Source of the DNA: Rhizomicrobium electricum
Lineage (GTDB): Bacteria > Pseudomonadota > Alphaproteobacteria > Micropepsales > Micropepsaceae
Direction of reading: 5' to 3'
Length of the DNA stretch: 64,000 nucleotides
Assembly (NCBI RefSeq): GCF_011762045.1
Contig: NZ_JAASQS010000004.1
Coordinates: forward strand, 124,001-188,000
Shown: positions 1 through 64,000 of the stretch, piece after piece
Layout: each line of letters starts with the position of its first letter
Position numbering within the stretch: the first letter of the stretch is position 1
Made by a program: the position numbers and the translations under genes
Notes under the pieces: generated by a model
What the model was told of the DNA's origin: nothing
Database searches by the model: none
Seen by the model: the letters and a program-made list of their open reading frames with translations, nothing else

Positions 1-386
1 TGTCGCTCGGCACCTGGGCGGGGTCGGGTCAGGTGGCCCAGTTCGGCGCCTCGGCCTGGATGCTGCATCAGGCTTTCCCGGATGTGATCGGCACCGAGTA
101 CACCCTCGCTGCCATCGACTATCTGCTGGGGCGCCATCCGGTGCACAATCTCTCGCTGGTGACCGGCGTCGGGGCACGCTCCAAGCAAGTCATGTACGGC
201 CACAACCGCGCCGACTTCTCAAGTGTGCCAGGCGCGTTGACGCCGGGCGTCCTGGTCATCAAGCCGGATTTCCCGGAGCAGATGGATGTCTGGCCGTTCC
301 TGTGGTTCGAGAACGAAGCCACGGTGCAGACGACCTCGACCTACATCCTCGCCGCCTGCGCGGCGATTGCGGCGACGAAGGAATAA
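1..386 (+). CDS. GH9-like endoglucanase, C-terminal fragment
   Basis: Only the last 128 codons lie in the window, in the frame that starts at base 3. The fragment looks like the C-terminal part of the (alpha/alpha)6 barrel of glycoside hydrolase family 9. It has the block HNLSLVTGVGARS followed by YGHNRAD, then PGVLVIKPDFPE, and near the end FENEAT, where GH9 enzymes carry the catalytic acid Glu. GH9 enzymes hydrolyse beta-1,4-glucans. The N-terminus, including any signal peptide or Ig-like domain, is outside the window. A GH9 assignment fits best, but with so little sequence another (alpha/alpha)6 barrel family cannot be excluded. A strong bidirectional terminator follows the stop codon. Confidence 0.7.
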   Translation, partial: SLGTWAGSGQVAQFGASAWMLHQAFPDVIGTEYTLAAIDYLLGRHPVHNLSLVTGVGARSKQVMYGHNRADFSSVPGALTPGVLVIKPDFPEQMDVWPFLWFENEATVQTTSTYILAACAAIAATKE

Positions 387-402
387 ACATCGACGCATAA
401 AA

Positions 403-436
403 AAGCCGCCGGGCGAGAGGGATCGTCCGGCGGCTT
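403..436. terminator. Bidirectional rho-independent terminator
   Basis: The arms AAGCCGCCGG (403-412) and CCGGCGGCTT (427-436) are perfectly complementary. A-rich sequence lies before the hairpin and a T-rich tract follows it. It sits between the convergent GH9-like gene and hcp, so it can serve both. Confidence 0.85.
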
Positions 437-453
437 CCTTTTGCGCGGAAGAC

Positions 454-2121
454 TTATGCCGCGCGGGTCATGCACTGAGCGATATCGGCCTTGGCGTCTT
501 CGCCGATGCCGGAAATACCGAATTTCTCGACCAGCACGCCGACGAGCGCGGGCGTCAGGAACGCCGGCAGCGACGGGCCGAGCTTGATGTGGCGCACGCC
601 GAGCGCCAGCAGCGTGCAAAGGATTGCCGCCGCCTTCTGCTCGAACCACGATACGATCAGGCTCAGCGGCAGATCGTTGACGCCGCAGCCGAACGCTTCG
701 GCGAGCTTGGTGGCGATGATCAGCGCCGAATAGGCGTCATTGCACTGGCCGATATCGAGCAGGCGCGGCAGGCCGCCGATGGTGCCGAAGTCGTGCTTGT
801 TGAAGCGGTACTTGCCGCAGCCGAGCGTCAGGATGACGGTGTTCGCGGGCGCGTTGTCGGCAAAGTCGGTGAAGTAGTTGCGGCCCGACTTGGCGCCGTC
901 GCAGCCGCCGACCAGGAAGAAGTGCTTGATCGCGCCCGACTTGACCGCGTCGATCACCTTGTCGGCAACGCCGAGCACGGCATCGCGGCCGAAGCCGGTG
1001 AGGATGGTCTTGTCGTCGCCGTCGTTCTCGAAACCGGGCAGTTGAAGAGCCTGTTCGACGATCGGCGAGAAGTCGTCGCCGTCGAGATGCTTGATGCCCG
1101 GCCAGCCGACCGGCCCGAGCGTCCACAGCCGTTCGGAATATTTCTTCTGCGGCTTGATCAGGCAGTTGGAGGTCAGCACCACCGGACCTGGGAAATCGGC
1201 GAATTCGAACTGCTGATCCTGCCAGGCGCCGCCGTAATTGCCGGCGAGATGCTTGAACGCTTTCAGGTTCGGATAGCCGTGCGCCGGCAGCATTTCGCCG
1301 TGGGTATAGACGTTGATGCCTTTGCCTTCGGTCGCCTTGAGAATGGCGAGCAGATCCTTCAGGTCGTGACCCGAGACCAGGATCGCCTTGCCCTTGATCG
1401 GATTGATGCGCACCGGCGTCGGCGTCGGGGTGCCGAACGTGGTGGTGTTGCCTTTATCGAGCGCTTCCATGGCGGCGAAATTCACCCGGCCGATTTCGAG
1501 CGCTTCTTCGAGCAGCACGCCGAGATCGGCTTCGTTACTTGCCAGCTTGTCGAGGGCGCGTTCGATGCCGGCGAATACCGCATCGCGTTCTTCGCCCAAG
1601 ACCGAAGCGTGATGGCCGTAGGCGGCCACGCCCTTCACGGCATAGAGCAGCAGCGCCCGCAGGCCGATGGCGTCTTCACCGAGGGTTTCGACATTGTACT
1701 TGACGCCCGCTTCCTTGGCCTGGGCCAGAATGGCGGCCTGATCGGCGCCCGGCGAGAAGGTGGCAGGACCGGCGAGTAGTTCGGGTTCCTGGCCGGCGGC
1801 GCGCGCGGCGGCTTCGTAGGCAATCTTCATCTTGGTGCGGATACGCACCGCATCGCCGATCCAGGTGACGAACTTGGCGGCGTCGAAATTCACGTTGGTC
1901 AGGGTCGAGAACACCGCGAACAGAAGGAAGCGGTCGGCTTCGATGTCGGTGGCGCCGAGCGCGCGGGCCTTTACCGCGTATTGGGCGATGCCTTTGCAGA
2001 CATGGATCAGCACGTCCTGCAGATCGGAGGTCGGCGCATCCTTGCCGCAAGCCCCGCGCGTGCCGGTACAGGCCGCGATGCCGTTGTCGAATTGGGTCTG
2101 TTCACATTGGTAGCAGAACAT
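454..2121 (-). CDS. hcp: Hybrid cluster protein (hydroxylamine reductase), class II
   Basis: This 555-residue cytoplasmic Fe-S protein is reported in other bacteria to reduce hydroxylamine and to act as an NO reductase in nitrosative-stress defence. The N-terminal cysteines are C3, C6, C18 and C25 (C-x2-C-x11-C-x6-C), the spacing of the class II proteins of facultative bacteria. The C-terminal half carries [21 protein letters not shown] and QCNDAYS, which supply ligands to the hybrid cluster. The start at 2121 was preferred over an in-frame upstream codon because GGAGG lies 5-6 bases before it. No hcr-type reductase gene is adjacent. An imperfect palindrome lies upstream at 2156-2176. Confidence 0.97.
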
Positions 2122-2155
2122 CGTTTCCTCCGGTTGGGTAAAGTGGTATTGCCCA

Positions 2156-2176
2156 TACATCTTTTATGGAAATGTA
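2156..2176. promoter_or_regulatory. Imperfect palindrome upstream of hcp
   Basis: The 21-base TACATCTTTTATGGAAATGTA has ends TACAT and ATGTA that form an inverted repeat. It lies 35 bases upstream of the hcp start. Genes for hcp are commonly controlled by NO- or oxygen-responsive regulators (NsrR, FNR, NnrR). This site matches none of those consensus sequences closely, so operator status is an inference. Confidence 0.35.
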
Positions 2177-2306
2177 CGCCTGCCGAATGATGCGTGCGAA
2201 ATGACGGATTGCCGCATGTGCGAGCGGCTCGCAAAAGCGGCCTGGAAAATACGTCTATAACGGGTGCGGCGCGCCTCTATACTCCATCAAAACAAGGGGA
2301 TGGCGC

Positions 2307-3197
2307 ATGCGGCGGGAATTGGTTCTGGCCTTCGGGCTGATGACGGGAATGGCGTCGGCCGCGGAGGATGCGGTTGTTCCCTTCACGGTGCAGCAGATCA
2401 GCGGCTCGCGCCCGATCGTGACCGTTACCGTCAACGGCCATGACTATCCTGCAATTGTCCATTCCAATGCCGGGCTGTTCCTGCAGATCAATCACGCCCA
2501 GGCCGCCGCGGTCGGGGTGAAGGATCTGAAACACAAGGATTCCTACGGCATCGAAGCGCCGGGCAAGGTGAGTGCGCTCGGCCGCGATACCGGCACGGTG
2601 GAGCGTTTGGCGGTGGGCAGTGTCGCGGATCGCGATGCGCCGGTGGAGGTGTTCGAAAAGCCGGCCGACGTCACCATGCTGGGCCTCGGCTGGATCAAGG
2701 CGCACGGCATCATCGTCGATTTCGCCAATGGTAAAATCGTCGTGCCCGGCGGGGCCGAAACGCCGAAACGCATCGGGGCGCTTTTAAAAGAGGGCGGTTA
2801 TTCCGCCCATGCGATGCGGTGCGATCCGGTTGACGGGCGCTATCTCGTCACCGTTTCGATCAACGGCGAGAAAGCCGAGATGGTGGTGTCGACGGTGGTC
2901 GACGGCACCATCGACACCGCTTTTGCCGCCCGAGCCGGCGTGCATCGGGGCCGCGTCGTCGGCAATTACGGCGGGCCTTCGGGCGCCACCGGCGAGGAGT
3001 ACGAAACCGCTGCGCCGGTGACAGTCGCCATCGACGGCTGGCATTCGCAGCCGCAGAAGCTGACGATCGAAGATACTTACGCTTATGTGAAGCAGGCCCG
3101 TCCCGCCGACGCGCGCGGCGGCATGCTGGGCGCCGATTTCCTGATCGCCCACGGCGCTGTGGTCGATTTCGGAACCATGACCCTTTATCTGCGCTGA
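2307..3197 (+). CDS. Secreted retropepsin-like protein lacking the catalytic Asp
   Basis: The 296-residue protein begins with a signal peptide (RRELVLAFGLMTGMASA). It then shows two related halves of about 130 residues that resemble retropepsin-like aspartyl protease domains: each has VTV-NG-x-Y/K, a short turn, then a GLGWIKAHGIIVDF or GMLGADFLIAHGAVVDF segment typical of the second psi-loop. In active members the turn reads D-T/S-G. Here the first half has HSNAG and the second STVVDG, so the nucleophilic Asp appears to be missing from at least the first copy. It may be a non-catalytic binding fold. It is transcribed divergently from hcp and ends at a strong terminator. Confidence 0.65.
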   Translation: MRRELVLAFGLMTGMASAAEDAVVPFTVQQISGSRPIVTVTVNGHDYPAIVHSNAGLFLQINHAQAAAVGVKDLKHKDSYGIEAPGKVSALGRDTGTVERLAVGSVADRDAPVEVFEKPADVTMLGLGWIKAHGIIVDFANGKIVVPGGAETPKRIGALLKEGGYSAHAMRCDPVDGRYLVTVSINGEKAEMVVSTVVDGTIDTAFAARAGVHRGRVVGNYGGPSGATGEEYETAAPVTVAIDGWHSQPQKLTIEDTYAYVKQARPADARGGMLGADFLIAHGAVVDFGTMTLYLR

Positions 3198-3220
3198 GCG
3201 AGCCAGGACTCCACCAACAA

Positions 3221-3248
3221 AAAGCCCCGCCGGTTGGGGCGGGGCTTT
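3221..3248. terminator. Bidirectional rho-independent terminator
   Basis: AAAGCCCCGCC (3221-3231) pairs with GGCGGGGCTTT (3238-3248) around a short loop. It separates the convergent retropepsin-like gene and the penicillin-binding protein gene. Confidence 0.85.
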
Positions 3249-3256
3249 CGCGAAAC

Positions 3257-5353
3257 TCAGTTGTCGCCGGGTGGCGGGGCGGTCTTGGGCTTTTCCTCGT
3301 CGCCGCCGAACAACCAATTGAAGAACCCGCCGGTCGTTTTGCGCTTGGCTTTGTCCTGGCGCTGATCCTGCGGCGCATCGATCTGCGGCGTGTTGTTGAT
3401 CGCCGCTTCGTCGTCGGCCGACAGGCCGGTACCGCTCGACAACAGGCTCTGGTCGAGGCCGAGGGCGTCTTCCGGCGGCGAGCGGTCGAGGCCTTTCGGC
3501 GGCAGACCGGCTTCGGCGACCTTCATCACCGACTTCCACATCTGGGCCGGAATGGTGCCGCCGGTGACGCCCTTCATCGGCGAGGAATCGTCGTTGCCGA
3601 CCCAGACGCCGGTGACGTAATCGGTGGTGAAGCCGACGAACCAGGCATCGTGATAGTCCTGGGTGGTGCCGGTCTTGCCGCCCGCTTCGCGGTCGTAGAG
3701 GTTGGCGCTGAAGCCGGTGCCGTGACTGACCACGCCGAACAGCATGGCGGTGAGGTCCTTCATGACGTGCTCGGCGATGACGCGCTCGGGCTCGCGGTTC
3801 TGGCGCTGATACAGGATGCGGCCGTCGGCGCCGTTCACCTGCGTCACCATATAGGGGCGCACTTTCAGTCCGCCCGAGGCGAACACCGCATAGGCGCTGG
3901 TGAGTTCGAGCGGCGTCACTTCACTGGTGCCGAGCGCGATCGAGGCGTTGGGCGCCAGCTTGGAGGCGATGCCGCAGCGCTTGGCCGCTTCGACCACCTG
4001 ATCGACGCCGACTTCCTGCGCCACCTGCACCGCGATGGTGTTGACCGAATGGGCCATGGCATTGGCGAGCGTGATGGTGCCGTAGGCGCGGCCGCCGAAA
4101 TTGGTCGGGGCCCAGCCGTCGATATAGACCGGCTGGTCGTCGCGGGTTTCCCAGGGGGAGAGGCCGGATTCCAGCGCCGCCAGATAAACGAACGGCTTGA
4201 ACGCGGAGCCCGGCTGACGATGGGCCTGAATGGCGCGGTTGAAGGTAGATTCGGCATAATCGACGCCGCCGATCATCGCCACCACGGCGCCGTCCGGCTT
4301 CATCGTCACGATGGCCGCTTCGTGGACATTGGCCTTCTTGGCGGCTTTGCCTTCGATCACTTCGCGCGCGGTGCGGCGGGCCGCTTCCTGCAGCTTGGGC
4401 TCCAGCGTGGTGTGGACGATGAGGTCGCCGGAGAGCTGGCGTTCGCCGTTGTTGGAGGCGAGCTTCAAGGCCTCTTCGCGGGCGGCATCGAGATAGTAAT
4501 TGCGGGCATCGACCGAGGCGCGGTCGACCACCACGGCGGGATGGGCCTTGGCTTCGTCGGCCTGGGCCTGCGTGATGGCGCCGGTTTCGACCATGGTGGC
4601 GAGCACCACGCCGGCACGCTCCTGGGCGGCGGCGAGATCGCGCCGCGGCGAGAACACGCTCGGCGCCCGCGTCAGCGTCGCCAGCATCGCGGCTTCGCCG
4701 AGCGAAAGCTCGCGCGCGGACTTGCCGAAGTAAACGCGGGCGGCGCCATCGACGCCATACGCGGCGGAGCCGAGATAGATGCGGTTGAGATAGAGCTCCA
4801 GGATCTGCTTCTTCGACAGCGACTTTTCCAGCACCGCCGCGTCCATCTCGGTCTTGATGCGGCGGGTGAAAGTGCGTTCCTGGTTGGTGAAGAGGATCTT
4901 CGCGGTCTGCTCGGTGATGGTGGAGCCGCCGGCGACGGTATGACGGGCGCGAAGGTTCGCCATCATGGCGCGCACGATGCCGCGCGGATCGACGCCGTGA
5001 TGGGAATAGAACCGGCGGTCTTCCATGGCGATGAACGCCGCCGGCAGATAGGCGGGCATCTCTTCCAGGGTCAGGCGGTCGCCGACCGCGGCGCCGCGCC
5101 GTCCCACCACCTTGCCGTGGGCGTCGAGGAAGGTGAAGGCCACTGGCCGGTTGAGGGCGTAAAGGTCTTGCTTGAGATCGAGCGGCGGCGCCACCACCGC
5201 CAGGATCGTCGGCAGCAGGAACAAGCCGAGCAGCGGAATCGTCACGATTCCCACCACCCAAACGGCGATCTTCAACAGGCGATTTTTGCGAGCGATGATC
5301 CAGCCTCCAAAGGCGTCAGCACCGCGCAGGAACCCTTCCCAAATCTGGCCCAT
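3257..5353 (-). CDS. Class A penicillin-binding protein (PBP1A family)
   Basis: This 698-residue bifunctional peptidoglycan synthase polymerises lipid II and cross-links the glycan strands. One membrane segment lies at about 28-52. The GT51 glycosyltransferase domain follows, with catalytic Glu111 in MEDRRFYSHHG and the GGSTITEQ motif at 142-149. The transpeptidase has the catalytic Ser383 in SAFK, SVN at 436-438 and KTG at 560-562, so all active-site motifs are intact. The C-terminal 70 residues are a low-complexity acidic and basic tail. The gene stands alone. PBP1A and PBP2-like class A enzymes are hard to separate by eye. Confidence 0.95.
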   Translation of the reverse strand: MGQIWEGFLRGADAFGGWIIARKNRLLKIAVWVVGIVTIPLLGLFLLPTILAVVAPPLDLKQDLYALNRPVAFTFLDAHGKVVGRRGAAVGDRLTLEEMPAYLPAAFIAMEDRRFYSHHGVDPRGIVRAMMANLRARHTVAGGSTITEQTAKILFTNQERTFTRRIKTEMDAAVLEKSLSKKQILELYLNRIYLGSAAYGVDGAARVYFGKSARELSLGEAAMLATLTRAPSVFSPRRDLAAAQERAGVVLATMVETGAITQAQADEAKAHPAVVVDRASVDARNYYLDAAREEALKLASNNGERQLSGDLIVHTTLEPKLQEAARRTAREVIEGKAAKKANVHEAAIVTMKPDGAVVAMIGGVDYAESTFNRAIQAHRQPGSAFKPFVYLAALESGLSPWETRDDQPVYIDGWAPTNFGGRAYGTITLANAMAHSVNTIAVQVAQEVGVDQVVEAAKRCGIASKLAPNASIALGTSEVTPLELTSAYAVFASGGLKVRPYMVTQVNGADGRILYQRQNREPERVIAEHVMKDLTAMLFGVVSHGTGFSANLYDREAGGKTGTTQDYHDAWFVGFTTDYVTGVWVGNDDSSPMKGVTGGTIPAQMWKSVMKVAEAGLPPKGLDRSPPEDALGLDQSLLSSGTGLSADDEAAINNTPQIDAPQDQRQDKAKRKTTGGFFNWLFGGDEEKPKTAPPPGDN

Positions 5354-5428
5354 GCGATTTCCCCGCGTAAGAGGCGCTTAGTCGCCCATATTTGGGGCGG
5401 ATTCAAGACGCGGCGAATTAACCGGGTG

Positions 5429-6499
5429 TCACGAACCGGCCTTTCCGGCCAAAAAACGCGCCAGCGCCGGGCCGGTGGCGAGCACCACCATAAAGCGCAC
5501 CATCTGCATCGTCATCACGAATGGCACGTCGACTTTGGACGAAGCGGCGATGATGGCGACCGAGTCCGCCCCGCCCGGCGAGGTGGCGAGATAGGCGGTT
5601 AACGGATCGAGCCCGGCCACTCGCGCCAGCACCATGCCGAAGCTGCCGCAGACGGCGATCAGGACCATGATGGATGCGAGCAGCCGCGGCGTCGCCCGCG
5701 CCGCGTGGAGGAAGATTTCGCGGGTGAATTTGAGGCCGATGCTCCAGCCGAACAGCGCATAGGAAATCGCCAGCAGCCAGGGCGGCAGCACGATGGTGGC
5801 GGCGCCGGTCCAGGAAAGAACGCTGGTGGCGACGAGCGGCACCATCAAGGCGCCGGCGGGCACACGAAAAACCTTGCCGAGTGCGGCGCCGCCCAAGGCG
5901 ATGCCCAGCGTCACGGCGAAGGCGGCCGGCTCCAGCGGCGGAAACCAGTCGACCGGCGGCATCCGGTGGCCGCCGCCCGCCATTGCGAGGCTGGCCACCA
6001 CGCTGGCGGCGCCGGCAACGCACATCACCCTGAGATATTGCATGAAAGCGACGAGGCGCACGTCGGCGCCGAAGGCTTCCGCCATCACCGTCATGGTCGA
6101 GGCGGCGCCGGGCGAGGAGCCCCAGATCGCGGTGGTGCCGGGCAGGACGCGCCAGCGGGTCAGAAGCCAGCCCAAGAGCGCCGCGACGACGACCGTGAAG
6201 CCGACGCCGATGACGAACACCGGCCAGTCGTGCGCCACTTCGGTGAAGTTCGACAGCGGCAGCGAATGGGCGATCATCACCCCGACCACGCCCTGGGCGC
6301 CGGCATAGAGGAACTCGGGCACCCGGATGGAGCCGCCTGCGGCGGAAAACAGGATGCCGGCCAGCATCGGCGCCAGCAGCAAGGCGGCGGGCAGCCGGAA
6401 CGTCTCGAGCACGATCAGGAACGCCAGCGAGAAAACGCCGACCACGCCCCATTGCAGGAACGGGCGTCCGTCAAAGTGCCGCATCAGCCGGTCGATCAT
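5429..6499 (-). CDS. AbrB-family integral membrane protein
   Basis: The protein has 356 residues and about ten hydrophobic helices in two repeated halves. The first half contains a WGSSPGAASTM motif and the second SPGGADSVAIIAA, the paired SPGG/A signature of the membrane AbrB family (sometimes labelled ammonia monooxygenase-like). It is a putative transporter of unknown substrate, unrelated to the AbrB transcription factor. The open frame extends 61 codons further upstream, but that would run into the divergent GDT1-like gene at 6624 and the extra sequence is not hydrophobic. The ATG at 6499 is therefore taken as the start. Confidence 0.85.
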   Translation of the reverse strand: MIDRLMRHFDGRPFLQWGVVGVFSLAFLIVLETFRLPAALLLAPMLAGILFSAAGGSIRVPEFLYAGAQGVVGVMIAHSLPLSNFTEVAHDWPVFVIGVGFTVVVAALLGWLLTRWRVLPGTTAIWGSSPGAASTMTVMAEAFGADVRLVAFMQYLRVMCVAGAASVVASLAMAGGGHRMPPVDWFPPLEPAAFAVTLGIALGGAALGKVFRVPAGALMVPLVATSVLSWTGAATIVLPPWLLAISYALFGWSIGLKFTREIFLHAARATPRLLASIMVLIAVCGSFGMVLARVAGLDPLTAYLATSPGGADSVAIIAASSKVDVPFVMTMQMVRFMVVLATGPALARFLAGKAGS

Positions 6500-6623
6500 C
6501 GCGGCGGTTGTCTGAACGCCTTTCGCTCCGGTTGCAAGGTGGCCTTTTCTGCCGCGCGCGGGAGAGAAAGAGCGCGACTTCCCGCCCATTGCACTTTGCC
6601 GGCGGCTCGGGCTTGGTGCGGTC

Positions 6624-7187
6624 ATGGAAGCGTTTCTCGTCACCCTGGGCGCCGTGGGCGTTGCCGAAATCGGCGACCGCACCCAGTTGCTCGCGCTGAT
6701 GCTGGCGGCCTGTTATCGCAAGCCGGTGCCGATCCTGCTCGGCATCGTAGCGGCGACGCTGGTCAACCATCTGGCGGCGGGCGCGATCGGCATTCTGCTC
6801 GCCGATTTCCTCCAGCCGCGCATCCTCGACACCATCGTCGCGATCAGCCTGTTCGTGATGGCGGGCTGGACGCTGATCCCCGACAAGGACGGCATGAAGC
6901 CGGATTGCTCGGCGCGCAACGTGTTCCTGGCGACGTTGTGGATTTTCTTCATGACCGAGATCGGCGACAAGACCCAGATCGTCACCACCACGCTGGCGGC
7001 GGGTTATCACAGCCTGATCCCGGTGGTGGCGGGCTCGACGCTCGGCCTGCTCGCAGCCGATGCGCCGGTGGTGTTCCTCGGCAACGCCTTCGCCCATCGT
7101 TTGCCGCTGAAACTGATCCGCATGGTGGCGGCTGCAATCTTCGCCGTGCTCGCGATCTTCTTCGCGATCAAGGCGTTCGGCGTCTGA
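6624..7187 (+). CDS. TMEM165/GDT1 family cation transporter (UPF0016)
   Basis: The protein has 187 residues and six predicted transmembrane helices in two halves. Each half carries the family signature E-x-G-D-K/R-T: AEIGDRTQ with Glu15 and TEIGDKTQ with Glu112. The family exports or exchanges Mn2+ or Ca2+ across the membrane, and bacterial members are mostly implicated in manganese homeostasis. Many relatives are preceded by a yybP-ykoY manganese riboswitch. I looked at 6500-6623 and saw no such element. The gene is divergent from the AbrB-like gene. Confidence 0.93.
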   Translation: MEAFLVTLGAVGVAEIGDRTQLLALMLAACYRKPVPILLGIVAATLVNHLAAGAIGILLADFLQPRILDTIVAISLFVMAGWTLIPDKDGMKPDCSARNVFLATLWIFFMTEIGDKTQIVTTTLAAGYHSLIPVVAGSTLGLLAADAPVVFLGNAFAHRLPLKLIRMVAAAIFAVLAIFFAIKAFGV

Positions 7188-7238
7188 CGCCCGGTTTCAT
7201 GCTAATCTCCCGCCGAGTTGCGAAGGACGCGCTTGGCC

Positions 7239-7610
7239 ATGGCGAAAGACAAACTCTGGGCGGAGACGCCGGAAAAGCACGATTATCCGGCGGCGTTGGA
7301 TTATCTGTCTTTGCTGATGAGCGACGCGGCCGCCGCCGCGCTGGTGGCGAAGTTCAAGACGGCGCGGCTGACCCACCGCAAAGCCAAGGACATCCTGCGC
7401 GCCAGCGGATTGCCGATCTTGCCGCGCGACAACGCCCATGTCGCGCGCGATCTCAAGAAAATCCGTAACGGCAAGAAGCTGTCGCCGGTTCTGCTGGTGC
7501 GCGGCGACCGCAATGCCGGCGTTCCGCTGGCCATCGCCGACGGCTATCACCGCATCTGCGCCAGTTGGCACACCGACGAGAACGCTTTGATTCCCGGCCG
7601 CCTGGTGTGA
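7239..7610 (+). CDS. Conserved hypothetical protein, ParB-like fold suspected
   Basis: This 123-residue soluble protein starts at the ATG at 7239, preceded by AAGGA; an in-frame TTG at 7218 is the alternative. The N-terminal half is a short helical region (YPAALDYLSLL, then KTARLTHRKAKDILRASGL). The C-terminal half, LSPVLLVRGDR then LAIADGYHRICASWH, resembles the GYHR segment of ParB/sulfiredoxin-like domains. I do not know its function. It follows the GDT1-like gene by 51 bases on the same strand, so the two may be cotranscribed. Confidence 0.75.
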   Translation: MAKDKLWAETPEKHDYPAALDYLSLLMSDAAAAALVAKFKTARLTHRKAKDILRASGLPILPRDNAHVARDLKKIRNGKKLSPVLLVRGDRNAGVPLAIADGYHRICASWHTDENALIPGRLV

Positions 7611-7617
7611 ATGCGGC

Positions 7618-8178
7618 TCACAAAAACGCGGTGGCGAGCAGGGCGGCCCCGCCCACGCCCAGAGCGGCCGATCCCATCCACAACCAGTGACGCCGGGTAA
7701 CGAGCGATACGGTGGCGAGCGCGATTGCGATTTCGAACAAGGTCGCCGCCCCGGTCAGCCAATGATGACGCGCTTCGTGCGCTTTGCTTTCGCTGAGCAG
7801 TTCGGCGCGTTTTTGCTGGGCCGCAACGGCATGCGTGCGGATTTCGGCCTGCTTGGCCGCCTGCTCTTTGGCGGTCTTGGCATAGCGGGTCGCCGCCGCC
7901 GGGTTGAGATCGCCCGCGATGGTATAAAGATGCCGCTTCAGACTGTCGGCCTGATATTCGCTCCAGGCATCGGTCGCTTCGTCTTGCGACAGCGTCGCTT
8001 CGCCGGTGGCCGCCAGCGCCGAAGCGGTCTCGATGGATTCGAGATTGCCCGCCACCGCGGCGCATGCCGCCAATGCCGCTATCAGCATCGCCAGGTGCGA
8101 CACGAACCGGTCGGGGCTGTGGCCTTCATGGGCGAGGTGTTCGGTGTGTTCGTGCGCTTCGAGCGGGGCGTCGTGCAT
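7618..8178 (-). CDS. DUF4337-like membrane protein
   Basis: The 186-residue protein has an N-terminal His/Glu-rich stretch (HEHTEHLAHEGH), a hydrophobic segment at about 28-45, a long central alpha-helical region rich in Ala, Lys and Glu, and two C-terminal transmembrane segments. This plan matches the DUF4337 family, whose role is unknown. The ATG at 8178 is preferred because AAAGGACC precedes it; the longer frame to 8232 lacks a comparable site. The stop lies only 8 bases from that of the convergent ParB-like gene. The MgtC-like gene lies upstream on the same strand. Confidence 0.75.
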   Translation of the reverse strand: MHDAPLEAHEHTEHLAHEGHSPDRFVSHLAMLIAALAACAAVAGNLESIETASALAATGEATLSQDEATDAWSEYQADSLKRHLYTIAGDLNPAAATRYAKTAKEQAAKQAEIRTHAVAAQQKRAELLSESKAHEARHHWLTGAATLFEIAIALATVSLVTRRHWLWMGSAALGVGGAALLATAFL

Positions 8179-8235
8179 GGTCAGGTCCTTTGGCGGGCCG
8201 CAGGCGTTATGATGAAGCCTATCGGCGCGCAAGCA

Positions 8236-8655
8236 TCAATGCTTGGTCTGGCCGAGACGGGATTCGAGCCAGCCGGCGACGATCAAGAGAACCAGCATCA
8301 ACCCGCCGCCGATTGCCACCAGCGGCCACAGGCCCATGCCGCAAGCGCCGCCCAGCGCCGCCGACGTCCAGATGGCGGCCGCCGTCGTCAGCCCTTCGAT
8401 ATTGTGCCGGTGATGCACGATGACGCCGCCACCGAGGAAGCCGAGGCCAGCCAGGGCGCCTTGGATTACGCGCGACGACGCTGCGGAATCGGCGGTCGCG
8501 CCGGTTGCGGCCAGCACCGCCACCGCCGTCCCCAAGGTGACGAGGCTGATGGTCCGGACACCGGCGGATTTGTGCCGCAGTTCGCGATCGAGCCCGATCA
8601 AGGCTCCGAGCAGCGCCGCGGCGCCGAGGCGCAAGGCCACATCCGTCCAGTCCAT
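8236..8655 (-). CDS. MgtC/SapB family membrane protein
   Basis: The 139-residue protein has four hydrophobic helices. It begins LRLGAAALLGALIGLDRE and continues KSAGVRTISLVTLGTA, the hallmark block of the MgtC/SapB N-terminal domain, then GLGFLGGGVI and TTAAAIWTSAALG. MgtC proteins help cells cope with low Mg2+ and inhibit F-type ATPase in Salmonella; short members like this one lack the C-terminal ACT-like domain. It is 57 bases upstream of the DUF4337 gene on the same strand and may share its transcript. Confidence 0.92.
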   Translation of the reverse strand: MDWTDVALRLGAAALLGALIGLDRELRHKSAGVRTISLVTLGTAVAVLAATGATADSAASSRVIQGALAGLGFLGGGVIVHHRHNIEGLTTAAAIWTSAALGGACGMGLWPLVAIGGGLMLVLLIVAGWLESRLGQTKH

Positions 8656-8782
8656 GCGAACTCCCCGATTCGAGTCCTTTCACCATTTTAATCGTCAACC
8701 ATTGGCGCGCGCGCTACAACTGTCATCGCGGTGACACCATTCTGGCGGCCAAATCGCGGCTGCTGCAAAAGGGGGGATTTCG

Positions 8783-9400
8783 ATGAACAAACGGATTTGG
8801 CTGGCGCTGGCGTGCACGAGCATCCTGGCGAGCGGTGCGGCGCTGGCGGATACCCATCCCCGGCTCGCGGGCATCAAGGAGTGCGATGCACCGAATTCGC
8901 CTGCGGATGGGCATGTCCGGTTCCTGGTCAAGGTGTCGGCGACCGGCGTCGTCGAAGACGTGCAGGTGGCGGAGTCGAGCGGCGATGCCTCGTCCGACCG
9001 GCGTGCCGCCAAATGCGTCGCCGGCTACAGCTGGACACCGGCGACCCATAACGGCGAAGCCGTCGAAGGCGTCGCCCATTTCACCTTTAATTTCGGCGTT
9101 CGCGTCGGCGATTTGGCGGACGGGCCGCGCAAGGCGTTCCATGTGCTCGAGCGCGATGCCGACCGGCGCTGCCGCAAGCTCTATCCGATCGATCCGCGGC
9201 TCGACATCGGCGGCCAGCCGATCACCCTCGTCGCCGTGGCGCGGCTGAAAGACGGCGAGATCCAGACCAAGGTGATGCAGTCGGCCGGCGAAAAGGCCGA
9301 CGCCGCGGCAGTCAAGTGCGTGACCAAGCTGGTGGCGGATCATGACGACCTGCCGGCCGAATTCGCCCGCACCATCGCGGTGGACTGGTCGCACCGCTGA
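8783..9400 (+). CDS. Periplasmic protein with two TonB-C-like repeats
   Basis: The protein has 205 residues with a clear signal peptide (MNKRIWLALACTSILASGAALA). After cleavage there are two copies of a TonB C-terminal-like motif. The first, VRFLVKVSATGVVEDVQVAESSG followed by a Cys and WTPA, is the better preserved; the second is VAVARLKDGEIQTKVMQSAG followed by a Cys. Cysteines in each unit could form disulfides. No proline-rich linker or membrane anchor is present, so it is not a classical TonB. Function unknown. A terminator follows the stop. Confidence 0.75.
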   Translation: MNKRIWLALACTSILASGAALADTHPRLAGIKECDAPNSPADGHVRFLVKVSATGVVEDVQVAESSGDASSDRRAAKCVAGYSWTPATHNGEAVEGVAHFTFNFGVRVGDLADGPRKAFHVLERDADRRCRKLYPIDPRLDIGGQPITLVAVARLKDGEIQTKVMQSAGEKADAAAVKCVTKLVADHDDLPAEFARTIAVDWSHR

Positions 9401-9405
9401 AAAAA

Positions 9406-9437
9406 ACGGACCCGCGCGATGCTTCGGGCGGGTCCGT
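9406..9437. terminator. Bidirectional rho-independent terminator
   Basis: ACGGACCCGC (9406-9415) pairs with GCGGGTCCGT (9428-9437). A run of six A precedes it, which becomes a U-run for the minus strand. It lies between convergent genes. Confidence 0.8.
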
Positions 9438-9455
9438 CGATAAGGGACTGAAACC

Positions 9456-9962
9456 TTACTGCGCGCTCATGAAATCGCGCTTGCCGACTTCGACGCCGTT
9501 GTGGCGCAGGATCGCGTAAGCCGTGGTGGTGTGGAAGAAGAAGTTCGGCAGCGCCCAGCGCATGAGATAATCGGCGCCGCTGAACTCGAACTTGTTACCG
9601 TGGATGTCGAGCACGATGTGCTTGTCGTCGGAACCGTCGATCTGTTCCGGCTTGAACGACTGCACGTAGTCGAGCGTCTTGGCGATGCGCGCCTGCAGAT
9701 CTTCGAACGTCGCTTCGGTATCGGCATAGCTCGGGATTTCGACGCCGGCGAGGCGCGACAGCGAACCCTTGGCGTGGTCGGTCGCGATCTGCACCTGACG
9801 GGTCAGCGCGAACATGTCGGGGAACAGCCGCGCCGTCACCAGCACGTTGGGATCGATCTTCTTGGCCGCGCAATACGCTTCGGCCTTCTTGAGCACGCCC
9901 GCGAGCGCGCTGAGATACTGCACATAGACCGGAACGGAGGCGGTATACATCGAAAGCGGCAT
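9456..9962 (-). CDS. DUF1993 family protein
   Basis: The 168-residue protein begins MPLSMYTASVPVYVQYLSAL and is all-helical by appearance, with the block ALTRQVQIATDHAKGSLSRL typical of DUF1993, a family related to DinB-like four-helix bundles. Conserved His residues occur in TDHAKG and FFFHTTTAYAILRHNG, but no function is established. The frame remains open far upstream, yet the ATG at 9962 has AGGGAG just before it and matches the family N-terminus. Confidence 0.88.
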   Translation of the reverse strand: MPLSMYTASVPVYVQYLSALAGVLKKAEAYCAAKKIDPNVLVTARLFPDMFALTRQVQIATDHAKGSLSRLAGVEIPSYADTEATFEDLQARIAKTLDYVQSFKPEQIDGSDDKHIVLDIHGNKFEFSGADYLMRWALPNFFFHTTTAYAILRHNGVEVGKRDFMSAQ

Positions 9963-9993
9963 ATTAGTTCTCCCTGAGTTCGGCGTGAATTTA

Positions 9994-10033
9994 GTGTGTG
10001 CGGCGCCGCAGCGAAACCGGCATTCGCACACAC
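9994..10033. terminator. Nine-base-pair hairpin, possible terminator
   Basis: GTGTGTGCG (9994-10002) pairs with CGCACACAC (10025-10033). It lies 22 bases after the end of the 10055-11188 gene and 32 bases before the start of the DUF1993 gene. No clear U-run follows, so it may be an intrinsic terminator, an attenuator or a regulator site. Confidence 0.4.
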
Positions 10034-10054
10034 CAAAAGGTTCGTGATCAACGG

Positions 10055-11188
10055 TCACAGCCAGGCGAGCAGATGACGCGTCGGCGTCAGCGGCAGGGTT
10101 TTCGGCAGGCGCCGTTTCGCCAGCCACCACGGCCGCCAGATTTGCCGCCACATCGCGACATCGAGCGGCGCGCTGTCCCAAGGGAAGCAGTCGTCGGGCA
10201 CGCGCCGAAGGTCGTGCCGCGCCAGCCAGCGATGCGCCGCCCACCACAGTTCGGCCGGGGCCACGACGTTCCGCGGCAGCCGGATTTCGTAGAGGTTGGG
10301 CAAGGGCTCGCTGCGGCTGCGCGTCAATCGCAGGGTCGCGATGCGCTGCCCGTCGCGCCGCACGCTCCACAGGCGCGAGGTGTTGTGGGCGAGATCGCTG
10401 CCGTAGGTGCGCAGGCAGTTGTCCATCGCCTGCGCTTCGGCGACGAGGTCGGCGGCGGTGGCGAGCGGTACGAAGTCGTAACCGTCGATGTGGTCGGGCG
10501 TCAGCCAGACATCGGCGAGCTTGCCGTCGCCGAGATTGAGATGCAGATCGACGGTCTCGATCCACTGCCGTGCCCAGCGCTGCGCCGTCGCCATGTTCAT
10601 CGCCGGACGAAACGGCTTTTCGATCAGCGCCGCGCCGCGCGTGCCGGGCTCTTGCGAAAACCACGCCCACAAGGCGATGCGCCGGATCTGCCGGCGGTCG
10701 AGCACGCGCACGCGGTTCTTCAGGCGGCTCACTTCGCGCGCCAGCCACACCGCGACGTCCTCGTTGCCCCAATAGGCGGCAAGCGCCACCGCTTCGAGCC
10801 AAGCCTTGGCGTTCACCCGATGCTGCGGCAGGTGATTGGCGATCCGGCGCACGAAGTCGGGCGAATCCGGCAGCGGCGGCAGCGCGCCGAAAAAGCATTC
10901 CGGCGGCAGTTTCTTCAGCCATAGCGGCACGCGCGCGGCCTCGGCGATGGCGGCCAAGGGATCGCCCGCGACCACCAGCGCCGTCAGCGGTGCCGGATCG
11001 GGCGCATGCGTCAGCGCCACCGCCAGCGCCGGAAAGCTGACGGCGAGATCGGCGAGCCGGGGATGGCGCGCCGCCAGCGCCGCGACCGGGGCGCGGACCT
11101 CGTCGCGGAAGCGTTTGAGATGCTGGTCGAGCGAACGCGGAGCCGCGTCCACGCGCCAGGCAAGGCGCACAGAAGTATGGATTGTCAT
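10055..11188 (-). CDS. Hypothetical protein with PcfJ-like segment
   Basis: This 377-residue soluble protein is rich in Trp, Arg and Leu. The N-terminal 200 residues look helical, with several W-A or W-L repeats. Around residue 265 the stretch AMDNCLRTYGSDLAHNTSRL followed by SVRRDGQRIATLRL recalls the H-C-V-G-x-Y block of PcfJ-like proteins, found on conjugative elements and in many chromosomes. The resemblance is weak and function is unknown. A PTS-free, signal-free N-terminus suggests a cytoplasmic protein. The gene stands alone between two intergenic regions. Confidence 0.7.
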   Translation of the reverse strand: MTIHTSVRLAWRVDAAPRSLDQHLKRFRDEVRAPVAALAARHPRLADLAVSFPALAVALTHAPDPAPLTALVVAGDPLAAIAEAARVPLWLKKLPPECFFGALPPLPDSPDFVRRIANHLPQHRVNAKAWLEAVALAAYWGNEDVAVWLAREVSRLKNRVRVLDRRQIRRIALWAWFSQEPGTRGAALIEKPFRPAMNMATAQRWARQWIETVDLHLNLGDGKLADVWLTPDHIDGYDFVPLATAADLVAEAQAMDNCLRTYGSDLAHNTSRLWSVRRDGQRIATLRLTRSRSEPLPNLYEIRLPRNVVAPAELWWAAHRWLARHDLRRVPDDCFPWDSAPLDVAMWRQIWRPWWLAKRRLPKTLPLTPTRHLLAWL

Positions 11189-11445
11189 GACTTTTCGATG
11201 CCGCGCGACGGCGGCGGTTCCTGGAAAATGTGTGGGCGTAGATGCCTGGATTCACCCAGGCGTCACGGCGTCAGAGATCGCGCCACGAGCCGGGGAAGCG
11301 GTCCACTTGATTCAAAATGTGCCTCCCTCATCGAAACGAGGACCGAGATAAATCAATCGGCGCGCGGATTCAACCGGGATATGATGCAGAACCGTCACAC
11401 GCGTAAGTCAAAAATCACGCCGCACGAGTCACGAAGGGAATATCC

Positions 11446-12756
11446 ATGAAATTGCGCGCCGCCTTGCTTGCCTTGACGCTTCTGGCCGGAGCGGCCGAGG
11501 CCGGTCCCGTTCTGATGATTTCGCTCGACGGTCTTCGCCCCGCCGACGTGATCGAGGCGGAGAAGAAAGGCCTCAAGCTGCCGAACCTCACGGCGTTTTT
11601 GAAACAGAGCGCGTATGCCAGCGGTGTCAGGAACGTGCTGCCGACCGTGACGTATCCCGATCACACCACCCTCATCACCGGCGTCTGGCCCGACAAGCAC
11701 GGCGTCGGCAACAACGAGATGCTCGATCCGACCGGCAAGAATCTGCAGGGCTGGTACTGGTACGCCGAAGACATCAAGGTGCCGACATTGTGGGATGCGG
11801 TGCACGCATCGGGCGGCAAGGTCGGTTCGGTTGGCTGGCCGGTGTCGGTGGGATCGCTGGCGATCGACGAAAACGTGCCGGAATACTGGCGCGCCCAGAA
11901 TGCCGAAGACCTGAAGCTGTTGCGCGCGGTGGCGACGCCCGGTCTGATCGGCAAGCTCGAAAAGGAAACCAGGCTGCCGCTCGGCGCCCTGTTCGGCGAG
12001 GATCCGCAGCACGATGTCGCTCGCGCCACGTATGCCATCGAGATCATGGCCGATCTCAAGCCTCAGTTCATGACCGTGCATCTCGTCAGCCTCGATCATT
12101 ATCAACACACCTATGGGCCGGATTCGGCGGAATCGAAGAAGGCGCTGGAAGCTCTCGATGCCGATGTCGGCAAGCTGATCGCCGCCGCCAAAGCGGCTCA
12201 TCCCGATGTCACCATTGCGGTCGTCTCCGATCACGGTTTCGCCGCGGTGCATGACGGCGTCTATCTCGACCGGATTTTCGCCGAGGCGGGCCTCATCACC
12301 ATCGAGAACGGCAAGGTCACGGATTGGCAGGCCTATGCCTGGAACGCCGGCGGTTCGGCCGCCATCGTGCTCAAGGACCCGAATGATGCGGCGGTGAAAG
12401 CGAAGGTCGAAGCGCTGCTGGCCAAGCTCGCCGCCGATCCCAAGTCGGGCGTGGCGCGCGTCATCGATGCCAAGGCGGTTGCCGAGCGCGGCGGTTCGCC
12501 CAAGGCGTCGTACTGGGTCGATTTCAAGATCGGCTACAGCGGCGAAGGCGACTTCACCATCTCCAAGACCTACACGCTGAAAGGCACCCACGGCTATTTC
12601 CCCGATCACAAGGAAATGCGCGCCACCTTCATGATCGCCGGCCCCGGCATCAAGGCGGCGAAGCTCGGCGAGATCGACATGCGCGACATCGCGCCGACCC
12701 TGGCGAAGGTGCTCGACGTGAAACTCGACAAAGCCGACGGCAAGCCGCTGCTGTGA
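11446..12756 (+). CDS. ENPP-type phosphodiesterase/nucleotide pyrophosphatase
   Basis: The 436-residue protein has a signal peptide (MKLRAALLALTLLAGAAEA), so it is periplasmic or secreted. The type I phosphodiesterase fold of the alkaline phosphatase superfamily follows. Metal-binding Asp lies in MISLDGLRP, the likely nucleophile Thr69 in PTVTYPDHTT, further ligands in SLDHYQHTYGP and VSDHGF, and the last His in KGTHGYFPD. Enzymes of this family hydrolyse phosphodiester or pyrophosphate bonds in nucleotides or lipids; the substrate cannot be inferred. The gene is monocistronic and is followed by a family A repeat. Confidence 0.93.
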   Translation: MKLRAALLALTLLAGAAEAGPVLMISLDGLRPADVIEAEKKGLKLPNLTAFLKQSAYASGVRNVLPTVTYPDHTTLITGVWPDKHGVGNNEMLDPTGKNLQGWYWYAEDIKVPTLWDAVHASGGKVGSVGWPVSVGSLAIDENVPEYWRAQNAEDLKLLRAVATPGLIGKLEKETRLPLGALFGEDPQHDVARATYAIEIMADLKPQFMTVHLVSLDHYQHTYGPDSAESKKALEALDADVGKLIAAAKAAHPDVTIAVVSDHGFAAVHDGVYLDRIFAEAGLITIENGKVTDWQAYAWNAGGSAAIVLKDPNDAAVKAKVEALLAKLAADPKSGVARVIDAKAVAERGGSPKASYWVDFKIGYSGEGDFTISKTYTLKGTHGYFPDHKEMRATFMIAGPGIKAAKLGEIDMRDIAPTLAKVLDVKLDKADGKPLL

Positions 12757-12768
12757 TGGAGCCAGTAT

Positions 12769-12951
12769 TGTCATCCCCGGCTGAGCCAGCGTAGCGCAGC
12801 GAAGGGAAGGGGACCCAGGTCGTCACGTCGCTGGGGCGGCAAAAGGTGAGCACGTATTCTTTGACATCGACGCGTGTGCTTACACCTGGGTTCCCTTCCC
12901 CTCGCATTTCACTGCTGCTGCGCAGCGCGAAGTGCTCGGCCGGGAATGACA
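12769..12951. repeat. Family A palindromic repeat, full copy
   Basis: It begins TGTCATCCCCGG and ends CCGGGAATGACA. The inner arms read GGGGACCCAGGT and ACACCTGGGTTCCC. Within the right half, CACTGCTGCTGCGCAGCGCG can fold into a lateral hairpin. It lies between the ENPP gene and the end of mfd. Confidence 0.85.
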
Positions 12952-12972
12952 CTATTTGTAGGTCCGTTCCGC

Positions 12973-15900
12973 CTAAGCCGCCTCGGCCAGTTTCGCCAGC
13001 GCCGTCAGCACGCCTTTGACGCCTTTGAGCCGCGTGTCGGCATCGTCCCAGTTGCGGCTGATGACGATCTTCTGGTCGGGGCGCACTTTCACCGTGCCGG
13101 CGTGATCGTTGATGAGGCGCACCAGGCCGATCGGATTGGCGAAGGTATTGTTGCGGAAGCCGATGATGCCGCCCTTCGGGCCCGCATCGATCTTCTCGAC
13201 GCCCGCCTTACGGCACAGCGCCTTGATCGCGGCGATCTCGAACAGATGGTTCACTTCTTCCGGCAAGGGGCCGAAGCGGTCGATCATCTCGGCGGCGAAG
13301 CGGTCCATATCGGCGCGATTTTCGATCCCGGCCAGCCGCCGGTAGAGCGCCATGCGCACATTGAGATCGGGCACATAGGTTTCCGGAATCAGCACCGAGG
13401 CGCCGATATTGATCGACGGCGACCATTGGTCGTCGACGGTGGCATCCGTGGCATCGCCGCCGGCGCGCAATTGCGACACCGCTTCTTCCAGCATCTCCTG
13501 ATAAAGCTCGATGCCGACTTCCTTGACGTGACCGGATTGCTCTTCGCCCAAGAGATTACCGGCGCCGCGGATATCCATGTCGTGGCTCGCCACCGTGAAC
13601 CCGGCGCCGAGCTGGTCGAGCGATTGCAGCACTTCGAGCCGCCGCTGTGCGGTTTCGGTGATGGCGTGGTCGGCGGGCGTGGTCAGATAGGCATACGCGC
13701 GCTGTTTGGAACGGCCGATGCGTCCGCGCAATTGATAGAGCTGCGACAGGCCGAACATGTCGGCGCGATGCACCACCAGCGTGTTGGCGGTCGGAATGTC
13801 GAGACCGGATTCGACGATGTTGGTCGAGATCAGGACATGCACCTTGCGGTCGTAGAAGGCGCCCATCACCTCTTCCAGCGTTGTGGCCGACATCTGGCCG
13901 TGCGCCACCGCCGCTTTCACTTCCGGAACGTTGGTTTTGAGGAATTCCTCGGCCTCGCGTAGGTCCGAAATGCGCGGAGCGACGTAGAAGCTCTGGCCGC
14001 CGCGATAATGCTCGCGCAACAAGGCTTCGCGGATCACCATCGGATCGAACGGCGTCACGAAGGTGCGCACGGCCAGGCGGTCGATCGGCGGCGTCGTGAT
14101 CAGCGACAGATCGCGCACGCCCGACAGAGCAAGCTGCAAGGTGCGCGGGATCGGCGTCGCCGTCAGGGTCAAGACATGCACGTCGGCCTTGAGGCCTTTG
14201 AGGCGTTCTTTGTGCGCCACGCCGAAATGCTGCTCCTCGTCGACGATGACGAGACCGAGATTGGAAAATTCGATGTTCTTGGCCAGGAGCGCGTGCGTGC
14301 CGACGACGATATTGACGTCGCCTTTCTTCAAGCCTTCCTTGGTCTCGCGCACTTCCTTGGCGTCGACGAAACGCGACAGCTGGCGCACGGTGATGGGGAA
14401 GCCTTTGAAGCGCTCGGCGAAGGTGCGGTAATGCTGGCGCGCCAGCAGCGTCGTCGGCACCACCACCGCCACCTGATTGCCGGTCATCGCCGCCACGAAC
14501 GCCGTGCGCAGCGCCACCTCGGTCTTGCCGAAGCCGACGTCGCCGCAGACGAGGCGGTCCATCGGCCGGCCTTTGGCGAGATCCTCCACCGCATCGGCGA
14601 TGGCTTTTTCCTGATCCTCGGTTTCCTGATAGGGGAAGCGGGCGCAGAATTCGTCCCACACCCCTTGCGGTTTTTCGATTTCCGGCAGCGTTTTCAGTTC
14701 GCGCGCCGCGGCGATGCGGATCAGTTCGCCGGCGATCTCGCGCACGCGCTGGCGCGCCTTGGCTTTGCGCTGCTGCCAGCCGACGCCGCCGAGCTTGTCG
14801 AGTTGCACGCCGTCTTCGGCGCCGTAACGGGTGAGAAGCTCGATGTTCTCGACCGGCAAAAACAGCTTGCCGCCGTCGTATTGCAGTTCGAGGCAATCGT
14901 GCGGCGCACCGGTGACGTCGATGGTCTGCAGTCCGACATAGCGCCCGACGCCGTGTTCGATATGGGTGACGAGATCGCCCGGCGTCAGGCCGCTCGCTTC
15001 GGTGAGGAAGTTCTGCGCCTTGCGCGCCCGTTTGTGGGAGACCATGCGGTCGCCCAAAATGTCCTGCTCGGCGATCACCGCGAAATCGGGCGCTGCGAAG
15101 CCGTGCTCGATGCCGAGCACCGCCAGACCCACCGCGCCCGGCGCCATCTTGGCGGCATCGTGCCAATCGCTCACCGGCCGGATCGCCTTGACGCCATGGT
15201 CCGACAACACGCCGCCCATGCGTTCGGCCGAGCCTTCGGTCCACGCCGCCACGATGACGCGCTTCTTCTCGGCGATCAGGTCGGCGATATGCTCGCCCGC
15301 CGCCTTGAACACATTGACGCCGGTCTGCGCCCGTTCGGGTGCGAAATCGCGGCCGAGGTGCCCGTGCGCATCGACCGACTTCATCGATTCCGGCGCCTGG
15401 AACGGCGTGAGATCGCGCACCGGATGGCGCTTCAGCACCGTCTCCCATTCGTCGGCGGTCAGATACAGCGCCTCAGGCTTCAGCGGCTTGTACGGCGGGG
15501 CTTTCAGCGCGCCTTTCTTGGCCGGTTCGTCTTTGAGGAATTCGCGCCGCGTCTCGTAATAGTCGGCGATCAGTTCGAGCCGCGCTTTCTTGGCTTCCTC
15601 GGTGTGATGGCCGAGCATGACGAGGGCGCGGGGCGTGTAGTCGAACAGGGTTTCGAGTTTTTCGTAGAACAGCGGCAGCCAGTGCTCCATGCCGGGGCTT
15701 TTGCGCGCCTCGGACACGGATTCGTACAGCGGATCGTCGACCGCGGGCCCGAACGCCGCGACATAGCCGGTGCGGAACCTGCGCACCCCCGCTTCGTCGA
15801 GCGGCACTTCGCTAGCCGGCAGCAGTTCGATCGCCTGCACCTCGCCCGACGACAATTGCGTTTCGGCGTCGAAGGTGCGGATGGCATCGAGGCGGTCGCC

Positions 15901-16479
15901 GAAGAAATCGAGCCGCAAGGGTTCCAGTCCCGGCGGCCACAGATCGACGATGCCGCCGCGCACCGCGAAATCGCCCGGCTCGCGCACGGTCGAGGCGCGC
16001 GAATAGCCGTTGGCGGCGAGGTAATGCGAGAGATCGTCGTGGCTGACGGTGTCGCCGATCCTGGCGGAGAAACTGGCGCCGCGGATGATTTCGCGCGCCG
16101 GCACCCGCTGCAGGATGGCATTGACCGTCGTCACCACCACCGCGGGGCCTGAATCCTTGTCCCGCCGCGCCAAGGCGGCGAGGGTCGCCAGCCGCTGGCT
16201 TTCGATATCCGGGCTCGGCGACATGCGGTCGTAGGGCAGGCAGTCCCAGGCGGGAAAGCTCAGTACCGGCACCTTGGGCGTGAAGAAGGCGATGGTGTCG
16301 GCCGCGCTGGCGGCTTTGACGCCGTCCTGCGCCACCAGGATCACCAGACCTTTCAGCGATCCGGCGGCGGCCCCGGCCAGCCACGCATCGAAACCTTCCG
16401 GCGCGCCCGAGACCGTGATCCGGCCCTCGGTGCGGGCGATATAGTTTACACGTTCCAAGTGGGATCTTCTCGCGAACAC
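12973..16479 (-). CDS. mfd: Transcription-repair coupling factor Mfd
   Basis: This 1168-residue ATP-dependent translocase removes stalled RNA polymerase from lesions and recruits UvrA. The UvrB-homology modules occupy the first 400 residues, followed by the RNA polymerase-interaction domain (about 500-580, with LVTHIEHGVGRYVGL and LFLPVENIELLTRYG). The RecG-like motor has GDVGFGKTE near 645 and the DEEQ box near 745. The C-terminal TRCF domain includes the NLLGEEQSGH region and D7. The start is a GTG overlapping the end of sdhE by 34 bases. The sdhE-mfd pair facing recG is a common alphaproteobacterial arrangement. Confidence 0.98.
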   Translation of the reverse strand: MFARRSHLERVNYIARTEGRITVSGAPEGFDAWLAGAAAGSLKGLVILVAQDGVKAASAADTIAFFTPKVPVLSFPAWDCLPYDRMSPSPDIESQRLATLAALARRDKDSGPAVVVTTVNAILQRVPAREIIRGASFSARIGDTVSHDDLSHYLAANGYSRASTVREPGDFAVRGGIVDLWPPGLEPLRLDFFGDRLDAIRTFDAETQLSSGEVQAIELLPASEVPLDEAGVRRFRTGYVAAFGPAVDDPLYESVSEARKSPGMEHWLPLFYEKLETLFDYTPRALVMLGHHTEEAKKARLELIADYYETRREFLKDEPAKKGALKAPPYKPLKPEALYLTADEWETVLKRHPVRDLTPFQAPESMKSVDAHGHLGRDFAPERAQTGVNVFKAAGEHIADLIAEKKRVIVAAWTEGSAERMGGVLSDHGVKAIRPVSDWHDAAKMAPGAVGLAVLGIEHGFAAPDFAVIAEQDILGDRMVSHKRARKAQNFLTEASGLTPGDLVTHIEHGVGRYVGLQTIDVTGAPHDCLELQYDGGKLFLPVENIELLTRYGAEDGVQLDKLGGVGWQQRKAKARQRVREIAGELIRIAAARELKTLPEIEKPQGVWDEFCARFPYQETEDQEKAIADAVEDLAKGRPMDRLVCGDVGFGKTEVALRTAFVAAMTGNQVAVVVPTTLLARQHYRTFAERFKGFPITVRQLSRFVDAKEVRETKEGLKKGDVNIVVGTHALLAKNIEFSNLGLVIVDEEQHFGVAHKERLKGLKADVHVLTLTATPIPRTLQLALSGVRDLSLITTPPIDRLAVRTFVTPFDPMVIREALLREHYRGGQSFYVAPRISDLREAEEFLKTNVPEVKAAVAHGQMSATTLEEVMGAFYDRKVHVLISTNIVESGLDIPTANTLVVHRADMFGLSQLYQLRGRIGRSKQRAYAYLTTPADHAITETAQRRLEVLQSLDQLGAGFTVASHDMDIRGAGNLLGEEQSGHVKEVGIELYQEMLEEAVSQLRAGGDATDATVDDQWSPSINIGASVLIPETYVPDLNVRMALYRRLAGIENRADMDRFAAEMIDRFGPLPEEVNHLFEIAAIKALCRKAGVEKIDAGPKGGIIGFRNNTFANPIGLVRLINDHAGTVKVRPDQKIVISRNWDDADTRLKGVKGVLTALAKLAEAA

Positions 16480-16742
16480 AGCGCCTTGAGCCGGGCGAAG
16501 ACGGGCGTGTCGTACGCCTCCGGCAGCGGCTTTTCGCCTTTCAGCCAGGCGAACACGTCCTGATCGGGCGCCTCAAGCAGGGCATCGAGCTGGTCGCAGG
16601 CCGCGTCATCGAGGGTGTCGATTTCCCGCGCCGCAAAGGTCCCGAAGATCAGATCGACCTCCTTGAACCCGCGCCGCTGGCACCGGAACAATAGCTGTTT
16701 GCGGCGGACCTCGATCGACCCACCGTTCGGAGCAGTAGACAT
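16446..16742 (-). CDS. sdhE: FAD assembly factor SdhE
   Basis: The 98-residue protein belongs to the SdhE/DUF339 family, which promotes covalent flavinylation of succinate dehydrogenase. The family RGxxE motif is present as RGFKEVDLI, preceded by RRKQLLFRCQ. The helical tail includes LDALLEAPDQDVFAWLKGE. The ATG at 16742 is taken as start; an in-frame TTG seven codons upstream (16763) lacks a ribosome site. It is the first gene of the sdhE-mfd operon and is divergent from recG, with an 79-base gap that must hold both promoters. Confidence 0.95.
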   Translation of the reverse strand: MSTAPNGGSIEVRRKQLLFRCQRRGFKEVDLIFGTFAAREIDTLDDAACDQLDALLEAPDQDVFAWLKGEKPLPEAYDTPVFARLKALCSREDPTWNV

Positions 16743-16821
16743 GCTATTGATATAGCGTTCCAAACCGGGTTCTGCCAGTACCCGCCTGACGTCCGGCTAA
16801 GCCTCGAATATCGTTGCCAAC

Positions 16822-18903
16822 ATGCGCCCTGCGATTCTCTTTCCCTTGTTTGCCGACACCCGTTCCTTGGCGGGGGTGGGGCCGCGGCTGGAGAAACTGA
16901 TCGCCACCGTGGCGGGTCCCCGGCTCAAGGATCTGGTGTTCGACCTGCCGGTCGGGGTGATCGACCGTTCCTACCGGCCCAAGCTGATCCAGGCGCAGGA
17001 GGGGCGCATCGCCACCGTCACGGTCAATGTGCTCGATCATCTGGCGCCGCGGGTGAAGTCCCAGCCCTATCGCGTGCGCTGCACCGACGACACCTCGGCG
17101 ATCGAACTCGTCTTCTTCCACGCCCATCCCGATTGGCTGAACAAAGCTCTTCCCATTGGCAGCCAGCGCATCATTTCCGGCCGCATCGAACGCTTCAACA
17201 ACCGCCTGCAGATGCCGCATCCCGATTACGTCGCCGCGCCGGGCGAGGACATGCCGTTGCACGAGCCGGTCTATGGCTTGACCGAAGGTCTGTCCGGCAA
17301 GGTGCTGGGCAAGGCGATCCGCGCGAGCCTCGAAAAAGTTCCCGCCATGCCGGAATGGCTCGATCCGGCGTTCCAGAAACAACGCCGCTGGCCGCCGTTT
17401 GCCGACGCGATCAAGAAAGCCCATGCGCCGGTGCACGAAGACGATCTGGCGCCGACGACGCCCGAACGCCAGCGTCTCGCTTATGACGAACTCCTCGCCA
17501 ACCAGCTCGCGCTGATGCTGATCCGCAAGCAGATGCGCGCCGCCAACAAAGGGCGCGAATTGAAGGGCGACGGGCGGCTGAAATCGAAAGTGCTGGCGGC
17601 GTTGCAGTTCACGCTGACCGACGCGCAACAGCAGGCGGTGGCCGAAATCGAAGCCGACATGGCCAGCCCGACGCGGATGCTGCGCCTGCTGCAAGGCGAT
17701 GTCGGCTCGGGCAAGACCGTTGTCGCGTTCCTGGCATTGCTCGCCGCCGTCGAAGCGGGGGCGCAAGGCGCGCTGATGGCGCCGACCGAAATTCTCTCGC
17801 GCCAGCATCTTGCCGCGCTCGAACCGTTGGCGACGGCGGCGGGCGTGAAACTCGCATTGCTCACCGGCCGCGAAAAAGGCGCGCCCCGCGAAGCCTTGTT
17901 GCAGGCGCTGGCCGACGGCGAGATCGACATTCTGATCGGCACCCATGCCCTTTTTTCCGACGACGTCGCGTTCAAGGACCTCGGGCTGGTCGTGGTCGAC
18001 GAGCAGCACCGTTTCGGCGTGCATCAGCGCATGACCTTGCAAGGCAAAGGCGCGCACGTCACCGATGTGCTGGTGATGACGGCGACGCCGATCCCGCGCA
18101 CGCTGGCGCTCACCGCGTACGGCGACATGGATGTGTCGCGCCTGCTCGGCCGCCCGCCCGGCCGTCAGCCGATCGAAACCCGCGTTCTGTCCTCCGACCG
18201 GCTCGGCGATGTGGTCGAACGCTTGCGCAGCGCGATGGCCAAAGGGGCGCGCGCCTACTGGGTCTGCCCGCTGGTCGAGGAATCGGAAAAAGTCGATCTC
18301 GCCGCCGCCGAAGAACGCGCCAAGGAATTGACGGCCACGCTGGGGCCGAAAGTCGGGCTCGTGCACGGCAAGATGAAACCGGCCGAGCGCGATGCGGCGA
18401 TGGCGAAGTTCAAGACGGGCGAGATATCGCTCCTGGTCGCCACCACGGTGATCGAAGTCGGCGTCGACGTGCCGGAAGCGACCATCATGGTGGTCGAGCA
18501 TGCCGAGCGCTTCGGCCTCGCCCAGTTGCACCAGCTCCGCGGGCGCGTCGGCCGCGGTTCGGGCAAATCGAGTTGCCTGCTCGTCTGGGTGCCGCCGCTC
18601 GGAGAGACCGCCAAAGCGCGGCTCGCTTGTCTGCGCGATACCGACGACGGTTTCGTGATCGCCGAAGAAGACTTGAAACTGCGCGGTCCCGGCGAACTCC
18701 TCGGCACCCGTCAGAGCGGCCAGCTCGAATTCCGCATGGCCGACATTGCGGTGCATGGCGATCTCCTCGCCGCCGCGCGCGACGACGCCGGCTTGATCCT
18801 GTCGCGCGATCCCGATCTCAAAAGCCCGCGCGGCGAAGCCTTGCGCGTCCTCCTCTACCTCTTCGGCCGCGACGAAGCGGTGAAGTATTTGCGCGCGGGA
18901 TAG
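16822..18903 (+). CDS. recG: ATP-dependent DNA helicase RecG
   Basis: The 693-residue branch-migration helicase acts on stalled forks and Holliday junctions. The N-terminal wedge/OB domain covers about 50-150 (VRCTDDTSAIELVFFHAH). The Walker A motif GDVGSGKTVVA is near residue 292, the DEQHRFGVHQR box near 393, TATPIPRTLA near 415, and the motif VI block HQLRGRVGRG near 572. The end includes the TRG-type segment GPGELLGTRQSG. Length and motifs are complete. Confidence 0.98.
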   Translation: MRPAILFPLFADTRSLAGVGPRLEKLIATVAGPRLKDLVFDLPVGVIDRSYRPKLIQAQEGRIATVTVNVLDHLAPRVKSQPYRVRCTDDTSAIELVFFHAHPDWLNKALPIGSQRIISGRIERFNNRLQMPHPDYVAAPGEDMPLHEPVYGLTEGLSGKVLGKAIRASLEKVPAMPEWLDPAFQKQRRWPPFADAIKKAHAPVHEDDLAPTTPERQRLAYDELLANQLALMLIRKQMRAANKGRELKGDGRLKSKVLAALQFTLTDAQQQAVAEIEADMASPTRMLRLLQGDVGSGKTVVAFLALLAAVEAGAQGALMAPTEILSRQHLAALEPLATAAGVKLALLTGREKGAPREALLQALADGEIDILIGTHALFSDDVAFKDLGLVVVDEQHRFGVHQRMTLQGKGAHVTDVLVMTATPIPRTLALTAYGDMDVSRLLGRPPGRQPIETRVLSSDRLGDVVERLRSAMAKGARAYWVCPLVEESEKVDLAAAEERAKELTATLGPKVGLVHGKMKPAERDAAMAKFKTGEISLLVATTVIEVGVDVPEATIMVVEHAERFGLAQLHQLRGRVGRGSGKSSCLLVWVPPLGETAKARLACLRDTDDGFVIAEEDLKLRGPGELLGTRQSGQLEFRMADIAVHGDLLAAARDDAGLILSRDPDLKSPRGEALRVLLYLFGRDEAVKYLRAG

Positions 18904-18923
18904 GGACGCGGCTCACACACACC

Positions 18924-18974
18924 TGTCATCCCCGGCCGAAGCCGCGTAGCGGCGAAGGGGAAGGGGACCCAGGT
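18924..18974 (+). repeat. Family A repeat, left half only
   Basis: It runs from TGTCATCCCCGG to GGGGACCCAGGT with no matching right half nearby. Thirty-seven bases further on, a family B half-element starts, so a B copy may have inserted into or replaced part of this A copy. Confidence 0.75.
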
Positions 18975-19011
18975 GTTCGAAAAGAAAAATTGTTCACGCG
19001 GAGACGCGGAG

Positions 19012-19110
19012 TTTTCTGCCCCACGCGGGCGCGATGTTTTCTCGGATTGCACTGTGACCGCGGGGGGAAGTGTCAGCCGACGCGTAAGCGGCGGGTGACA
19101 AAGGGGGGGG
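19012..19110 (+). repeat. Family B repeat, left half only
   Basis: It begins TTTTCTGCCCCACGCGGGCG and runs through GACCGCGGGGGGAAG, the long lateral hairpin (GTCA..CC..CGC, loop GTAA, GCG..GG..TGAC) and AAGGGGGGGG. The matching right arm may be the fragment at 19569-19634. The 98-residue ORF lies between the two. Confidence 0.7.
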
Positions 19111-19165
19111 ATTTTGTGCGGAAAACGGATCGAGACGGCTCGATGAACACCGCGCGGAATTTCTC

Positions 19166-19462
19166 CTAATTCTCAATGCAGGCAATGATAGCGAGGATTG
19201 TTATCTCCGCGATTAGCAAGATTTGGTATGCCAAAACCAACTTATTCAACCGTCGATCGCCGATCCCACGATGGCGGTTTAGCAGGATAAAATGGAAGCT
19301 CGCGGCCACGGTGCTGATGACTTTTTTTGAGGTCAGCGATTTACGTTTGACCGAGGATGGCAGTTGATCGGCTAATTCCAGCAGGCGTCTTTCAAAGCGT
19401 TCCGAAACCACCCATAGCGCACATACGAATAAGCAAAAAAGTGCAGCGAAATAGCTGATCAT
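19166..19462 (-). CDS. Small membrane protein of unknown function
   Basis: The 98-residue product has two hydrophobic segments, one at the N-terminus (MISYFAALFCLFVCALWVV) and one at the C-terminus (LAYQILLIAEITILAIIAC), with a basic middle (KRKSLTSKK and RHRGIGDRR). It belongs to no family I recognise. The start ATG at 19462 has a weak GGGGG site. The DNA is visibly richer in A and T than its neighbours and is bracketed by two family B half-elements, which suggests it arrived separately. It could also be a small pseudogene or not expressed. Confidence 0.55.
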   Translation of the reverse strand: MISYFAALFCLFVCALWVVSERFERRLLELADQLPSSVKRKSLTSKKVISTVAASFHFILLNRHRGIGDRRLNKLVLAYQILLIAEITILAIIACIEN

Positions 19463-19568
19463 CTTTTGCCCCCACCCGTTGTATCCAGACGTCGCGAATA
19501 GGGGGACTATACTGGAGTCCTTACGCCACGCGTGCAAGCGAGCTGGATTGCGTCCCCGTATTTCAGAG

Positions 19569-19634
19569 GTTTTCTGCCCCCGGCGGTCACCGTACAGACT
19601 GAGAAAACACCGCGCCCGCGTGGGGCAGAAAAGT
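19569..19634. repeat. Family B repeat, right outer arm with a short left remnant
   Basis: TTTTCTGCCCC is followed after about 40 bases by CCGCGCCCGCGTGGGGCAGA and AAAG, the typical right end of family B. The central stem and lateral hairpins are missing. GGCGGTC near the left end matches the CGCGGTC of complete copies. Confidence 0.6.
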
Positions 19635-19652
19635 TTTGCGGCGCTCCAACCC

Positions 19653-20354
19653 TCACTTCCGGTATTCGGGCGCCGTATAGAAATACTGCCCTTCGCCGCG
19701 GTCGCCGTTGGCTTTGTCGGTTCCGACGATGCGGACGACATGCGTGCCTTTGGTGTACGCATTCGCCGGCGAGAAGTGCACGAGATAAGAATACATCACC
19801 GGACCGGGACCGACATATTCCTGCACCCGTTCGATGGTGTCGATCTTGGCCGCGACGCCGTCGACATCGATGGCGAGGTCCATTTCGGCGGGCAGCGGCG
19901 CGATATCGGGATCCTTCTTGGTGTCTTTGCTCTTGGCGCGCGTCAGGCTCATCGGGCGGAAATAGGCAATCAGGCCCGGCCCGGCGCCTTGCACCTTGAA
20001 CACGTTGACGCCGTAGATTTCGAGCCGGTGATAACGCACGTCGATGGTCATGTCCGCTTGCACCGGCACGTTCCAGACCCAGGCTTCGAGCCGCGTCTTG
20101 CCGTAATCGGGCATGGTGATGGATTCGAGCGCCATATAGCGCCCGTCCTCGACGGTTATGCGATAGCGCCCCTCGGCGTCGGCTTTGGCGGTGTAGAGAT
20201 CGTCGAAGCTCGACGATTTCAGCGCCACATCGGCGCCCGGCACCGGATGCCCGTCGAAATCGCGCACCGTGCCGCTGATGACATGCTGACCCGCTTGGGC
20301 GGCCGACAACAGTGTGACTGCGGCGGCCAGCGCCATCCATTTCGACATCATCAT
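19653..20354 (-). CDS. Secreted carboxypeptidase-regulatory-like protein
   Basis: The 233-residue protein has a signal peptide (MMMSKWMALAAAVTLLSAAQA). Directly after it comes a carboxypeptidase-regulatory-like beta-sandwich: HVISGTVRDFDGHPVPGADV, then YTAKADAEGRYRITVEDGRY. The C-terminal 130 residues (ALESITMPDYGKTRLEAW onward) are beta-rich and unassigned, ending with a short GTHVVRIVGTDKANG strand. It is probably exported to the periplasm or surface. It lies 96 bases downstream of the ABC permease gene on the same strand, so it may be in that operon. Confidence 0.75.
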   Translation of the reverse strand: MMMSKWMALAAAVTLLSAAQAGQHVISGTVRDFDGHPVPGADVALKSSSFDDLYTAKADAEGRYRITVEDGRYMALESITMPDYGKTRLEAWVWNVPVQADMTIDVRYHRLEIYGVNVFKVQGAGPGLIAYFRPMSLTRAKSKDTKKDPDIAPLPAEMDLAIDVDGVAAKIDTIERVQEYVGPGPVMYSYLVHFSPANAYTKGTHVVRIVGTDKANGDRGEGQYFYTAPEYRK

Positions 20355-20450
20355 TACCCCCGAAAATTCCGCGACGGCCTACTGCCATCGCGCCGGGGGC
20401 GCAAGGCGCAATGCTGCGCGTCGGACTTGCGGTCGCAGCAAGCGTGATAA

Positions 20451-21773
20451 CTAGCGGCTGCTTTTTTCGCTCAGCGCCATTTGCGTCACCGCGATGGCCC
20501 ACACCGCCACCGCTTCGAGCCAGGCCGCGGCCGGGCTCATCCACAACGGATCGGTGCGATAGGGCAGGAACAGCGCCTGTCCGCCGTAGTATTGCAGGCT
20601 GTGCAGGATCGACGGCAGCAGCCAATAGATCAGGATCAGCACCGCCAGCGCCAGAAGATCGCCGCCGCGCCGCCGTGTCAGCATCGCCATCAGGACGATC
20701 ACTCCGAGATCGCGGGTGACGAAGCCGAGAACGGCGCCGGTGGTGGCGAGCTCCGGTCCCATCGCCAGCATCGCGAACCGCACCATCAGCGCCACCGCGA
20801 TCGCCGCGGCGACGAGATAGGACATCATCCAGCATTGCAGATGGCTCAGCGCCGCGCCGAGATGGAAGCGGCCGAACTCGCCGCCCAGCCAGCGCAACTG
20901 CACTTTGCTCTTGGGTTCGAGGATCGCCGCGACATAGGCGAGACCGGCAATGACGAGGCCCGCCAGCATCAGCCGGGCGGTGATTTCGTCGAAATGGAGC
21001 GGCGCGAAGGCGTCGAACCCGGCGGCATAGACGCCCATGAAGGCGAGAAAGCCGAGCCACACCCACGGCCCGTTCCTGAGCTTCAGTTCGAGCCGCATCT
21101 GGCGGTAGCAGCCGGTCAGCATCCAGCCGGCGAAGACCGCCAGCGAGGCGAGCAGGAAGGTGGAGGTCGGCAGCGTCCGGTTCCACCACAACAGCGTGTC
21201 GGTGCGCGGGAAGGTGCCGATGGAGGAGCCGGTCGGATCGGCGATGACGGCGACGGCCAACGCCGCGGCGAGTCCGGCGACTTGATAGAGGAAGACCTCG
21301 ATATTGGTGCGGCCCTGGCGGCGGCGGGCACCGATCAGGCTGGCGCTGAGGCTAGTGGCGGTCGCGATCACGCCCATGGCGACGTAGTAGACGACCTCGG
21401 CGAAGGCGGCGGCGATGCCAGCGGTGTTAAGCGTGTCGGCCGCGATCACGGCGAGGCAGACAAGGCCGCCGGTCCAGTTGAACACGGTGGCGCCGAACAG
21501 CTTGCCCCACATCATGGTGCCGGGGCCGAGCGAGGAGAGGCGCTGGCTGTCCCAGGTGCGGTCGCGGATTTCGCCGACCACGCTGCGGGCGGCGTTATGG
21601 GTGCCCCACACCACCACCAGCACCAGGAACAGGGCGCGCGCCACGCCGCCCGGCGTGATGAGGCCGTTCGACAGCGCCGCGGCGAAGAAGGCGAGCGCCA
21701 GCACGGCGGCCATCACCACCAGCCTGAGCGGCGTCAGTTCGAGCCAGACGTTGCGCTGGAATTCGGGGTTCAT
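20451..21773 (-). CDS. ABC-2 type transporter permease
   Basis: The 440-residue polytopic membrane protein has about ten to twelve hydrophobic helices. It begins with a short cytoplasmic N-terminus (MNPEFQRNVWLELTPLRL) and includes the segment ARSVVGEIRDRTWDSQRLSS, which looks like the coupling region seen in ABC-2 permeases. Its start overlaps the stop of the upstream ATPase gene by four bases (ATGA), so the two are translationally coupled and almost certainly form one exporter. The substrate is unknown. Confidence 0.85.
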   Translation of the reverse strand: MNPEFQRNVWLELTPLRLVVMAAVLALAFFAAALSNGLITPGGVARALFLVLVVVWGTHNAARSVVGEIRDRTWDSQRLSSLGPGTMMWGKLFGATVFNWTGGLVCLAVIAADTLNTAGIAAAFAEVVYYVAMGVIATATSLSASLIGARRRQGRTNIEVFLYQVAGLAAALAVAVIADPTGSSIGTFPRTDTLLWWNRTLPTSTFLLASLAVFAGWMLTGCYRQMRLELKLRNGPWVWLGFLAFMGVYAAGFDAFAPLHFDEITARLMLAGLVIAGLAYVAAILEPKSKVQLRWLGGEFGRFHLGAALSHLQCWMMSYLVAAAIAVALMVRFAMLAMGPELATTGAVLGFVTRDLGVIVLMAMLTRRRGGDLLALAVLILIYWLLPSILHSLQYYGGQALFLPYRTDPLWMSPAAAWLEAVAVWAIAVTQMALSEKSSR

Positions 21774-22696
21774 CGGCCGATCTCCGCCTTGGCGCCCACT
21801 TGGCTGAAATAGGCCGCTTCCAGCGCCTTGGTGGCTTCACCGAAGGCCGACACGTCGAAACCGGCGTTGATGAGATCGCGGATAAGTCGGGCGCGCGCGG
21901 TGGCGCTGCGGGCATGGGTGAAGAGGGCGTGATATTCGTCGGCCTCGATCACATCGACGCCGGCGCGGGCATTGAGGAAATCCTTGAGGTCGCTTCGGGC
22001 CTTGGCGATTTCGACGAAATAGCGCGGCCGCTCGACGTCCTTCACCTTGATCGCCTTGCCGCCGACGATCAGCCCGTCCTCTATGATGAGCATCTCCGAG
22101 CAATAGTCTTCGAGTTCGGCGAGGATGTGCGAGGACACCACCAGCGTCATACCGGCGGTCTTCAAGGCGACCAGCAGCGCCGACAGATCGCGCCGCGCCT
22201 GCGGATCGAGCCCGGCCGCGGGTTCGTCGAGCAGCAACACCTTGGGTTCGTGAACGATGGCCTGGGCGATGGCGAGGCGCTGGCGCAGCCCGCGGCTCAG
22301 GTCGCCGGCCTTGGTATCGAGCCGGTCGACGAGGCCGACCCGGTCGGCGGCTTTCTCCACCGCGGTGGCGGTCAGGGCCGGAGCGATGCCGCGCGAACGC
22401 GCCGTGTAGGTCAGGATGCGGCGGACGCTGAGGGCGTCGTACAGGCCGCAAAAATCGGGCAGATAGCCGAGCAGGGCGTGGATGGCGCGCGGTTCGGCGC
22501 GGGTGTCGTGCCCGGCGACGGTGACGGTGCCGGAATAGGGGTCTTCGAGAGCGGCGAGACACCGCAAAAGGGTGGTTTTGCCGGCGCCGTTGGGACCGAC
22601 CAGGGCCGTAATCGTTTGTGGCGCTACGTGAAGGGAGACACCCTTCAGCGCCCGCGTCGTCGGGTATTCGTAAACGAGATCGGTTACGGTAATCAT
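21770..22696 (-). CDS. ABC transporter ATP-binding protein
   Basis: The 308-residue nucleotide-binding subunit has Walker A GPNGAGKTT near residue 34. A degenerate signature LSRGLRQRLAIAQAIVHEP lies near 140, followed by Walker B LLLDEPAAGLDPQ and the H-loop in SSHILAELE. The last 90 residues form the extra C-terminal domain common in ABC-2 exporters of the CcmA/NatA type. Together with the downstream permease it probably exports a small molecule or polymer; no substrate-specific gene is beside it. Confidence 0.95.
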   Translation of the reverse strand: MITVTDLVYEYPTTRALKGVSLHVAPQTITALVGPNGAGKTTLLRCLAALEDPYSGTVTVAGHDTRAEPRAIHALLGYLPDFCGLYDALSVRRILTYTARSRGIAPALTATAVEKAADRVGLVDRLDTKAGDLSRGLRQRLAIAQAIVHEPKVLLLDEPAAGLDPQARRDLSALLVALKTAGMTLVVSSHILAELEDYCSEMLIIEDGLIVGGKAIKVKDVERPRYFVEIAKARSDLKDFLNARAGVDVIEADEYHALFTHARSATARARLIRDLINAGFDVSAFGEATKALEAAYFSQVGAKAEIGR

Positions 22697-22854
22697 GGCC
22701 CGCCAAGCCGGATATCGGAGGCGATCATACCCGCAATTTTGTCAAAGAATGTTAAGATTCGTGACTCGGCGGCATCGATTTTCCGGCTTTATTCGATTGC
22801 ATGCGGCTTCCTGTCTTGCCACAACCTCATCCGTCCAGAACGCGAGGGTGAACG

Positions 22855-24162
22855 ATGCGCATTGTCATGATCGGTTCGGGGTATGTGGGCCTGGTTTCAG
22901 GCGCCTGCCTGTCGGAGTTCGGCCACGATGTGGTCTGCGTCGATACCGATATCGCCAAGATCGAGGGGTTGAAGGTTGGCAAGATTCCAATCTACGAGCC
23001 CGGTCTGGACGAAGTGGTTGCCGCCAATGTCAAGTCCGGACGGCTCAGCTTCGAGACCGATCTGAAGGCCGCGATGGAAGCGGCCGAGGCGGTGTTCATC
23101 GCCGTGGGCACGCCGTCGCGGCGCGGCGACGGCCATGCCGACCTCAGCTATGTTTTCGCCGCCGCCGAGGAAATCGCCCATAACCTCAAGGGCTATACCG
23201 TGGTGGTGACCAAATCGACGGTCCCGGTCGGCACCAACAAGAAGGTCGCGGAGATCATCAAGAAGGTGCGGCCCGACGCCGATTTCGACGTCGCCTCCAA
23301 TCCCGAATTCCTGCGCGAAGGTTCGGCGATCGAGGATTTCCGCCGTCCCGACCGCGTCGTGGTGGGCTGCCATTCCGACCGCGCCCGCGCGGTGATGCGC
23401 GAAATCTACCGTCCGCTGTATTTGAACGAGACGCCGATCGTGTTCACGACCTGCGAAAGCTCGGAAATCATCAAATACGCCTCCAACGCCTTCCTCGCCG
23501 CCAAGATCACCTTCATCAACGAGATGGCCAATCTGTGCGAGGCGGTGGACGCCAACGTGCAGGATGTGGCCCGCGGCATGGGTCTCGACGGGCGTATCGG
23601 CAACAAGTTCCTGCACGCCGGCCCCGGCTATGGCGGCTCGTGCTTCCCGAAAGATACGCTGGCGCTCTTGAAGACCTGCCAGGAATACGGCACGCCGACC
23701 AAGATCATCGAGGCGGTGGTGGCGGTCAACGACGCCCGCAAGATCCAAATGGGCGCCAAGATCGAGAAGGCGTTCGGCGGCGTGGCGGGCAAGACCATTG
23801 CCATCCTCGGCCTCACCTTCAAGCCCAACACCGACGACATGCGCGATGCGCCGTCGCTGGTGATCGTGCCCTATCTCAAGGACAAAGGCGCCAAAATCAA
23901 AGCCTTCGATCCCGAAGGCATGAAAGAGGCTAAGAAGCATTTCGAAGTGGAGTGGTGCAACGAGACCTACGAGACGCTGCAAGGCGCCGACGGCCTCGTC
24001 ATCCTGACCGAGTGGAACGAGTTCCGCGCTCTCGATCTCGGCAAGGTGAAGTCGCTGCTCAAGCGCCCGCTCTTGGTGGACCTGCGCAACATCTATCGCC
24101 CCGATATGATGGCGAGCGCCGGCTTCCAATACGTCTCGGTCGGCCGCCCCGACGTCGGCTGA
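22855..24162 (+). CDS. ugd: UDP-glucose 6-dehydrogenase
   Basis: The 435-residue enzyme oxidises UDP-glucose to UDP-glucuronate with two NAD+. The N-terminal Rossmann motif is GSGYVGLVSG, the substrate region contains SNPEFLREGSAIEDF, and the catalytic Cys263 lies in GPGYGGSCFPKD. The C-terminal half has the second Rossmann-like domain (ILGLTFKPNTDDMRDAPS). UDP-glucuronate feeds exopolysaccharide and lipid modification. The gene is divergent from the ABC operon and convergent with the GHMP-like gene 16 bases away. GDP-mannose dehydrogenase is less likely given the length and motif set. Confidence 0.95.
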   Translation: MRIVMIGSGYVGLVSGACLSEFGHDVVCVDTDIAKIEGLKVGKIPIYEPGLDEVVAANVKSGRLSFETDLKAAMEAAEAVFIAVGTPSRRGDGHADLSYVFAAAEEIAHNLKGYTVVVTKSTVPVGTNKKVAEIIKKVRPDADFDVASNPEFLREGSAIEDFRRPDRVVVGCHSDRARAVMREIYRPLYLNETPIVFTTCESSEIIKYASNAFLAAKITFINEMANLCEAVDANVQDVARGMGLDGRIGNKFLHAGPGYGGSCFPKDTLALLKTCQEYGTPTKIIEAVVAVNDARKIQMGAKIEKAFGGVAGKTIAILGLTFKPNTDDMRDAPSLVIVPYLKDKGAKIKAFDPEGMKEAKKHFEVEWCNETYETLQGADGLVILTEWNEFRALDLGKVKSLLKRPLLVDLRNIYRPDMMASAGFQYVSVGRPDVG

Positions 24163-24178
24163 CCGGACGCCGCCGGGC

Positions 24179-24994
24179 TCACCAATCCTTGGTGCGAATG
24201 TTGACGGAAAATGAGCCCGGCACCGGCTTTTCCGATACGACGATAAGATAACCGCCGCCCGGACCGGAATAGCAGGCGCCGAGGTATTGCGCCTGATAGG
24301 CGGCGGCCAACTCCATGATGTCGACCTTCATCACCGGATGGCGCATGGATTTCGGCAGCAGCACGTCCCAGCATTCGAGGCCCTGATTGACCGCCTTGCC
24401 GAGCGCGGGCGCGTCCATTTTCAGAATGGCGTCGTAGATCAGCTTGCCGGTGCGGCCGAGCTTGGCCACCCATTTGGGATCGAACCGCTTTTCGTCGAGC
24501 GGGTTGTAGCCTTCGGGGCGCGGCTCGACCGGAATGAGATGCAGCACTTTCTCCAGCCAGCGCGCGATCCGCGGCGCCGAGCAGTTCTCGATATGGACGG
24601 GGAACACGCCGCTCTCGTGGCGAAAATCGTAATCCAGCCGGTTGATGCCGGGATAGATGATCCCGATCATGTCTTGCGAGCCGCTCGGCTCGGCTTTGTA
24701 GGTGTTCTCGGCGTGATAGAGTTCGCGCACCAGCCGTTCCTTGGGCCGGTCCGGCAGTTTGTCGCCCCAGATGTCGAGGGCGACCATGCGGGTCGAACTG
24801 GCGATACCCGAGCGGCACATCGGACGGAAATTGGGTTCGATCTGCACCACCACCATGGAGCCGGGCGGCTTGGGATTGAGCCGCGACAGGAAGGGCTGAT
24901 CGATCCAGCCGCCGCCGAGCTGCAAGCGGTTCGGAATCGTCCCCAAAAGCTTGGCGACCGGGCTTTGTTTGGCACGCTTCGATGTGATCGGCAT
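24179..24994 (-). CDS. Short GHMP-kinase-like protein
   Basis: The 271-residue protein resembles the ends of GHMP sugar kinases. The N-terminal part has IPNRLQLGGGWIDQP, like the substrate-binding start of galactokinase or heptose kinases, and GIASSTRMVA, a possible counterpart of the G-x-G/A-S-S phosphate loop. The C-terminal YLGACYSGPGGGYLIVV matches the GAKLSGAGGGG block. The loop lacks a second glycine and the protein is shorter than typical kinases (about 330 residues), so activity is uncertain. The ATG at 24994 follows GGGGGG; the frame extends 18 codons upstream. It lies beside ugd, convergent. Confidence 0.65.
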   Translation of the reverse strand: MPITSKRAKQSPVAKLLGTIPNRLQLGGGWIDQPFLSRLNPKPPGSMVVVQIEPNFRPMCRSGIASSTRMVALDIWGDKLPDRPKERLVRELYHAENTYKAEPSGSQDMIGIIYPGINRLDYDFRHESGVFPVHIENCSAPRIARWLEKVLHLIPVEPRPEGYNPLDEKRFDPKWVAKLGRTGKLIYDAILKMDAPALGKAVNQGLECWDVLLPKSMRHPVMKVDIMELAAAYQAQYLGACYSGPGGGYLIVVSEKPVPGSFSVNIRTKDW

Positions 24995-25121
24995 GACGGC
25001 CCCCCGTGCATTCCGTGTTGATCTATCTGCAAATTTCCCGCCGGGCAATGCGGGGTAGCGTCTCGGGCTGGTGTCCGGGGACGCGTCCGGATAGGCTTAT
25101 GCCAATGTTAGGGGGTGTGGG

Positions 25122-25802
25122 ATGGGCTGGATGATTTTTGCCCCGCTCGCCGTTGCGGCGCTCGGGCTTGTCGCGTTCGTTGCCGGTATCGTTCACGCCG
25201 TGAAGCTCCGTCCGGGCAAAGCGAGCGTGCGGCTCGGCGGTGGCGGTCTTCTCGCCATCGGGGGACTGGCGGCCGGACTGATCGGCCTCAATCTGCAAAG
25301 CTACGAACGGCTGACCTACGAAGTGCCGCTGGCCGACGTGACGGTGCGTGCCGTCGATCCCGCGCATAAGCTCTACGCCGTGACCGTGACGCGTCTCGAC
25401 GCCACCCATTTCGTCCAGACCTGCACGTTGCAAGGCGATGCCTGGGAAATCGGCGGCCGTTTCCAGAAGTGGAAGCCGTGGGCCAACGAGATCGGGCTCA
25501 ACGCCACCTATACGCTCGACCAGATTTCCAACCGCTATTACCGCGCCATCGACGGCGACGGCCAGCGCATCACCGCCTGCGATCTGAAGGCGCCGCAGCC
25601 CGAAGCCGTCCAGTATTTGCCGGATGTCGTGGTGCGCTGGGTGCTGAAACACATGCTGGTGGAAGACCGCTTCTTCGGCTCGGCCAGTTTCATGCCGATG
25701 GCCGATGGCGCCGAATACAAGGTGATCGCCACCCAGTTCGGCTTCAACGCCGAGCCGGTCAACGCTCCCGCCCGCGCCGCCAACCAGCAACGGGCGTTCT
25801 GA
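25122..25802 (+). CDS. Membrane-anchored hypothetical protein
   Basis: The 226-residue protein has two N-terminal transmembrane helices (about 2-25 and 40-60) and a 165-residue domain after them, probably outside the cytoplasm, rich in beta-strand pattern (TVRAVDPAHKLYAVTVTRLD). The later stretch VVVRWVLKHMLVEDRFFGSASF is notable. Similar proteins are annotated as multidrug transporters by default, but nothing here supports that. Function unknown. A family B repeat begins four bases after the stop. Confidence 0.75.
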   Translation: MGWMIFAPLAVAALGLVAFVAGIVHAVKLRPGKASVRLGGGGLLAIGGLAAGLIGLNLQSYERLTYEVPLADVTVRAVDPAHKLYAVTVTRLDATHFVQTCTLQGDAWEIGGRFQKWKPWANEIGLNATYTLDQISNRYYRAIDGDGQRITACDLKAPQPEAVQYLPDVVVRWVLKHMLVEDRFFGSASFMPMADGAEYKVIATQFGFNAEPVNAPARAANQQRAF

Positions 25803-25805
25803 ATC

Positions 25806-26046
25806 TTTTCTGCCCCACGCGGCCTTTTCTGCCCCACGCGGGCGCAACGCTTTCTCACGCGGCACTGTGACCGCGGGGGGAGTGAGTAGCGCCAGCGTAC
25901 GAACCCGCGTAAGCGGGGAAGGGGGGATCGTTTCGGCGCGAAGAAAAGCCCCCCTTCGTCATCCGCCGCTACGGCGTCGGCTGACACTTCCCCCCACGGT
26001 CCGAGTGCCGGCGCAAAAAGTCTTGCGCCCGTGGAGGGCAGAAAAG
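25806..26046 (-). repeat. Family B repeat, full copy, reverse orientation
   Basis: Its outer arms begin TTTTCTGCCCC (partly duplicated) and end GGGCAGAAAAG. The inner stem pairs GACCGCGGGGGG with CCCCCCACGGTC. The short lateral hairpin (CCCGC-GTAA-GCGGG) comes first and the long one (GTCA..CC..CGC-TACG-GCG..GG..TGAC) second, so relative to the copies at 32928 and 33752 it is inverted. The apical loop contains TTCGGCGCGAA. It lies between convergent genes. Confidence 0.85.
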
Positions 26047-26069
26047 AGCGAATCCGCGAAGCCTGGGCT

Positions 26070-27929
26070 TTACCCCTTCGGCACCAGTACGAGCTGGAAC
26101 GCCGACAAATCGATGGTGAGGCGTTCGCGCGTGACCTCGGAAATCTGCAGGAACACGCGGTCGCCGTACTGCGAGAGGCGCTTCAAGAGTTTTTCGAGAT
26201 CGTCGAGCCGCTCCAGCGGCAGCGTGTCGGCGGCCAAGAGGATGCGCGTGCGCGACTGCTTCAAGAGCTTCCGCAGTTGCGGCCGGGCCTTGCGGACGGC
26301 GGCGAAGCTGAGCGCATCGTCGAGCCGGATGTTGAGGCTCGGAAGTCCGGCATACTGGCGGCCGATCCACACCTGACCCTGTTCGACATAGCGGCCGATT
26401 TTGGCGCGGGCGTTTTCGATGAGATGCAGATCGTCGCCGAACGTGCACCACAGATTGTCGGCGGCATACTTGCGCATCGACAGCCCCGCGATCCAGTCGG
26501 CGATCATCGTCGGCACCAGATGCGGTTTCGTCAGCGGCCAGGTACGGAAGAAGTGCCATAGCCGGCTTGGTCCGCCGGGGATCAGCCCTTTGCTGATCAG
26601 GCGCCAGAACAATCCCAGCGTCTCGGCCAGCGTATAGCCGCCGCGGTAACCGGTCTTGCCCATATAAGCGAGCTTGTTCTTGATGCGGGTGGCGATGCCG
26701 TCGTCGGTGAGGAGGCGGCGATAGACGTCGGCATAAAGCCGCGCGATGGTCTCGTCGCTCATCGTCTTGTGAATGACGTTGCTCGAGACCGAGGTGTTGT
26801 CGGATTCGTCCGCCACCTGGCGCAGCCGGCCTTCGCGTTCGAGCCGCTCATAGAGCGGCGTCTTGGGCAGCGCCGCCAGCCGGCCGATCATCGCGGTCTG
26901 GATGCCGGAATCGGTGATGAAGCGGTATTGCTGCTCGAAGGTGGCTTCGCTGTCGTTGTCGAAGCCGATGATGAACCCGGCCAAGACTTCCATGCCGCGC
27001 GAATAGATGCGGCGCACGCTGGTCAACAGGTCTTCGCGCAGGTTCTGCGACTTGCCGGTTTCCTTGAGCGAGGCCGGATCGGGCGACTCGATGCCGATGA
27101 ACACCCAGTTGAAATTGGCGGCCTTCATCAGGCTCATCAATTCCTCGTCCTGGGAGAGATTGATCGACACTTCGGTGCCGAACGAGAACGGGCGGCCGTT
27201 CCGCGTCTGCCAGTCGGCAAGATAGGCGAACAGCTTCTTCGCTTCCTTCTTGTTGCCGATCATGTTGTCGTCGACGAAGAAGATCGAGGTGATGCCGAGG
27301 CCCTTCAAGACGTCGAGTTCGCGGCCGATCTGGGCCGGGCTTTTCATCCGCGGCTTGCGTCCGAACATCACGATGATGTCGCAGAACTCGCAGGTATAAG
27401 GACAGCCGCGCGAATACTGCACGGTGGCATTGGCATAAAGCTTCAGCTTGAGGAGATCGAAGCGCGGCACCGGCGAATCGGCGAGGTTTACGGTGCCGGT
27501 CTCGCGATAGAGCGGCTTGGGATGGCCGGCTTCGAAGTCGCGGCAGAATTCCGGCCAGATGTATTCGCCTTCGCCCGCCACCACGGCGTCGGCGATGCCT
27601 TCGTACTTCTCCGGGCACAGCGATGCGTTCGAGCCGCCGACGACCACGAAGTAACCATGATCGCGGTAATACTGGATCAATTCCTTCTGGCGCGGTTCCT
27701 GGACACCCATGCCGGTGATGCCGATGATGTCGGCCTTGGGTGCGAGCGGCACCGACTCGACGTTCTCGTCGACGATTTCGACATCCCAATGCGTGGGCGT
27801 GAGGGCGGCGACGGTGGCGATGCCGAGCGGCGGATTAAGAGCCCGCTTGCCGGGCAGGATGTCGTTCACCGCCCATTTGAAGCTCCAGAAACTCTCAGGC
27901 ACGCGCGGATTGATCAGCAGAAGACGCAT
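26070..27929 (-). CDS. B12-binding-domain radical SAM protein, DUF4070
   Basis: The 619-residue protein has an N-terminal cobalamin-binding-like Rossmann domain (LLINPRVP start, then IIGITGMGVQEPRQKEL). The radical SAM core carries C176, C180 and C183 in CPYTCEFC, the [4Fe-4S] ligands. DUF4070 follows from about 410. Related proteins include methyltransferases and hopanoid-modifying enzymes; the reaction here cannot be assigned. The gene is alone, with its promoter in the 328-base gap shared with the ArsR gene. Confidence 0.92.
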   Translation of the reverse strand: MRLLLINPRVPESFWSFKWAVNDILPGKRALNPPLGIATVAALTPTHWDVEIVDENVESVPLAPKADIIGITGMGVQEPRQKELIQYYRDHGYFVVVGGSNASLCPEKYEGIADAVVAGEGEYIWPEFCRDFEAGHPKPLYRETGTVNLADSPVPRFDLLKLKLYANATVQYSRGCPYTCEFCDIIVMFGRKPRMKSPAQIGRELDVLKGLGITSIFFVDDNMIGNKKEAKKLFAYLADWQTRNGRPFSFGTEVSINLSQDEELMSLMKAANFNWVFIGIESPDPASLKETGKSQNLREDLLTSVRRIYSRGMEVLAGFIIGFDNDSEATFEQQYRFITDSGIQTAMIGRLAALPKTPLYERLEREGRLRQVADESDNTSVSSNVIHKTMSDETIARLYADVYRRLLTDDGIATRIKNKLAYMGKTGYRGGYTLAETLGLFWRLISKGLIPGGPSRLWHFFRTWPLTKPHLVPTMIADWIAGLSMRKYAADNLWCTFGDDLHLIENARAKIGRYVEQGQVWIGRQYAGLPSLNIRLDDALSFAAVRKARPQLRKLLKQSRTRILLAADTLPLERLDDLEKLLKRLSQYGDRVFLQISEVTRERLTIDLSAFQLVLVPKG

Positions 27930-28061
27930 TCACCCCTCCATCACGGCCGTTACGGAAGAACCTGCCCCCCATATGTGTCAAGCATAAGAAAAGTTCGCAG
28001 GCCAACGGCAGGTTGCGGGCTCTCCGCACGGTGCGCTCTGTGCGGAGATTTATGGTTGTAT

Positions 28062-28077
28062 TGAACCGTACGGTTAA
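28062..28077. promoter_or_regulatory. Operator-like palindrome 1 upstream of arsR
   Basis: TGAACCGTACGGTTAA contains the perfect palindrome AACCGTACGGTT. It shares the AACC-N4-GGTT plan with the second site at 28197-28212. ArsR-family repressors bind such sites. Confidence 0.65.
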
Positions 28078-28196
28078 ATAGCAAAATCTTGCCGCATCGT
28101 CCGCGCGCCCCGTCTTTCCGCGCCGCACCAGCCGCCGGACGGCAACGAGCGATGTCACAGCGGCCCCGCTTGACCGCCGCTGGCGCCGCTGCTTTC

Positions 28197-28212
28197 TTAA
28201 CCGGAAGGTTAA
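28197..28212. promoter_or_regulatory. Operator-like palindrome 2 upstream of arsR
   Basis: TTAACCGGAAGGTTAA has arms TTAACC and GGTTAA, the same plan as the first site 135 bases away. Its position directly before the ATG at 28213 argues that the true start is the TTG at 28258, downstream of the promoter. Confidence 0.65.
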
Positions 28213-28257
28213 ATGAGGGGGATTGCCGTGCCGCCGCATCGTCAAGGAGTCGATCAC

Positions 28258-28593
28258 TTGAGCGTTACTTTTGCTGCGCTTGCCGATCCGACGCGCCGGG
28301 CCATGCTGGCGCAGCTCGCCCTGCGCGACATGAGCGTCGGCGAACTCGCCGAGCCGTTCGACATCTCGCTGCCCGCCGTCTCGAAGCATCTGAAGGTGCT
28401 GGAGCACGCCGGCTTGGTGCGCCGCAGCCGCAAGGCCCAATACCGTCCCTGCCGGATCGATGCCGAAGCGATGAAGCCGGCCGTCGAGTGGCTGGGCCAG
28501 TTCGCGCTTCTGTGGGAAGCGCGGTTCGACCGTCTCGAGGATTACCTGGCTGAACTGACCGCAAAGGAGAGAAAACGTGGACGCCGGAAATAG
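28258..28593 (+). CDS. ArsR-family transcriptional regulator
   Basis: The 111-residue winged-helix protein reads FAALADPTRRAMLAQLAL at the N-terminus, then SVGELAEPFDISLPAVSKHL, the recognition helix of this family. No cysteine metal-binding motif is present, and this subtype is usually found beside AHSA1/SRPBCC genes, as here. The start is taken as the TTG at 28258 because AAGGAG lies eight bases before it; an ATG at 28213 would overlap the operator. The stop overlaps the next gene by 17 bases, so the two are cotranscribed. Confidence 0.9.
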   Translation: MSVTFAALADPTRRAMLAQLALRDMSVGELAEPFDISLPAVSKHLKVLEHAGLVRRSRKAQYRPCRIDAEAMKPAVEWLGQFALLWEARFDRLEDYLAELTAKERKRGRRK

Positions 28594-29536
28594 CCTTGCC
28601 GACCGCACGCTTGTTGTATCCCGAACGATCGAAGCGCCGCGCGCGCTGGTATTCGATGCCTTCACCGATCCCGATCATCTCGCCCGCTGGTGGGGGCCCG
28701 ACGGTTTCACCACCACCACGTCGGCGTTCGACATGCGCCCCGGCGGGGTCTGGCGTTTCGTCATGCACGGCCCCGACGGCCGCGACTACAATAACTACGT
28801 CGTCTACGACGAGATCGTGCCGCCGGAGCGGCTGGTGTTTCATCATCTCGGCGACGCCGAGCCCGGCCTGGAGAAAGTGCATCATTCGACCACCATCCGC
28901 TTCGAGGATTTGGGCGGGCGTACCCGCATCACCTTGACCGCGGTGTTTCCGACCGCCGAGGAAATGGCGATGGTGGTGCGCGAGCACAAGGCGGACAAAG
29001 GCGGCGAACAGACGCTCGGCCGTCTCGCGGCGATGCTCGACGAGGATGTGTTCGTGTTCACCCGCCGCTTGGCGGCGCCGCGCGAAACGGTGTGGCGGAT
29101 GTGGACCGAGGCGGAGCATCTGGCGCGCTGGTGGGGGCCGAAGAATTTCGAATGGATTTCCGGCACGCTCGACCTTCGTCCCGGCGGCGTCTTCCATTAC
29201 GGCATGAAAGGCCCCAGCGACATGGAGATGTGGGGCAAGTTCGTGTTCCACGAGATCGTGCCGCCGGAACGCCTCGTCTACACCAACTCCTTCTCCGATG
29301 CGCAAGGCGGCCTGACGCGGGCGCCGTGGTTCGCCGATTGGCCGCTCGAAGTCTACAACATCCTGACGCTTGCCGCCGACGGTGACGGCACGGTGGTCAC
29401 GCTGCGCGGCGCCCCGATCCACGCCGGTGAAGCCGAACGCGCCCGCTTCCGCACGATGAAGACTTCGATGACCCAGGGCTTCACCGGCACCTTCGATCAA
29501 CTCGAGACCTATCTGAAGACCGGCGCGGGGCGATAG
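28577..29536 (+). CDS. Double AHSA1/SRPBCC domain protein
   Basis: The 319-residue protein carries two tandem AHSA1-like domains. Each contains the same series: a start strand (VSRTIEAPRALVFDAFTDPDHLARWWGP in the first), then MRPGGVWRF or LRPGGVFHY, then IVPPERLVF or IVPPERLVY. The fold binds hydrophobic ligands. It is translated from a GTG at 28577 after AAGGAGAG, overlapping arsR. ArsR-SRPBCC pairs are common in proteobacteria, but the ligand is generally unknown. A two-domain version is less common than the single-domain form. Confidence 0.9.
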   Translation: MDAGNSLADRTLVVSRTIEAPRALVFDAFTDPDHLARWWGPDGFTTTTSAFDMRPGGVWRFVMHGPDGRDYNNYVVYDEIVPPERLVFHHLGDAEPGLEKVHHSTTIRFEDLGGRTRITLTAVFPTAEEMAMVVREHKADKGGEQTLGRLAAMLDEDVFVFTRRLAAPRETVWRMWTEAEHLARWWGPKNFEWISGTLDLRPGGVFHYGMKGPSDMEMWGKFVFHEIVPPERLVYTNSFSDAQGGLTRAPWFADWPLEVYNILTLAADGDGTVVTLRGAPIHAGEAERARFRTMKTSMTQGFTGTFDQLETYLKTGAGR

Positions 29537-29543
29537 AAAATAT

Positions 29544-29720
29544 TGTCATCCCCGGCCGAGCTAGCGTAGCGCAGCGAGGGGAAGGGGACCCAGGTCTACG
29601 TGTTTCGTGGTTCAGACGGAATGGAGATGTACCACATCGCTGCCGTACGGATGATCTCGACACCTGGGTCCCCTTCCCTCGTACTCCTCGCTTCGCGCGG
29701 AGTACTCGCCGGGGATGACA
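29544..29720. repeat. Family A palindromic repeat, full copy
   Basis: It begins TGTCATCCCCGGCCGAG and ends GCCGGGGATGACA. GGGGACCCAGGT pairs with ACCTGGGTCCCC. In the right half GTACTCC pairs with GGAGTAC around a short loop, forming a lateral hairpin. It lies between the AHSA1 gene and the GST gene. Confidence 0.88.
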
Positions 29721-29763
29721 GTCGTTTTTCACGCCTTCCCCCTTGCGCCCGCGCAGCATAAAT

Positions 29764-29775
29764 GTTGATATCAAC
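29764..29775. promoter_or_regulatory. MarR operator-like palindrome, GST side
   Basis: GTTGATATCAAC is a perfect 12-base palindrome 22 bases upstream of the GST start. The core TTGATATCAACC recurs at 30895-30906, between marR and the VOC gene. Two copies around one MarR gene suggest one regulon. Confidence 0.75.
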
Positions 29776-29797
29776 CCATTCCAACCGGGAGACACAC

Positions 29798-30445
29798 ATG
29801 GCTTTGTCGTTCTACTACCATCCGCTGTCGTCCTATTGTCAGAAAGCGCTGATCGCGCTGTACGAGAACGATATTCCCTTCGAGCCGGTGCAGATCGATT
29901 TGCGCGATCCTGACTCGCGCGCCAAGCTCACCGCATTGTGGCCGATCAGCAAGTTCCCGGTCTTGAAGGACGGCGATTGGGTGGTGCCGGAATCCTCGAT
30001 CATTATCGAGTATCTCGACCAGAATTATCCCGGCCCGGTGCGCTTTCTTCCCGCCGATCCGCAAGTGGCGCGCCAGGTGCGCATGCGCGACCGCTTCTTC
30101 GATTTGTATGTCGATGAAACCATGGCCAAGATCGTCGGCGATGCCATGCGCCCCGAAGGCAAGACCGATCCGTTCGGCGTCGATCAGGCGCGCACCCGTC
30201 TCGAAACCGCGCTCACGATGGTCGACAACGCGATGGCCGAGAAGACCTGGGCGATGGGTGATGCCTTTACGCTGGCCGATTGCGCCGCCGCGCCGGCGTT
30301 GTTCTATGCCAACATGGTGACGTCATTCGAAACCCGCCTGCCGCACGCCGCGGCGTACCTGAAGCGTCTCTGCGAGCGCCCGTCGTTTGCCCGCTGCCTC
30401 GCCGAAGCCAAGCCCTATCTCGATATGGTTCCGAAACCTAAGTGA
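29798..30445 (+). CDS. Glutathione S-transferase family protein
   Basis: The 215-residue protein has the N-terminal thioredoxin-like domain, beginning MALSFYYHPLSSYCQKALIA with Ser/Cys candidates where GSTs activate glutathione, the cis-Pro in ISKFPVLKDGD, and ESSIIIEYL for glutathione contact. The all-helical C-terminal domain includes WAMGDAFTLADCAAAP. It probably conjugates or reduces electrophiles. The start is the ATG at 29798 with GGGAGA before it. It ends inside the convergent marR gene, overlapping by eight bases. Confidence 0.93.
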   Translation: MALSFYYHPLSSYCQKALIALYENDIPFEPVQIDLRDPDSRAKLTALWPISKFPVLKDGDWVVPESSIIIEYLDQNYPGPVRFLPADPQVARQVRMRDRFFDLYVDETMAKIVGDAMRPEGKTDPFGVDQARTRLETALTMVDNAMAEKTWAMGDAFTLADCAAAPALFYANMVTSFETRLPHAAAYLKRLCERPSFARCLAEAKPYLDMVPKPK

Positions 30446-30881
30446 GCGCCAAGAGGTCCTTGCGCAACGCGTCGCCGCCGCGAGGCAGGGCGCGTTCGAT
30501 GGCCGCGTGCTCGCGCTTCCAGATCGGCACCGCGGCCGACAAGAGTGCTTCGCCGTCGTCGGTCAGGATCAGGCGGCGGCTGCGGCGGTCTTCCTTGTCG
30601 ACGGCGATCCGCACCAGCTTGCGCCGGACCAGCGGCTTCAACGCCGCGGTCAGGGTGGTGCGGTCCATGGCGAGAAGATCGGCGACGTCTTTCATGGTCG
30701 GCGGCGCCGGGCGGTTGAGGCTCATCAGCAGCGAGAACTGGCCGCTCGTCATTCCCAAGGGGCGCAGCGCCTCGTCGAACCGCCGCGCCAATGTACGGGC
30801 GGCGCGCTGCACATGCAGACACAGGCAAGTATCGCGGACCAGGATTGTCGTGTCGTAAGGAACCGGCTTGCGTGTGACCAT
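30438..30881 (-). CDS. MarR-family transcriptional regulator
   Basis: The 147-residue protein has a winged helix: TSGQFSLLMSLNRP, then TMKDVADLLAMDRTTLTAAL, and the wing VRIAVDKEDRRSRRLILT. Two cysteines near the N-terminus (RDTCLCLHVQRAA) could sense oxidants or electrophiles as in OhrR-like proteins; this is a guess. It faces the VOC genes with an operator-like palindrome between them, and its end overlaps that of the GST gene. It probably represses both flanking transcription units. Confidence 0.92.
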   Translation of the reverse strand: MVTRKPVPYDTTILVRDTCLCLHVQRAARTLARRFDEALRPLGMTSGQFSLLMSLNRPAPPTMKDVADLLAMDRTTLTAALKPLVRRKLVRIAVDKEDRRSRRLILTDDGEALLSAAVPIWKREHAAIERALPRGGDALRKDLLALT

Positions 30882-30894
30882 TCTATAATTTGGA

Positions 30895-30906
30895 TTGATA
30901 TCAACC
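30895..30906. promoter_or_regulatory. MarR operator-like palindrome, marR/VOC side
   Basis: TTGATATCAACC, with TTGATATCAA palindromic, lies 14 bases upstream of marR and 66 bases upstream of the VOC gene. It repeats the core of the GST-side site. Confidence 0.75.
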
Positions 30907-30971
30907 TAAAAAGCAAGTACGTAAAGCGCGTCAAAACGTCCACCGCCATCCCCCCAACCAGGAGACTCCCG

Positions 30972-31385
30972 ATGTACGTCACCCCCTACATTTTCTTCAA
31001 CGGCAACTGCGCCGAAGCCCTCGGCTATTACGAAAAGGCGCTCGGCGCCCGCGTTCTGGCGCGCATGACCTATGGCGACAGCCCGGCCAAGGATCAGGTC
31101 GCCAAGGAGATGCACGGCAAGGTGATGCACTCGGCGATGGCCATCGGCAACACCATGCTGATGGCGGCCGACGACTGCATGTCGAAGACACCTATTCAGC
31201 ACGGCGGCTATTCGCTGACCGTCAGTGTCGACTCGGCGGACAAGGCGCGGCATGTGTTCGATGCGCTGGCCGATGGCGGCACCGTCAGCATGCCGCTGGA
31301 CAAGACCTTCTTCGCCGAGGCGTTCGGCGTGGTCCAGGACCGCTACGGCGTGCGCTGGATGGTCATCTGCGAAGCGGCGCACTGA
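30972..31385 (+). CDS. VOC family protein (PhnB-like)
   Basis: The 137-residue protein has the glyoxalase/bleomycin-resistance (VOC) fold: MYVTPYIFFNGNCAEALGYY, the typical PhnB-like opening, then HSAMAIGNTMLMAADD and the C-terminal FGVVQDRYGVRWMV. It may be a metal-dependent or metal-free detoxification protein; the substrate is unknown. The ATG at 30972 has AGGAGA nine bases upstream. Only three bases separate its stop from the next VOC gene. Confidence 0.9.
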   Translation: MYVTPYIFFNGNCAEALGYYEKALGARVLARMTYGDSPAKDQVAKEMHGKVMHSAMAIGNTMLMAADDCMSKTPIQHGGYSLTVSVDSADKARHVFDALADGGTVSMPLDKTFFAEAFGVVQDRYGVRWMVICEAAH

Positions 31386-31388
31386 GCC

Positions 31389-31853
31389 ATGGGGCAAATC
31401 ACCCCGTTCCTGTGGTTCGACACCGAGGCGGAGGAGGCCGCGAAGTTCTACGTCTCGGTGTTTCCCAATTCGAAGATCACCGGCGTCACGCATTACGGCC
31501 CCAACACGCCGCCGCACAATCCGCGGCCCGAAGGCAGCGTGATGACCGCGGAATTCGAACTCGACGGCAAGCCGTTCGTCGCCCTCAACGGCGGACCCGA
31601 GCCGAAATTCAATCACGCGGTGTCGTTCGTGGTCGCCTGCAAGGACCAGGCGGAACTCGACCGCTATTGGGAGAAGCTCACCGCCGGCGGCAAGGAAGTC
31701 GCCTGCGGCTGGCTCACCGACCGCTACGGCCTGTCGTGGCAGGTCGTGCCCGAGGACATCGGCAAGCTCGCGCACTCCAAGGCGGCGATGCAGGCCATGA
31801 TGGGCATGGTCAAGATCGATATCGCCGCGTTGCGCAAGGCCGCCGGATCGTGA
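31389..31853 (+). CDS. VOC family protein (PhnB/UbiG-like)
   Basis: The 154-residue protein opens ITPFLWFDTEAEEAAKFYVS and continues FPNSKITGVTHYG, then EFELDGKPFVALNGGP and GWLTDRYGLSWQVVP, the pattern of the PhnB-like VOC subgroup often mis-annotated as 3-demethylubiquinone methyltransferase. It is distinct from the preceding VOC gene (about half the positions differ by eye). Its stop overlaps the GTG start of the next gene, giving a tightly coupled operon. Confidence 0.92.
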   Translation: MGQITPFLWFDTEAEEAAKFYVSVFPNSKITGVTHYGPNTPPHNPRPEGSVMTAEFELDGKPFVALNGGPEPKFNHAVSFVVACKDQAELDRYWEKLTAGGKEVACGWLTDRYGLSWQVVPEDIGKLAHSKAAMQAMMGMVKIDIAALRKAAGS

Positions 31854-32464
31854 CCGGCCGTCTTGTTCTCAAAATGTCGATGTCGCTCGACGGGTTCGTG
31901 TGCGGACCCGCGGGCGAGGTCGACTGGATCTTCGAGACCTTCGACGAGGGCGCGGTCGCCTGGACGGTCGCGACCCTGGCCGAAGCCGACGTCCATATCA
32001 TGGGCAGCCGCACCTTCGCCGATATGGCGGCGTGGTGGCCGACTTCGACGGAGCCGTTCGCTGCGCCGATGAATGAGAAACCCAAAGTCTCGTTCGCGCG
32101 CAGCGGCCCGGCCTCCACCACGGCGGCGCTGAAAGATGCCACGCGGGCGCGGGAGGCGCGCGGCGAAAGCGAAGCGGAATCCGCGGCGCAGGCAAGCTGG
32201 CGCGACGCCGAAATCGCCCGCGGCGATCTGGCGGCGGAGATCGCGGCGTTGAAACGGCGCTACGGCACGATCCTCGCCCATGGCGGAGCGCGCTTCGCCC
32301 AAAGTCTCGTCGCCTGCGGTCTGATCGACGAGTACCGGCTGCTGATCCATCCGGTTGCGCTCGGCCGCGGGATGCCGCTGTTCACTGAGTCCCGCACGCG
32401 GTTGCGCCTGCTCGGCACCCAGGCATTTTCAGCCGCGGTGGCACACATCTACGCAGCGGCGTGA
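31850..32464 (+). CDS. Dihydrofolate reductase family protein (RibD C-terminal-like)
   Basis: The 204-residue protein has the RibD C-terminal/DHFR fold: LKMSMSLDGFVCGPAGEVDW at the N-terminus, IMGSRTFADMA, then TILAHGGARFAQSLVACGLIDEY and VALGRGMPLF. Members are NADPH-dependent reductases of mostly unknown substrate. A GTG at 31850 overlaps the VOC stop (GTGA). An Ala/Glu-rich insert at about 95-120 (AREARGESEAESAAQAS) is unusual for the family. Confidence 0.9.
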   Translation: MTGRLVLKMSMSLDGFVCGPAGEVDWIFETFDEGAVAWTVATLAEADVHIMGSRTFADMAAWWPTSTEPFAAPMNEKPKVSFARSGPASTTAALKDATRAREARGESEAESAAQASWRDAEIARGDLAAEIAALKRRYGTILAHGGARFAQSLVACGLIDEYRLLIHPVALGRGMPLFTESRTRLRLLGTQAFSAAVAHIYAAA

Positions 32465-32520
32465 ACGACGGAACCGGCCGGCACGTGCGTTAAAACCAGC
32501 AGTTTGGTCTGGAGGATGCC

Positions 32521-32901
32521 GTGCCGATCCGTTCCCTTCTTCTTGCTTTCTGCGCCGCCGTATCGCTGACCACGGCCGCCGTTGCCGCCGATCCCGTCGA
32601 CAAATGCCCGCCGCGCCCCGGCTTCGCCATGCTGTCGCAAGAGCAGCGGCTGATGATGTTCGCCGACCTCAAGGCCCAGGCCGAAGCGAGCGCCGTCGAC
32701 ATCGAGGTTCTGCGCCCGATGCAGCGCGAGAAATTCCGCGCCATGAGCGAGGACCAGCGCAAAGCCTATTTCGCCGATCTGACCAAGCGCTGGAATGCGC
32801 TTCCCGCCGGCGACAAGCTGAAGCTCAAGGCCGAAGCGCTGCAATGGCGCGCCGAGCACCCCCGCCCCGAAGGTCGCCCCGGTTGCCCGCCGGTGAAGTA
32901 G
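32521..32901 (+). CDS. Secreted small protein, DUF3106-like
   Basis: The 126-residue protein starts at a GTG with GGAGG five bases upstream. It has a signal peptide (PIRSLLLAFCAAVSLTTAAVA). The mature part is helical, with repeated QRLMMFADLKAQ- and REKFRAMSEDQRKAYFADL-like units, and ends with a Pro-rich tail. This recalls DUF3106-type periplasmic proteins of unknown function. It is downstream of the MarR island and ends shortly before a family B repeat. Confidence 0.7.
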   Translation: MPIRSLLLAFCAAVSLTTAAVAADPVDKCPPRPGFAMLSQEQRLMMFADLKAQAEASAVDIEVLRPMQREKFRAMSEDQRKAYFADLTKRWNALPAGDKLKLKAEALQWRAEHPRPEGRPGCPPVK

Positions 32902-32927
32902 GGGCGGCTTTTCCGACCTGCACTCAT

Positions 32928-33178
32928 CTTTTCTGCTCGCGCGGATGCACGCCACTTTTCTGCCCTCCACGGGCGCACCGGTTTTGATGCTGGTACTAAG
33001 ACCGTGGGGGGAAGTGTCAGCCGACGCCATAGCGGCGGATGACGAAGGGGGGCTTTATTGCGCAGTGACGATCCCCCCTTTCCCGCGTGCGCGGGACTTC
33101 CCCCCGCGGTCTAGGTGCAAGCGGCAAAATCTCTGCGCCCGCGTGGGGCAGAAAAGAGGGGCGTGGGGCAGAAAAGGT
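32928..33178 (+). repeat. Family B repeat, full copy, forward orientation
   Basis: Outer arms TTTTCTGC... (partly duplicated on both sides) and ...GGGGCAGAAAAGG. The central stem pairs GACCGTGGGGGG with CCCCCCGCGGTC. The long lateral hairpin (GTCA..CC..CGC-CATA-GCG..GG..TGAC) comes first, the short one (CCCGC-GTGC-GCGGG) second. It lies between the secreted protein gene and a convergent small membrane protein gene. Confidence 0.85.
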
Positions 33179-33183
33179 CGCCA

Positions 33184-33531
33184 TCACCGCCGCCGTGACT
33201 GCGTACCGAAATAAAATCCCACCACCGAGCCGAGCAGCGTCACCACCGGTCCGAACACGATATTGAGCAGCAGCGCCAGCCGGTCGGCGTCGGCCTTGGA
33301 CTGGTCGGCGGCGATGCGGGCCGCCGCGGCCAGCCGGTCGACATCGGCGGCCGAATGCACGGTCGCGACGATCGCGCGATTGGCTTCGGCTTCGATGACG
33401 AACAGCACCACGAAGCCGAGCAGCACCATCGCGATCAAGAGCACCAGCAAGGCGGTGCCGATCAGCCGGCGGGAGGCGTCGAGGCGGTTGGGAGCAGCGG
33501 AAAAGGCCATGGTCGGACCGGGGGCTGACAT
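33184..33531 (-). CDS. Small membrane protein with coiled middle
   Basis: The 115-residue protein has an N-terminal hydrophobic helix (LIGTALLVLLIAMVLLGFVVLF), an Ala/Asp-rich amphipathic segment of about 45 residues, and a second hydrophobic helix (LLLNIVFGPVVTLLGSVVGF). I do not recognise the family. An in-frame ATG seven codons downstream is an alternative start. Its neighbours on both sides are family B repeats. The GTA-like cluster begins after the second one. Confidence 0.7.
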   Translation of the reverse strand: MSAPGPTMAFSAAPNRLDASRRLIGTALLVLLIAMVLLGFVVLFVIEAEANRAIVATVHSAADVDRLAAAARIAADQSKADADRLALLLNIVFGPVVTLLGSVVGFYFGTQSRRR

Positions 33532-33751
33532 TGCGGACCATGATACAATTCGTATGTTAGGTATACAATCCCAAACTTAGCCGTGCCCAGCGGCAACATC
33601 ACAGGCCCGCTGTGCGCCGGGCGCATTCCGTAGCCCACGCTGCGGCAACAATCTCCTCGTTGTTCCCGGTCGGGCAAGTGAAGTGCAGCGCGAGGAGAGC
33701 GAGCGCCTTGTTCCTCAGATCGCATTTTGGGCACGCGTAAGCGCACCCCCA
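33532..33751. other. Intergenic region without a supported gene
   Basis: This stretch before the second family B copy contains short frames in several phases but none with a ribosome site. A direct GTATGTTAGGTATACAAT run near 33552 is AT-rich and may be part of a promoter for the membrane protein gene. I see nothing else. Confidence 0.5.
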
Positions 33752-34000
33752 CTTTTCTGCCCTGCACTCATCTTTTCTGCCCCACACGGTCCCCCTTTTC
33801 TGCCCCACACGGGCGCAAGGCTTTTCACACCGGCACTCGGACCGTGGGGGGAAGTGTCAGCCGACGCGTAAGCGGTGGATGACGAAGGGGGGGCTTATCG
33901 GGTGCAAGCATGATCCCCCCTTCGGTCGCTTGCGCGACCACTTCCCCCCGCGGTCTCAGTGCGAGCGGAAAAACCTTCGCGCCCGCGGAGGGCAGAAAAG
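33752..34000 (+). repeat. Family B repeat, full copy, forward orientation
   Basis: The left end carries three TTTTCTGCCC units. Central stem GACCGTGGGGGG with CCCCCCGCGGTC. Long hairpin first (GTCA..CC..CGC-GTAA-GCG..GG..TGAC), short one second (GGTCGC-TTGC-GCGACC). The short stem differs in sequence from other copies but still pairs. The apical loop has GCTT..AAGC. Confidence 0.85.
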
Positions 34001-34271
34001 TGCTCCGCGCGAACTGCTTCGGCTTTATATCTTGTCCATCTGTAGCCGCCGCAGGCGTGCGAAGGGCCGCTCCGTCGCAAAAATATTTTCGCCCAGTTGC
34101 GACTCGTTCCGAGACATCTGTTGTTCATGTTGCCCGCAGCGGCGGAATTAGTCCGCTGGACGTACAAGAAATTTCTTTCTCGTGTCGCAGGCCGAAAGAT
34201 TTTTGAAAACTCCCCTTGAAGAATGCGGGTAGTTTCCCCATCTGACATACATCCCCAAAAAAGTAAGCCCA
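34001..34271. other. AT-richer leader before the GTA-like cluster
   Basis: The 271 bases before the putative small terminase gene are lower in GC than their surroundings, with tracts such as AAAAATATTTT and AAATTTCTTTC. I see no convincing gene. It probably contains the promoter of the cluster. Confidence 0.5.
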
Positions 34272-34685
34272 ATGACCGAAACGAGCCAGAAGCAATCCGG
34301 CTCGGCCTATTCGCGCACGCATCCCAGCTACTGGATCGGCGTGGAGGCCGAGGACATTCCACAAGGATGGATGGACGATATGGTGAAACGACTATTCGAC
34401 GTGATGAATCGCAACTTGATCCGCCTCGAAACGGCGCAAGCCAAGGTCAACGACAAGGACAAGGAGCAGGATACGATCATCAAGGAAGCCGCGCAGCATC
34501 AGCGCATGGCCTCGCAGATCCGCGCGGATATAGAGCGGCTGCGCAAGCTCGAAATGAAGAAGCAAACCAGAAAGCCGAAGGTGACGGTCAGCGATGACGA
34601 AGAGCGCGCCGAACTGCAGCGTGAGATCGATCGCATCATTGCCGCGTGCAACCCGCCAAACGCTGGTTCGGGAACTGCCGGCTAG
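34272..34685 (+). CDS. Putative GTA small terminase (g1-like)
   Basis: The 137-residue protein has no recognised domain. The central part (AQAKVNDKDKEQDTIIKE onward) and the end (EERAELQREIDRIIAA) look like coiled coils, and its position directly upstream of the large terminase matches GTA g1, the small terminase. Small terminases are helical and poorly conserved, so assignment rests on position and appearance. It overlaps the next reading frame by 92 bases. Confidence 0.55.
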   Translation: MTETSQKQSGSAYSRTHPSYWIGVEAEDIPQGWMDDMVKRLFDVMNRNLIRLETAQAKVNDKDKEQDTIIKEAAQHQRMASQIRADIERLRKLEMKKQTRKPKVTVSDDEERAELQREIDRIIAACNPPNAGSGTAG

Positions 34686-35883
34686 GCTGATCCGACGCCT
34701 GCGTACGGATTGGATTTATCAGGCCCGCCCCGAACAACTGCCGCCGCCGGGCGACTGGCGCACCTGGTTGTTTCTCGGCGGGCGCGGCTCGGGCAAGACG
34801 CGGGCCGGTGCGGAGTGGATCGCCGACGGCGTACGCCGCCGCAAGATGCGCCGCATCGGCGTCATCGGCGCCACCTGGCACGACGTGCGCAGTGTGATGA
34901 TCGAAGGCGAATCCGGTTTGCTGGCCGCCACCGATGCGACGTTCGAAGCCTCGAACCACCGCATCAAATGGGCCAACGGCGCCATCGCCGATGTCGTCAG
35001 TGCGGAGGAGCCCGATGCGGTGCGCGGCCATCAGTTCGATTGCGTCTGGGCCGACGAGTTCTGCAAGTGGGCCTATCCGCAGGAAAGTCTCGACATGATC
35101 GTGATGGCGCTGCGCCTCGGCAAAGACCCGCGCATGCTGGTCACCACCACGCCGCGCGCCATCAAGGCGCTGAAGGATTTGATGGCGATGCCGGATGTCG
35201 TCCGCACCCATTCGACCACCAAGGAAAACGCCGCCAATCTGGCGCCGACCTTCCTCGCCGGACTGGAGCTGCGTTATGGCGGCACCCGTCTCGGCCGTCA
35301 GGAGATGGAGGCCGAGCTGATCGAGGACAACGACGCCGCCTTGTGGAAGCGCGATTGGATCGAGGCCGCGCGCGTGCGCGTCGCGCCGTCGTTCAATCGC
35401 GTTGTCGTGGCGGTCGATCCGCCCGTCTCGGTGGCGGGCGACGAATGCGGCATCGTCGCCGCGGGGCGCGACGACGACGGCCAAGGTTACGTCATCGCCG
35501 ACCGTTCGGTGGCGGGTCTCACCGCGGCCGGCTGGGCGGCGCGCGTCGCCGAAACGTTCGCGGCGTACCACGCCGATGCCATCGTCGCCGAAGCCAATCA
35601 GGGCGGCGATATGGTCAAACAAGTCTTGATTGATGCCTTGCCCAACGCGCCGGTTCGGCTGGTGCACGCGGTGCGCGACAAGCGCACCCGCGCCGTGCCC
35701 GCCGCTGCGCTGTACGAGCAAGGGCGCATTCATCACATCGGCGCCTTTGCCGATCTCGAAGATCAGATGGTGAGTTACGACGGCAGCGGCCAAAGTCCCG
35801 ACCGCATGGATGCGCTGGTCTGGGCGCTGGCCGACCTCTTCCCGCTCACCCGCGCCAACCCGAGAGTGAGGAGGGTGGAATGA
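34594..35883 (+). CDS. Large terminase (DNA packaging ATPase/nuclease), GTA g2-like
   Basis: The 429-residue protein packages DNA into capsids. An N-terminal leader is followed by RTDWIYQARPEQLPPPGDWR, then Walker A GGRGSGKTRAG at about 62-72, the Walker B-like CVWADEF near 151, and a motor segment MLVTTTPRAIKALK. The nuclease half has VVVAVDPPVS and later EANQGGDM. Headful-type enzymes of this family occur in GTAs and related phages. The ATG at 34594 follows GAAGGTGA, but an internal GTG at 34621 is possible. It ends ten bases before the convergent GrlR-like gene. Confidence 0.95.
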   Translation: MTKSAPNCSVRSIASLPRATRQTLVRELPARLIRRLRTDWIYQARPEQLPPPGDWRTWLFLGGRGSGKTRAGAEWIADGVRRRKMRRIGVIGATWHDVRSVMIEGESGLLAATDATFEASNHRIKWANGAIADVVSAEEPDAVRGHQFDCVWADEFCKWAYPQESLDMIVMALRLGKDPRMLVTTTPRAIKALKDLMAMPDVVRTHSTTKENAANLAPTFLAGLELRYGGTRLGRQEMEAELIEDNDAALWKRDWIEAARVRVAPSFNRVVVAVDPPVSVAGDECGIVAAGRDDDGQGYVIADRSVAGLTAAGWAARVAETFAAYHADAIVAEANQGGDMVKQVLIDALPNAPVRLVHAVRDKRTRAVPAAALYEQGRIHHIGAFADLEDQMVSYDGSGQSPDRMDALVWALADLFPLTRANPRVRRVE

Positions 35884-35893
35884 GCGCGCGGCG

Positions 35894-36223
35894 TTACAGC
35901 TCGCACAGCCACTGGAAGGTGGCGACAATGGCGATGTCGGAGCGGCCCACCACGCGGGCGTCGAACTGGCCGAAGCCGATGCTGCAGATGCCGTCCATTT
36001 CGATGTCGATTTCGTCCTGATCGGCGATCTCGATGAAGTCGTCGCGCTGGGTGTGCCGCGTCATGTGCAGGCTGGCGGTGAACCGGTTACCGTCGATCTC
36101 GTAGCTGCCGGTGGTGAAATGGGTCTGGTCGCAGCCGGTGATGGTGCCTTCGCTGGCGGCCACGATGTTGAAGCCTTTGCAGTCGCCGGCTTCGAAGAAG
36201 ACTTTGTAAATTCCGTCACGCAT
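35894..36223 (-). CDS. GrlR-like protein 1
   Basis: The 109-residue protein begins MRDGIYKVFFEAGDCKGFNI and continues with ASEGTITGCDQTHFTTGSYE, matching the GrlR-type small beta-barrel family (named after the negative regulator of the E. coli LEE). In most alphaproteobacteria such proteins are uncharacterised. It is paralogous to the gene at 36216, which it overlaps by eight bases. The pair runs against the phage genes, between terminase and portal, and probably is an independent transcript. Confidence 0.7.
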   Translation of the reverse strand: MRDGIYKVFFEAGDCKGFNIVAASEGTITGCDQTHFTTGSYEIDGNRFTASLHMTRHTQRDDFIEIADQDEIDIEMDGICSIGFGQFDARVVGRSDIAIVATFQWLCEL

Positions 36224-36545
36224 GGGAGTGCCAGGTTATCTCGAAGCCCATCTTGAAATCCGGCACGTCGGGCACGGTGGCGTTGAGCACCGCGAATTCG
36301 TCGCCGGTCGGGCCTTCGACCCGCAGAAGGAAGTCGTCGCGGTCCGGCATGTTGACGGGCTTGGATTTGTCGTTGAGCCGCTTGCAGCGCACTTCGGCGA
36401 TCAGCCGTCCGAGCTGGATGATGTAACGGCCGACGAACGCATAGCTTTTATGGCAGGCCAGAACGTCGCCGTCCTTGAGATACACGGCGCCTGCCGTTTT
36501 GCCGTGGGCGCCGTTGAGCCAGATCCGATAGATGCCGTCGCGCAT
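36216..36545 (-). CDS. GrlR-like protein 2
   Basis: The 109-residue paralogue begins MRDGIYRIWLNGAHGKTAGA and has DGDVLACHKSYAFVGRYI, then DFLLRVEGPTGDEFAVLNAT, the same plan as the adjacent gene (identical length, identical first six residues MRDGIY). It is the upstream member of the two-gene operon. A regulatory role is possible by analogy only. Confidence 0.7.
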   Translation of the reverse strand: MRDGIYRIWLNGAHGKTAGAVYLKDGDVLACHKSYAFVGRYIIQLGRLIAEVRCKRLNDKSKPVNMPDRDDFLLRVEGPTGDEFAVLNATVPDVPDFKMGFEITWHSHA

Positions 36546-36649
36546 GCTGTTCCCCCGGTGCGGGAATTTGCACCGCGTTTCTTAAAGGAAGGTTCGCAAT
36601 TCCGGCTCGGGCGCCGCCCGGCCATGGATTTTTGTCGCAAGGAGTCACC

Positions 36650-37813
36650 ATGATGAAACCATTCTGGCGCCGCGCGCCGGAAACCAAAACCGCATCGCCG
36701 GCGCTGATCGCGCTGTCGCTGATGGGATCGCCGCGCTGGTCGGGCCGCGATTTCCTCGCCGCTGCACGCGAGGGTGTGCTGAAAAATGCCGTCGCATACC
36801 GCTGCGTGCGGATGATCGCCGAGGGCGCCGCCTCGGTGCCGTGGCTCGTTTATGACGGCCGCAAGGAATTGGAAACCCATCCGCTCTTGTCGCTGCTCGC
36901 CCGTCCCAATCCGGAAGAGGAGGGTTCGGCGCTGTTCGAGCGCTGGTACGCCTTCCTGCAAACCGCGGGCGACGCTTATCTCGAAGCCGCCAGCGCGTCG
37001 GGCGCGGTGCGCGAGCTTTATGTGCTGAGGCCCGATCGCGTCTCGGTGGTCGCCGATGCGCGCGGCTGGCCGGTCGCCTACGATTACAAGGTCGACGGCC
37101 GCACCACGCGGCTGGCGCGCGAGCCGTCCGGTTTCATGCCGGTCTTGCACGGCCGTCTGTTCCATCCGCTCGACGATCATTACGGCCTGTCGCCGATGGC
37201 CCCCGCCGGCACCGCGCTCGATGTCCACAATGCCGGCGCCGCCTGGGTCAAGGCGTTGCTCGACAATGCGGCGCGTCCGTCCGGGGCGCTGGTCTACAAA
37301 GGTCCCGATGGCGGCAGCCTGACCGACGAGCAGTTCAACCGCTTGAAGCGCGAACTCGAAGACTCCTATCAAGGCGCCGCCAATGCCGGCCGGCCGATGG
37401 TCTTGGAAGGCGGGCTCGAATGGCGCTCGATGAGCTACACGCCGTCGGAACTCGATTTCGCCAATTCCCGCGCCGTCGCCGCGCGCGAGATCGCGCTGGC
37501 GTTCGGGGTGCCGCCGATGCTGCTGGGTCTGCCCGGCGACAACACCTATGCCAATTATCGCGAAGCCAATCTCGTGTTCTGGCGCCAGACCGTGTTGCCG
37601 CTGGTCGCCAAGACCGCGCGCATGCTGACCGCCTGGCTGGCGCCCCGTTTCGGCGAGAGTTTGCGCATCGGTTACGACTCCGACGCCGTCGACGCGCTGG
37701 CGCTCGAACGCGAGGCGGTGTGGGAGCGCCTGTCGCAAGCAAGCTTCCTCACCCTCAACGAACGCCGCGCCGCCGCCGGCTATTCGGCAGTGGAGGGTGG
37801 GGATGGAGTGTAG
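36650..37813 (+). CDS. HK97-family phage portal protein, GTA g3-like
   Basis: The 387-residue protein forms the dodecameric DNA portal. Features include AYRCVRMIAEGAASVPWLVY, then LEAASASGAVRELYVLRPDR, PLDDHYGLSPMAPAG and FGVPPMLLGLPGDNTYANY, all typical of the family. The ATG at 36650 has AAGGAG five bases upstream. It follows the terminase in the usual order but is separated from it by the GrlR-like pair. Confidence 0.95.
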   Translation: MMKPFWRRAPETKTASPALIALSLMGSPRWSGRDFLAAAREGVLKNAVAYRCVRMIAEGAASVPWLVYDGRKELETHPLLSLLARPNPEEEGSALFERWYAFLQTAGDAYLEAASASGAVRELYVLRPDRVSVVADARGWPVAYDYKVDGRTTRLAREPSGFMPVLHGRLFHPLDDHYGLSPMAPAGTALDVHNAGAAWVKALLDNAARPSGALVYKGPDGGSLTDEQFNRLKRELEDSYQGAANAGRPMVLEGGLEWRSMSYTPSELDFANSRAVAAREIALAFGVPPMLLGLPGDNTYANYREANLVFWRQTVLPLVAKTARMLTAWLAPRFGESLRIGYDSDAVDALALEREAVWERLSQASFLTLNERRAAAGYSAVEGGDGV

Positions 37814-37828
37814 ATGTCATCCCCGTTC

Positions 37829-38060
37829 CTTTTCTGCCCCACACGGGCGCGATGCCTTCCTTTTCTGCCCCACACGGGCGCACCGGTTTTCGTGTCGGCA
37901 CTCAGACCGTGGGGGGAAGTCCCGCGTAAGCGGGGAAGGGGGGGTACCTCTGCACGAATTGATCCCCCCTTTGTCATCCGCCGCTTATGCGTCGGCTGAC
38001 ACTTCCCCCCGCGGTCATCGTGCCGCTCGAGAATTTTTGCGCCCGCGTGGGGCAGAAAAG
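37829..38060 (-). repeat. Family B repeat, full copy, reverse orientation
   Basis: Two TTTTCTGCCCCACACGGGCG units start it and GGGGCAGAAAAG ends it. The stem pairs GACCGTGGGGGG with CCCCCCGCGGTC. Short hairpin first (CCCGC-GTAA-GCGGG), long one second (GTCA..CC..CGC-TTAT-GCG..GG..TGAC). At 37815 the 11 bases TGTCATCCCCG, the start of a family A element, directly precede it, so this B copy may have inserted into an A copy. It lies inside the GTA-like cluster. Confidence 0.85.
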
Positions 38061-38122
38061 TGGGCGTGCCTCCGCGTGACATCCTCTTTTCAATGTGAGT
38101 GCACAGCGCTAAAGGACTTCTC

Positions 38123-38656
38123 ATGGCTGTTTCGAATACCAGTTGCGGCGAATGCTCGGTGTGTTGCGAGGCGCTGACCTTCGACATCGGCGCCACGCGC
38201 AAGCTGTCGGGCGTGATGTGCCCGCATTGCCGTCCGCCGCACGGTTGCGGCGTCTACGACACCCGCTGGCAGATCTGCCGCAGCTATCTCTGCGGCTGGC
38301 GTCATCTCGGCCTGCCCGAGGAATGGCGGCCGGACAAATCGCAGATCCTGATCACGCTGCGCGAAGGCCCGTCGCCCGACGGGCTTTCGAACGGCGTCGA
38401 ATTCCTGCTCCTCGGGTCGCACGAACGCATCACCTGGCTGCCGCTGATCAAGTTCATCGCCGCGCTGATCGAAACGCCGCAGCCGGTTTATCTCTCGATC
38501 CTCGGCGAGGTCGGTTACCAGGCGCCGTGGGTCTACTTGAACAACATACCCGCGCTGCGAGACGCCATCATCAGTCGCGATCTTGCCAAGACCAACGCCG
38601 CCCTCGCCGCAGCGCTGCAGATTTTGCGCGACTATCCGAAGACCAAGATTCCCTAA
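38123..38656 (+). CDS. Cysteine-rich protein, YkgJ-like
   Basis: The 177-residue protein has nine Cys in its first 60 residues: C8, C11, C14 and C15 (CGECSVCC), then C33, C36, C42, C52 and C57. A spacing like this binds Fe-S clusters or zinc, as in the YkgJ family. The rest is helical with no recognised domain. The ATG at 38123 follows AAAGGAC. It sits between portal and g3.5, where canonical GTA clusters have nothing, so it may be cargo of the cluster or an unrelated insertion with the neighbouring repeat. Confidence 0.75.
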   Translation: MAVSNTSCGECSVCCEALTFDIGATRKLSGVMCPHCRPPHGCGVYDTRWQICRSYLCGWRHLGLPEEWRPDKSQILITLREGPSPDGLSNGVEFLLLGSHERITWLPLIKFIAALIETPQPVYLSILGEVGYQAPWVYLNNIPALRDAIISRDLAKTNAALAAALQILRDYPKTKIP

Positions 38657-38771
38657 CCTTTCCCCCCTCGCGGAGCCGAACCCTCTACGCCGCACCTACG
38701 CCTGAATAGCGGGCGAGGTGGCGCGGCGTCGCGCCAGCGAAGCCGGGACGGAGGGGCAGGTTTTTCGAGAC

Positions 38772-38850
38772 GGGGACCCAGGTGGAGCCCCCCCCTGGCC
38801 GAAAGATGCGCGTCGGCCCCTCAGCGCGCATCCGGCCCACCTGGGTCTCC
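38772..38850. repeat. Family A-related hairpin before g3.5
   Basis: GGGACCCAGGTGG (38773-38785) pairs with CCACCTGGGTCTCC (38837-38850); GATGCGCG (38805-38812) pairs with CGCGCATC (38825-38832) inside. The inner arm motif GGGGACCCAGGT is that of family A, but the TGTCATCC ends are absent. It stops 22 bases before the g3.5 start and could influence its translation. Confidence 0.7.
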
Positions 38851-38871
38851 ACCTATATAAGAGTGTACGCC

Positions 38872-39126
38872 ATGACCCTGACCGATATCGTCCAGCCGGT
38901 GCTGGACCGCAAACTCCCGGCCGCCCTCGTGGCGGCCTTTTTGTTGCAGACGGCGGGTGCGCTGTTCTGGGCGGGTTCCGCCGCCGAACGCATCGCCACA
39001 CTCGAACGCTCCGCCGTGGCCGAACAGGACGCCTTGGCGCGCGTCGCCGTGCTCGAAAGCCAGATCGCCACCATCCGCGCCAGCCTCGATCGCATCGAGA
39101 ACAAGCTGGATAAAAGACAAAACTGA
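38872..39126 (+). CDS. Small membrane protein, GTA g3.5-like
   Basis: The 84-residue protein has one hydrophobic helix (LPAALVAAFLLQTAGALFWA) followed by a coiled-coil region (AERIATLERSAVAEQDALAR, then RASLDRIENKLDKR). Small proteins of this plan lie between portal and protease in GTA clusters (g3.5); their role is unknown. The frame extends upstream through the family A-like hairpin, so the ATG at 38872 is the likely start. Confidence 0.75.
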   Translation: MTLTDIVQPVLDRKLPAALVAAFLLQTAGALFWAGSAAERIATLERSAVAEQDALARVAVLESQIATIRASLDRIENKLDKRQN

Positions 39127-39127
39127 C

Positions 39128-39319
39128 TGTCATCCCCGGCCGAGCCAGCGTAGCGCCGCGAAGGGAAGGGGACCCAGGTATCCAAGCCTGCACGCTTCAA
39201 GCCATGTGCCGCAGTTTCTCTCCCGCTGCGCACTCGCCGACATCGTGCGGTTGACGGCACCTGGGTCCCCTTCCCCTCGTTCGGCTCCCTTCGGTCGCCG
39301 CTCTCGGCCGGGGATGACA
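39128..39319. repeat. Family A palindromic repeat, full copy, within GTA-like cluster
   Basis: Begins TGTCATCCCCGGCCGAG directly after the g3.5 stop and ends CTCGGCCGGGGATGACA 20 bases before the protease start. GGGGACCCAGGT pairs with ACCTGGGTCCCC. Confidence 0.88.
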
Positions 39320-39339
39320 TCTCATTTGAAGGTACCCCC

Positions 39340-39831
39340 ATGCCTCTGATCCATACGCTCCGGCGGCCGCTCAGCCGCCGCGTTGCACCGTTGCGCCTTG
39401 CCACGCTCGGGCCCGACGAGTTCGAAGGCTATGCCTCGCTGTTCGGCGTCGCCGACGGCGGCGGCGACATCGTGATGCCGGGCGCGTTCGCCGCCACGCT
39501 GCGCCGCCGCCCGCCGCATCGCGTTCGTATGCTCTACCAGCACACCGCCGCCGAGCCGCTCGGCGTCTGGCAGGACATTCGCGAGGATACGTGCGGGCTT
39601 TATGTCCGCGGCCGTCTGGTGCTCGACGTCCAGCGCGCCCGCGAAGTGCGGTCGCTGTTCGCCGACGGCGCCCTCGACGGCCTTTCCATCGGCTTTCGCA
39701 CCGTGCGCGCCAGGAAATCCGGCGTTCACCGCCTGCTCACGGAAATCGAGCTTTGGGAAATTTCGGTCGTGACCTTCCCGCTGCTCGCCGGTTCTTCGGT
39801 CACGGCCGTGGGCGCCGACGCCCGCCAATAG
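39340..39831 (+). CDS. HK97-family prohead protease, GTA g4-like
   Basis: The 163-residue serine protease matures the capsid. It shows EFEGYASLFGVADGGGDIV, then the likely catalytic His68 in MLYQHTAAEPLG, Ser116 in GLSIGFR, and the EISVVTFPLL segment. The typical HK97 U35-type triad is His-Ser-Glu. It precedes the major capsid gene by ten bases. Confidence 0.95.
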   Translation: MPLIHTLRRPLSRRVAPLRLATLGPDEFEGYASLFGVADGGGDIVMPGAFAATLRRRPPHRVRMLYQHTAAEPLGVWQDIREDTCGLYVRGRLVLDVQRAREVRSLFADGALDGLSIGFRTVRARKSGVHRLLTEIELWEISVVTFPLLAGSSVTAVGADARQ

Positions 39832-39840
39832 GAGACCCTC

Positions 39841-41070
39841 ATGGACCTCGAAACCAAGGCCATCACCCCCGACATCAAGAACGCGTTCGACGATTTCCTT
39901 TCCGCCTTCGAAGCCTTCAAGCAGGCCAATGACGAGCGCCTCGCCGAACTCGAAACCCGCTCGGCCGACATCGTCACCGAAGAAAAGGTCGACCGCATCA
40001 ATCGGGCGCTGGACGAGCACAAGCGCGTGCTCGACGACTTGACGCTCGCCGCCAGCCGTCCTGCGGTCGGCAGCGAGAAGAAAGCCGCACCGCAGGCGCG
40101 CGAACAGAAAGCCGCGTTCGAGCGCTATGTCCGCGCCGGCGACGCCTCCGGTTTGCTCGAACTCAAAGCGATGAGCGCCGGATCGAATGCCGACGGCGGC
40201 TACACCGTGCCGCTCGAGATCGAACAGACCATCGACCGCGTGCTGACCAAGGTCTCGCCGATGCGTGCCATCGCCAGCGTGCGCCAGATCGGCGGCAACA
40301 TTTATCGCAAGCCCATTGCCACTGCCGGTGCCGCGTCGGGCTGGCTCGCCACCGAAACCACCGCGATTTCGACGCCCACCAACACGCCGACTTTGGCGGC
40401 GATCGATTTCCCGACGATGGAACTCTACGCCATGCCGGCGGCGACCCAGACCCTGCTCGACGACAGTCAGGTCGATCTCGAATCCTGGCTCGCCGAGGAA
40501 GTGCAGACCGTGTTCGCCGAACAGGAAGGCGCCGCTTTCGTCTCCGGCAACGGCACCTCGGCGCCCAAGGGTTTCCTCACCGAGACCAAAGTCGCCGACG
40601 CGTCGTGGAGTTGGGGCAATCTCGGCTATGTCGCCACCGGCACCGACGCCGCGTTCCCGGCCACGGCGCCGACCGACGTGCTGATCACCCTCGCTTACGC
40701 ACCCAAGCAAGGCTATCGCGCCAATGCGAGCTGGGTGATGAACCGCAAGACCGAAAGCGTGATCCGCAAGTTCAAGGATGCGCAGAACAACTATATCTGG
40801 CAGCCCGGTTCCGCCGCGGGTCAGCCGCCGACGCTGCTCGGCTATCCGGTCGCCGAGGCCGAGGACATGCCCGACATCGCGTCGGCCGCCTATGCCATCG
40901 CGTTCGGCGATTTCAAGCGCGGCTATCTCATCGTCGACCGCATCGGCGTCAAGGTGCTGCGCGATCCGTACTCCGCCAAGCCGTACGTGCTGTTCTACAC
41001 GACGAAACGCGTCGGCGGCGGGGTGCAGAATTTCGAAGCCATCAAGCTGCTCAAGTTCGCGGCCAGCTAA
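39841..41070 (+). CDS. HK97-fold major capsid protein, GTA g5-like
   Basis: The 409-residue protein forms the head. The N-terminal 110 residues are a delta/scaffolding-like helical region (FDDFLSAFEAFKQANDERLA). The capsid fold follows from about 120: AMSAGSNADGGYTVPLEIEQ, then NIYRKPIATAGAASGW, and near the end GDFKRGYLIVDRIGVKVLRD. An ATG at 39841 follows AGGAG. The protease would cut between the two parts. Confidence 0.97.
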   Translation: MDLETKAITPDIKNAFDDFLSAFEAFKQANDERLAELETRSADIVTEEKVDRINRALDEHKRVLDDLTLAASRPAVGSEKKAAPQAREQKAAFERYVRAGDASGLLELKAMSAGSNADGGYTVPLEIEQTIDRVLTKVSPMRAIASVRQIGGNIYRKPIATAGAASGWLATETTAISTPTNTPTLAAIDFPTMELYAMPAATQTLLDDSQVDLESWLAEEVQTVFAEQEGAAFVSGNGTSAPKGFLTETKVADASWSWGNLGYVATGTDAAFPATAPTDVLITLAYAPKQGYRANASWVMNRKTESVIRKFKDAQNNYIWQPGSAAGQPPTLLGYPVAEAEDMPDIASAAYAIAFGDFKRGYLIVDRIGVKVLRDPYSAKPYVLFYTTKRVGGGVQNFEAIKLLKFAAS

Positions 41071-41075
41071 CAAGC

Positions 41076-41255
41076 TGTCATCCCCGGCCGAAGCTGCGTA
41101 GCGGCGAAGGGGAAGGGGATCCAGGTATCAGCACCGTGTGTTCTTCGTGGTGAGCACAATCGGCTTCTAATCGGAAACGATGTGCCGCTGTCTTGACCTG
41201 GATCCCCTTCCCCTCGCTTTCTCGCTGCGCTCGAAAATCTCGGCCGGGGATGACA
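41076..41255. repeat. Family A palindromic repeat, full copy, within GTA-like cluster
   Basis: TGTCATCCCCGGCCGA to TCGGCCGGGGATGACA, with GGGGATCCAGGT facing ACCTGGATCCCC. The interior shares GTATCAGCACCG and a TCGGAA block with the copy at 42554, so these two are the closest relatives. It lies between capsid and connector genes. Confidence 0.88.
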
Positions 41256-41272
41256 TTTATGGGAATGGAAAG

Positions 41273-41821
41273 ATGTCTCTCCAACTCCTCACGCCGCCCG
41301 CGGCGGAGCCGGTCACGCTCGCCGAGGCCAAGGCGCATCTGAAGATCGACACGTCCGACGAAGATGCGCTGGTCGCGACTCTCATCACCGCCGCGCGGGC
41401 GCGGGCCGAATGGCACACCGGCCGCGCGTTCGTCACCCAGCGCTGGCGTCTGCGTCTCGATGCCTGGCCGCAGCAAGGTGTCATCGAACTCCCGCTGCCG
41501 CCGCTCGTCAGTGTCGAAGAGGTTGCCGTCACCGATGCCGGCGGCATCCGCAGCGTGCTCGATCCGGCGGCCTATCGCGTCGATGCCGCCTCCGCGCCGG
41601 GCCGCGTTATTGTCACTGTCCGCCCGCCGTCCTTGCGTGCCCGCGACGGTCTCGAGGTCGCGTTCACCGCCGGATACGGCGACGCGAGTGCGGTGCCGGT
41701 CGCGATCCAGCAAGCGATCCTCGAAGTCGTCGCCGATCTCTACACCCATCGCGGCGACGACGATCCGGTCGGCGTATCCGGTCAGGCGCTTCTGGCGCCC
41801 TACCGGGTGTTCAAACTGTAG
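41273..41821 (+). CDS. Head-tail connector protein, GTA g6-like
   Basis: The 182-residue protein shows the gp6-like connector pattern: TPPAAEPVTLAEAKAHLKID, then ALVATLITAARARAEWHTGR, a beta-rich middle, and a C-terminal helix (AIQQAILEVVADLYTHRGD). It attaches to the portal. The ATG at 41273 has GGAAAG before it; the open frame extends into the family A repeat. Confidence 0.92.
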   Translation: MSLQLLTPPAAEPVTLAEAKAHLKIDTSDEDALVATLITAARARAEWHTGRAFVTQRWRLRLDAWPQQGVIELPLPPLVSVEEVAVTDAGGIRSVLDPAAYRVDAASAPGRVIVTVRPPSLRARDGLEVAFTAGYGDASAVPVAIQQAILEVVADLYTHRGDDDPVGVSGQALLAPYRVFKL

Positions 41822-41851
41822 CGAACGCCTTCCTCGCACAAAGGACATTCC

Positions 41852-42166
41852 ATGCTCGCTCACTTGAAACAGCGCGCCACGCTGCTGTCGCGCGTCGTCG
41901 CGCCCGATGGCGGCGGCGGCTTCAGCGAAAGCTGGCAGAGCGTCGGTCAGGCGTGGGTCCGGATCACGCCGCTCGGCACCAGCGAGAAATTCGGCGCCGA
42001 TGCGCTTCAAACCCGCATCCGCCATCGCCTCGTCACCCGCGCCCGCGACGACATCGTCGACGGCATGCGTCTCGCCGTCGGCGAGCGCAGCTTCGCCGTG
42101 CACGCGGTGCTCGGACACGATGCGACGGACGCCTATCTCACCTTGATGTGCGAGGAGCTGCCATGA
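41852..42166 (+). CDS. Head-tail adaptor (head closure), GTA g7-like
   Basis: The 104-residue beta-barrel protein begins MLAHLKQRATLLSRVVAPDG and has FSESWQSVGQAWVRITPLGT, the SPP1 gp16-like head closure pattern. It seals the capsid after packaging. Its stop overlaps the ATG of the next gene (ATGA). Confidence 0.9.
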   Translation: MLAHLKQRATLLSRVVAPDGGGGFSESWQSVGQAWVRITPLGTSEKFGADALQTRIRHRLVTRARDDIVDGMRLAVGERSFAVHAVLGHDATDAYLTLMCEELP

Positions 42167-42552
42167 CCGCCGCCTGGGCTTTGCAGAAAGCGGTCTACGC
42201 CGCGCTCACGGCCGATGCCGCTCTCGCCGCGCTTTGCGGCGGGCGCGTGTTCGATGCCGTGCCGAAGAATGCCGTCTTTCCCTATGTCGTGATCGGCGAA
42301 GCGGAAGAACGCGACGGCGGCAGCATCGTCACCCATGCGCTGACCTTGCATCTGTGGTCGCGCTCCCATGGCGCGCGCGAGATCAAGCTGATCGCCGATG
42401 CGGTGCGCGCCTGTCTCGATGGCGCGCCTCTCGCGCTCGACGGCCACGTCCTGATCGCACTCGCTTTCGTGTCGGCCGATTACGTCCGCCAATCCGACGG
42501 CGAAACCTGGCGCGGAAGCCTCCGCTTCCGGGCCACCACCGAACCCAACTGA
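42163..42552 (+). CDS. Tail terminator, DUF3168, GTA g8-like
   Basis: The 129-residue protein reads ALQKAVYAALTADAALAALC, then RVFDAVPKNAVFPYVVIGEA and THALTLHLWSR, the DUF3168 family. It caps the tail tube at the head side. The ATG at 42163 overlaps the g7 stop. A family A repeat follows immediately. Confidence 0.92.
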   Translation: MTAAWALQKAVYAALTADAALAALCGGRVFDAVPKNAVFPYVVIGEAEERDGGSIVTHALTLHLWSRSHGAREIKLIADAVRACLDGAPLALDGHVLIALAFVSADYVRQSDGETWRGSLRFRATTEPN

Positions 42553-42553
42553 T

Positions 42554-42729
42554 TGTCATCCCCGGCTGAGCAAGCGCAGCGCGGCGAGGGGAAGGGGATC
42601 CAGGTATCAGCACCGCAAAATTTTCGCGGTGGGGCACGATCCGTTTCCGATCGGAAGCTGTTGTCTCGACCTGGATCCCCTTCCCCTCGTTCGTCTCACT
42701 TCGTTCGTCGCCCTCGGCCGGGGATGACA
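42554..42729. repeat. Family A palindromic repeat, full copy, within GTA-like cluster
   Basis: TGTCATCCCCGGCTGAG to CTCGGCCGGGGATGACA, inner arms GGGGATCCAGGT and ACCTGGATCCCC. It starts one base after the g8 stop and ends 19 bases before the tail tube start. Confidence 0.88.
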
Positions 42730-42748
42730 TCTTGAAAGGAGTCTCCCC

Positions 42749-43162
42749 ATGACCGCACAGCGCGGCAAAGATTTGCTCATCAAGATCGGCGACGGTGGCT
42801 CGCCCGAAGTCTTCACCACGGTGGCCGGGCTCAAGGCGACCGGGCTCGCCTTCAACGCCACCGCTATCGACGTCACCAATGCCGATTCCGCCGACATGTG
42901 GCGCGAGCTGCTCAATGCCGGCGTCAAATCGGCGACCGTCACCGGCTCCGGCGTGTTCCGCGACCAAGCCTCGGACGCCACGCTGCGCAGCGTGTTCTTC
43001 GCGCAGAGTCTGGCCAACTGGCAGATCGTGATCCCGAGTTTCGGCATCGTCTCCGGCCCGTTCAAGCTGACCCAGCTTCATTACGAAGGCCCTTATGACG
43101 GCGAGGTGAAGATCACCCTCTCGCTCGCCTCGGCCGGCGCGTTGTCGTTCACGGCGATCTAA
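42749..43162 (+). CDS. Major tail protein (TP901-1 family), GTA g9-like
   Basis: The 137-residue tail tube protein opens MTAQRGKDLLIKIGDGGSPE and has ATAIDVTNADSADMWRELLN, then GSGVFRDQASD, all typical of the TP901-1 tail protein family. It polymerises into the tube around the tape measure. Confidence 0.94.
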   Translation: MTAQRGKDLLIKIGDGGSPEVFTTVAGLKATGLAFNATAIDVTNADSADMWRELLNAGVKSATVTGSGVFRDQASDATLRSVFFAQSLANWQIVIPSFGIVSGPFKLTQLHYEGPYDGEVKITLSLASAGALSFTAI

Positions 43163-43164
43163 CC

Positions 43165-43185
43165 ACCTCCCCCTTGTGGGGAGGT
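43165..43185. repeat. Short hairpin (ACCTCCCC type) before g10
   Basis: ACCTCCCC (43165-43172) pairs with GGGGAGGT (43178-43185). The g10 ribosome site AAGGAG lies directly after. The larger hairpin at 45713-45769 has the same arms. Confidence 0.7.
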
Positions 43186-43198
43186 TAAGGAGAAAACC

Positions 43199-43546
43199 AT
43201 GCCCAATGCCATTCGCGGCGAGGCCGCGCTCGAAGCAGGCGGCAACAGCTATCGCTTGCTGCTCACCCTCGGTGCGCTGGCCGAAATCGAAGACGGTCTC
43301 GGTTTGGCCGATCTCGCCGAAGTCGGCCCGCGCCTGAAACACGCCCGCGCCGCCGATCTTGCCATTGTTGCGGCGGCGCTGCTACGCGGCGGCGGTCACG
43401 CTCTGTCGCCTGCTGACGTGCTCGCTTTGCCGTGCGAGATCGGCGCGCTGGTCGCCGCCGTCGCGCAAGCCTTCGACCGCGCGGGCTTAAGCGGCGAGGG
43501 CGCCGGCCGCCCTTTCGCTGGGACGATCTCCTCGCCCTCGGGCTAG
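43199..43546 (+). CDS. Tail assembly chaperone, GTA g10-like (0-frame product)
   Basis: The 115-residue protein, beginning MPNAIRGEAALEAGGNSYRL and continuing LTLGALAEIEDGLGLADLAE, is the GTA-family tail chaperone. It would help assemble tube protein around the tape measure. At 43510-43516 the heptamer C CCT TTC, in phase for simultaneous slippage, lies ten codons before the stop. A -1 shift there fuses it to the downstream frame (see next entry). Confidence 0.92.
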   Translation: MPNAIRGEAALEAGGNSYRLLLTLGALAEIEDGLGLADLAEVGPRLKHARAADLAIVAAALLRGGGHALSPADVLALPCEIGALVAAVAQAFDRAGLSGEGAGRPFAGTISSPSG

Positions 43547-43680
43547 GCCGTCTCAAGCTCGCGCCGTCCGTGTTCTGGTCGCTGTCGTTCGCCGAATGGC
43601 GTGCGCTGCTGTCACCGCAGCGTGCGCCCGCGCTCGACCGCGCCGGTTTCGAAACCCTGATGAACGCTTTTCCGGATTGA
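43432..43680 (+). CDS. Tail assembly chaperone C-terminal part, GTA g10.1-like (-1 frame)
   Basis: The informative part begins around RPPFRWDDLLALGLG and continues RLKLAPSVFWSLSFAEWRAL, the DUF2376-type tail chaperone. The coordinates include the open frame from a GTG at 43432, but residues 1-26 are an arginine-rich shadow of g10, and no start codon lies between that GTG and the conserved block. It is probably expressed only as a g10-g10.1 fusion of about 160 residues. Length and motif order match the protein that follows g10 in GTAs. Confidence 0.85.
   Translation: MRDRRAGRRRRASLRPRGLKRRGRRPPFRWDDLLALGLGRLKLAPSVFWSLSFAEWRALLSPQRAPALDRAGFETLMNAFPD
43510..43516 (+). promoter_or_regulatory. 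Putative -1 ribosomal frameshift heptamer CCCTTTC
   Basis: CCCTTTC reads C CCT TTC in the g10 frame, a canonical X XXY YYZ pattern. Slippage gives Pro-Phe followed by RWDDLLALGLG in the -1 frame. Lambda G/GT and many tailed phages use such shifts to make two forms of the tail chaperone. Confidence 0.75.
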
Positions 43681-43683
43681 GCC

Positions 43684-44193
43684 ATGGCCACTGAAACCAA
43701 TCTCGACAGCGCCGGCAAGGCGCTCGCCGATTTCGCCTCCGGTCCCGTCGCCAGCGCGGCGGACAGCATCGGACAGACGATGGACCGCACCTTTGGCGCG
43801 ATGGAGAACGCCATCGCCCGCTTCGTCGTTTCGGGCAAGGCGTCGATTGCCGACTTCGTCGCCTCGGTGGTGTCCTCGCTCGATCGCTTGGCGGTGAAGG
43901 ACTATCTCCTCGCCCCGCTCGAAGGCGTGGTCAGCAGCGTGGTGCAATCGATCATGCCGGTCGGCGGCGCCCGCGCCGAAGGCGGACCGGTCGATGCCGG
44001 AAAATCCTATCTCGTCGGCGAGAACGGTCCCGAGACCTTCGTGCCGTCCGAGAGCGGCACCATCGTGCCCAATGCGCGGCCGTCCATCGTCCTCAACGTC
44101 CAGGCGCGCGACGCCCAGACCTTCCTGAAATCGGAAACCCAGCTCGCCGCGATGCTGGCGCGGGCTTTGGCGCGCGGGCAACGAAATTTGTGA
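43684..44193 (+). CDS. Tail tape measure protein (short), GTA g11-like
   Basis: The 169-residue protein begins with a helical stretch (AGKALADFASGPVASAADSI) and has SLDRLAVKDYLLAPLEGVVS near the middle, followed by GENGPETFVPSESGTIVP, the conserved end of GTA tape measure proteins. The brevity is expected for the short tails of GTAs. An ATG at 43684 comes three bases after the g10.1 stop. Confidence 0.9.
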   Translation: MATETNLDSAGKALADFASGPVASAADSIGQTMDRTFGAMENAIARFVVSGKASIADFVASVVSSLDRLAVKDYLLAPLEGVVSSVVQSIMPVGGARAEGGPVDAGKSYLVGENGPETFVPSESGTIVPNARPSIVLNVQARDAQTFLKSETQLAAMLARALARGQRNL

Positions 44194-44214
44194 CATGGGG
44201 AATTTGTGACATGA
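44186..44214 (+). repeat. Tandem 13-base duplication at the g11/g12 junction
   Basis: AATTTGTGACATG occurs twice in direct succession, separated by three bases (GGG). Each unit contains a TGA stop and an ATG. The first supplies the g11 stop, the second the g12 start at 44211. Confidence 0.65.
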
Positions 44215-44834
44215 CCTTCCACGAAATCCGCTTTCCCACCACCATCGCGTTCCACTCGACCGGCGGGCCCGAGCGCAAGACCGAGATCGTCACGCTGGGC
44301 TCCGGCTTCGAGGAGCGCAACGGCGTCTGGCTGCATTCGCGCCGCCGTTACGATGTCGGCTACGGCATCAAGACGCTCGACGACATCCATGCCGTGATCG
44401 CCTTCTTCGAAGCGCGCGCCGGGCGGCTTTACGGCTTCCGCTTCAAGGATTTTGCCGATTTCAAATCGTGCGCGCCGCAAACCGCAGCGACTCCGCGCGA
44501 TCAGACGCTGGGAACCGGCGACGGCACGACGAAGAGTTTCGCGCTCAAGAAGACCTACGCCTCCGGCCCGACCGGTTGGACCCGCGCCATCGTCAAGCCG
44601 GTGGCCGGCACGGTGCGGGTTGCCGTCGGCGGCGTCGAAACCTCGGCCTTCGCGCTCGATGCAACGACCGGCGTCGTCACGCTCACGACTGCGCCTGCAA
44701 CAGGCGCTGCGGTCACCGCCGGATTCGAATTCGATGTGCCGGTGCGCTTCGACACCGATGCGCTGGCGATCAATCTCGCCGGATTCCGCACCGGCGAAAT
44801 CCCGTCCATCCCACTGGTGGAGATCCGCGTATGA
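44211..44834 (+). CDS. Distal tail protein, DUF2460/TIGR02217, GTA g12-like
   Basis: The 207-residue protein begins MTFHEIRFPTTIAFHSTGGP and has VIAFFEARAGRLYGFRFKDF, then SCAPQTAATPRDQTLGTGDG, the hallmark of TIGR02217. It belongs to the baseplate hub. The stop overlaps the g13 start (ATGA). Confidence 0.95.
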   Translation: MTFHEIRFPTTIAFHSTGGPERKTEIVTLGSGFEERNGVWLHSRRRYDVGYGIKTLDDIHAVIAFFEARAGRLYGFRFKDFADFKSCAPQTAATPRDQTLGTGDGTTKSFALKKTYASGPTGWTRAIVKPVAGTVRVAVGGVETSAFALDATTGVVTLTTAPATGAAVTAGFEFDVPVRFDTDALAINLAGFRTGEIPSIPLVEIRV

Positions 44835-45706
44835 AATCGCTGTCCTCGGTGCTGCAGACCCATCTTTCCTCCGGCACCACCACGCTTTGCTGGTGCTGGA
44901 AGATCGTCCGCCGCGACGGCGTCGTGCTCGGCTTCACCGATCACGATGCGCCGCTCGCATTCGCGGGAACGAATTTCGCCGCCGCCACCGGCTTCACCGC
45001 CGGCGAGATGAAATCGGCCGCCGATCTGTCGGTCGACAATCTGTCGGTGATCGGTGCGCTTAATGCCGGCAGTCTCAACGAACACGATCTCGCCAGTGGC
45101 CTGTTCGACAACGCGGCCATCGAGATCTGGCGGGTCAATTGGACGGCGCCCGAGCAGCGCGTGCTGATGCGCTCCGGCACCCTCGGCGAAGTCAAACGCG
45201 GCAAGACGGCGTTCGAGGCCGAAGTGCGCGGGCTGACACAGGCCTTGAACCAGCCGGTCGGCCGCGTCTTCAGTCACACCTGCGATGCCGTGCTCGGCGA
45301 TGCGCGCTGCACCGTTGCCGTCGCGCCGGTCGCCGGAACGGTGATCGCCGCCAGCGACGCCCGACGCTTCACCGCGACGCCCCTCAATACCGCCGGCTGG
45401 TTCGCAGGCGGCAAGCTGACCTTCACCTCCGGCGCCAATACGGGCCGCGCCATGGAGGTCAAGCGCCACACCGTGGCGAACGGCGCCGCCGCGTTCGAAC
45501 TCTGGCAGGCGATGAGCGAAGCCATTGCGGCCGGCGACGCCTTCACCGTCACGCCCGGCTGCGATCATTCCTTCGCCGCCTGCAAGGCGAAGTTCGCCAA
45601 CGCCGTCAATTTCCGCGGCCATCCTTACATGATCGGTGCCGATGCCGCCTTCGCCGCCGCGTCCTCGTCCACGCCGCTCGATGGAGGCAGCCGCTATGGC
45701 AACTGA
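44831..45706 (+). CDS. Baseplate hub protein, DUF2163, GTA g13-like
   Basis: The 291-residue protein reads LQTHLSSGTTTLCWCWKIVR, then GFTDHDAPLAFAGTNF, VFSHTCDAVLGDARC and CDHSFAACKAKFANAVNFRG. These conserved Cys and His are those that bind an Fe-S cluster in the RcGTA hub protein described structurally. It follows g12 with a four-base overlap. Confidence 0.94.
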   Translation: MKSLSSVLQTHLSSGTTTLCWCWKIVRRDGVVLGFTDHDAPLAFAGTNFAAATGFTAGEMKSAADLSVDNLSVIGALNAGSLNEHDLASGLFDNAAIEIWRVNWTAPEQRVLMRSGTLGEVKRGKTAFEAEVRGLTQALNQPVGRVFSHTCDAVLGDARCTVAVAPVAGTVIAASDARRFTATPLNTAGWFAGGKLTFTSGANTGRAMEVKRHTVANGAAAFELWQAMSEAIAAGDAFTVTPGCDHSFAACKAKFANAVNFRGHPYMIGADAAFAAASSSTPLDGGSRYGN

Positions 45707-45712
45707 AAAATC

Positions 45713-45769
45713 ACCTCCCCCTTGCTTGCCGGGGCGTAGCTCCGCTGGAGCGAAGGCCGGTGGGGAGGT
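45713..45769. repeat. Hairpin whose right arm is the g14 ribosome site
   Basis: ACCTCCCC (45713-45720) pairs with GGGGAGGT (45762-45769). The right arm holds GGGGAGG, the ribosome site of the next gene, four bases before its ATG. Within the loop GCTCC and GGAGC pair. Folding would hide the site. Confidence 0.65.
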
Positions 45770-45773
45770 CGAA

Positions 45774-46226
45774 ATGCGCAGCGTTTCGGGTGGGGGGCTG
45801 ACGGAGAAGTCTGCTTCGGTCCTGGACATCGCCCGGTCCTGGATCGGCACGCCTTATGTGCATCAGGCGTCGGTGAAAGGCGCCGGTTGCGATTGCCTCG
45901 GCCTGTTGCGCGGGGTGTGGCGCGAGCTTCACGGCGAAGAAGCGGAAGACATTCCGCCTTACCGGCCCGATTGGGATGCGTCCGGCGGCGAGGCGTTGCG
46001 CGACGGTCTTGCCCGTCATCTTGCGCCGATCGCGGTGAAGGACATCGCGCCCGGCGACGTCGTGTTGTTCCGCATGGTGCCGCGCGCCAGCGCCCGCCAC
46101 TGCGCCATCGTCGGCGCCAAGGACGGCGTCCTCACGCTGATCCACGCCCGCCAGAACAGGCGCGTCGGCGAAGAACCGCTGTCGCCGTTCTGGCGCGCCA
46201 AGCTCGCTTACGCCTTCCGTCTCTAG
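45774..46226 (+). CDS. NlpC/P60 peptidase, GTA g14-like
   Basis: The 150-residue cell wall hydrolase has the catalytic Cys41 in GAGCDCLGLLRG, the preceding block ARSWIGTPYVHQAS, and catalytic His109 in ARHCAIVG. In GTAs this peptidase sits in the tail tip and cuts the peptidoglycan of the recipient. The ATG at 45774 was chosen over one at 45696, which overlaps g13 and would translate the hairpin. Confidence 0.92.
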   Translation: MRSVSGGGLTEKSASVLDIARSWIGTPYVHQASVKGAGCDCLGLLRGVWRELHGEEAEDIPPYRPDWDASGGEALRDGLARHLAPIAVKDIAPGDVVLFRMVPRASARHCAIVGAKDGVLTLIHARQNRRVGEEPLSPFWRAKLAYAFRL

Positions 46227-46241
46227 CGAAAGACCACACCC

Positions 46242-49200
46242 ATGGCTTCTCTGGTTCTCGGCGCCGTCGGTTCGGCGATCGGTTCGTCGTATGGCGGCGT
46301 CACGCTGTTCGGCTACACGCTGACGGGCGCCCAGATCGGCGGCATGGTCGGCGCCACCGTCGGCACCATGCTCGACAGCGCCTTGATGCCGTCGATCAAG
46401 TATTCCGGCGCCCAGCGGTCCGACATCGCCATCCAGTCCTCGACCGAAGGCCTGGCGATTCCGCATGTTTACGGCCGCGTGCGTCTGGCCGGGCAGATCC
46501 TATGGGCCTCGCGCTTCAAGGAGGGCAGCGAAACCTCCGGCGGCAAAGGCATCGGCGGACGCAGCGTCGAAAGCACTACCTACACCTATTCGGTGTCGTT
46601 CGCGGTCGGGCTATGCGCCGGACCGGTCACCCGCATCGGCCGCATCTGGGCTGACGGCAATCTGCTCGATCCCACCGCCTACACCATCCGCGCCCATCTC
46701 GGCAGCGAAACGCAAGGGCCCGATCCGGCCATCGAAGAGATCGAAGGCGAAGGCAACACGCCTGCCTATCGCGGGCTTTGCTATGTCGTGTTCGAGGACA
46801 TGCCGCTGGCCGCGTTCGGCAATCGCATTCCGCAATTGCAGTTCGAAGTGGTGCACGCTTTGGCGCTGTCCGACCCCGACGCGCTGGAGAACCGGCTCAC
46901 CGCCGTGGCGCTCATTCCCGGTGCCGGCGAGTTCGTGTGTGCGCCCGCTCTTGTCACCGAAGACAACGGCCTCGGCACCACCAAGCCGCTCAACGCCCAT
47001 AATGCGACCGGCGGATCGGATTGGTCGGCCTCGCTCGACGAATTGCAGGCGCTGGCGCCGAATTTGCAGTCGGCATCGCTGGTGGTGGGCTGGTTCGGCA
47101 GCGATCTCAGGGCGGGAAACTGCGTCGTGCAGCCGGGCGTCGAACAAGCGGTACGCCGCACCACGCCCGAAAGCTGGAGCGTCGACGGCATCGAACGGCG
47201 CGACGCCTATATCGTCTCGTATCGCGACGACCGTCCCGCGTACGGCGGCACGCCGTCCGACGACAGCATCAAAGCCGCGCTGGCCGATCTCAAAGCGCGC
47301 GGGCTCGCCGTCACGTTTTATCCTTTCGTGTTCATGGACATCGCGGACGGCAATACGCTGCCCGATCCGTGGACGGGCAATCCCGCGCAACCGGCCTATC
47401 CTTGGCGCGGGCGTATCACCGTCACACCGGCGCCCGGACTTTCCGGCAGTCCCGATGGCACGGCCGCGGCCACCAGCCAGATCAATGCGTTCTTTGCGGG
47501 CGGCTACCGCCGCATGGTGCTGCATTACGCCCGGCTTTGTGCCGAGGCGGGCGGTGTCGAGGCGTTCCTGATCGGCTCGGAACTGCGCGGCCTCACCCAG
47601 GTGCGCGGCGATGGCGCGATTTATCCCGCGGTGGCGGCGCTCAAAGCCTTGGCGGCCGAGGTGCGCGCGATCCTGCCGTCCGCCAAGATCGGCTACGCCG
47701 CCGATTGGAGCGAATTCCCGCCGCATCCGACCGGCAATGCCGGTCTCGCGTTCAACCTCGATCCGTTGTGGTCGGACGCCAATATCGATTTTCTCGGCAT
47801 CGACAACTATATGCCGCTGGCCGACTGGCGCGACGGCAGCGATCATCGCGATGCGGCGTCGTATGCCTCGATCTACGATCCCGCCTATCTCGCGGCCAAC
47901 ATCCGCGGCGGCGAGGATTACGACTGGTACTACGCCTTCAGCACCGACCGCGCCGCGCAATGGCGCACGCCGATCACCGACGGACTCGGCAAACCGTGGG
48001 TATGGCGCGCCAAGGACATCTGGTCGTGGTGGTCGTCGCAACATTTCGACCGCGTCAATGGCGTCGAAGCGGCATCGCCCACCGCCTGGGTGCCGCAAGC
48101 AAAACCGATCCGTTTCACCGAACTCGGCTGTCCGGCGGTCGACAAGGGCGCCAACCAGCCCAACGTGTTCCACGATCCCAAATCGGCCGAGAGCGCCTAC
48201 CCGTATTTTTCGCGCGGCGTGCGCGACGATCTCATCCAGCGCCGCTTTCTCGAAACCCATCTCAACTATTGGCGCGTGGCGGCCAACAATCCGGTGTCTT
48301 CCGTCTATCACGGCCCGATGCTCGAAACCGGCCGCATGGCGGTGTGGTGTTGGGATGCGCGTCCCTTTCCCTTCTTTCCGTCGCGCGCTGACGTCTGGGG
48401 CGATGCCGGCAATTATGCCACCGGTCATTGGCTGAACGGCCGCCTCGGCGATGTCCAGCTCGACGATCTGGTGACGGCGTTGTGCGCCGAGGTCGGCGTT
48501 CCCTGCGATGCCAGCGCGCTCGCCGGCGTCGTCACCGGCTTCACCATCGGCGGAACCACAATGCGCGAGGCGCTGGGTGCCCTGATGGCCGCGTACTTTT
48601 TCGATGCGGTGGAGAGCGAAGGTCTAATCCGCTTCGTGCCGCGCGGCCGTCCCGATCCGCTGGGGCTTTGCGAAAGCGATCTTGTGCTCTCCGGCGAGGC
48701 CGCGTGCGGCTTCGTGCTGACGCGGGCGCAGGAAAGCGATCTGCCGCGTGCGGCGCGTCTCGTTTATGTCGACAGCGACACCTACGAGCAGGCGGTGTCC
48801 GAAGCGCGGCGGCTGGTAACGGAGTCGAACGCCGTCGCTTCCTCGAACGTGCCGCTGGTGATGAGCGCCGCCGAGGCGTCCGGCATCGGCGAACGGCTGC
48901 TGCAGGACGCCTGGACGATGCGCGAGACGGCAAGCTTCGCCGTGCCGCCGTCGCTCTTGGCGCTGGAACCGTCCGACGAGATTTTGCTGTCGGCAGGCGG
49001 CCGGATGCGCCGTTTGCGTCTCACCCAGATCGAAGACAGCGAAGCCCGCGCCTTGACGGCGGTGGCGACCGATCCCTCGCTCTACGAACCGCTCACCGGG
49101 GCGGCGCGTTCGGTCGCGGCCACCGAGGCATTGCATCCGCCGGGACGGCCGCTGGTGGTGTTTCTCGATCTGCCGCTGATCACCGAAAGCCAGAATCCGA

Positions 49201-50081
49201 ATGCGCCGTTCGCCGCCGCCTTTGCCGATCCGTGGCCGGGCGCCGTGCCGGTTTACAAGGATTACGCCTCGGCGCCATGCGTCAGTCTCACCACCGCCGC
49301 GACCATCGGCGAAACGTTGTTCGATTTCTGGTCCGGGCCGACCGACCGCTGGGATCGCGTCAATCACCTTTACATCAAGCTCTATCGCGGCACGCTGCAG
49401 TCCGTCGGCGACGCGCAGGTGTTCGGCGGCGCCAATGCGCTGGCGATCGAGAATGCCGATGGCGATTGGGAGATCGTGCAGTTCGCCACTGCCGAATTGA
49501 CCGCACCGGGCGAATGGCATCTCAGCCGTTTGTTGCGCGGCCGCCAAGGCACCGAACAGGCGATGCGGGCGCCGGTAGCTGCCGGTGCGCGTGTCGTCGT
49601 CCTGGATCGGGCCCTCAAGCAGGTGCCGTTGTCACTTGCCGAAGCGCGTCTGCCGCACACGTTCGCTTACGGCCCGCTCGGCAAACCGGTCACCGATGCA
49701 ACCTTCCAGACGGCGAACCAGACCTTCTCCGCCGCCGGTCTCGTGCCGCCCGCGCCGTGTCATATCGGCTTTGCCTGGACCACGACGCGCGATCTGGTGC
49801 TCACTTGGATGCGCCGCGATCGCGCTCCGGCGGCGAACCAGATCGCGCTCGCCGAAACACCCGCCAGCGATCCGATCCTGTTCGATGTCGAGATCCTGTC
49901 GAACGGTGCCGTCGTGCGCACGTTCGAATCCGTGCCGCAGAATTCACAGGTCTACACCGCCGCCGAGCAGGCGGCCGATTTTCCCTCCGGTCTTCCCAAC
50001 CCCCTGACGGTCCGCGTCGCGCAGCGTTCGAGCGCGCTCGGCCGTGGCCGCAGCAAAACGGAATCCCTCTATGTCCGATGA
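46242..50081 (+). CDS. Baseplate megatron (TIM-barrel tail protein), GTA g15-like
   Basis: The 1279-residue protein begins with a hydrophobic glycine-rich stretch (LVLGAVGSAIGSSYGG). Next is the IPHVYGRVRLAGQILWAS segment shared with tailed-phage host-specificity proteins. The glycoside-hydrolase TIM-barrel-like domain spans about 440-760 (AFLIGSELRGLTQVRGDG and WSEFPPHPTGNAGLAFNLDP). The C-terminal third resembles tail tip J-type modules. It recognises and may degrade the recipient surface. The stop overlaps the next gene by 11 bases. Confidence 0.95.
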   Translation: MASLVLGAVGSAIGSSYGGVTLFGYTLTGAQIGGMVGATVGTMLDSALMPSIKYSGAQRSDIAIQSSTEGLAIPHVYGRVRLAGQILWASRFKEGSETSGGKGIGGRSVESTTYTYSVSFAVGLCAGPVTRIGRIWADGNLLDPTAYTIRAHLGSETQGPDPAIEEIEGEGNTPAYRGLCYVVFEDMPLAAFGNRIPQLQFEVVHALALSDPDALENRLTAVALIPGAGEFVCAPALVTEDNGLGTTKPLNAHNATGGSDWSASLDELQALAPNLQSASLVVGWFGSDLRAGNCVVQPGVEQAVRRTTPESWSVDGIERRDAYIVSYRDDRPAYGGTPSDDSIKAALADLKARGLAVTFYPFVFMDIADGNTLPDPWTGNPAQPAYPWRGRITVTPAPGLSGSPDGTAAATSQINAFFAGGYRRMVLHYARLCAEAGGVEAFLIGSELRGLTQVRGDGAIYPAVAALKALAAEVRAILPSAKIGYAADWSEFPPHPTGNAGLAFNLDPLWSDANIDFLGIDNYMPLADWRDGSDHRDAASYASIYDPAYLAANIRGGEDYDWYYAFSTDRAAQWRTPITDGLGKPWVWRAKDIWSWWSSQHFDRVNGVEAASPTAWVPQAKPIRFTELGCPAVDKGANQPNVFHDPKSAESAYPYFSRGVRDDLIQRRFLETHLNYWRVAANNPVSSVYHGPMLETGRMAVWCWDARPFPFFPSRADVWGDAGNYATGHWLNGRLGDVQLDDLVTALCAEVGVPCDASALAGVVTGFTIGGTTMREALGALMAAYFFDAVESEGLIRFVPRGRPDPLGLCESDLVLSGEAACGFVLTRAQESDLPRAARLVYVDSDTYEQAVSEARRLVTESNAVASSNVPLVMSAAEASGIGERLLQDAWTMRETASFAVPPSLLALEPSDEILLSAGGRMRRLRLTQIEDSEARALTAVATDPSLYEPLTGAARSVAATEALHPPGRPLVVFLDLPLITESQNPNAPFAAAFADPWPGAVPVYKDYASAPCVSLTTAATIGETLFDFWSGPTDRWDRVNHLYIKLYRGTLQSVGDAQVFGGANALAIENADGDWEIVQFATAELTAPGEWHLSRLLRGRQGTEQAMRAPVAAGARVVVLDRALKQVPLSLAEARLPHTFAYGPLGKPVTDATFQTANQTFSAAGLVPPAPCHIGFAWTTTRDLVLTWMRRDRAPAANQIALAETPASDPILFDVEILSNGAVVRTFESVPQNSQVYTAAEQAADFPSGLPNPLTVRVAQRSSALGRGRSKTESLYVR

Positions 50082-51681
50082 CACCGCCCGTCTCAAACTG
50101 CCGCACCTCGTCTCGTTGCAGGAGCTCAACGCCGTCACCTGGAACGAGGCGCTGGAACAGATCGATGCGCTGGTCGATCTCCATCTCCTCGGCCAGTTCG
50201 TCAACACCCCGCCCGCCTCGCCGCAGGACGGCGACGCCTATCTGATCGGCGGTGCGCCCACCGGCGCCTGGAGCGGCTACGCCTACAAGATCGCGTCCTG
50301 CCGCGACGGCGCTTGGCGGTTCTATCAACCGTTCAACGGTCTCAGTGCGTTCGTCGCCGGTACGGTGATCGTCTATGTCAACGGCGTGTGGCAGCCGGTC
50401 GGCTCGACCGATTTCGCCACCCGCTCTGGCAGCGAGACCCTGACCGGCAAGACGCTTTCGAACGCGGCGCTGTCGGGAACGACCGGTTTTCCCGGCGGCA
50501 GTGCCATCAGTGCGTCGGGATGGATCGGCGTCGGCAAGGCGCCGGTCCACACGCTGGATGTCGTTCGCACGGATGTCACCTCGAACGCGTTCGTGCAGGC
50601 CGGGGCGTCGGTCGTCTACACCGCAACGCCCGGCGGGCTGACCGGGACGAACTTCGTGATCGCCGGCTACTATGCGGCGACCCTGAACGGGCCAGTCACC
50701 AGCGGCTCGACCTATCTGCGCGGTTTGCAGGGGAGCGCAACGCTGAATGCTACCGCGATGGGCGCTCTGATCGAGACGCTTGGGCTTACGTTTGCGATCT
50801 ACAATTATCAGCCCGCCGGAAGCTCGGTCGTCAACGTCTGTGGCACCGATGTCTGGTACAATCATCGCGGTGGCGGATCGCTGACCAATCTGTTCGGTTT
50901 TCGCTGGATCGGCGCGCTCAGCGGCGGCACCGGCACCATCGCCAACAGCTACGGCCTCTATCTCGACACCTCGGCGCTCGATAGCTGTATCGCCAGCAAT
51001 TATGGCGTCTATCAGGCCGGCGGCAATGCCCGGAACTACTTTGCCGGCCGTGTCGGCCTCGGTACCTCGAGTCCGCTCGCCGGTTGCGCGCTCGATGCGG
51101 CGGGACACGTCTTTCCCCATGCCGCCAACAGCTACAATCTCGGCTCGTCATCCTATTACTGGGCGAACGGCTACATCCAGAACGCCTGGACAGTGGTCTC
51201 CGACGAGACCCTGAAGGACGACATCGCCGGGCTCACCGAAGCCGAAATGGCGGTGGCCAAACGGATCGCGTCGCTGATCGCGACCTACAAGATGAAAACG
51301 GCGGTGGCCGAAAAAGGCCCGCTGGCGCGCAAGCATTGCGGCTGGATCGCGCAACGGATCGAAGAGGTGTTCGCCGATCACGGGCTCGATCCTTTCGCTT
51401 ACGGCTGCGTCGGCTTCGATCCGGCGACCAAGACCGTGACGCGGGTGCGCTCCGTCACGCGTCCGAAAATGGACGGACCGGATGCGGTGATCGATGCCGA
51501 CGGTACTCCGGTGATGGAGACGGTCGACGAAGCGTACGACGAAGAGGTGCCCGATTGCGACGAAAGCGGCGCGCAACGCACGATCCACAATCTGCGCCTC
51601 GAGGAAGTGACGGCCTTCGCCTTGGCCGGTCTTGCCGCGCGTGTTGCCGCGTTGGAAGCGGAGCGTGGCGATGACGACTGA
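50071..51681 (+). CDS. DUF2793 tail fibre with S74 chaperone domain
   Basis: The 536-residue protein starts with DUF2793 (LKLPHLVSLQELNAVTWNEA, then TPPASPQDGDAYLIGGAPTG). A repetitive beta-rich Gly/Ser middle follows (about 120-360). The C-terminal intramolecular chaperone of the peptidase S74 type starts at SDETLKDDI, with Ser377 as the self-cleavage residue, and ends in a coiled coil. This is the structure of a receptor-binding fibre. Classical RcGTA has a DUF2793 fibre beyond g15, sometimes at another locus. Confidence 0.9.
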   Translation: MSDDTARLKLPHLVSLQELNAVTWNEALEQIDALVDLHLLGQFVNTPPASPQDGDAYLIGGAPTGAWSGYAYKIASCRDGAWRFYQPFNGLSAFVAGTVIVYVNGVWQPVGSTDFATRSGSETLTGKTLSNAALSGTTGFPGGSAISASGWIGVGKAPVHTLDVVRTDVTSNAFVQAGASVVYTATPGGLTGTNFVIAGYYAATLNGPVTSGSTYLRGLQGSATLNATAMGALIETLGLTFAIYNYQPAGSSVVNVCGTDVWYNHRGGGSLTNLFGFRWIGALSGGTGTIANSYGLYLDTSALDSCIASNYGVYQAGGNARNYFAGRVGLGTSSPLAGCALDAAGHVFPHAANSYNLGSSSYYWANGYIQNAWTVVSDETLKDDIAGLTEAEMAVAKRIASLIATYKMKTAVAEKGPLARKHCGWIAQRIEEVFADHGLDPFAYGCVGFDPATKTVTRVRSVTRPKMDGPDAVIDADGTPVMETVDEAYDEEVPDCDESGAQRTIHNLRLEEVTAFALAGLAARVAALEAERGDDD

Positions 51682-52078
51682 CGCAAGCTGGCGCTGGCCG
51701 CACGTTGCGCCCGATACCATTGCGTGCCGGTGTTGCGGCGAGACGTTCGTCGATCCGGTGGCGCTCGATGCGCTCGAACGTCTGGCGCAATCGCTCGGTG
51801 AAAATTTGGTCGTCACCTCCGGCCATCGCTGCGCGCTGCATAACGCCCGCGTCGGCGGCGCGCCGTTGTCGCGGCACAAGCGGCTCGCGTTCGACATCGC
51901 GCTCGCCGGTCACTGCAACGCCGAGCTCGTCGCGGCGGCACGTGCGGCCGGGTTCACCGGGTTCGGGTTCGGCCAAACCTTCCTGCATCTCGATACGCGG
52001 GCGCGTCCCGCCCGCTGGTTCTACGGACAAAGGAGCATTGAGCAATGGACATCGGTTCTCTGTTGGATTCCGGCCTGA
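51671..52078 (+). CDS. Peptidase M15-type endolysin
   Basis: The 135-residue protein has VVTSGHRCALHNARVGG, then SRHKRLAFDIAL and FGQTFLHLDTR. Zinc ligands are likely His69, Asp75 and His106, as in the M15 L-alanyl-D-glutamate/D-Ala-D-Ala peptidases of phages. Three N-terminal cysteines (CRCCGE) could bind metal. It overlaps the fibre gene by 11 bases and the holin-like gene by 34 bases, suggesting a lysis module at the end of the cluster. Confidence 0.85.
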   Translation: MTTDASWRWPHVAPDTIACRCCGETFVDPVALDALERLAQSLGENLVVTSGHRCALHNARVGGAPLSRHKRLAFDIALAGHCNAELVAAARAAGFTGFGFGQTFLHLDTRARPARWFYGQRSIEQWTSVLCWIPA

Positions 52079-52503
52079 CCGGCGGCCTGTTCGGTCTTCT
52101 CGGCAATCTCGCCGGCAAAGTGATCGGCATTTTCGAAACCCGCGAAGCCTTCGCGCAGAAAAAGGAAGAGTGGGGCCACGAAGAACGCCTGCTCGACATG
52201 CAGGTGAAGGCCAAGGCGGCCGAGACCGAGCAGGAGCTGGCCGTCACCGCCGCGTCGGGCTCGTGGACCGGGCTCGGCGAAAGCCTGAAGGCGGAAACCG
52301 CGATCGGCTCCACCTATCCGTGGGTGAATGCGGTGCGGGCGCTGGTGCGTCCGGCGCTGACGCTCGGCCTCGGCGGCTTTCTCTGTGCCGCGTTCTTCGC
52401 CACCGGCGGCGAGACGCGCGCCGGAATTTCGGATTCGCTCGTTTTCGCCGCCGTCACCGCGGTGGTGTGGTGGTTCGGCGATCGCGCACCGAAGAAGAAA
52501 TGA
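52045..52503 (+). CDS. Holin-like membrane protein
   Basis: The 152-residue protein has a glycine-rich start (LLDSGLTGGLFGLLGNLAGK), a long charged helix, and two transmembrane segments at about 95-120 and 128-145 (VRPALTLGLGGFLCAAFF and SLVFAAVTAVVWWFG). It belongs to a group of phage-associated proteins with no firm function, frequently beside endolysins. A holin role is inferred from position and topology. A perfect terminator follows. Confidence 0.7.
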   Translation: MDIGSLLDSGLTGGLFGLLGNLAGKVIGIFETREAFAQKKEEWGHEERLLDMQVKAKAAETEQELAVTAASGSWTGLGESLKAETAIGSTYPWVNAVRALVRPALTLGLGGFLCAAFFATGGETRAGISDSLVFAAVTAVVWWFGDRAPKKK

Positions 52504-52510
52504 GCAACGA

Positions 52511-52540
52511 AAAAGCCCGCGAGTCGCCTCGCGGGCTTTT
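52511..52540 (+). terminator. Terminator of the GTA-like cluster
   Basis: AAAAGCCCGCGAG (52511-52523) pairs with CTCGCGGGCTTTT (52528-52540), a 13-base stem with a four-base loop and T-run. It is symmetrical and may also serve the convergent gene at 52559. Confidence 0.9.
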
Positions 52541-52558
52541 GCCTTCAGGCCGGTACGG

Positions 52559-53143
52559 TCAGGGCCGGATGACGCCGATGAATTCGCCGGTATACGGATT
52601 GAGTTCGACCATAATCGGACGGCCCCAGCGGTCGAAGGTGCGGACCACGAAATGGCCGCGGAACCAGTAGGGATCGCCGTCGAAGCGATTGAAGCTGTGC
52701 TGGCGCAATACGAAGAACAGCCGGTCGCGCGGAACGAAACCGCCGCGGAAATTGGGCCGCCAATAGCGGTCGTGATCGCGATGCCAGCCGCCGCGATTGT
52801 CCTGCCAATGCCAGTCGGTGGCATTGTTGTTCCAGCCGGGACCGCCCTTGAACGCCGGGCCGGATTTTGGCGCAGGCCCGCCCATCATCGGACCGGGTTT
52901 GGGTCCGGGTCCCATCGAACCGGGATGCATGGTGCCGGGGCCGCCCATCTGATTGCGGTCGCCCATCTTGTTGGGACCGCCCATTTTTCCGGGGCCGTTC
53001 ATCTGGTCGTGGCCGCCTTGCGGTCCGTTGTTCTGGCAATGCTGTTGGCCCGGCGGGCAGTTCTGCCCGTGCGGGGGTTCGGCAGACGCACTCGCAAACG
53101 CCAGCGCCGCCGCGCCGGCCAGAAGCATCAGTGTCGATTTCAT
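52559..53143 (-). CDS. Secreted PepSY-like protein with Met/Gly/Pro repeats
   Basis: The 194-residue protein has a signal peptide (KSTLMLLAGAAALAFASASA), then about 85 residues of low complexity rich in Gly, Pro, Met and Asn (MNGPGKMGGPNKMGDRNQMG). The C-terminal 90 residues (WHWQDNRGGWHRDHDRYW onward) end ELNPYTGEFIGVIRP and resemble a PepSY-like beta-alpha unit. The Met-rich part could bind copper, but this is a guess. It is paralogous to the next gene. Confidence 0.75.
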   Translation of the reverse strand: MKSTLMLLAGAAALAFASASAEPPHGQNCPPGQQHCQNNGPQGGHDQMNGPGKMGGPNKMGDRNQMGGPGTMHPGSMGPGPKPGPMMGGPAPKSGPAFKGGPGWNNNATDWHWQDNRGGWHRDHDRYWRPNFRGGFVPRDRLFFVLRQHSFNRFDGDPYWFRGHFVVRTFDRWGRPIMVELNPYTGEFIGVIRP

Positions 53144-53235
53144 TGGATGAATCCCCAAAAGAATCCGCTCGTTGCATTGTCTACCATCGGTAGCGCAGGC
53201 CGGGTCTGAAACATTGTATTGATCTGTATCAAAGC

Positions 53236-53269
53236 CGAAGGCCCGTGGTGGGACTTCCACGGGCCTTCG
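53236..53269. terminator. Hairpin terminator between the two PepSY-like genes
   Basis: CGAAGGCCCGTGG (53236-53248) pairs perfectly with CCACGGGCCTTCG (53257-53269). On the minus strand it follows the 53337-53750 gene and is followed by a weak U-tract. Confidence 0.65.
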
Positions 53270-53336
53270 CTTGATCGCCGTACAAACCTGCAGGGAGGGG
53301 CGGACTGCGGCCCGCACGGCTCAAGAGGTCAAATCA

Positions 53337-53750
53337 TCAGAAGCGGATCACGCCGATGAACCGGCCGGTATAGGGATTCACTTCGACGATCACCGGCCGG
53401 CCGAAGCGGTCGTAGCTGCGGATCACATAGCGGCCCTGGTACCAGTACGGCGCGCCATCCCAGCGATTGTAGTGATTGCGGCGCAGTTCGAAATAAACCC
53501 GGTCCGCGCCGACATAACGGCCGTAACCATGGCGCCAATAGCGGTCGCGATCGTTGTGCCAGCCGCCGCGGTCGTCGCGCCAATGCCAGCCGGGGCGTCC
53601 GCGCCAGGCATCATTATAACCGTCGCGGTCGTGGCGTTCGGCCCAGCTATGGTCGGGGCGGCCGTCGCGGTCGCGGTCATAGGCAACGGCACCGGTGGTG
53701 GCCAGAATGGCAGCGGCAGCGGCCGTCAAAAGAAATTTGCTGATCTTCAT
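53337..53750 (-). CDS. Secreted PepSY-like protein
   Basis: The 137-residue protein has a signal peptide (KISKFLLTAAAAAILATTGA) and an Asp/Arg/Trp-rich body. Its last 80 residues align with the paralogue at 52559: both share GGWH-x-D-x-DRYWR, DRxxFxLR, PYW, DRxGRP and NPYTGxFIGVIR. It is separated from the paralogue by a hairpin terminator, so each is likely expressed independently. Confidence 0.75.
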   Translation of the reverse strand: MKISKFLLTAAAAAILATTGAVAYDRDRDGRPDHSWAERHDRDGYNDAWRGRPGWHWRDDRGGWHNDRDRYWRHGYGRYVGADRVYFELRRNHYNRWDGAPYWYQGRYVIRSYDRFGRPVIVEVNPYTGRFIGVIRF

Positions 53751-53905
53751 CGTCGTCTCCCTATTGGGCCATTCGGCCCCCGAAATAGCGTCGGCGAAAG
53801 TTCTTGCGCCGATTTGATGAAAGGCAGACTAGAATGGTCTGGCTGAACGGGCCGTGGATGGGACGTTCATGGGGGGTTCATGTCTTCGGGGCTATAGAAA
53901 GAAAC

Positions 53906-54676
53906 ATGCGCGCGCGGTGGCTCATTTCCCTGTTGATGTTCGCGCTCGCGTTTCCGGGCCTGGCACAGGACCGGCGCGGCGGGTCGCTCGATCGTGTTCT
54001 GCCGCATGTACGCCAATCGGTTCCCGGCACGTTCTATGATGCGGAAGGCCCGTTTTTCGGGCCCGACGGCCAAGCCAGCTATCGTCTCAAATGGATGACC
54101 CCGGACGGCCGCATCATCTGGTTCAGCGTCGATGCGCAGAACGGGCGCGTTCTCGGTGGTGTGCCGCCGGGTTCCTCCCGCGGACGCTCCCGCGATGACG
54201 GTGACCGCGGCAGCGGCTGGGGCGGCACCCCGCGCAACAACTGGCAGGATAATGACCGCGGCGGCTGGGGTGATCGCGACGGCTCGAGCGGTTGGGGCGA
54301 TCGCGACAACCAGGGCGGTTGGGGCAATCGCAGCGGCGGGCGCTCGGGCTGGGGTGATCGCGGCAATCAAGGCGGTGATGGCGACCGGGGCGGCCGCTGG
54401 GGAGGTCGCGGCGGCAGCCAAGGCGGCTGGGGCGACCGTGACAACCAAGGTGGTGGCTGGGGAGATCGCGGCGGCAAAGGCGGTCAAGGCGGCTGGGGCG
54501 ACCGTGGTGGCAACCAAGGCGACCGGGGCGGCAACCAAGGCGGGCGTGGCGGCAATTGGGGTGACCGCGGCGGCAACCAAGGCAAACACGACAACTCAGG
54601 CGGTTGGGGCGGTCGCGGCGGCGGCGGACGTGGTAATGATGATCGCGGCGGCGGACATCGCCGTCCTGGTGGATGA
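53906..54676 (+). CDS. Secreted PepSY-like protein with Gly/Trp/Asp repeats
   Basis: The 256-residue protein has a signal peptide (RARWLISLLMFALAFPGLA) and a short PepSY-like unit (SYRLKWMTPDGRIIWFSVDA, then NGRVLGG). The remaining 165 residues are built from many short units of GGWGDRGGNQ type. The codons in the repeat vary little, consistent with recent expansion. The stop is three bases before the start of the response regulator, so it heads a PepSY-sensor type operon. Periplasmic PepSY-like proteins often accompany two-component systems. Confidence 0.8.
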   Translation: MRARWLISLLMFALAFPGLAQDRRGGSLDRVLPHVRQSVPGTFYDAEGPFFGPDGQASYRLKWMTPDGRIIWFSVDAQNGRVLGGVPPGSSRGRSRDDGDRGSGWGGTPRNNWQDNDRGGWGDRDGSSGWGDRDNQGGWGNRSGGRSGWGDRGNQGGDGDRGGRWGGRGGSQGGWGDRDNQGGGWGDRGGKGGQGGWGDRGGNQGDRGGNQGGRGGNWGDRGGNQGKHDNSGGWGGRGGGGRGNDDRGGGHRRPGG

Positions 54677-54679
54677 GTC

Positions 54680-55357
54680 ATGCGAATTTTGCTTGTTGAA
54701 GACGATGCCGATCTGCAGCGCCTGTTGAAGAAGGCGCTGACCGATGCGGGGTATGTGGTGGATCAGGCGCTCGATGGCGAGGAAGGCCATTTTCTCGGCG
54801 ATACCGAGCCCTATGACGCGGTGATCCTCGATCTCGGCCTGCCCAAGATGGATGGCGTCACGGTGCTGCAGAAGTGGCGCAAATCGGGGCGGACCATGCC
54901 GGTTCTGATCCTGACCGCGCGCGACCGCTGGAGCGACAAGGTGGCGGGTTTCGATGCCGGTGCCGACGATTATCTCGCCAAGCCGTTCTATACCGAGGAG
55001 TTGCTGGCGCGGGTGCGGGCACTGCTGAGGCGCGCCGCGGGAATCGCGACGTCCGAAATCGAGATCGGGCCGCTCACCATCGACACGCGCTCGAGCCGAG
55101 TCACGCTCGACGGCAATCCGGTCAAGCTGACGAGCCTCGAATACCGTCTCTTGTCCTACCTCGCCCATCACAAGGGCAAGGTGGTATCGCGCACCGAACT
55201 GGTCGAACATCTTTACGATCAGGATTTCGATCGCGACTCGAATACAATCGAAGTCTTCGTCGGCCGGCTCCGCAAGAAGCTCGAGGCCGATCTCATTCAG
55301 ACGGTACGCGGCCTTGGGTATTGCCTCGACGATCCGAACGCTCCTCGCAAAGATTAA
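54680..55357 (+). CDS. OmpR-family response regulator
   Basis: The 225-residue protein has a receiver domain with phosphoacceptor Asp51 (VILDLGLPKMDG) and Lys near 101 (YLAKPF). The winged-helix DNA-binding domain follows: LTSLEYRLLSYLAHHKGKVV and NTIEVFVGRLRKKLEADLIQ. The closest known relatives are PhoP/FeuP-like. It overlaps the kinase gene by 44 bases. Confidence 0.97.
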   Translation: MRILLVEDDADLQRLLKKALTDAGYVVDQALDGEEGHFLGDTEPYDAVILDLGLPKMDGVTVLQKWRKSGRTMPVLILTARDRWSDKVAGFDAGADDYLAKPFYTEELLARVRALLRRAAGIATSEIEIGPLTIDTRSSRVTLDGNPVKLTSLEYRLLSYLAHHKGKVVSRTELVEHLYDQDFDRDSNTIEVFVGRLRKKLEADLIQTVRGLGYCLDDPNAPRKD

Positions 55358-56729
55358 TCTCTCCCGGCGCGGGCCCCGTTCGCTGGCCGGCCGGCTGATC
55401 CTGGCGGCCGCCGTGTGGGCGGCGCTCGGGCTGGCGGCTGGCGGCTGGGTGCTGTCGGAGACGTTCGGCTTGGCGATGCGGGACAATTTCGACGCCACGC
55501 TGCAGACCGATCTCGACGGCCTGATCGCGGCGGCCGAGCCCGATGCCTACGGCTCCATCACCATGCGGGCGCAGTACCTCAATCGCCGCTTCGAGCGCGC
55601 CTATTCGGGACTGTACTGGCAGATCGAAACCGAAGGCTTGCCGGTGACGGTATCGCGGTCGATGTTCGACAACACCCTGCATCCGCAGGATCTCAAGCGG
55701 GGTCCGGGGGGATCGTGGGGCTACGCCGAGGGCCCGCTCGATCAGCAACTGCGCGTCCTCGTCAAGCATGCGAAATTTCCGGTGCGGGCGACCCGCAATC
55801 CGAATGACTTTCGCGCCTACACCTTCATGGTGGCGGGCGATACCGCCAGCGTCGATGCCGCGGTCAAGGAATTCAATTCGACCATCTTCTGGTCGTTCGC
55901 GGTCTTGTTCTTCGGCTTCGTCGCCGCCGTTTTCATCCAGGTACGGGTCGGCCTGCTGCCGCTGCGCCAAGTCCAGCAATCGCTGGCGCGCATCCGCGAC
56001 GGCTCCGCCCAGCGTCTGGAAGGACGCTTTCCGGCCGAGATCGCGCCGCTGGCGGCCGAACTCAACAGCCTGATCGAGCATTCTTCGGAAGTGGTGGGGC
56101 GGGCTCGCGCCCACGTTTCCAATCTCGCCCATTTCCTCAAGACGCCGCTGACCGTGCTCGCTGCCGAAGCCGAAGCTTCGCCGGGTCCGCTCGCCGATGC
56201 GGTGCAGAAGCAGGTCGGGGTGATGCGCCGGCAGGTCGATCATTATCTGACGCGGGCCCGCACCGCAGGCGCCCTCAACGTGCTCGGCAACCGCACGCCG
56301 GTCGCACCGGTGCTGGAGGATCTGGCCCGCGTGCTGCGCCGGATCCATGCCGAGCGCGGCATTGCCATCGCCGTCACCTGTCCCGACGAGATTTGCTTCC
56401 GGGGCGAGCGCCAGGATCTCGAAGAAATGGCCGGCAATCTGATGGACAATGCCTGCAAATGGGCGCGGTCGCGGATCACGGTCGCGGCGGTCCGCCTCGA
56501 GGGGCGCAGTTTCCGTCTGGTGGTGGAAGACGACGGGCCAGGTCTGGCTCCCGAAGACCTCGGCCGGGAGCTGAGCCGGGGCGAGCGGCTGGACGAATCC
56601 GTGCCGGGATCCGGGCTCGGCCTGTCGATTGTTCGGGATATCTCCAAGTTATACGGAGGGGGATTATCACTGGGGAAGGCTGAATTGGGCGGTCTTTCGG
56701 CTGCTCTGACGCTTCCGGCTTTGGCCTAA
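55314..56729 (+). CDS. Sensor histidine kinase
   Basis: The 471-residue protein has two membrane helices, at about 25-48 and 190-212, with a 140-residue periplasmic sensor between them (from ETFGLAMRDNFDATLQTDLD). HAMP and HisKA follow; the phosphoacceptor is His273 in NLAHFLKTPL. The ATPase domain has NLMDNACKWA, EDDGPGL and GSGLGLSIV. The TTG at 55314 overlaps the regulator gene; later starts are possible. It pairs with the response regulator just upstream. Confidence 0.93.
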   Translation: MGIASTIRTLLAKINLSRRGPRSLAGRLILAAAVWAALGLAAGGWVLSETFGLAMRDNFDATLQTDLDGLIAAAEPDAYGSITMRAQYLNRRFERAYSGLYWQIETEGLPVTVSRSMFDNTLHPQDLKRGPGGSWGYAEGPLDQQLRVLVKHAKFPVRATRNPNDFRAYTFMVAGDTASVDAAVKEFNSTIFWSFAVLFFGFVAAVFIQVRVGLLPLRQVQQSLARIRDGSAQRLEGRFPAEIAPLAAELNSLIEHSSEVVGRARAHVSNLAHFLKTPLTVLAAEAEASPGPLADAVQKQVGVMRRQVDHYLTRARTAGALNVLGNRTPVAPVLEDLARVLRRIHAERGIAIAVTCPDEICFRGERQDLEEMAGNLMDNACKWARSRITVAAVRLEGRSFRLVVEDDGPGLAPEDLGRELSRGERLDESVPGSGLGLSIVRDISKLYGGGLSLGKAELGGLSAALTLPALA

Positions 56730-56805
56730 TCCCGGCTATTCTGGTCGGAAATCGCCCATTAATACTAAGTCTGTAGGCTGACCGCCGGATACCCTTGGGT
56801 TCTGC

Positions 56806-58203
56806 ATGCTGTCGCCTGAGAAAATATCGCTGCTGCAGTCGTTCCTCGGCGCTTTGCCGAAGGACATTGCTGCGCGTCTGGCGACGGCCGTCGAACTTGA
56901 CCGGCTCGCCGACGGATCGTTGCTGCCGCATGATCTCATTCTCGAAGGCTTGCGTCCGATTCTGCGCAGCGATGATTCGCGCCGGCGCACGCCGACGCCG
57001 TTGCGTCTGTTTTGCATTCCGTTCGAGGACCTTCTGGTCAACACGCCGCGTCCGGAAAAACAGAAGGGCCGCATCTTGCGGGCGCATGTGGTGCCGGTCT
57101 GGCATTGGGTGAGCAACACCGTCGTTCCCGCCGAAGCCGCGAAATATGCCTCCGACATTCGCTCGTGCGCACTGACCGGGCGATACGGCAAGGCGCTGGA
57201 GCGGGCGGAGCGATTTTGGCCGATTGCCGGTGCCGCCATGGTTGCCGAGTTGGTCAAGAACCGCAAAGCCGCGGCGACCGCGCTGGGCGGAGACATGGTT
57301 GCCGCCGATGCCGTCGATATTGCGCAGGTGGTGCAATCCGGCAGTGCGATGATGTCGGTGCAGGCGCTGCTGCCCAAGCCGACGCCGGTCCTCACCGAGG
57401 AATTGCTCTGGGGTCTCAGGCGGATTTTCGACATCGTATCCGAGACCAACATCGATGCCGCGCCGTACGTCTCGGTGGTGGCGATGCGGCGGCTGGCCAA
57501 GCCGTGGGAGGCTTTGAAGCTGGCGCTTCTGGTGGCGCGTCAGACGCACGACGCCCTGATTTCCTCGACCGACATGGGACTGGCGGGGGACGTTCTGTTC
57601 TCCGACATGGAAGACGCGCGCACCGCGATCATGAACATCCGCCATCCGCATTTCGATCCCGATAGGCTGGTCGCCCATCTGGCCTCCTTCACCGAAATTT
57701 CGGCCGCCATCGTCAAGGAAGTGGAGATTCTGCGTACCAGCCGCTGGGGTCAGCGGCTGCTGAAGGATCGCGCGGCCGTCGGCGAGGTCATGGAGACCTT
57801 CATGGAAAAAGCGCCGAAGGAGATCGCCGGGGCGTTGCCGACGCACAAGGCCGGCTATTCCGGAGGGCCGCGCGTTCCCGATTTCAGCCGTCCCGTCGAT
57901 CCCGATCGCATCGACCGCGCTTTGCGCTACGCCAAGGTGATATCGCGGACCCGGCTTTTGGCGGGGCCCGGCTCGTTCGGCGCCAAGCATCAGGATGCGC
58001 TCGACGAGGCGTGCCTCTATGTTCGCAGCTACACCGAAGATCTTTTGAAGGAGTTGCGCACGGCGGAAGGGCCGCGGCGCGAAAACGTCGAACACCAGTT
58101 CCAGCTGGTACTCGAATTGACCCAGCTCCTGTTTGATGTGTCGGAAGCGGATTTCCTGCGCCGTCGCGGCAAGGCGGCGGGGGCGCAGTGTCTTGCGGCG
58201 TGA
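56806..58203 (+). CDS. Hypothetical cytoplasmic protein
   Basis: The 465-residue protein is predicted all-helical and has no signal or membrane segment. Distinctive stretches are LLQSFLGALPKDIAARLATA, FCIPFEDLLVNTPRPEKQKG and EELLWGLRRIFDIVSETNID. I do not recognise the family; similar lengthy helical proteins occur in alphaproteobacteria without known role. It follows the kinase gene by 76 bases. Confidence 0.8.
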   Translation: MLSPEKISLLQSFLGALPKDIAARLATAVELDRLADGSLLPHDLILEGLRPILRSDDSRRRTPTPLRLFCIPFEDLLVNTPRPEKQKGRILRAHVVPVWHWVSNTVVPAEAAKYASDIRSCALTGRYGKALERAERFWPIAGAAMVAELVKNRKAAATALGGDMVAADAVDIAQVVQSGSAMMSVQALLPKPTPVLTEELLWGLRRIFDIVSETNIDAAPYVSVVAMRRLAKPWEALKLALLVARQTHDALISSTDMGLAGDVLFSDMEDARTAIMNIRHPHFDPDRLVAHLASFTEISAAIVKEVEILRTSRWGQRLLKDRAAVGEVMETFMEKAPKEIAGALPTHKAGYSGGPRVPDFSRPVDPDRIDRALRYAKVISRTRLLAGPGSFGAKHQDALDEACLYVRSYTEDLLKELRTAEGPRRENVEHQFQLVLELTQLLFDVSEADFLRRRGKAAGAQCLAA

Positions 58204-58290
58204 TGGCCGCGGAATAATCCGAACGCCTCCGCGTGTGGCGCGATTGTCGCCATTCGCAACCGGGTCTAACACTGGCGCACGGAGATCGCC

Positions 58291-59724
58291 ATGACGCCGC
58301 AAGCTGCGTTTGAATCTCTCGTCCGCTCCGCCGGTATTGCGCCGTTGGCGATGCCGGCGTTCGACGGTTCCGAAGCGCTTGTGCCGTCGCCCTTCCGGAT
58401 CGCGACGGCGATGGCGGCGGCCTTGGGATATGCCGGCGCCGCTGCGGCCGAGATCTGGCGCTTTCGCGGCGGCGACAAACAGGAGGTCGGCGTCGATCTG
58501 AAGGCGGCCGCCGCGATGGTGGTGCCGGAATACAAGCTCAACGGCACGGCGGTCCGTCCGATGCTGCCGCCGTCCGCCGTCACCGGCTTTTATCAGAGCG
58601 TCGACGGACGCTGGCTGCATCTCAACGGCGGTTTCCCGCACCTCAAACTGCGCACCCTCGATCTCCTGAATGCCAATGATACGAAGGCGTCGGTGATGGA
58701 GGCGGTCTCCAAATGGAATGCGCTGGCGCTCGAAGATGCGCTCGGCTTTCTCGGGCTTTGCGGGGCGATGGTGCGCAGCGAGAACGAGTGGCGCAGCTGG
58801 ATTCCCGGCCGTCTCGCGCTGACGCCGATCGTCTTGACCAATGTGGCGCCCGGTCCGCCGCTGCGCCTCGCCGACAGTGCGGTGCCGCTCGGCGGCCTCA
58901 AGGTGCTCGATCTGACGCGCGCCGTGGCCGGGCCGTTGTGTTCGCGGCAGTTGGCGGAGCACGGCGCGGAAGTGCTGTCGGTGGCGGCCGGACGCCTGCC
59001 GTCGGCCGGCGTTCTCGATGACATCTACGCGGCAGGCAAGCGGCAGACGAATCTCGACCTGATCGAGCCGTCGGCGGCGGAAGCGCTGCGGCGGCTGGCC
59101 CGCAGTGCCGATGTGTTTGTCGACTCCTACCGTCCGGGGGCGCTGACGGCGCTCGGCTTTTCGCCTGCCGCGCTCGCCCATCTGGCGCCGGGCATGATTT
59201 CCGTTTCGATCTCGGCCTACGGGTTCGAAGGACCGTGGGCGGCGCGGCGCGGGTTTGAGGAAACCGTCGAGGCCGCCACCGGCCTTGCGAGCGAGCAAGG
59301 CGCGTTCATGGCGGCGCGTCACGGCGGCGCCAACCAGCCCGAACTGCTGCCCGGCGCGGTGCTGGCGACGTTGACCGGCGTGCTGGGGACGGTGGGGGTG
59401 CTGGCCGCGCTGCTCCGCCGGATCCGCGAAGGCGGCAGCTGGCATGTTGAGGTTTCGCTGGCTGCGACCGCGGCGTGGCTGTCGTCCCTGGGCCGGATTG
59501 ACGCTGCCGTGGTCCCGGAAGTCTTCGAGCCGTTCACCGGACTCGACCAATATCTGCAATCGTGCGAAACGAAGGACGGCTGGTTCGAATTCCTCGGACC
59601 AGTCGTCCGGATGGCGAAGACGCCGCCGCGTGGCGGTTCGCTTCCGGAAGGTATCGTTTCACCACACTGGGCGTCCGCGCACGAGGAAGCCAATGCCGCC
59701 GAAAACAAATCCGCTCAAACTTAA
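58291..59724 (+). CDS. Family III CoA-transferase (CaiB/BaiF-like)
   Basis: The 477-residue protein has a variable N-terminal 200 residues, then the CoA-transferase core: LKVLDLTRAVAGPLCSRQLA, NLDLIEPSAAEALRRL, FVDSYRPGALTALGF, and MISVSISAYGFEGPWAAR. Family III enzymes transfer CoA between acids using an Asp nucleophile. The usual R-D-K sequence is altered, and the core appears shortened, so activity is uncertain. The 3' end overlaps the next gene by 32 bases. Confidence 0.82.
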   Translation: MTPQAAFESLVRSAGIAPLAMPAFDGSEALVPSPFRIATAMAAALGYAGAAAAEIWRFRGGDKQEVGVDLKAAAAMVVPEYKLNGTAVRPMLPPSAVTGFYQSVDGRWLHLNGGFPHLKLRTLDLLNANDTKASVMEAVSKWNALALEDALGFLGLCGAMVRSENEWRSWIPGRLALTPIVLTNVAPGPPLRLADSAVPLGGLKVLDLTRAVAGPLCSRQLAEHGAEVLSVAAGRLPSAGVLDDIYAAGKRQTNLDLIEPSAAEALRRLARSADVFVDSYRPGALTALGFSPAALAHLAPGMISVSISAYGFEGPWAARRGFEETVEAATGLASEQGAFMAARHGGANQPELLPGAVLATLTGVLGTVGVLAALLRRIREGGSWHVEVSLAATAAWLSSLGRIDAAVVPEVFEPFTGLDQYLQSCETKDGWFEFLGPVVRMAKTPPRGGSLPEGIVSPHWASAHEEANAAENKSAQT

Positions 59725-60034
59725 TCCGCTTCAGCTTCGCACCCTGACCATTCTGCAGGGGCTGGCCAGCCTGCCGGACTTCGCCGCCCGCGAAGCCAAC
59801 GGCGAGATCACCATCACTCGGTTCCCGCAGCCGCATGGCGATCATTTCCATCTCGGCAACGCCGTCGTGGCGACCAAGGACACCACGGGCCTGTTCAACG
59901 AGGCGGTGTGGAACGCGCTGGCGCGCAAGAACCTGGCGCGGACCGATTGGCCGCACCGGCTGACCCTGACGCTCGACGGACTGCAGTACAACACCGGCCT
60001 GGCGCAAGAGATCTTCCATCTCGCGCAGCACTGA
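59693..60034 (+). CDS. Small hypothetical protein
   Basis: The 113-residue protein begins MPPKTNPLKLNPLQLRTLTI and includes ITITRFPQPHGDHFHLGNAV. It has three His in a P-H-G-D-H-F-H run that could bind metal. It overlaps the end of the CoA-transferase gene, and the ATG at 59693 follows GAGGAAG. Function unknown. Confidence 0.75.
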   Translation: MPPKTNPLKLNPLQLRTLTILQGLASLPDFAAREANGEITITRFPQPHGDHFHLGNAVVATKDTTGLFNEAVWNALARKNLARTDWPHRLTLTLDGLQYNTGLAQEIFHLAQH

Positions 60035-60042
60035 ACGGCAGA

Positions 60043-60681
60043 TCACTCCGCCTTCGTCAGCACGCCGATCTTTTCGAACAGGTCGATCGCGGTCGGCTTG
60101 GCGAAAAACGCGTCGAGCGCGGCCGGATCGGCGGTAATGCGCACGTCGGGCGTGCCCTCGTACTCTTTGCCGTCGGCGGTATAGGTGTGTTTTTCGACGT
60201 TGCCGGCGATGCGGCCCGCTTTTACGGCCGCTGCCACTTTGTCGATGTCGAGTTTGAAAATCGTGAGATCGCCGTTCGCTTCGAAGCGGTAGAGTACCGG
60301 TGACGTTCCGTGTTTCGGCAGCGTCTGGGGTGTCTCTCCAGCAGGCGCAAGCATCACGACATTGAGGAACCGGTTTTCGCCCGCCCGGCCGCTCGATGCT
60401 CGATAAACAGCGTAATCGCCAGTGTCGCCGGGCTTGGCCGGTAGCGAGACCACGACGATCTCGAACGGACCTTCACGGGTCGGAAGGACATGCACGTAGC
60501 CGCCGCGTTTGCCATCGGCGGTGCGTACGAGGGCGCCGCCTTTCTCATCGTGCGGCCACCACGTGCCGATCAACGCCGGATCGGGCGCCAGGCCGGTGGT
60601 CGAACCGACCGGGTATTGGGTGGAAACCTCGCTGCATCCGGCCAGCATCACGGCGGCGACAAGCGCTACGAAGCGGAACAT
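60043..60681 (-). CDS. Lipoprotein of unknown function
   Basis: The 212-residue protein has a lipobox MLAGC with lipidated Cys16. The mature part includes LIGTWWPHDEKGGALVRTAD, typical of small periplasmic lipoproteins, and a C-terminal helix. It is convergent with the previous gene, eight bases apart. No domain assigned. Confidence 0.8.
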   Translation of the reverse strand: MFRFVALVAAVMLAGCSEVSTQYPVGSTTGLAPDPALIGTWWPHDEKGGALVRTADGKRGGYVHVLPTREGPFEIVVVSLPAKPGDTGDYAVYRASSGRAGENRFLNVVMLAPAGETPQTLPKHGTSPVLYRFEANGDLTIFKLDIDKVAAAVKAGRIAGNVEKHTYTADGKEYEGTPDVRITADPAALDAFFAKPTAIDLFEKIGVLTKAE

Positions 60682-60746
60682 CCCGATTTCCCCCTGTGGC
60701 CCGCGTCTGATTAGTATAGTTGAGCCCCGATCCTCAAAGAACCCGC

Positions 60747-61196
60747 ATGAACGCCCGCAAACGCCGTCGCCTTGCTTTCGTCCTCGCCCTTGTGGCCGGA
60801 GGGGCGGGCGCGGCCGCCCTGTCGATTGCGGCGCTGAAGGACAATGTCCTTTATTTCTACGGTCCGTCCGAGGTTTACGCGAAGCACGTACCGTCCGGCG
60901 TGGCCTTCCGGGTGGGCGGACTGGTGGAGGCGCAGTCGATTCGCAAAGGGCCGGGGCCGCTGGTGCGGTTCAAGGTCGGCGATGGCCGGTCCACTGTGGC
61001 TGTGCGTTATGAAGGCGATCTGCCCGCCCTGTTCCGCGAAGGGCAGGGGGTGGTCGCCATCGGCAAGCTTGATGGAACCGGGACCTTCGAGGCTTCGCAG
61101 GTATTGGCCAAGCATGACGAGAAATACATGCCGCCGGAGGTGGTTGACGCGCTAAAGCGCGAGGGCCGCTGGCAGGAAACATCCGGGCGGCAGTGA
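60747..61196 (+). CDS. ccmE: Cytochrome c-type biogenesis protein CcmE (heme chaperone)
   Basis: The 149-residue protein carries heme covalently during cytochrome c maturation in the periplasm. A single N-terminal helix (RLAFVLALVAGGAGAAALSI) anchors it. The OB-fold shows FRVGGLVEAQSI and VRFKVGDG. The heme-binding site is H123 in LAKHDEKYMP with Tyr127 (HxxxY). The start is the ATG at 60747. The other ccm genes are not in the window. Confidence 0.95.
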   Translation: MNARKRRRLAFVLALVAGGAGAAALSIAALKDNVLYFYGPSEVYAKHVPSGVAFRVGGLVEAQSIRKGPGPLVRFKVGDGRSTVAVRYEGDLPALFREGQGVVAIGKLDGTGTFEASQVLAKHDEKYMPPEVVDALKREGRWQETSGRQ

Positions 61197-61209
61197 CCGC
61201 GGCAGAAGC

Positions 61210-61236
61210 ATTGCCTATTTGTCATAAACAGGCAAT
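61210..61236. promoter_or_regulatory. Palindrome upstream of the HtrA gene
   Basis: ATTGCCT at 61210-61216 mirrors AGGCAAT at 61230-61236, with inner TTT/AAA symmetry as well. A further half site CAGGCAAG follows at 61240. It lies 60 bases before the protease start and is a candidate binding site for the response regulator at 62981. Confidence 0.5.
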
Positions 61237-61296
61237 AATCAGGCAAGCTTTTGGTCGTATCTCAATCATGCTCCACGGTGATGGAGAGTAGGACCA

Positions 61297-62859
61297 ATGA
61301 ACAAAGAGCAGGTCATGGCATACGTAAAGCGCAACAAGGCGGTGCTGGCCGGATCGGCAGCCGCGGCGGTGATCCTCGTCAGTTTCGGAGCTTATGCGCT
61401 CCTGCCCGATCGTTCGGCCGATGTTGGAACGGCTGCCCGCTATGAGGCGCCGGAGCGCGGCAGCGCCGCCGCCCCGCCGCGGATGATGGAGAACGGCACC
61501 CCGTTCAGCTTCGCCGATCTGGTGGAGCGGGTGAGCCCGGCCGTGGTCAGCGTCACCGCCGAAGAGAAGGTGGCTCAAGCCGAAGGCGGCGATATGCCGG
61601 ATGGCTTCCGCGAGTTCTTCCGCCAGTTCGGCGGCCGCGGTATGCCGCAGATGAAGCCGCAGGTCCGCAAGGCGACTTCGATGGGCTCGGGCTTCATCAT
61701 CGACAAGAACGGCCTGATCGTTACCAACAATCACGTCGTCGACGGCGCCACCAAGATCAAGGTCAAGCTGCCCGACGGGCGTACCTTTGACGCCAAGCTG
61801 GTCGGTACCGATCCGGCGACCGACGTCGCACTGCTTCGCGTCAAATCCGACAAGCCGCTGCCGACCGTCGAATTCGGCAATGACCGCGCCCTGCGTGTCG
61901 GCGATTGGGTCGTGGCCGTCGGCAATCCGTTCGGTCTCTCGAACACCGTTACGGCCGGTATCGTGTCGTCGATCGGCCGCGACATCGGCAATGCCGAGCA
62001 GCCTTATACCGACTTCATCCAGATCGACGCGCCGATCAACCGCGGCAACTCGGGCGGCCCCACCTTCGACCTGCGCGGTCAGGTGATCGGCATGAACTCG
62101 ATGATCTTCTCGCCCACCGGCGGTTCGATCGGCATCGGCTTCGCCATCCCGTCCTCGACCATCAAGGATGTGGTTGCGGCGCTGGAGACGCATGGCCGCG
62201 TCTCCCGCGGCTGGCTTGGCGTGCAGATCCAGCCGGTGACGCCGGAAATCGCGTCGTCGCTCGGGCTCAGCGATCCCAAGGGCGCTCTGGTCGCCACTAT
62301 CGTGCCCGACAGCCCTGCGGCCCGTTCGGGCGTGCGCCAGGGCGACGTGATCGTCGCCATCAACGGCAAGGATGTCGCCGATGCGCATGACGTGACCCGC
62401 CGGGTAGCCTCGCTGGCCGCCGGCAAGGCAGCGGCCTTCACGATCCTGCGCGATGGCCAGCGTCAGACCGTCAACATCACCATCGGCGTGCGCAAGGAAA
62501 CCCAGCTTGCGGCCAATTTCGATCCGCAGAGCGGCGCTCCCGCGGGCGTCACGGCGACCGGCAAGGCGATGGGTCTCGGTCTCAGCGCGCTGACGCCGGA
62601 AGTACGGCGTGCCTACAACCTCGACGAAAGCGTTCAAGGCGTGCTCGTTACCCAGGTCGATCCGGACTCCAATGCCGCCGAGCAAGGTTTGCAGCCCGGT
62701 GACGTGGTGGTGTCGATCCGCAACAAGGCCGTGCATTCGCCGCAGGACGTCGAGAAGGGCGTCGCGGCTGCGAAGTCGGCCGGCCAGAAGAGTGTTCTGT
62801 TGTTGGTCTCGACCGACGGTACGCCGCACTTCGTCGCGGTTCCGATCGATCGGACGTGA
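61297..62859 (+). CDS. DegP/HtrA-family periplasmic serine protease
   Basis: The 520-residue protein has one N-terminal membrane helix (about 16-34), a trypsin-like domain with catalytic His146 (NNHVVDG), Asp176 (TDVALLRV) and Ser252 (GNSGGP), and two PDZ domains (about 310-400 and 430-510). Members degrade or refold misfolded envelope proteins. It is followed by a two-component system, the arrangement seen for envelope stress loci in several alphaproteobacteria. Confidence 0.96.
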   Translation: MNKEQVMAYVKRNKAVLAGSAAAAVILVSFGAYALLPDRSADVGTAARYEAPERGSAAAPPRMMENGTPFSFADLVERVSPAVVSVTAEEKVAQAEGGDMPDGFREFFRQFGGRGMPQMKPQVRKATSMGSGFIIDKNGLIVTNNHVVDGATKIKVKLPDGRTFDAKLVGTDPATDVALLRVKSDKPLPTVEFGNDRALRVGDWVVAVGNPFGLSNTVTAGIVSSIGRDIGNAEQPYTDFIQIDAPINRGNSGGPTFDLRGQVIGMNSMIFSPTGGSIGIGFAIPSSTIKDVVAALETHGRVSRGWLGVQIQPVTPEIASSLGLSDPKGALVATIVPDSPAARSGVRQGDVIVAINGKDVADAHDVTRRVASLAAGKAAAFTILRDGQRQTVNITIGVRKETQLAANFDPQSGAPAGVTATGKAMGLGLSALTPEVRRAYNLDESVQGVLVTQVDPDSNAAEQGLQPGDVVVSIRNKAVHSPQDVEKGVAAAKSAGQKSVLLLVSTDGTPHFVAVPIDRT

Positions 62860-62980
62860 GTTCTCGTTCCGGGCTTCATCCCATCGGGGGTGAGGTCCGG
62901 CCCCTGCGCCGGCGGCGGTGGCCCTCCCCCCGTTACTGCTGCCGGTGCGGACCCTTTTCACTGTTTGAATGGAGGCTGGG

Positions 62981-63658
62981 ATGCGCATCCTCGTCGTGGA
63001 AGACGATCTTGAGGCGCAGCGCTATCTGGTAAACGGATTGAAGGAAGCCGGCCATGTGGTCGACGATGCCGCCGATGGCGACACCGGGCTGACGCTGGCG
63101 CTGTCTCGTCCCTACGATTGCGCGATTATCGATCGGATGCTGCCGAAGCTGGACGGCTTGAACGTGGTGGCTGAGATGCGCGAGCACGGCAACACCATGC
63201 CGGTGCTGTTCCTGTCGGCGCTGTCGGAGGTGGATGACCGGGTCAAGGGCCTCAAGGCCGGCGGCGACGATTACCTCACCAAGCCGTACGCGTTCGTCGA
63301 ACTGCTCGCCCGCATCGATGCCTTGATGCGGCGGCGGGCGCCGGCGGCGGTCAAGACCAAGCTTGCGGTCGGCGAGCTCGAACTCGATCTTTTGACCCGC
63401 ACGGCGACGCGCGAAGGCCAGGCCATCGACCTTCAGCCGCGCGAATTCCGGCTCTTGGAATATCTGATGCGCCATGCCGGCCAGGTGGTGACCCGCACCA
63501 TGCTTCTCGAAAGCGTGTGGGAATACCACTTCGATCCGCAAACCAACGTGATCGACGTGCACATCTCGCGTCTGAGAGCCAAGATCGACAAGGGCTTCTC
63601 GGCGCAGTTGCTGCATACGGTCCGCGGCGCGGGTTACATGATCCGTGCTGCGAAATAG
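62981..63658 (+). CDS. OmpR-family response regulator
   Basis: The 225-residue protein has receiver Asp51 (CAIIDRMLPKLDG), Lys near 101 (YLTKPY), and the winged helix (PREFRLLEYLMRHAGQVV, then NVIDVHISRLRAKID). The ATG at 62981 has GGAGG five bases upstream; an in-frame codon at 62969 is an alternative. It resembles FeuP/CzcR-type regulators. It overlaps the next gene by 14 bases. Confidence 0.96.
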   Translation: MRILVVEDDLEAQRYLVNGLKEAGHVVDDAADGDTGLTLALSRPYDCAIIDRMLPKLDGLNVVAEMREHGNTMPVLFLSALSEVDDRVKGLKAGGDDYLTKPYAFVELLARIDALMRRRAPAAVKTKLAVGELELDLLTRTATREGQAIDLQPREFRLLEYLMRHAGQVVTRTMLLESVWEYHFDPQTNVIDVHISRLRAKIDKGFSAQLLHTVRGAGYMIRAAK

Positions 63659-64000
63659 CGCATTCCTGCATTGGGCGCAGCGGGTCCTGCACACGCAGGC
63701 TTTCCGCATTACCCTGGTTTTTGTCTTTTTCTACGCGGTGACGGCGACCGCGCTGGTGGCGTTCACCTGGTGGAACTCGCAGCGCGCGCTCGACGCCCAA
63801 ACCGATCAGACCATCGAAGCCGAAGTCGCCGGTTTGCGCGATACCTATCTGCGCCTCGGCGTCATCGGGCTTTCCGACGTCATCAACGGCCGTGTCGCCC
63901 AGCACGGCAGCGGCATCTATTATCTCGAAAGCCCCAGCCGCGCAGTACTGGCCGGCAATCTTCTCGGCATTCCGGAAACCGCCAAATCGGTCGGCGGTTT
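63645..64000 (+). CDS. Sensor histidine kinase, N-terminal fragment
   Basis: The open frame starts at a GTG at 63645, inside the end of the response regulator gene, and runs off the window. The 118 visible residues start VLRNSAFLHWAQRVLHTQ and include a membrane helix (LVFVFFYAVTATALVAFTWW), then a periplasmic part (RALDAQTDQTIEAEVAGLRD). Its position and topology identify it as the kinase partner of the regulator, although the catalytic domains are outside the window. Confidence 0.85.
   Translation, partial: MLRNSAFLHWAQRVLHTQAFRITLVFVFFYAVTATALVAFTWWNSQRALDAQTDQTIEAEVAGLRDTYLRLGVIGLSDVINGRVAQHGSGIYYLESPSRAVLAGNLLGIPETAKSVGG

Follow-up and report, generated by a model that had tools for sequence, protein, structure and literature searches.

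The closest described counterpart of the locus analysed here is the G/GT pair of phage lambda, in which a pair of overlapping frames, flanked by the genes for the tail tube and the tape measure, gives a short and an extended product, and in which the slippery heptamer is G GGA AAG. A conserved -1 frameshift in the tail assembly genes of tailed phages was reportedly described by Xu, Hendrix and Duda in 2004. The lambda model has many G per GT (PMC5009743, in excerpt). According to passages of PMC3556154, -1 slips occur in chaperones of the phiCbK-like phages; in Caulobacter phage phiCbK (gp93/gp94) a -1 slip on AAAAAAC extends the tape measure chaperone, and gp96, gp97, and gp99 of this phage are distantly related to RcGTA g12, g13, and g15. 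In bacterial genes, -1 frameshifting of the dnaX type has an upstream Shine-Dalgarno-like stimulator according to parts of PMC3711429, where 7% frameshifting is also given as measured for a phage tail assembly chaperone cluster. For Escherichia coli, the H_HH.U_UU.Y motifs, including C_CC.U_UU.C and C_CC.U_UU.U, are listed among the most efficient (PMC4066793, in excerpt).

For the GTAs themselves, RcGTA g10 and g10.5 are tail chaperones 1 and 2 in PMC11409702, and the word frameshift is absent from its main text as excerpted. Frameshifting in Rhodobacter capsulatus phages is treated in PMC8601537 and, within the excerpted parts, is unapplied to RcGTA; the main text of PMC7296036 contains neither chaperone nor frameshift. 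A +1 shift has been proposed for another gene, the hydrolase of a Wolbachia element (PMC10299305, in part), and excerpts of PMC10127595, PMC10885494, PMC9022992, and PMC10721106 hold nothing further on GTA chaperones. We found no description of a GTA chaperone frameshift in the parts searched of the open literature, a scope outside which most subscription papers lie.

In a stretch of 64,000 nucleotides from Rhizomicrobium electricum (the window, hereafter) we find a pair of tail chaperone frames for which we consider, with a probability of about 0.92, that the second chaperone (TAC) of an RcGTA-type cluster is expressed by programmed -1 ribosomal frameshifting in the manner of lambda G/GT. The basis is the layout, the phase of the slip site, its conservation, the lack of a conserved start codon, and a Shine-Dalgarno (SD)-like element. 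As in lambda, the two frames overlap, their neighbours are a tail tube and a tape measure gene, and a short and an extended product are predicted; unlike lambda, the heptamer is C CCU UUC instead of G GGA AAG, the cluster is of RcGTA type, and there are relatives with a stop-start overlap. The phiCbK case is similar in that a -1 slip lengthens a tape measure chaperone and the phage is one of Alphaproteobacteria, but it is a large lytic phage with another heptamer. With the dnaX type the window shares a heptamer plus an SD-like element, within the 6–17 nt range searched in PMC4066793, but the window's slip would lead to a longer product and no conserved downstream hairpin was seen, whereas dnaX gives a shorter product (PMC4066793, both points from excerpts). 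RcGTA g10 has the same domain (PF11836) as g10 of the window, and we take g10.5, of the family named rcc01693, to be the PF09550 protein. In sampled Rhodobacterales loci, Paracoccus L136 and Rhodovulum L171 among them, the TAC has a start codon, which points to separate proteins there, the RcGTA locus itself lying outside the sample.

The chaperone pair and its reading frames

The RcGTA-type head-tail cluster is co-linear and spans 34.6 to 50.1 kb of the window, in the order terminase, portal, prohead protease, capsid, connector, closure, g8, g9, g10, and second chaperone, continuing with the short tape measure g11, DUF2460, hub, NlpC/P60, and megatron protein. Family matches cover both the head side (Terminase_6, Phage_portal, Peptidase_S78, Phage_capsid, TIGR02215, Phage_HCP, Tail_completion_gp17, Phage_tail_2) and the tail side (both TAC families, Tape_meas_lam_C, DUF2460, phiJL001_Gp84_N, NLPC_P60, and GTA_megatron, the last at 1608.9 bits with a cut-off of 800). 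The NCBI model of the RcGTA tape measure (NF058675) gave 34.1 bits on g11, under its cut-off of 220, and the rcc01693 family model (TIGR02216) gave 43.4 bits on the cluster, under its cut-off of 56.1, and we therefore file the cluster as RcGTA-like, not as RcGTA. The chaperone pair is flanked by the tail tube gene g9 (PF06199) upstream and the tape measure gene g11 (PF09718) downstream, and in the whole 4.73 Mb genome PF11836 and PF09550 have one match apiece. The closest relatives by g12 are alphaproteobacterial, L114 having 92% identity among the matches listed.

Two further features of the cluster can be mentioned. A GC-rich dispersed element of ~60–76 nt lies between GTA genes in three related copies (39247–39322, 41182–41256, and 42657–42732), and its 62-nt core has 20 matches genome-wide, so that these are REP-like repeats within the GTA gene cluster. 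At 44186–44214 there is a near-duplicate, TTTGTGACATG, where g11 ends and g12 begins, which gives more than one candidate start for g12.

Features of the chaperone locus (positions in the window).
Feature	Position	Strand	Basis or remark
g9, major tail tube protein	42749..43162	+	PF06199 and TIGR02126
Likely ribosome site of g10, AAGGAGA	43187..43193	+	Sequence; 5 nt before ATG 43199
g10, tail chaperone 1 (G-like), 115 aa, frame 2	43199..43546	+	PF11836
Shine-Dalgarno-like stimulator GAGGG	43496..43500	+	Ends 9 nt before slip site
Slippery heptamer C CCT TTC	43510..43516	+	-1 shift re-reads as CCC TTT
-1 frame, Pro-Phe plus TAC (g10.1/g10.5, T-like), 54 codons post-slip	43510..43680	+	PF09550
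g10 stop TAG	43544..43546	+	27 nt beyond heptamer, within TAC core
g11, short tape measure protein	43684..44193	+	PF09718 above cut-off; NF058675 below

The open frame of the TAC (43417–43680) is frame 1, that is, -1 relative to g10, and the heptamer has the phase X XXY YYZ, with CCT and TTC as g10 codons 105 and 106 and the stop as codon 116. Frames, coordinates, and codon positions thus confirm the overlap layout and the heptamer phase claimed in an earlier note made from the sequence. The predicted products are the g10 protein when there is no slip and a 160-aa g10-TAC fusion with a -1 shift. The match of g10 to PF11836 reaches 39.1 bits (cut-off 27.8) and that of the -1 frame to PF09550 reaches 59.6 bits (cut-off 23.4); the latter begins at about the Phe of Pro-Phe-Arg-Trp. 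The suggested lack of a usable start codon between a GTG within g10 and the TAC core also holds, GTG 43432 being the sole ATG, GTG, or TTG before the core in the window. In ten other open reading frames of the window, in-phase XXXYYY heptamers occur 5 times in 3643 codon positions, CCCTTT never, so that only ~0.06 would be expected in the overlap (~43 codons).

Compared with L044, the nearest relative of the window, the TAC past the g10 stop has dN 0.18 and dS 0.54 (43 codons) and g10 has dN 0.10 and dS 0.52 (71 codons); both proteins are under selection, which is purifying in the TAC. The AlphaFold model of g10 (pLDDT 87.6) has as its best viral match a predicted protein named tail assembly chaperone (E 7.3e-4, TM 0.67, the names being automatic), other viral matches being named tail tube protein or uncharacterized. 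Comparison with PDB folds gave nothing under E 1 for the g10 model, with VIA Z values of at most 2.6, and nothing under E 5 for the TAC model, with a best VIA Z of 2.1. Profile searches of PDB sequences gave a best E of 0.17 for g10; a TAC match to HeliScrew4 (E 0.0034) was set aside, with no stretch passing alone. In PHROGs, g10 weakly matches a tail protein family and the TAC matches no family, and none of 50,697 phage records matched the TAC with the window's 58-aa piece as sole query (E limit 0.01). The Pfam text calls GTA gp10 a tail tube protein, the family name of PF11836 being Phage_TAC_11.

Layouts and candidate slip sites among relatives

Relatives were gathered by searching PF09550 in the relatives of the window, in its class and order, and in four other orders, and by searching g12 in named genome contigs and in viral contigs (best 80 of 576 and best 80 of 591, respectively), with 20 further stretches added by coordinates. 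From the Rhodobacterales-like order the sample takes in 36 of 104 match genomes, namely the 30 best plus L008 and five others; nine match places of one PF09550 search and one second place of another were not taken in. Among the 293 loci surveyed, 188 are distinct and have both g10 and TAC, those left out being 85 without a TAC match (43 named, 42 viral), 10 without a g10 match, and 10 duplicates. The sample was collected through PF09550 or g12, and loss of the TAC domain is therefore under-counted. The loci are also phylogenetically clustered, 27 of those with CCCTTT coming from one genus. Layout classes were defined without regard to heptamers, and the CCCTTT class by the heptamer; an own start means a predicted start codon near the junction, with L123 a doubtful member.

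The overlap layout, in which g10 extends at least 12 nt into the TAC core encoded in the -1 frame, is found in 66 of the 188 loci. An in-phase XXXYYYZ occurs within the final 90 nt of g10 in 64 of them (the other two phases, 6 and 5 loci). Loss of the heptamer under a kept frame layout, named beforehand as an observation against the frameshift, is restricted to the remaining two loci (L021 and L250). Since the heptamer is kept across relatives, a chance origin is untenable. A start codon beside the g10 stop characterizes 90 of the 188 loci, as an exact NTGA overlap in 86 of them (ATG in 48, GTG in 32, TTG in 6), and an in-phase heptamer occurs in only 4 of the 90 (out of phase, 2 and 6). Ten loci have neither layout, seven of them with an in-phase heptamer and none with an out-of-phase one, and 22 of the 188 have other frame relations and stand outside the heptamer test.

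Some individual loci deserve mention in their own right. In L033 and L281 an in-phase GGGAAAG coexists with a GTG or TTG that overlaps the stop of g10. TTGA or CTGA junctions, as found in the Methylobacterium loci, are seen in L020, L159, L184, and L009 and suggest rare start codons in stop-start coupling. In L290, g10 runs in frame into the TAC with an odd C-terminal stretch, which resembles a g10 indel and not a designed fusion.

Within the overlap layout, 61 of the 66 loci carry CCCTTT where Pro-Phe begins the TAC core, followed by C (38), T (17), or G (6), and never by A; the six with G should re-pair less well. The Phe codon at the slip is TTT in 61 of 61 (which defines the class), versus 53 of 159 elsewhere in the same TACs. 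In the genus of the window, for which 69 genomes are listed, all 27 with a TAC match have CCCTTT, the six bases being invariant and two loci carrying an inserted codon directly after them. Of seven match genomes in other genera of the family, six have a start beside the stop and one has GGGAAAC. The CCCTTT class appears also in families f9 and f120, in two Hansschlegelia, and in one Hyphomicrobiaceae MAG. Displaced versions exist: in L178 (Phreatobacter) CCCTTTC lies seven codons upstream and the usual place reads CCCTTCC, and in L269 CCCTTTG is at -57 with CCCTTT kept also at -3, past its g10 stop. Other heptamers include AAACCCT (L022, L122 from Rhodobium, L214, and L226), GGGAAAG (L017, L033, and L281), and GGGAAAC (L277, L283, and L288).

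Candidate stimulators and alternative readings

Upstream of the slip site, the anti-SD duplex calculated for GGCGAGGG in the window is -6.5 kcal/mol, a strength reached by none of 44 control windows further upstream. An SD-like 4-mer is present at -24 to -1 in 57 of the 61 CCCTTT loci (absent in 4), versus 6–31 of 61 at 13 control offsets. In this interval the strongest anti-SD pairing has a median of -9.5 kcal/mol, and at 37 of the 61 loci less than 5% of g10 control windows match it. As a control against a simple SD rule we used the own-start loci before NTGA (n = 90), with a median of -5.95 and only 13 reaching the same rank. The frameshift reading thus gains support from an SD-like stimulator that the earlier note did not contain. 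Downstream of the site, a hairpin is weakly indicated: folding against shuffles gave a mean z of -0.95 (s.e. 0.21; controls, -0.05, s.e. 0.08), while plain folding energies are the same as upstream, and a conserved hairpin was not found in the 27-sequence consensus, which has 2 pairs and no covariation.

An obvious alternative would be independent translation of the TAC from the internal start GTG 43432, a codon shared at the same offset with L044, in keeping with the 90 loci of another layout that have a start beside the g10 stop. A conserved TAC start in relatives had been named in advance as evidence against the frameshift, and it does exist in that different layout but not in the CCCTTT loci: in 40 of these 61 the TAC frame is free of ATG, GTG, and TTG as far as the core (56 of 61 lack ATG), and in the other 21, window included, start codons are scattered from -9 to -351. 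An ATG lies six codons inside the core in several CCCTTT loci (e.g., L011 and L013), the window not being among them. With this start unconserved among CCCTTT loci, the SD-like element lying downstream of the GTG, and the conservation of CCCTTT left unexplained, we reject the internal start as highly improbable. It is even harder to believe that the -1 frame is a relic or a chance extension, unexpressed in the overlap layout: the domain is indeed often absent, with 42 of the 69 listed genomes of the genus having no TAC match, but the PF09550 score in the window, the 27 genus loci that retain frame and heptamer, and a dN/dS of ~0.32 in the closest pair all speak against this reading.

The conservation of CCCTTT could also have nothing to do with slipping if Pro-Phe were needed in both frames, as such dual coding forces CCCTTTY. 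Against this, CCCTTTG in six of the 61 loci encodes Leu in the g10 frame, just one of the 67 own-start loci whose motif has Phe shows Pro before it, an in-phase CCCTTT lies at a more upstream position in L178 and L269 with the core at its usual place, and in other loci different heptamers substitute for it, so that we regard dual coding as the sole cause as barely credible. Transcriptional slippage was set aside by reasoning, CCCTTT having no long homopolymer run.

A proposed frameshift in GTA clusters

The lambda G/GT logic that had been put forward for g10/g10.1 is supported by the layout, the phase, and the conservation across relatives, the product being predicted. As we infer the slipping, its frequency, and the roles of the chaperones, most ribosomes would read g10 through to its stop and give the 115-aa, G-like protein, and a minority would be held by the SD-like GAGGG 9 nt upstream of the slip site and would slip by -1 on C CCU UUC, the P-site tRNA-Pro moving from CCU to CCC and the A-site tRNA-Phe from UUC to UUU. 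The slip would yield the 160-aa, GT-like g10-TAC fusion. By analogy with lambda, the G-like protein in excess would coat the tape measure and the few fusions would recruit the tail tube protein g9.

On a g12 tree of the 166 of 188 loci with a usable g12, 10 changes are needed between slip and start, with 67 of 163 inner branches weak. A single origin of CCCTTT, as one clade, is not rejected (p-AU 0.24), and several independent gains of CCCTTT are unsupported in view of this value and the weak branches. Whether the link between GTA chaperones is evolutionarily switchable, passing between a fusion made by a -1 slip (on varied and in some cases relocated heptamers) and a stop-start overlap that gives separate proteins, seems to us an evenly balanced question. 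Were it so, the covalent fusion of lambda would be dispensable in a short tail of fixed length, and GTAs would offer a natural experiment on the reason for the strong conservation of the frameshift in phages.

What is new here is that GTA clusters probably use such a frameshift and that some relatives have stop-start coupling in its place. A -1 frameshift in the tail chaperones is a hallmark of tailed phages, and it would now extend to GTA clusters. A standard gene caller, to which the TAC offers no proper start, may overlook or truncate it, and anyone cloning or editing GTA clusters of the slip lineages should keep the heptamer intact. Because relatives have a start codon instead of the slip, the purpose of the fusion could be tested within one orthologous system.
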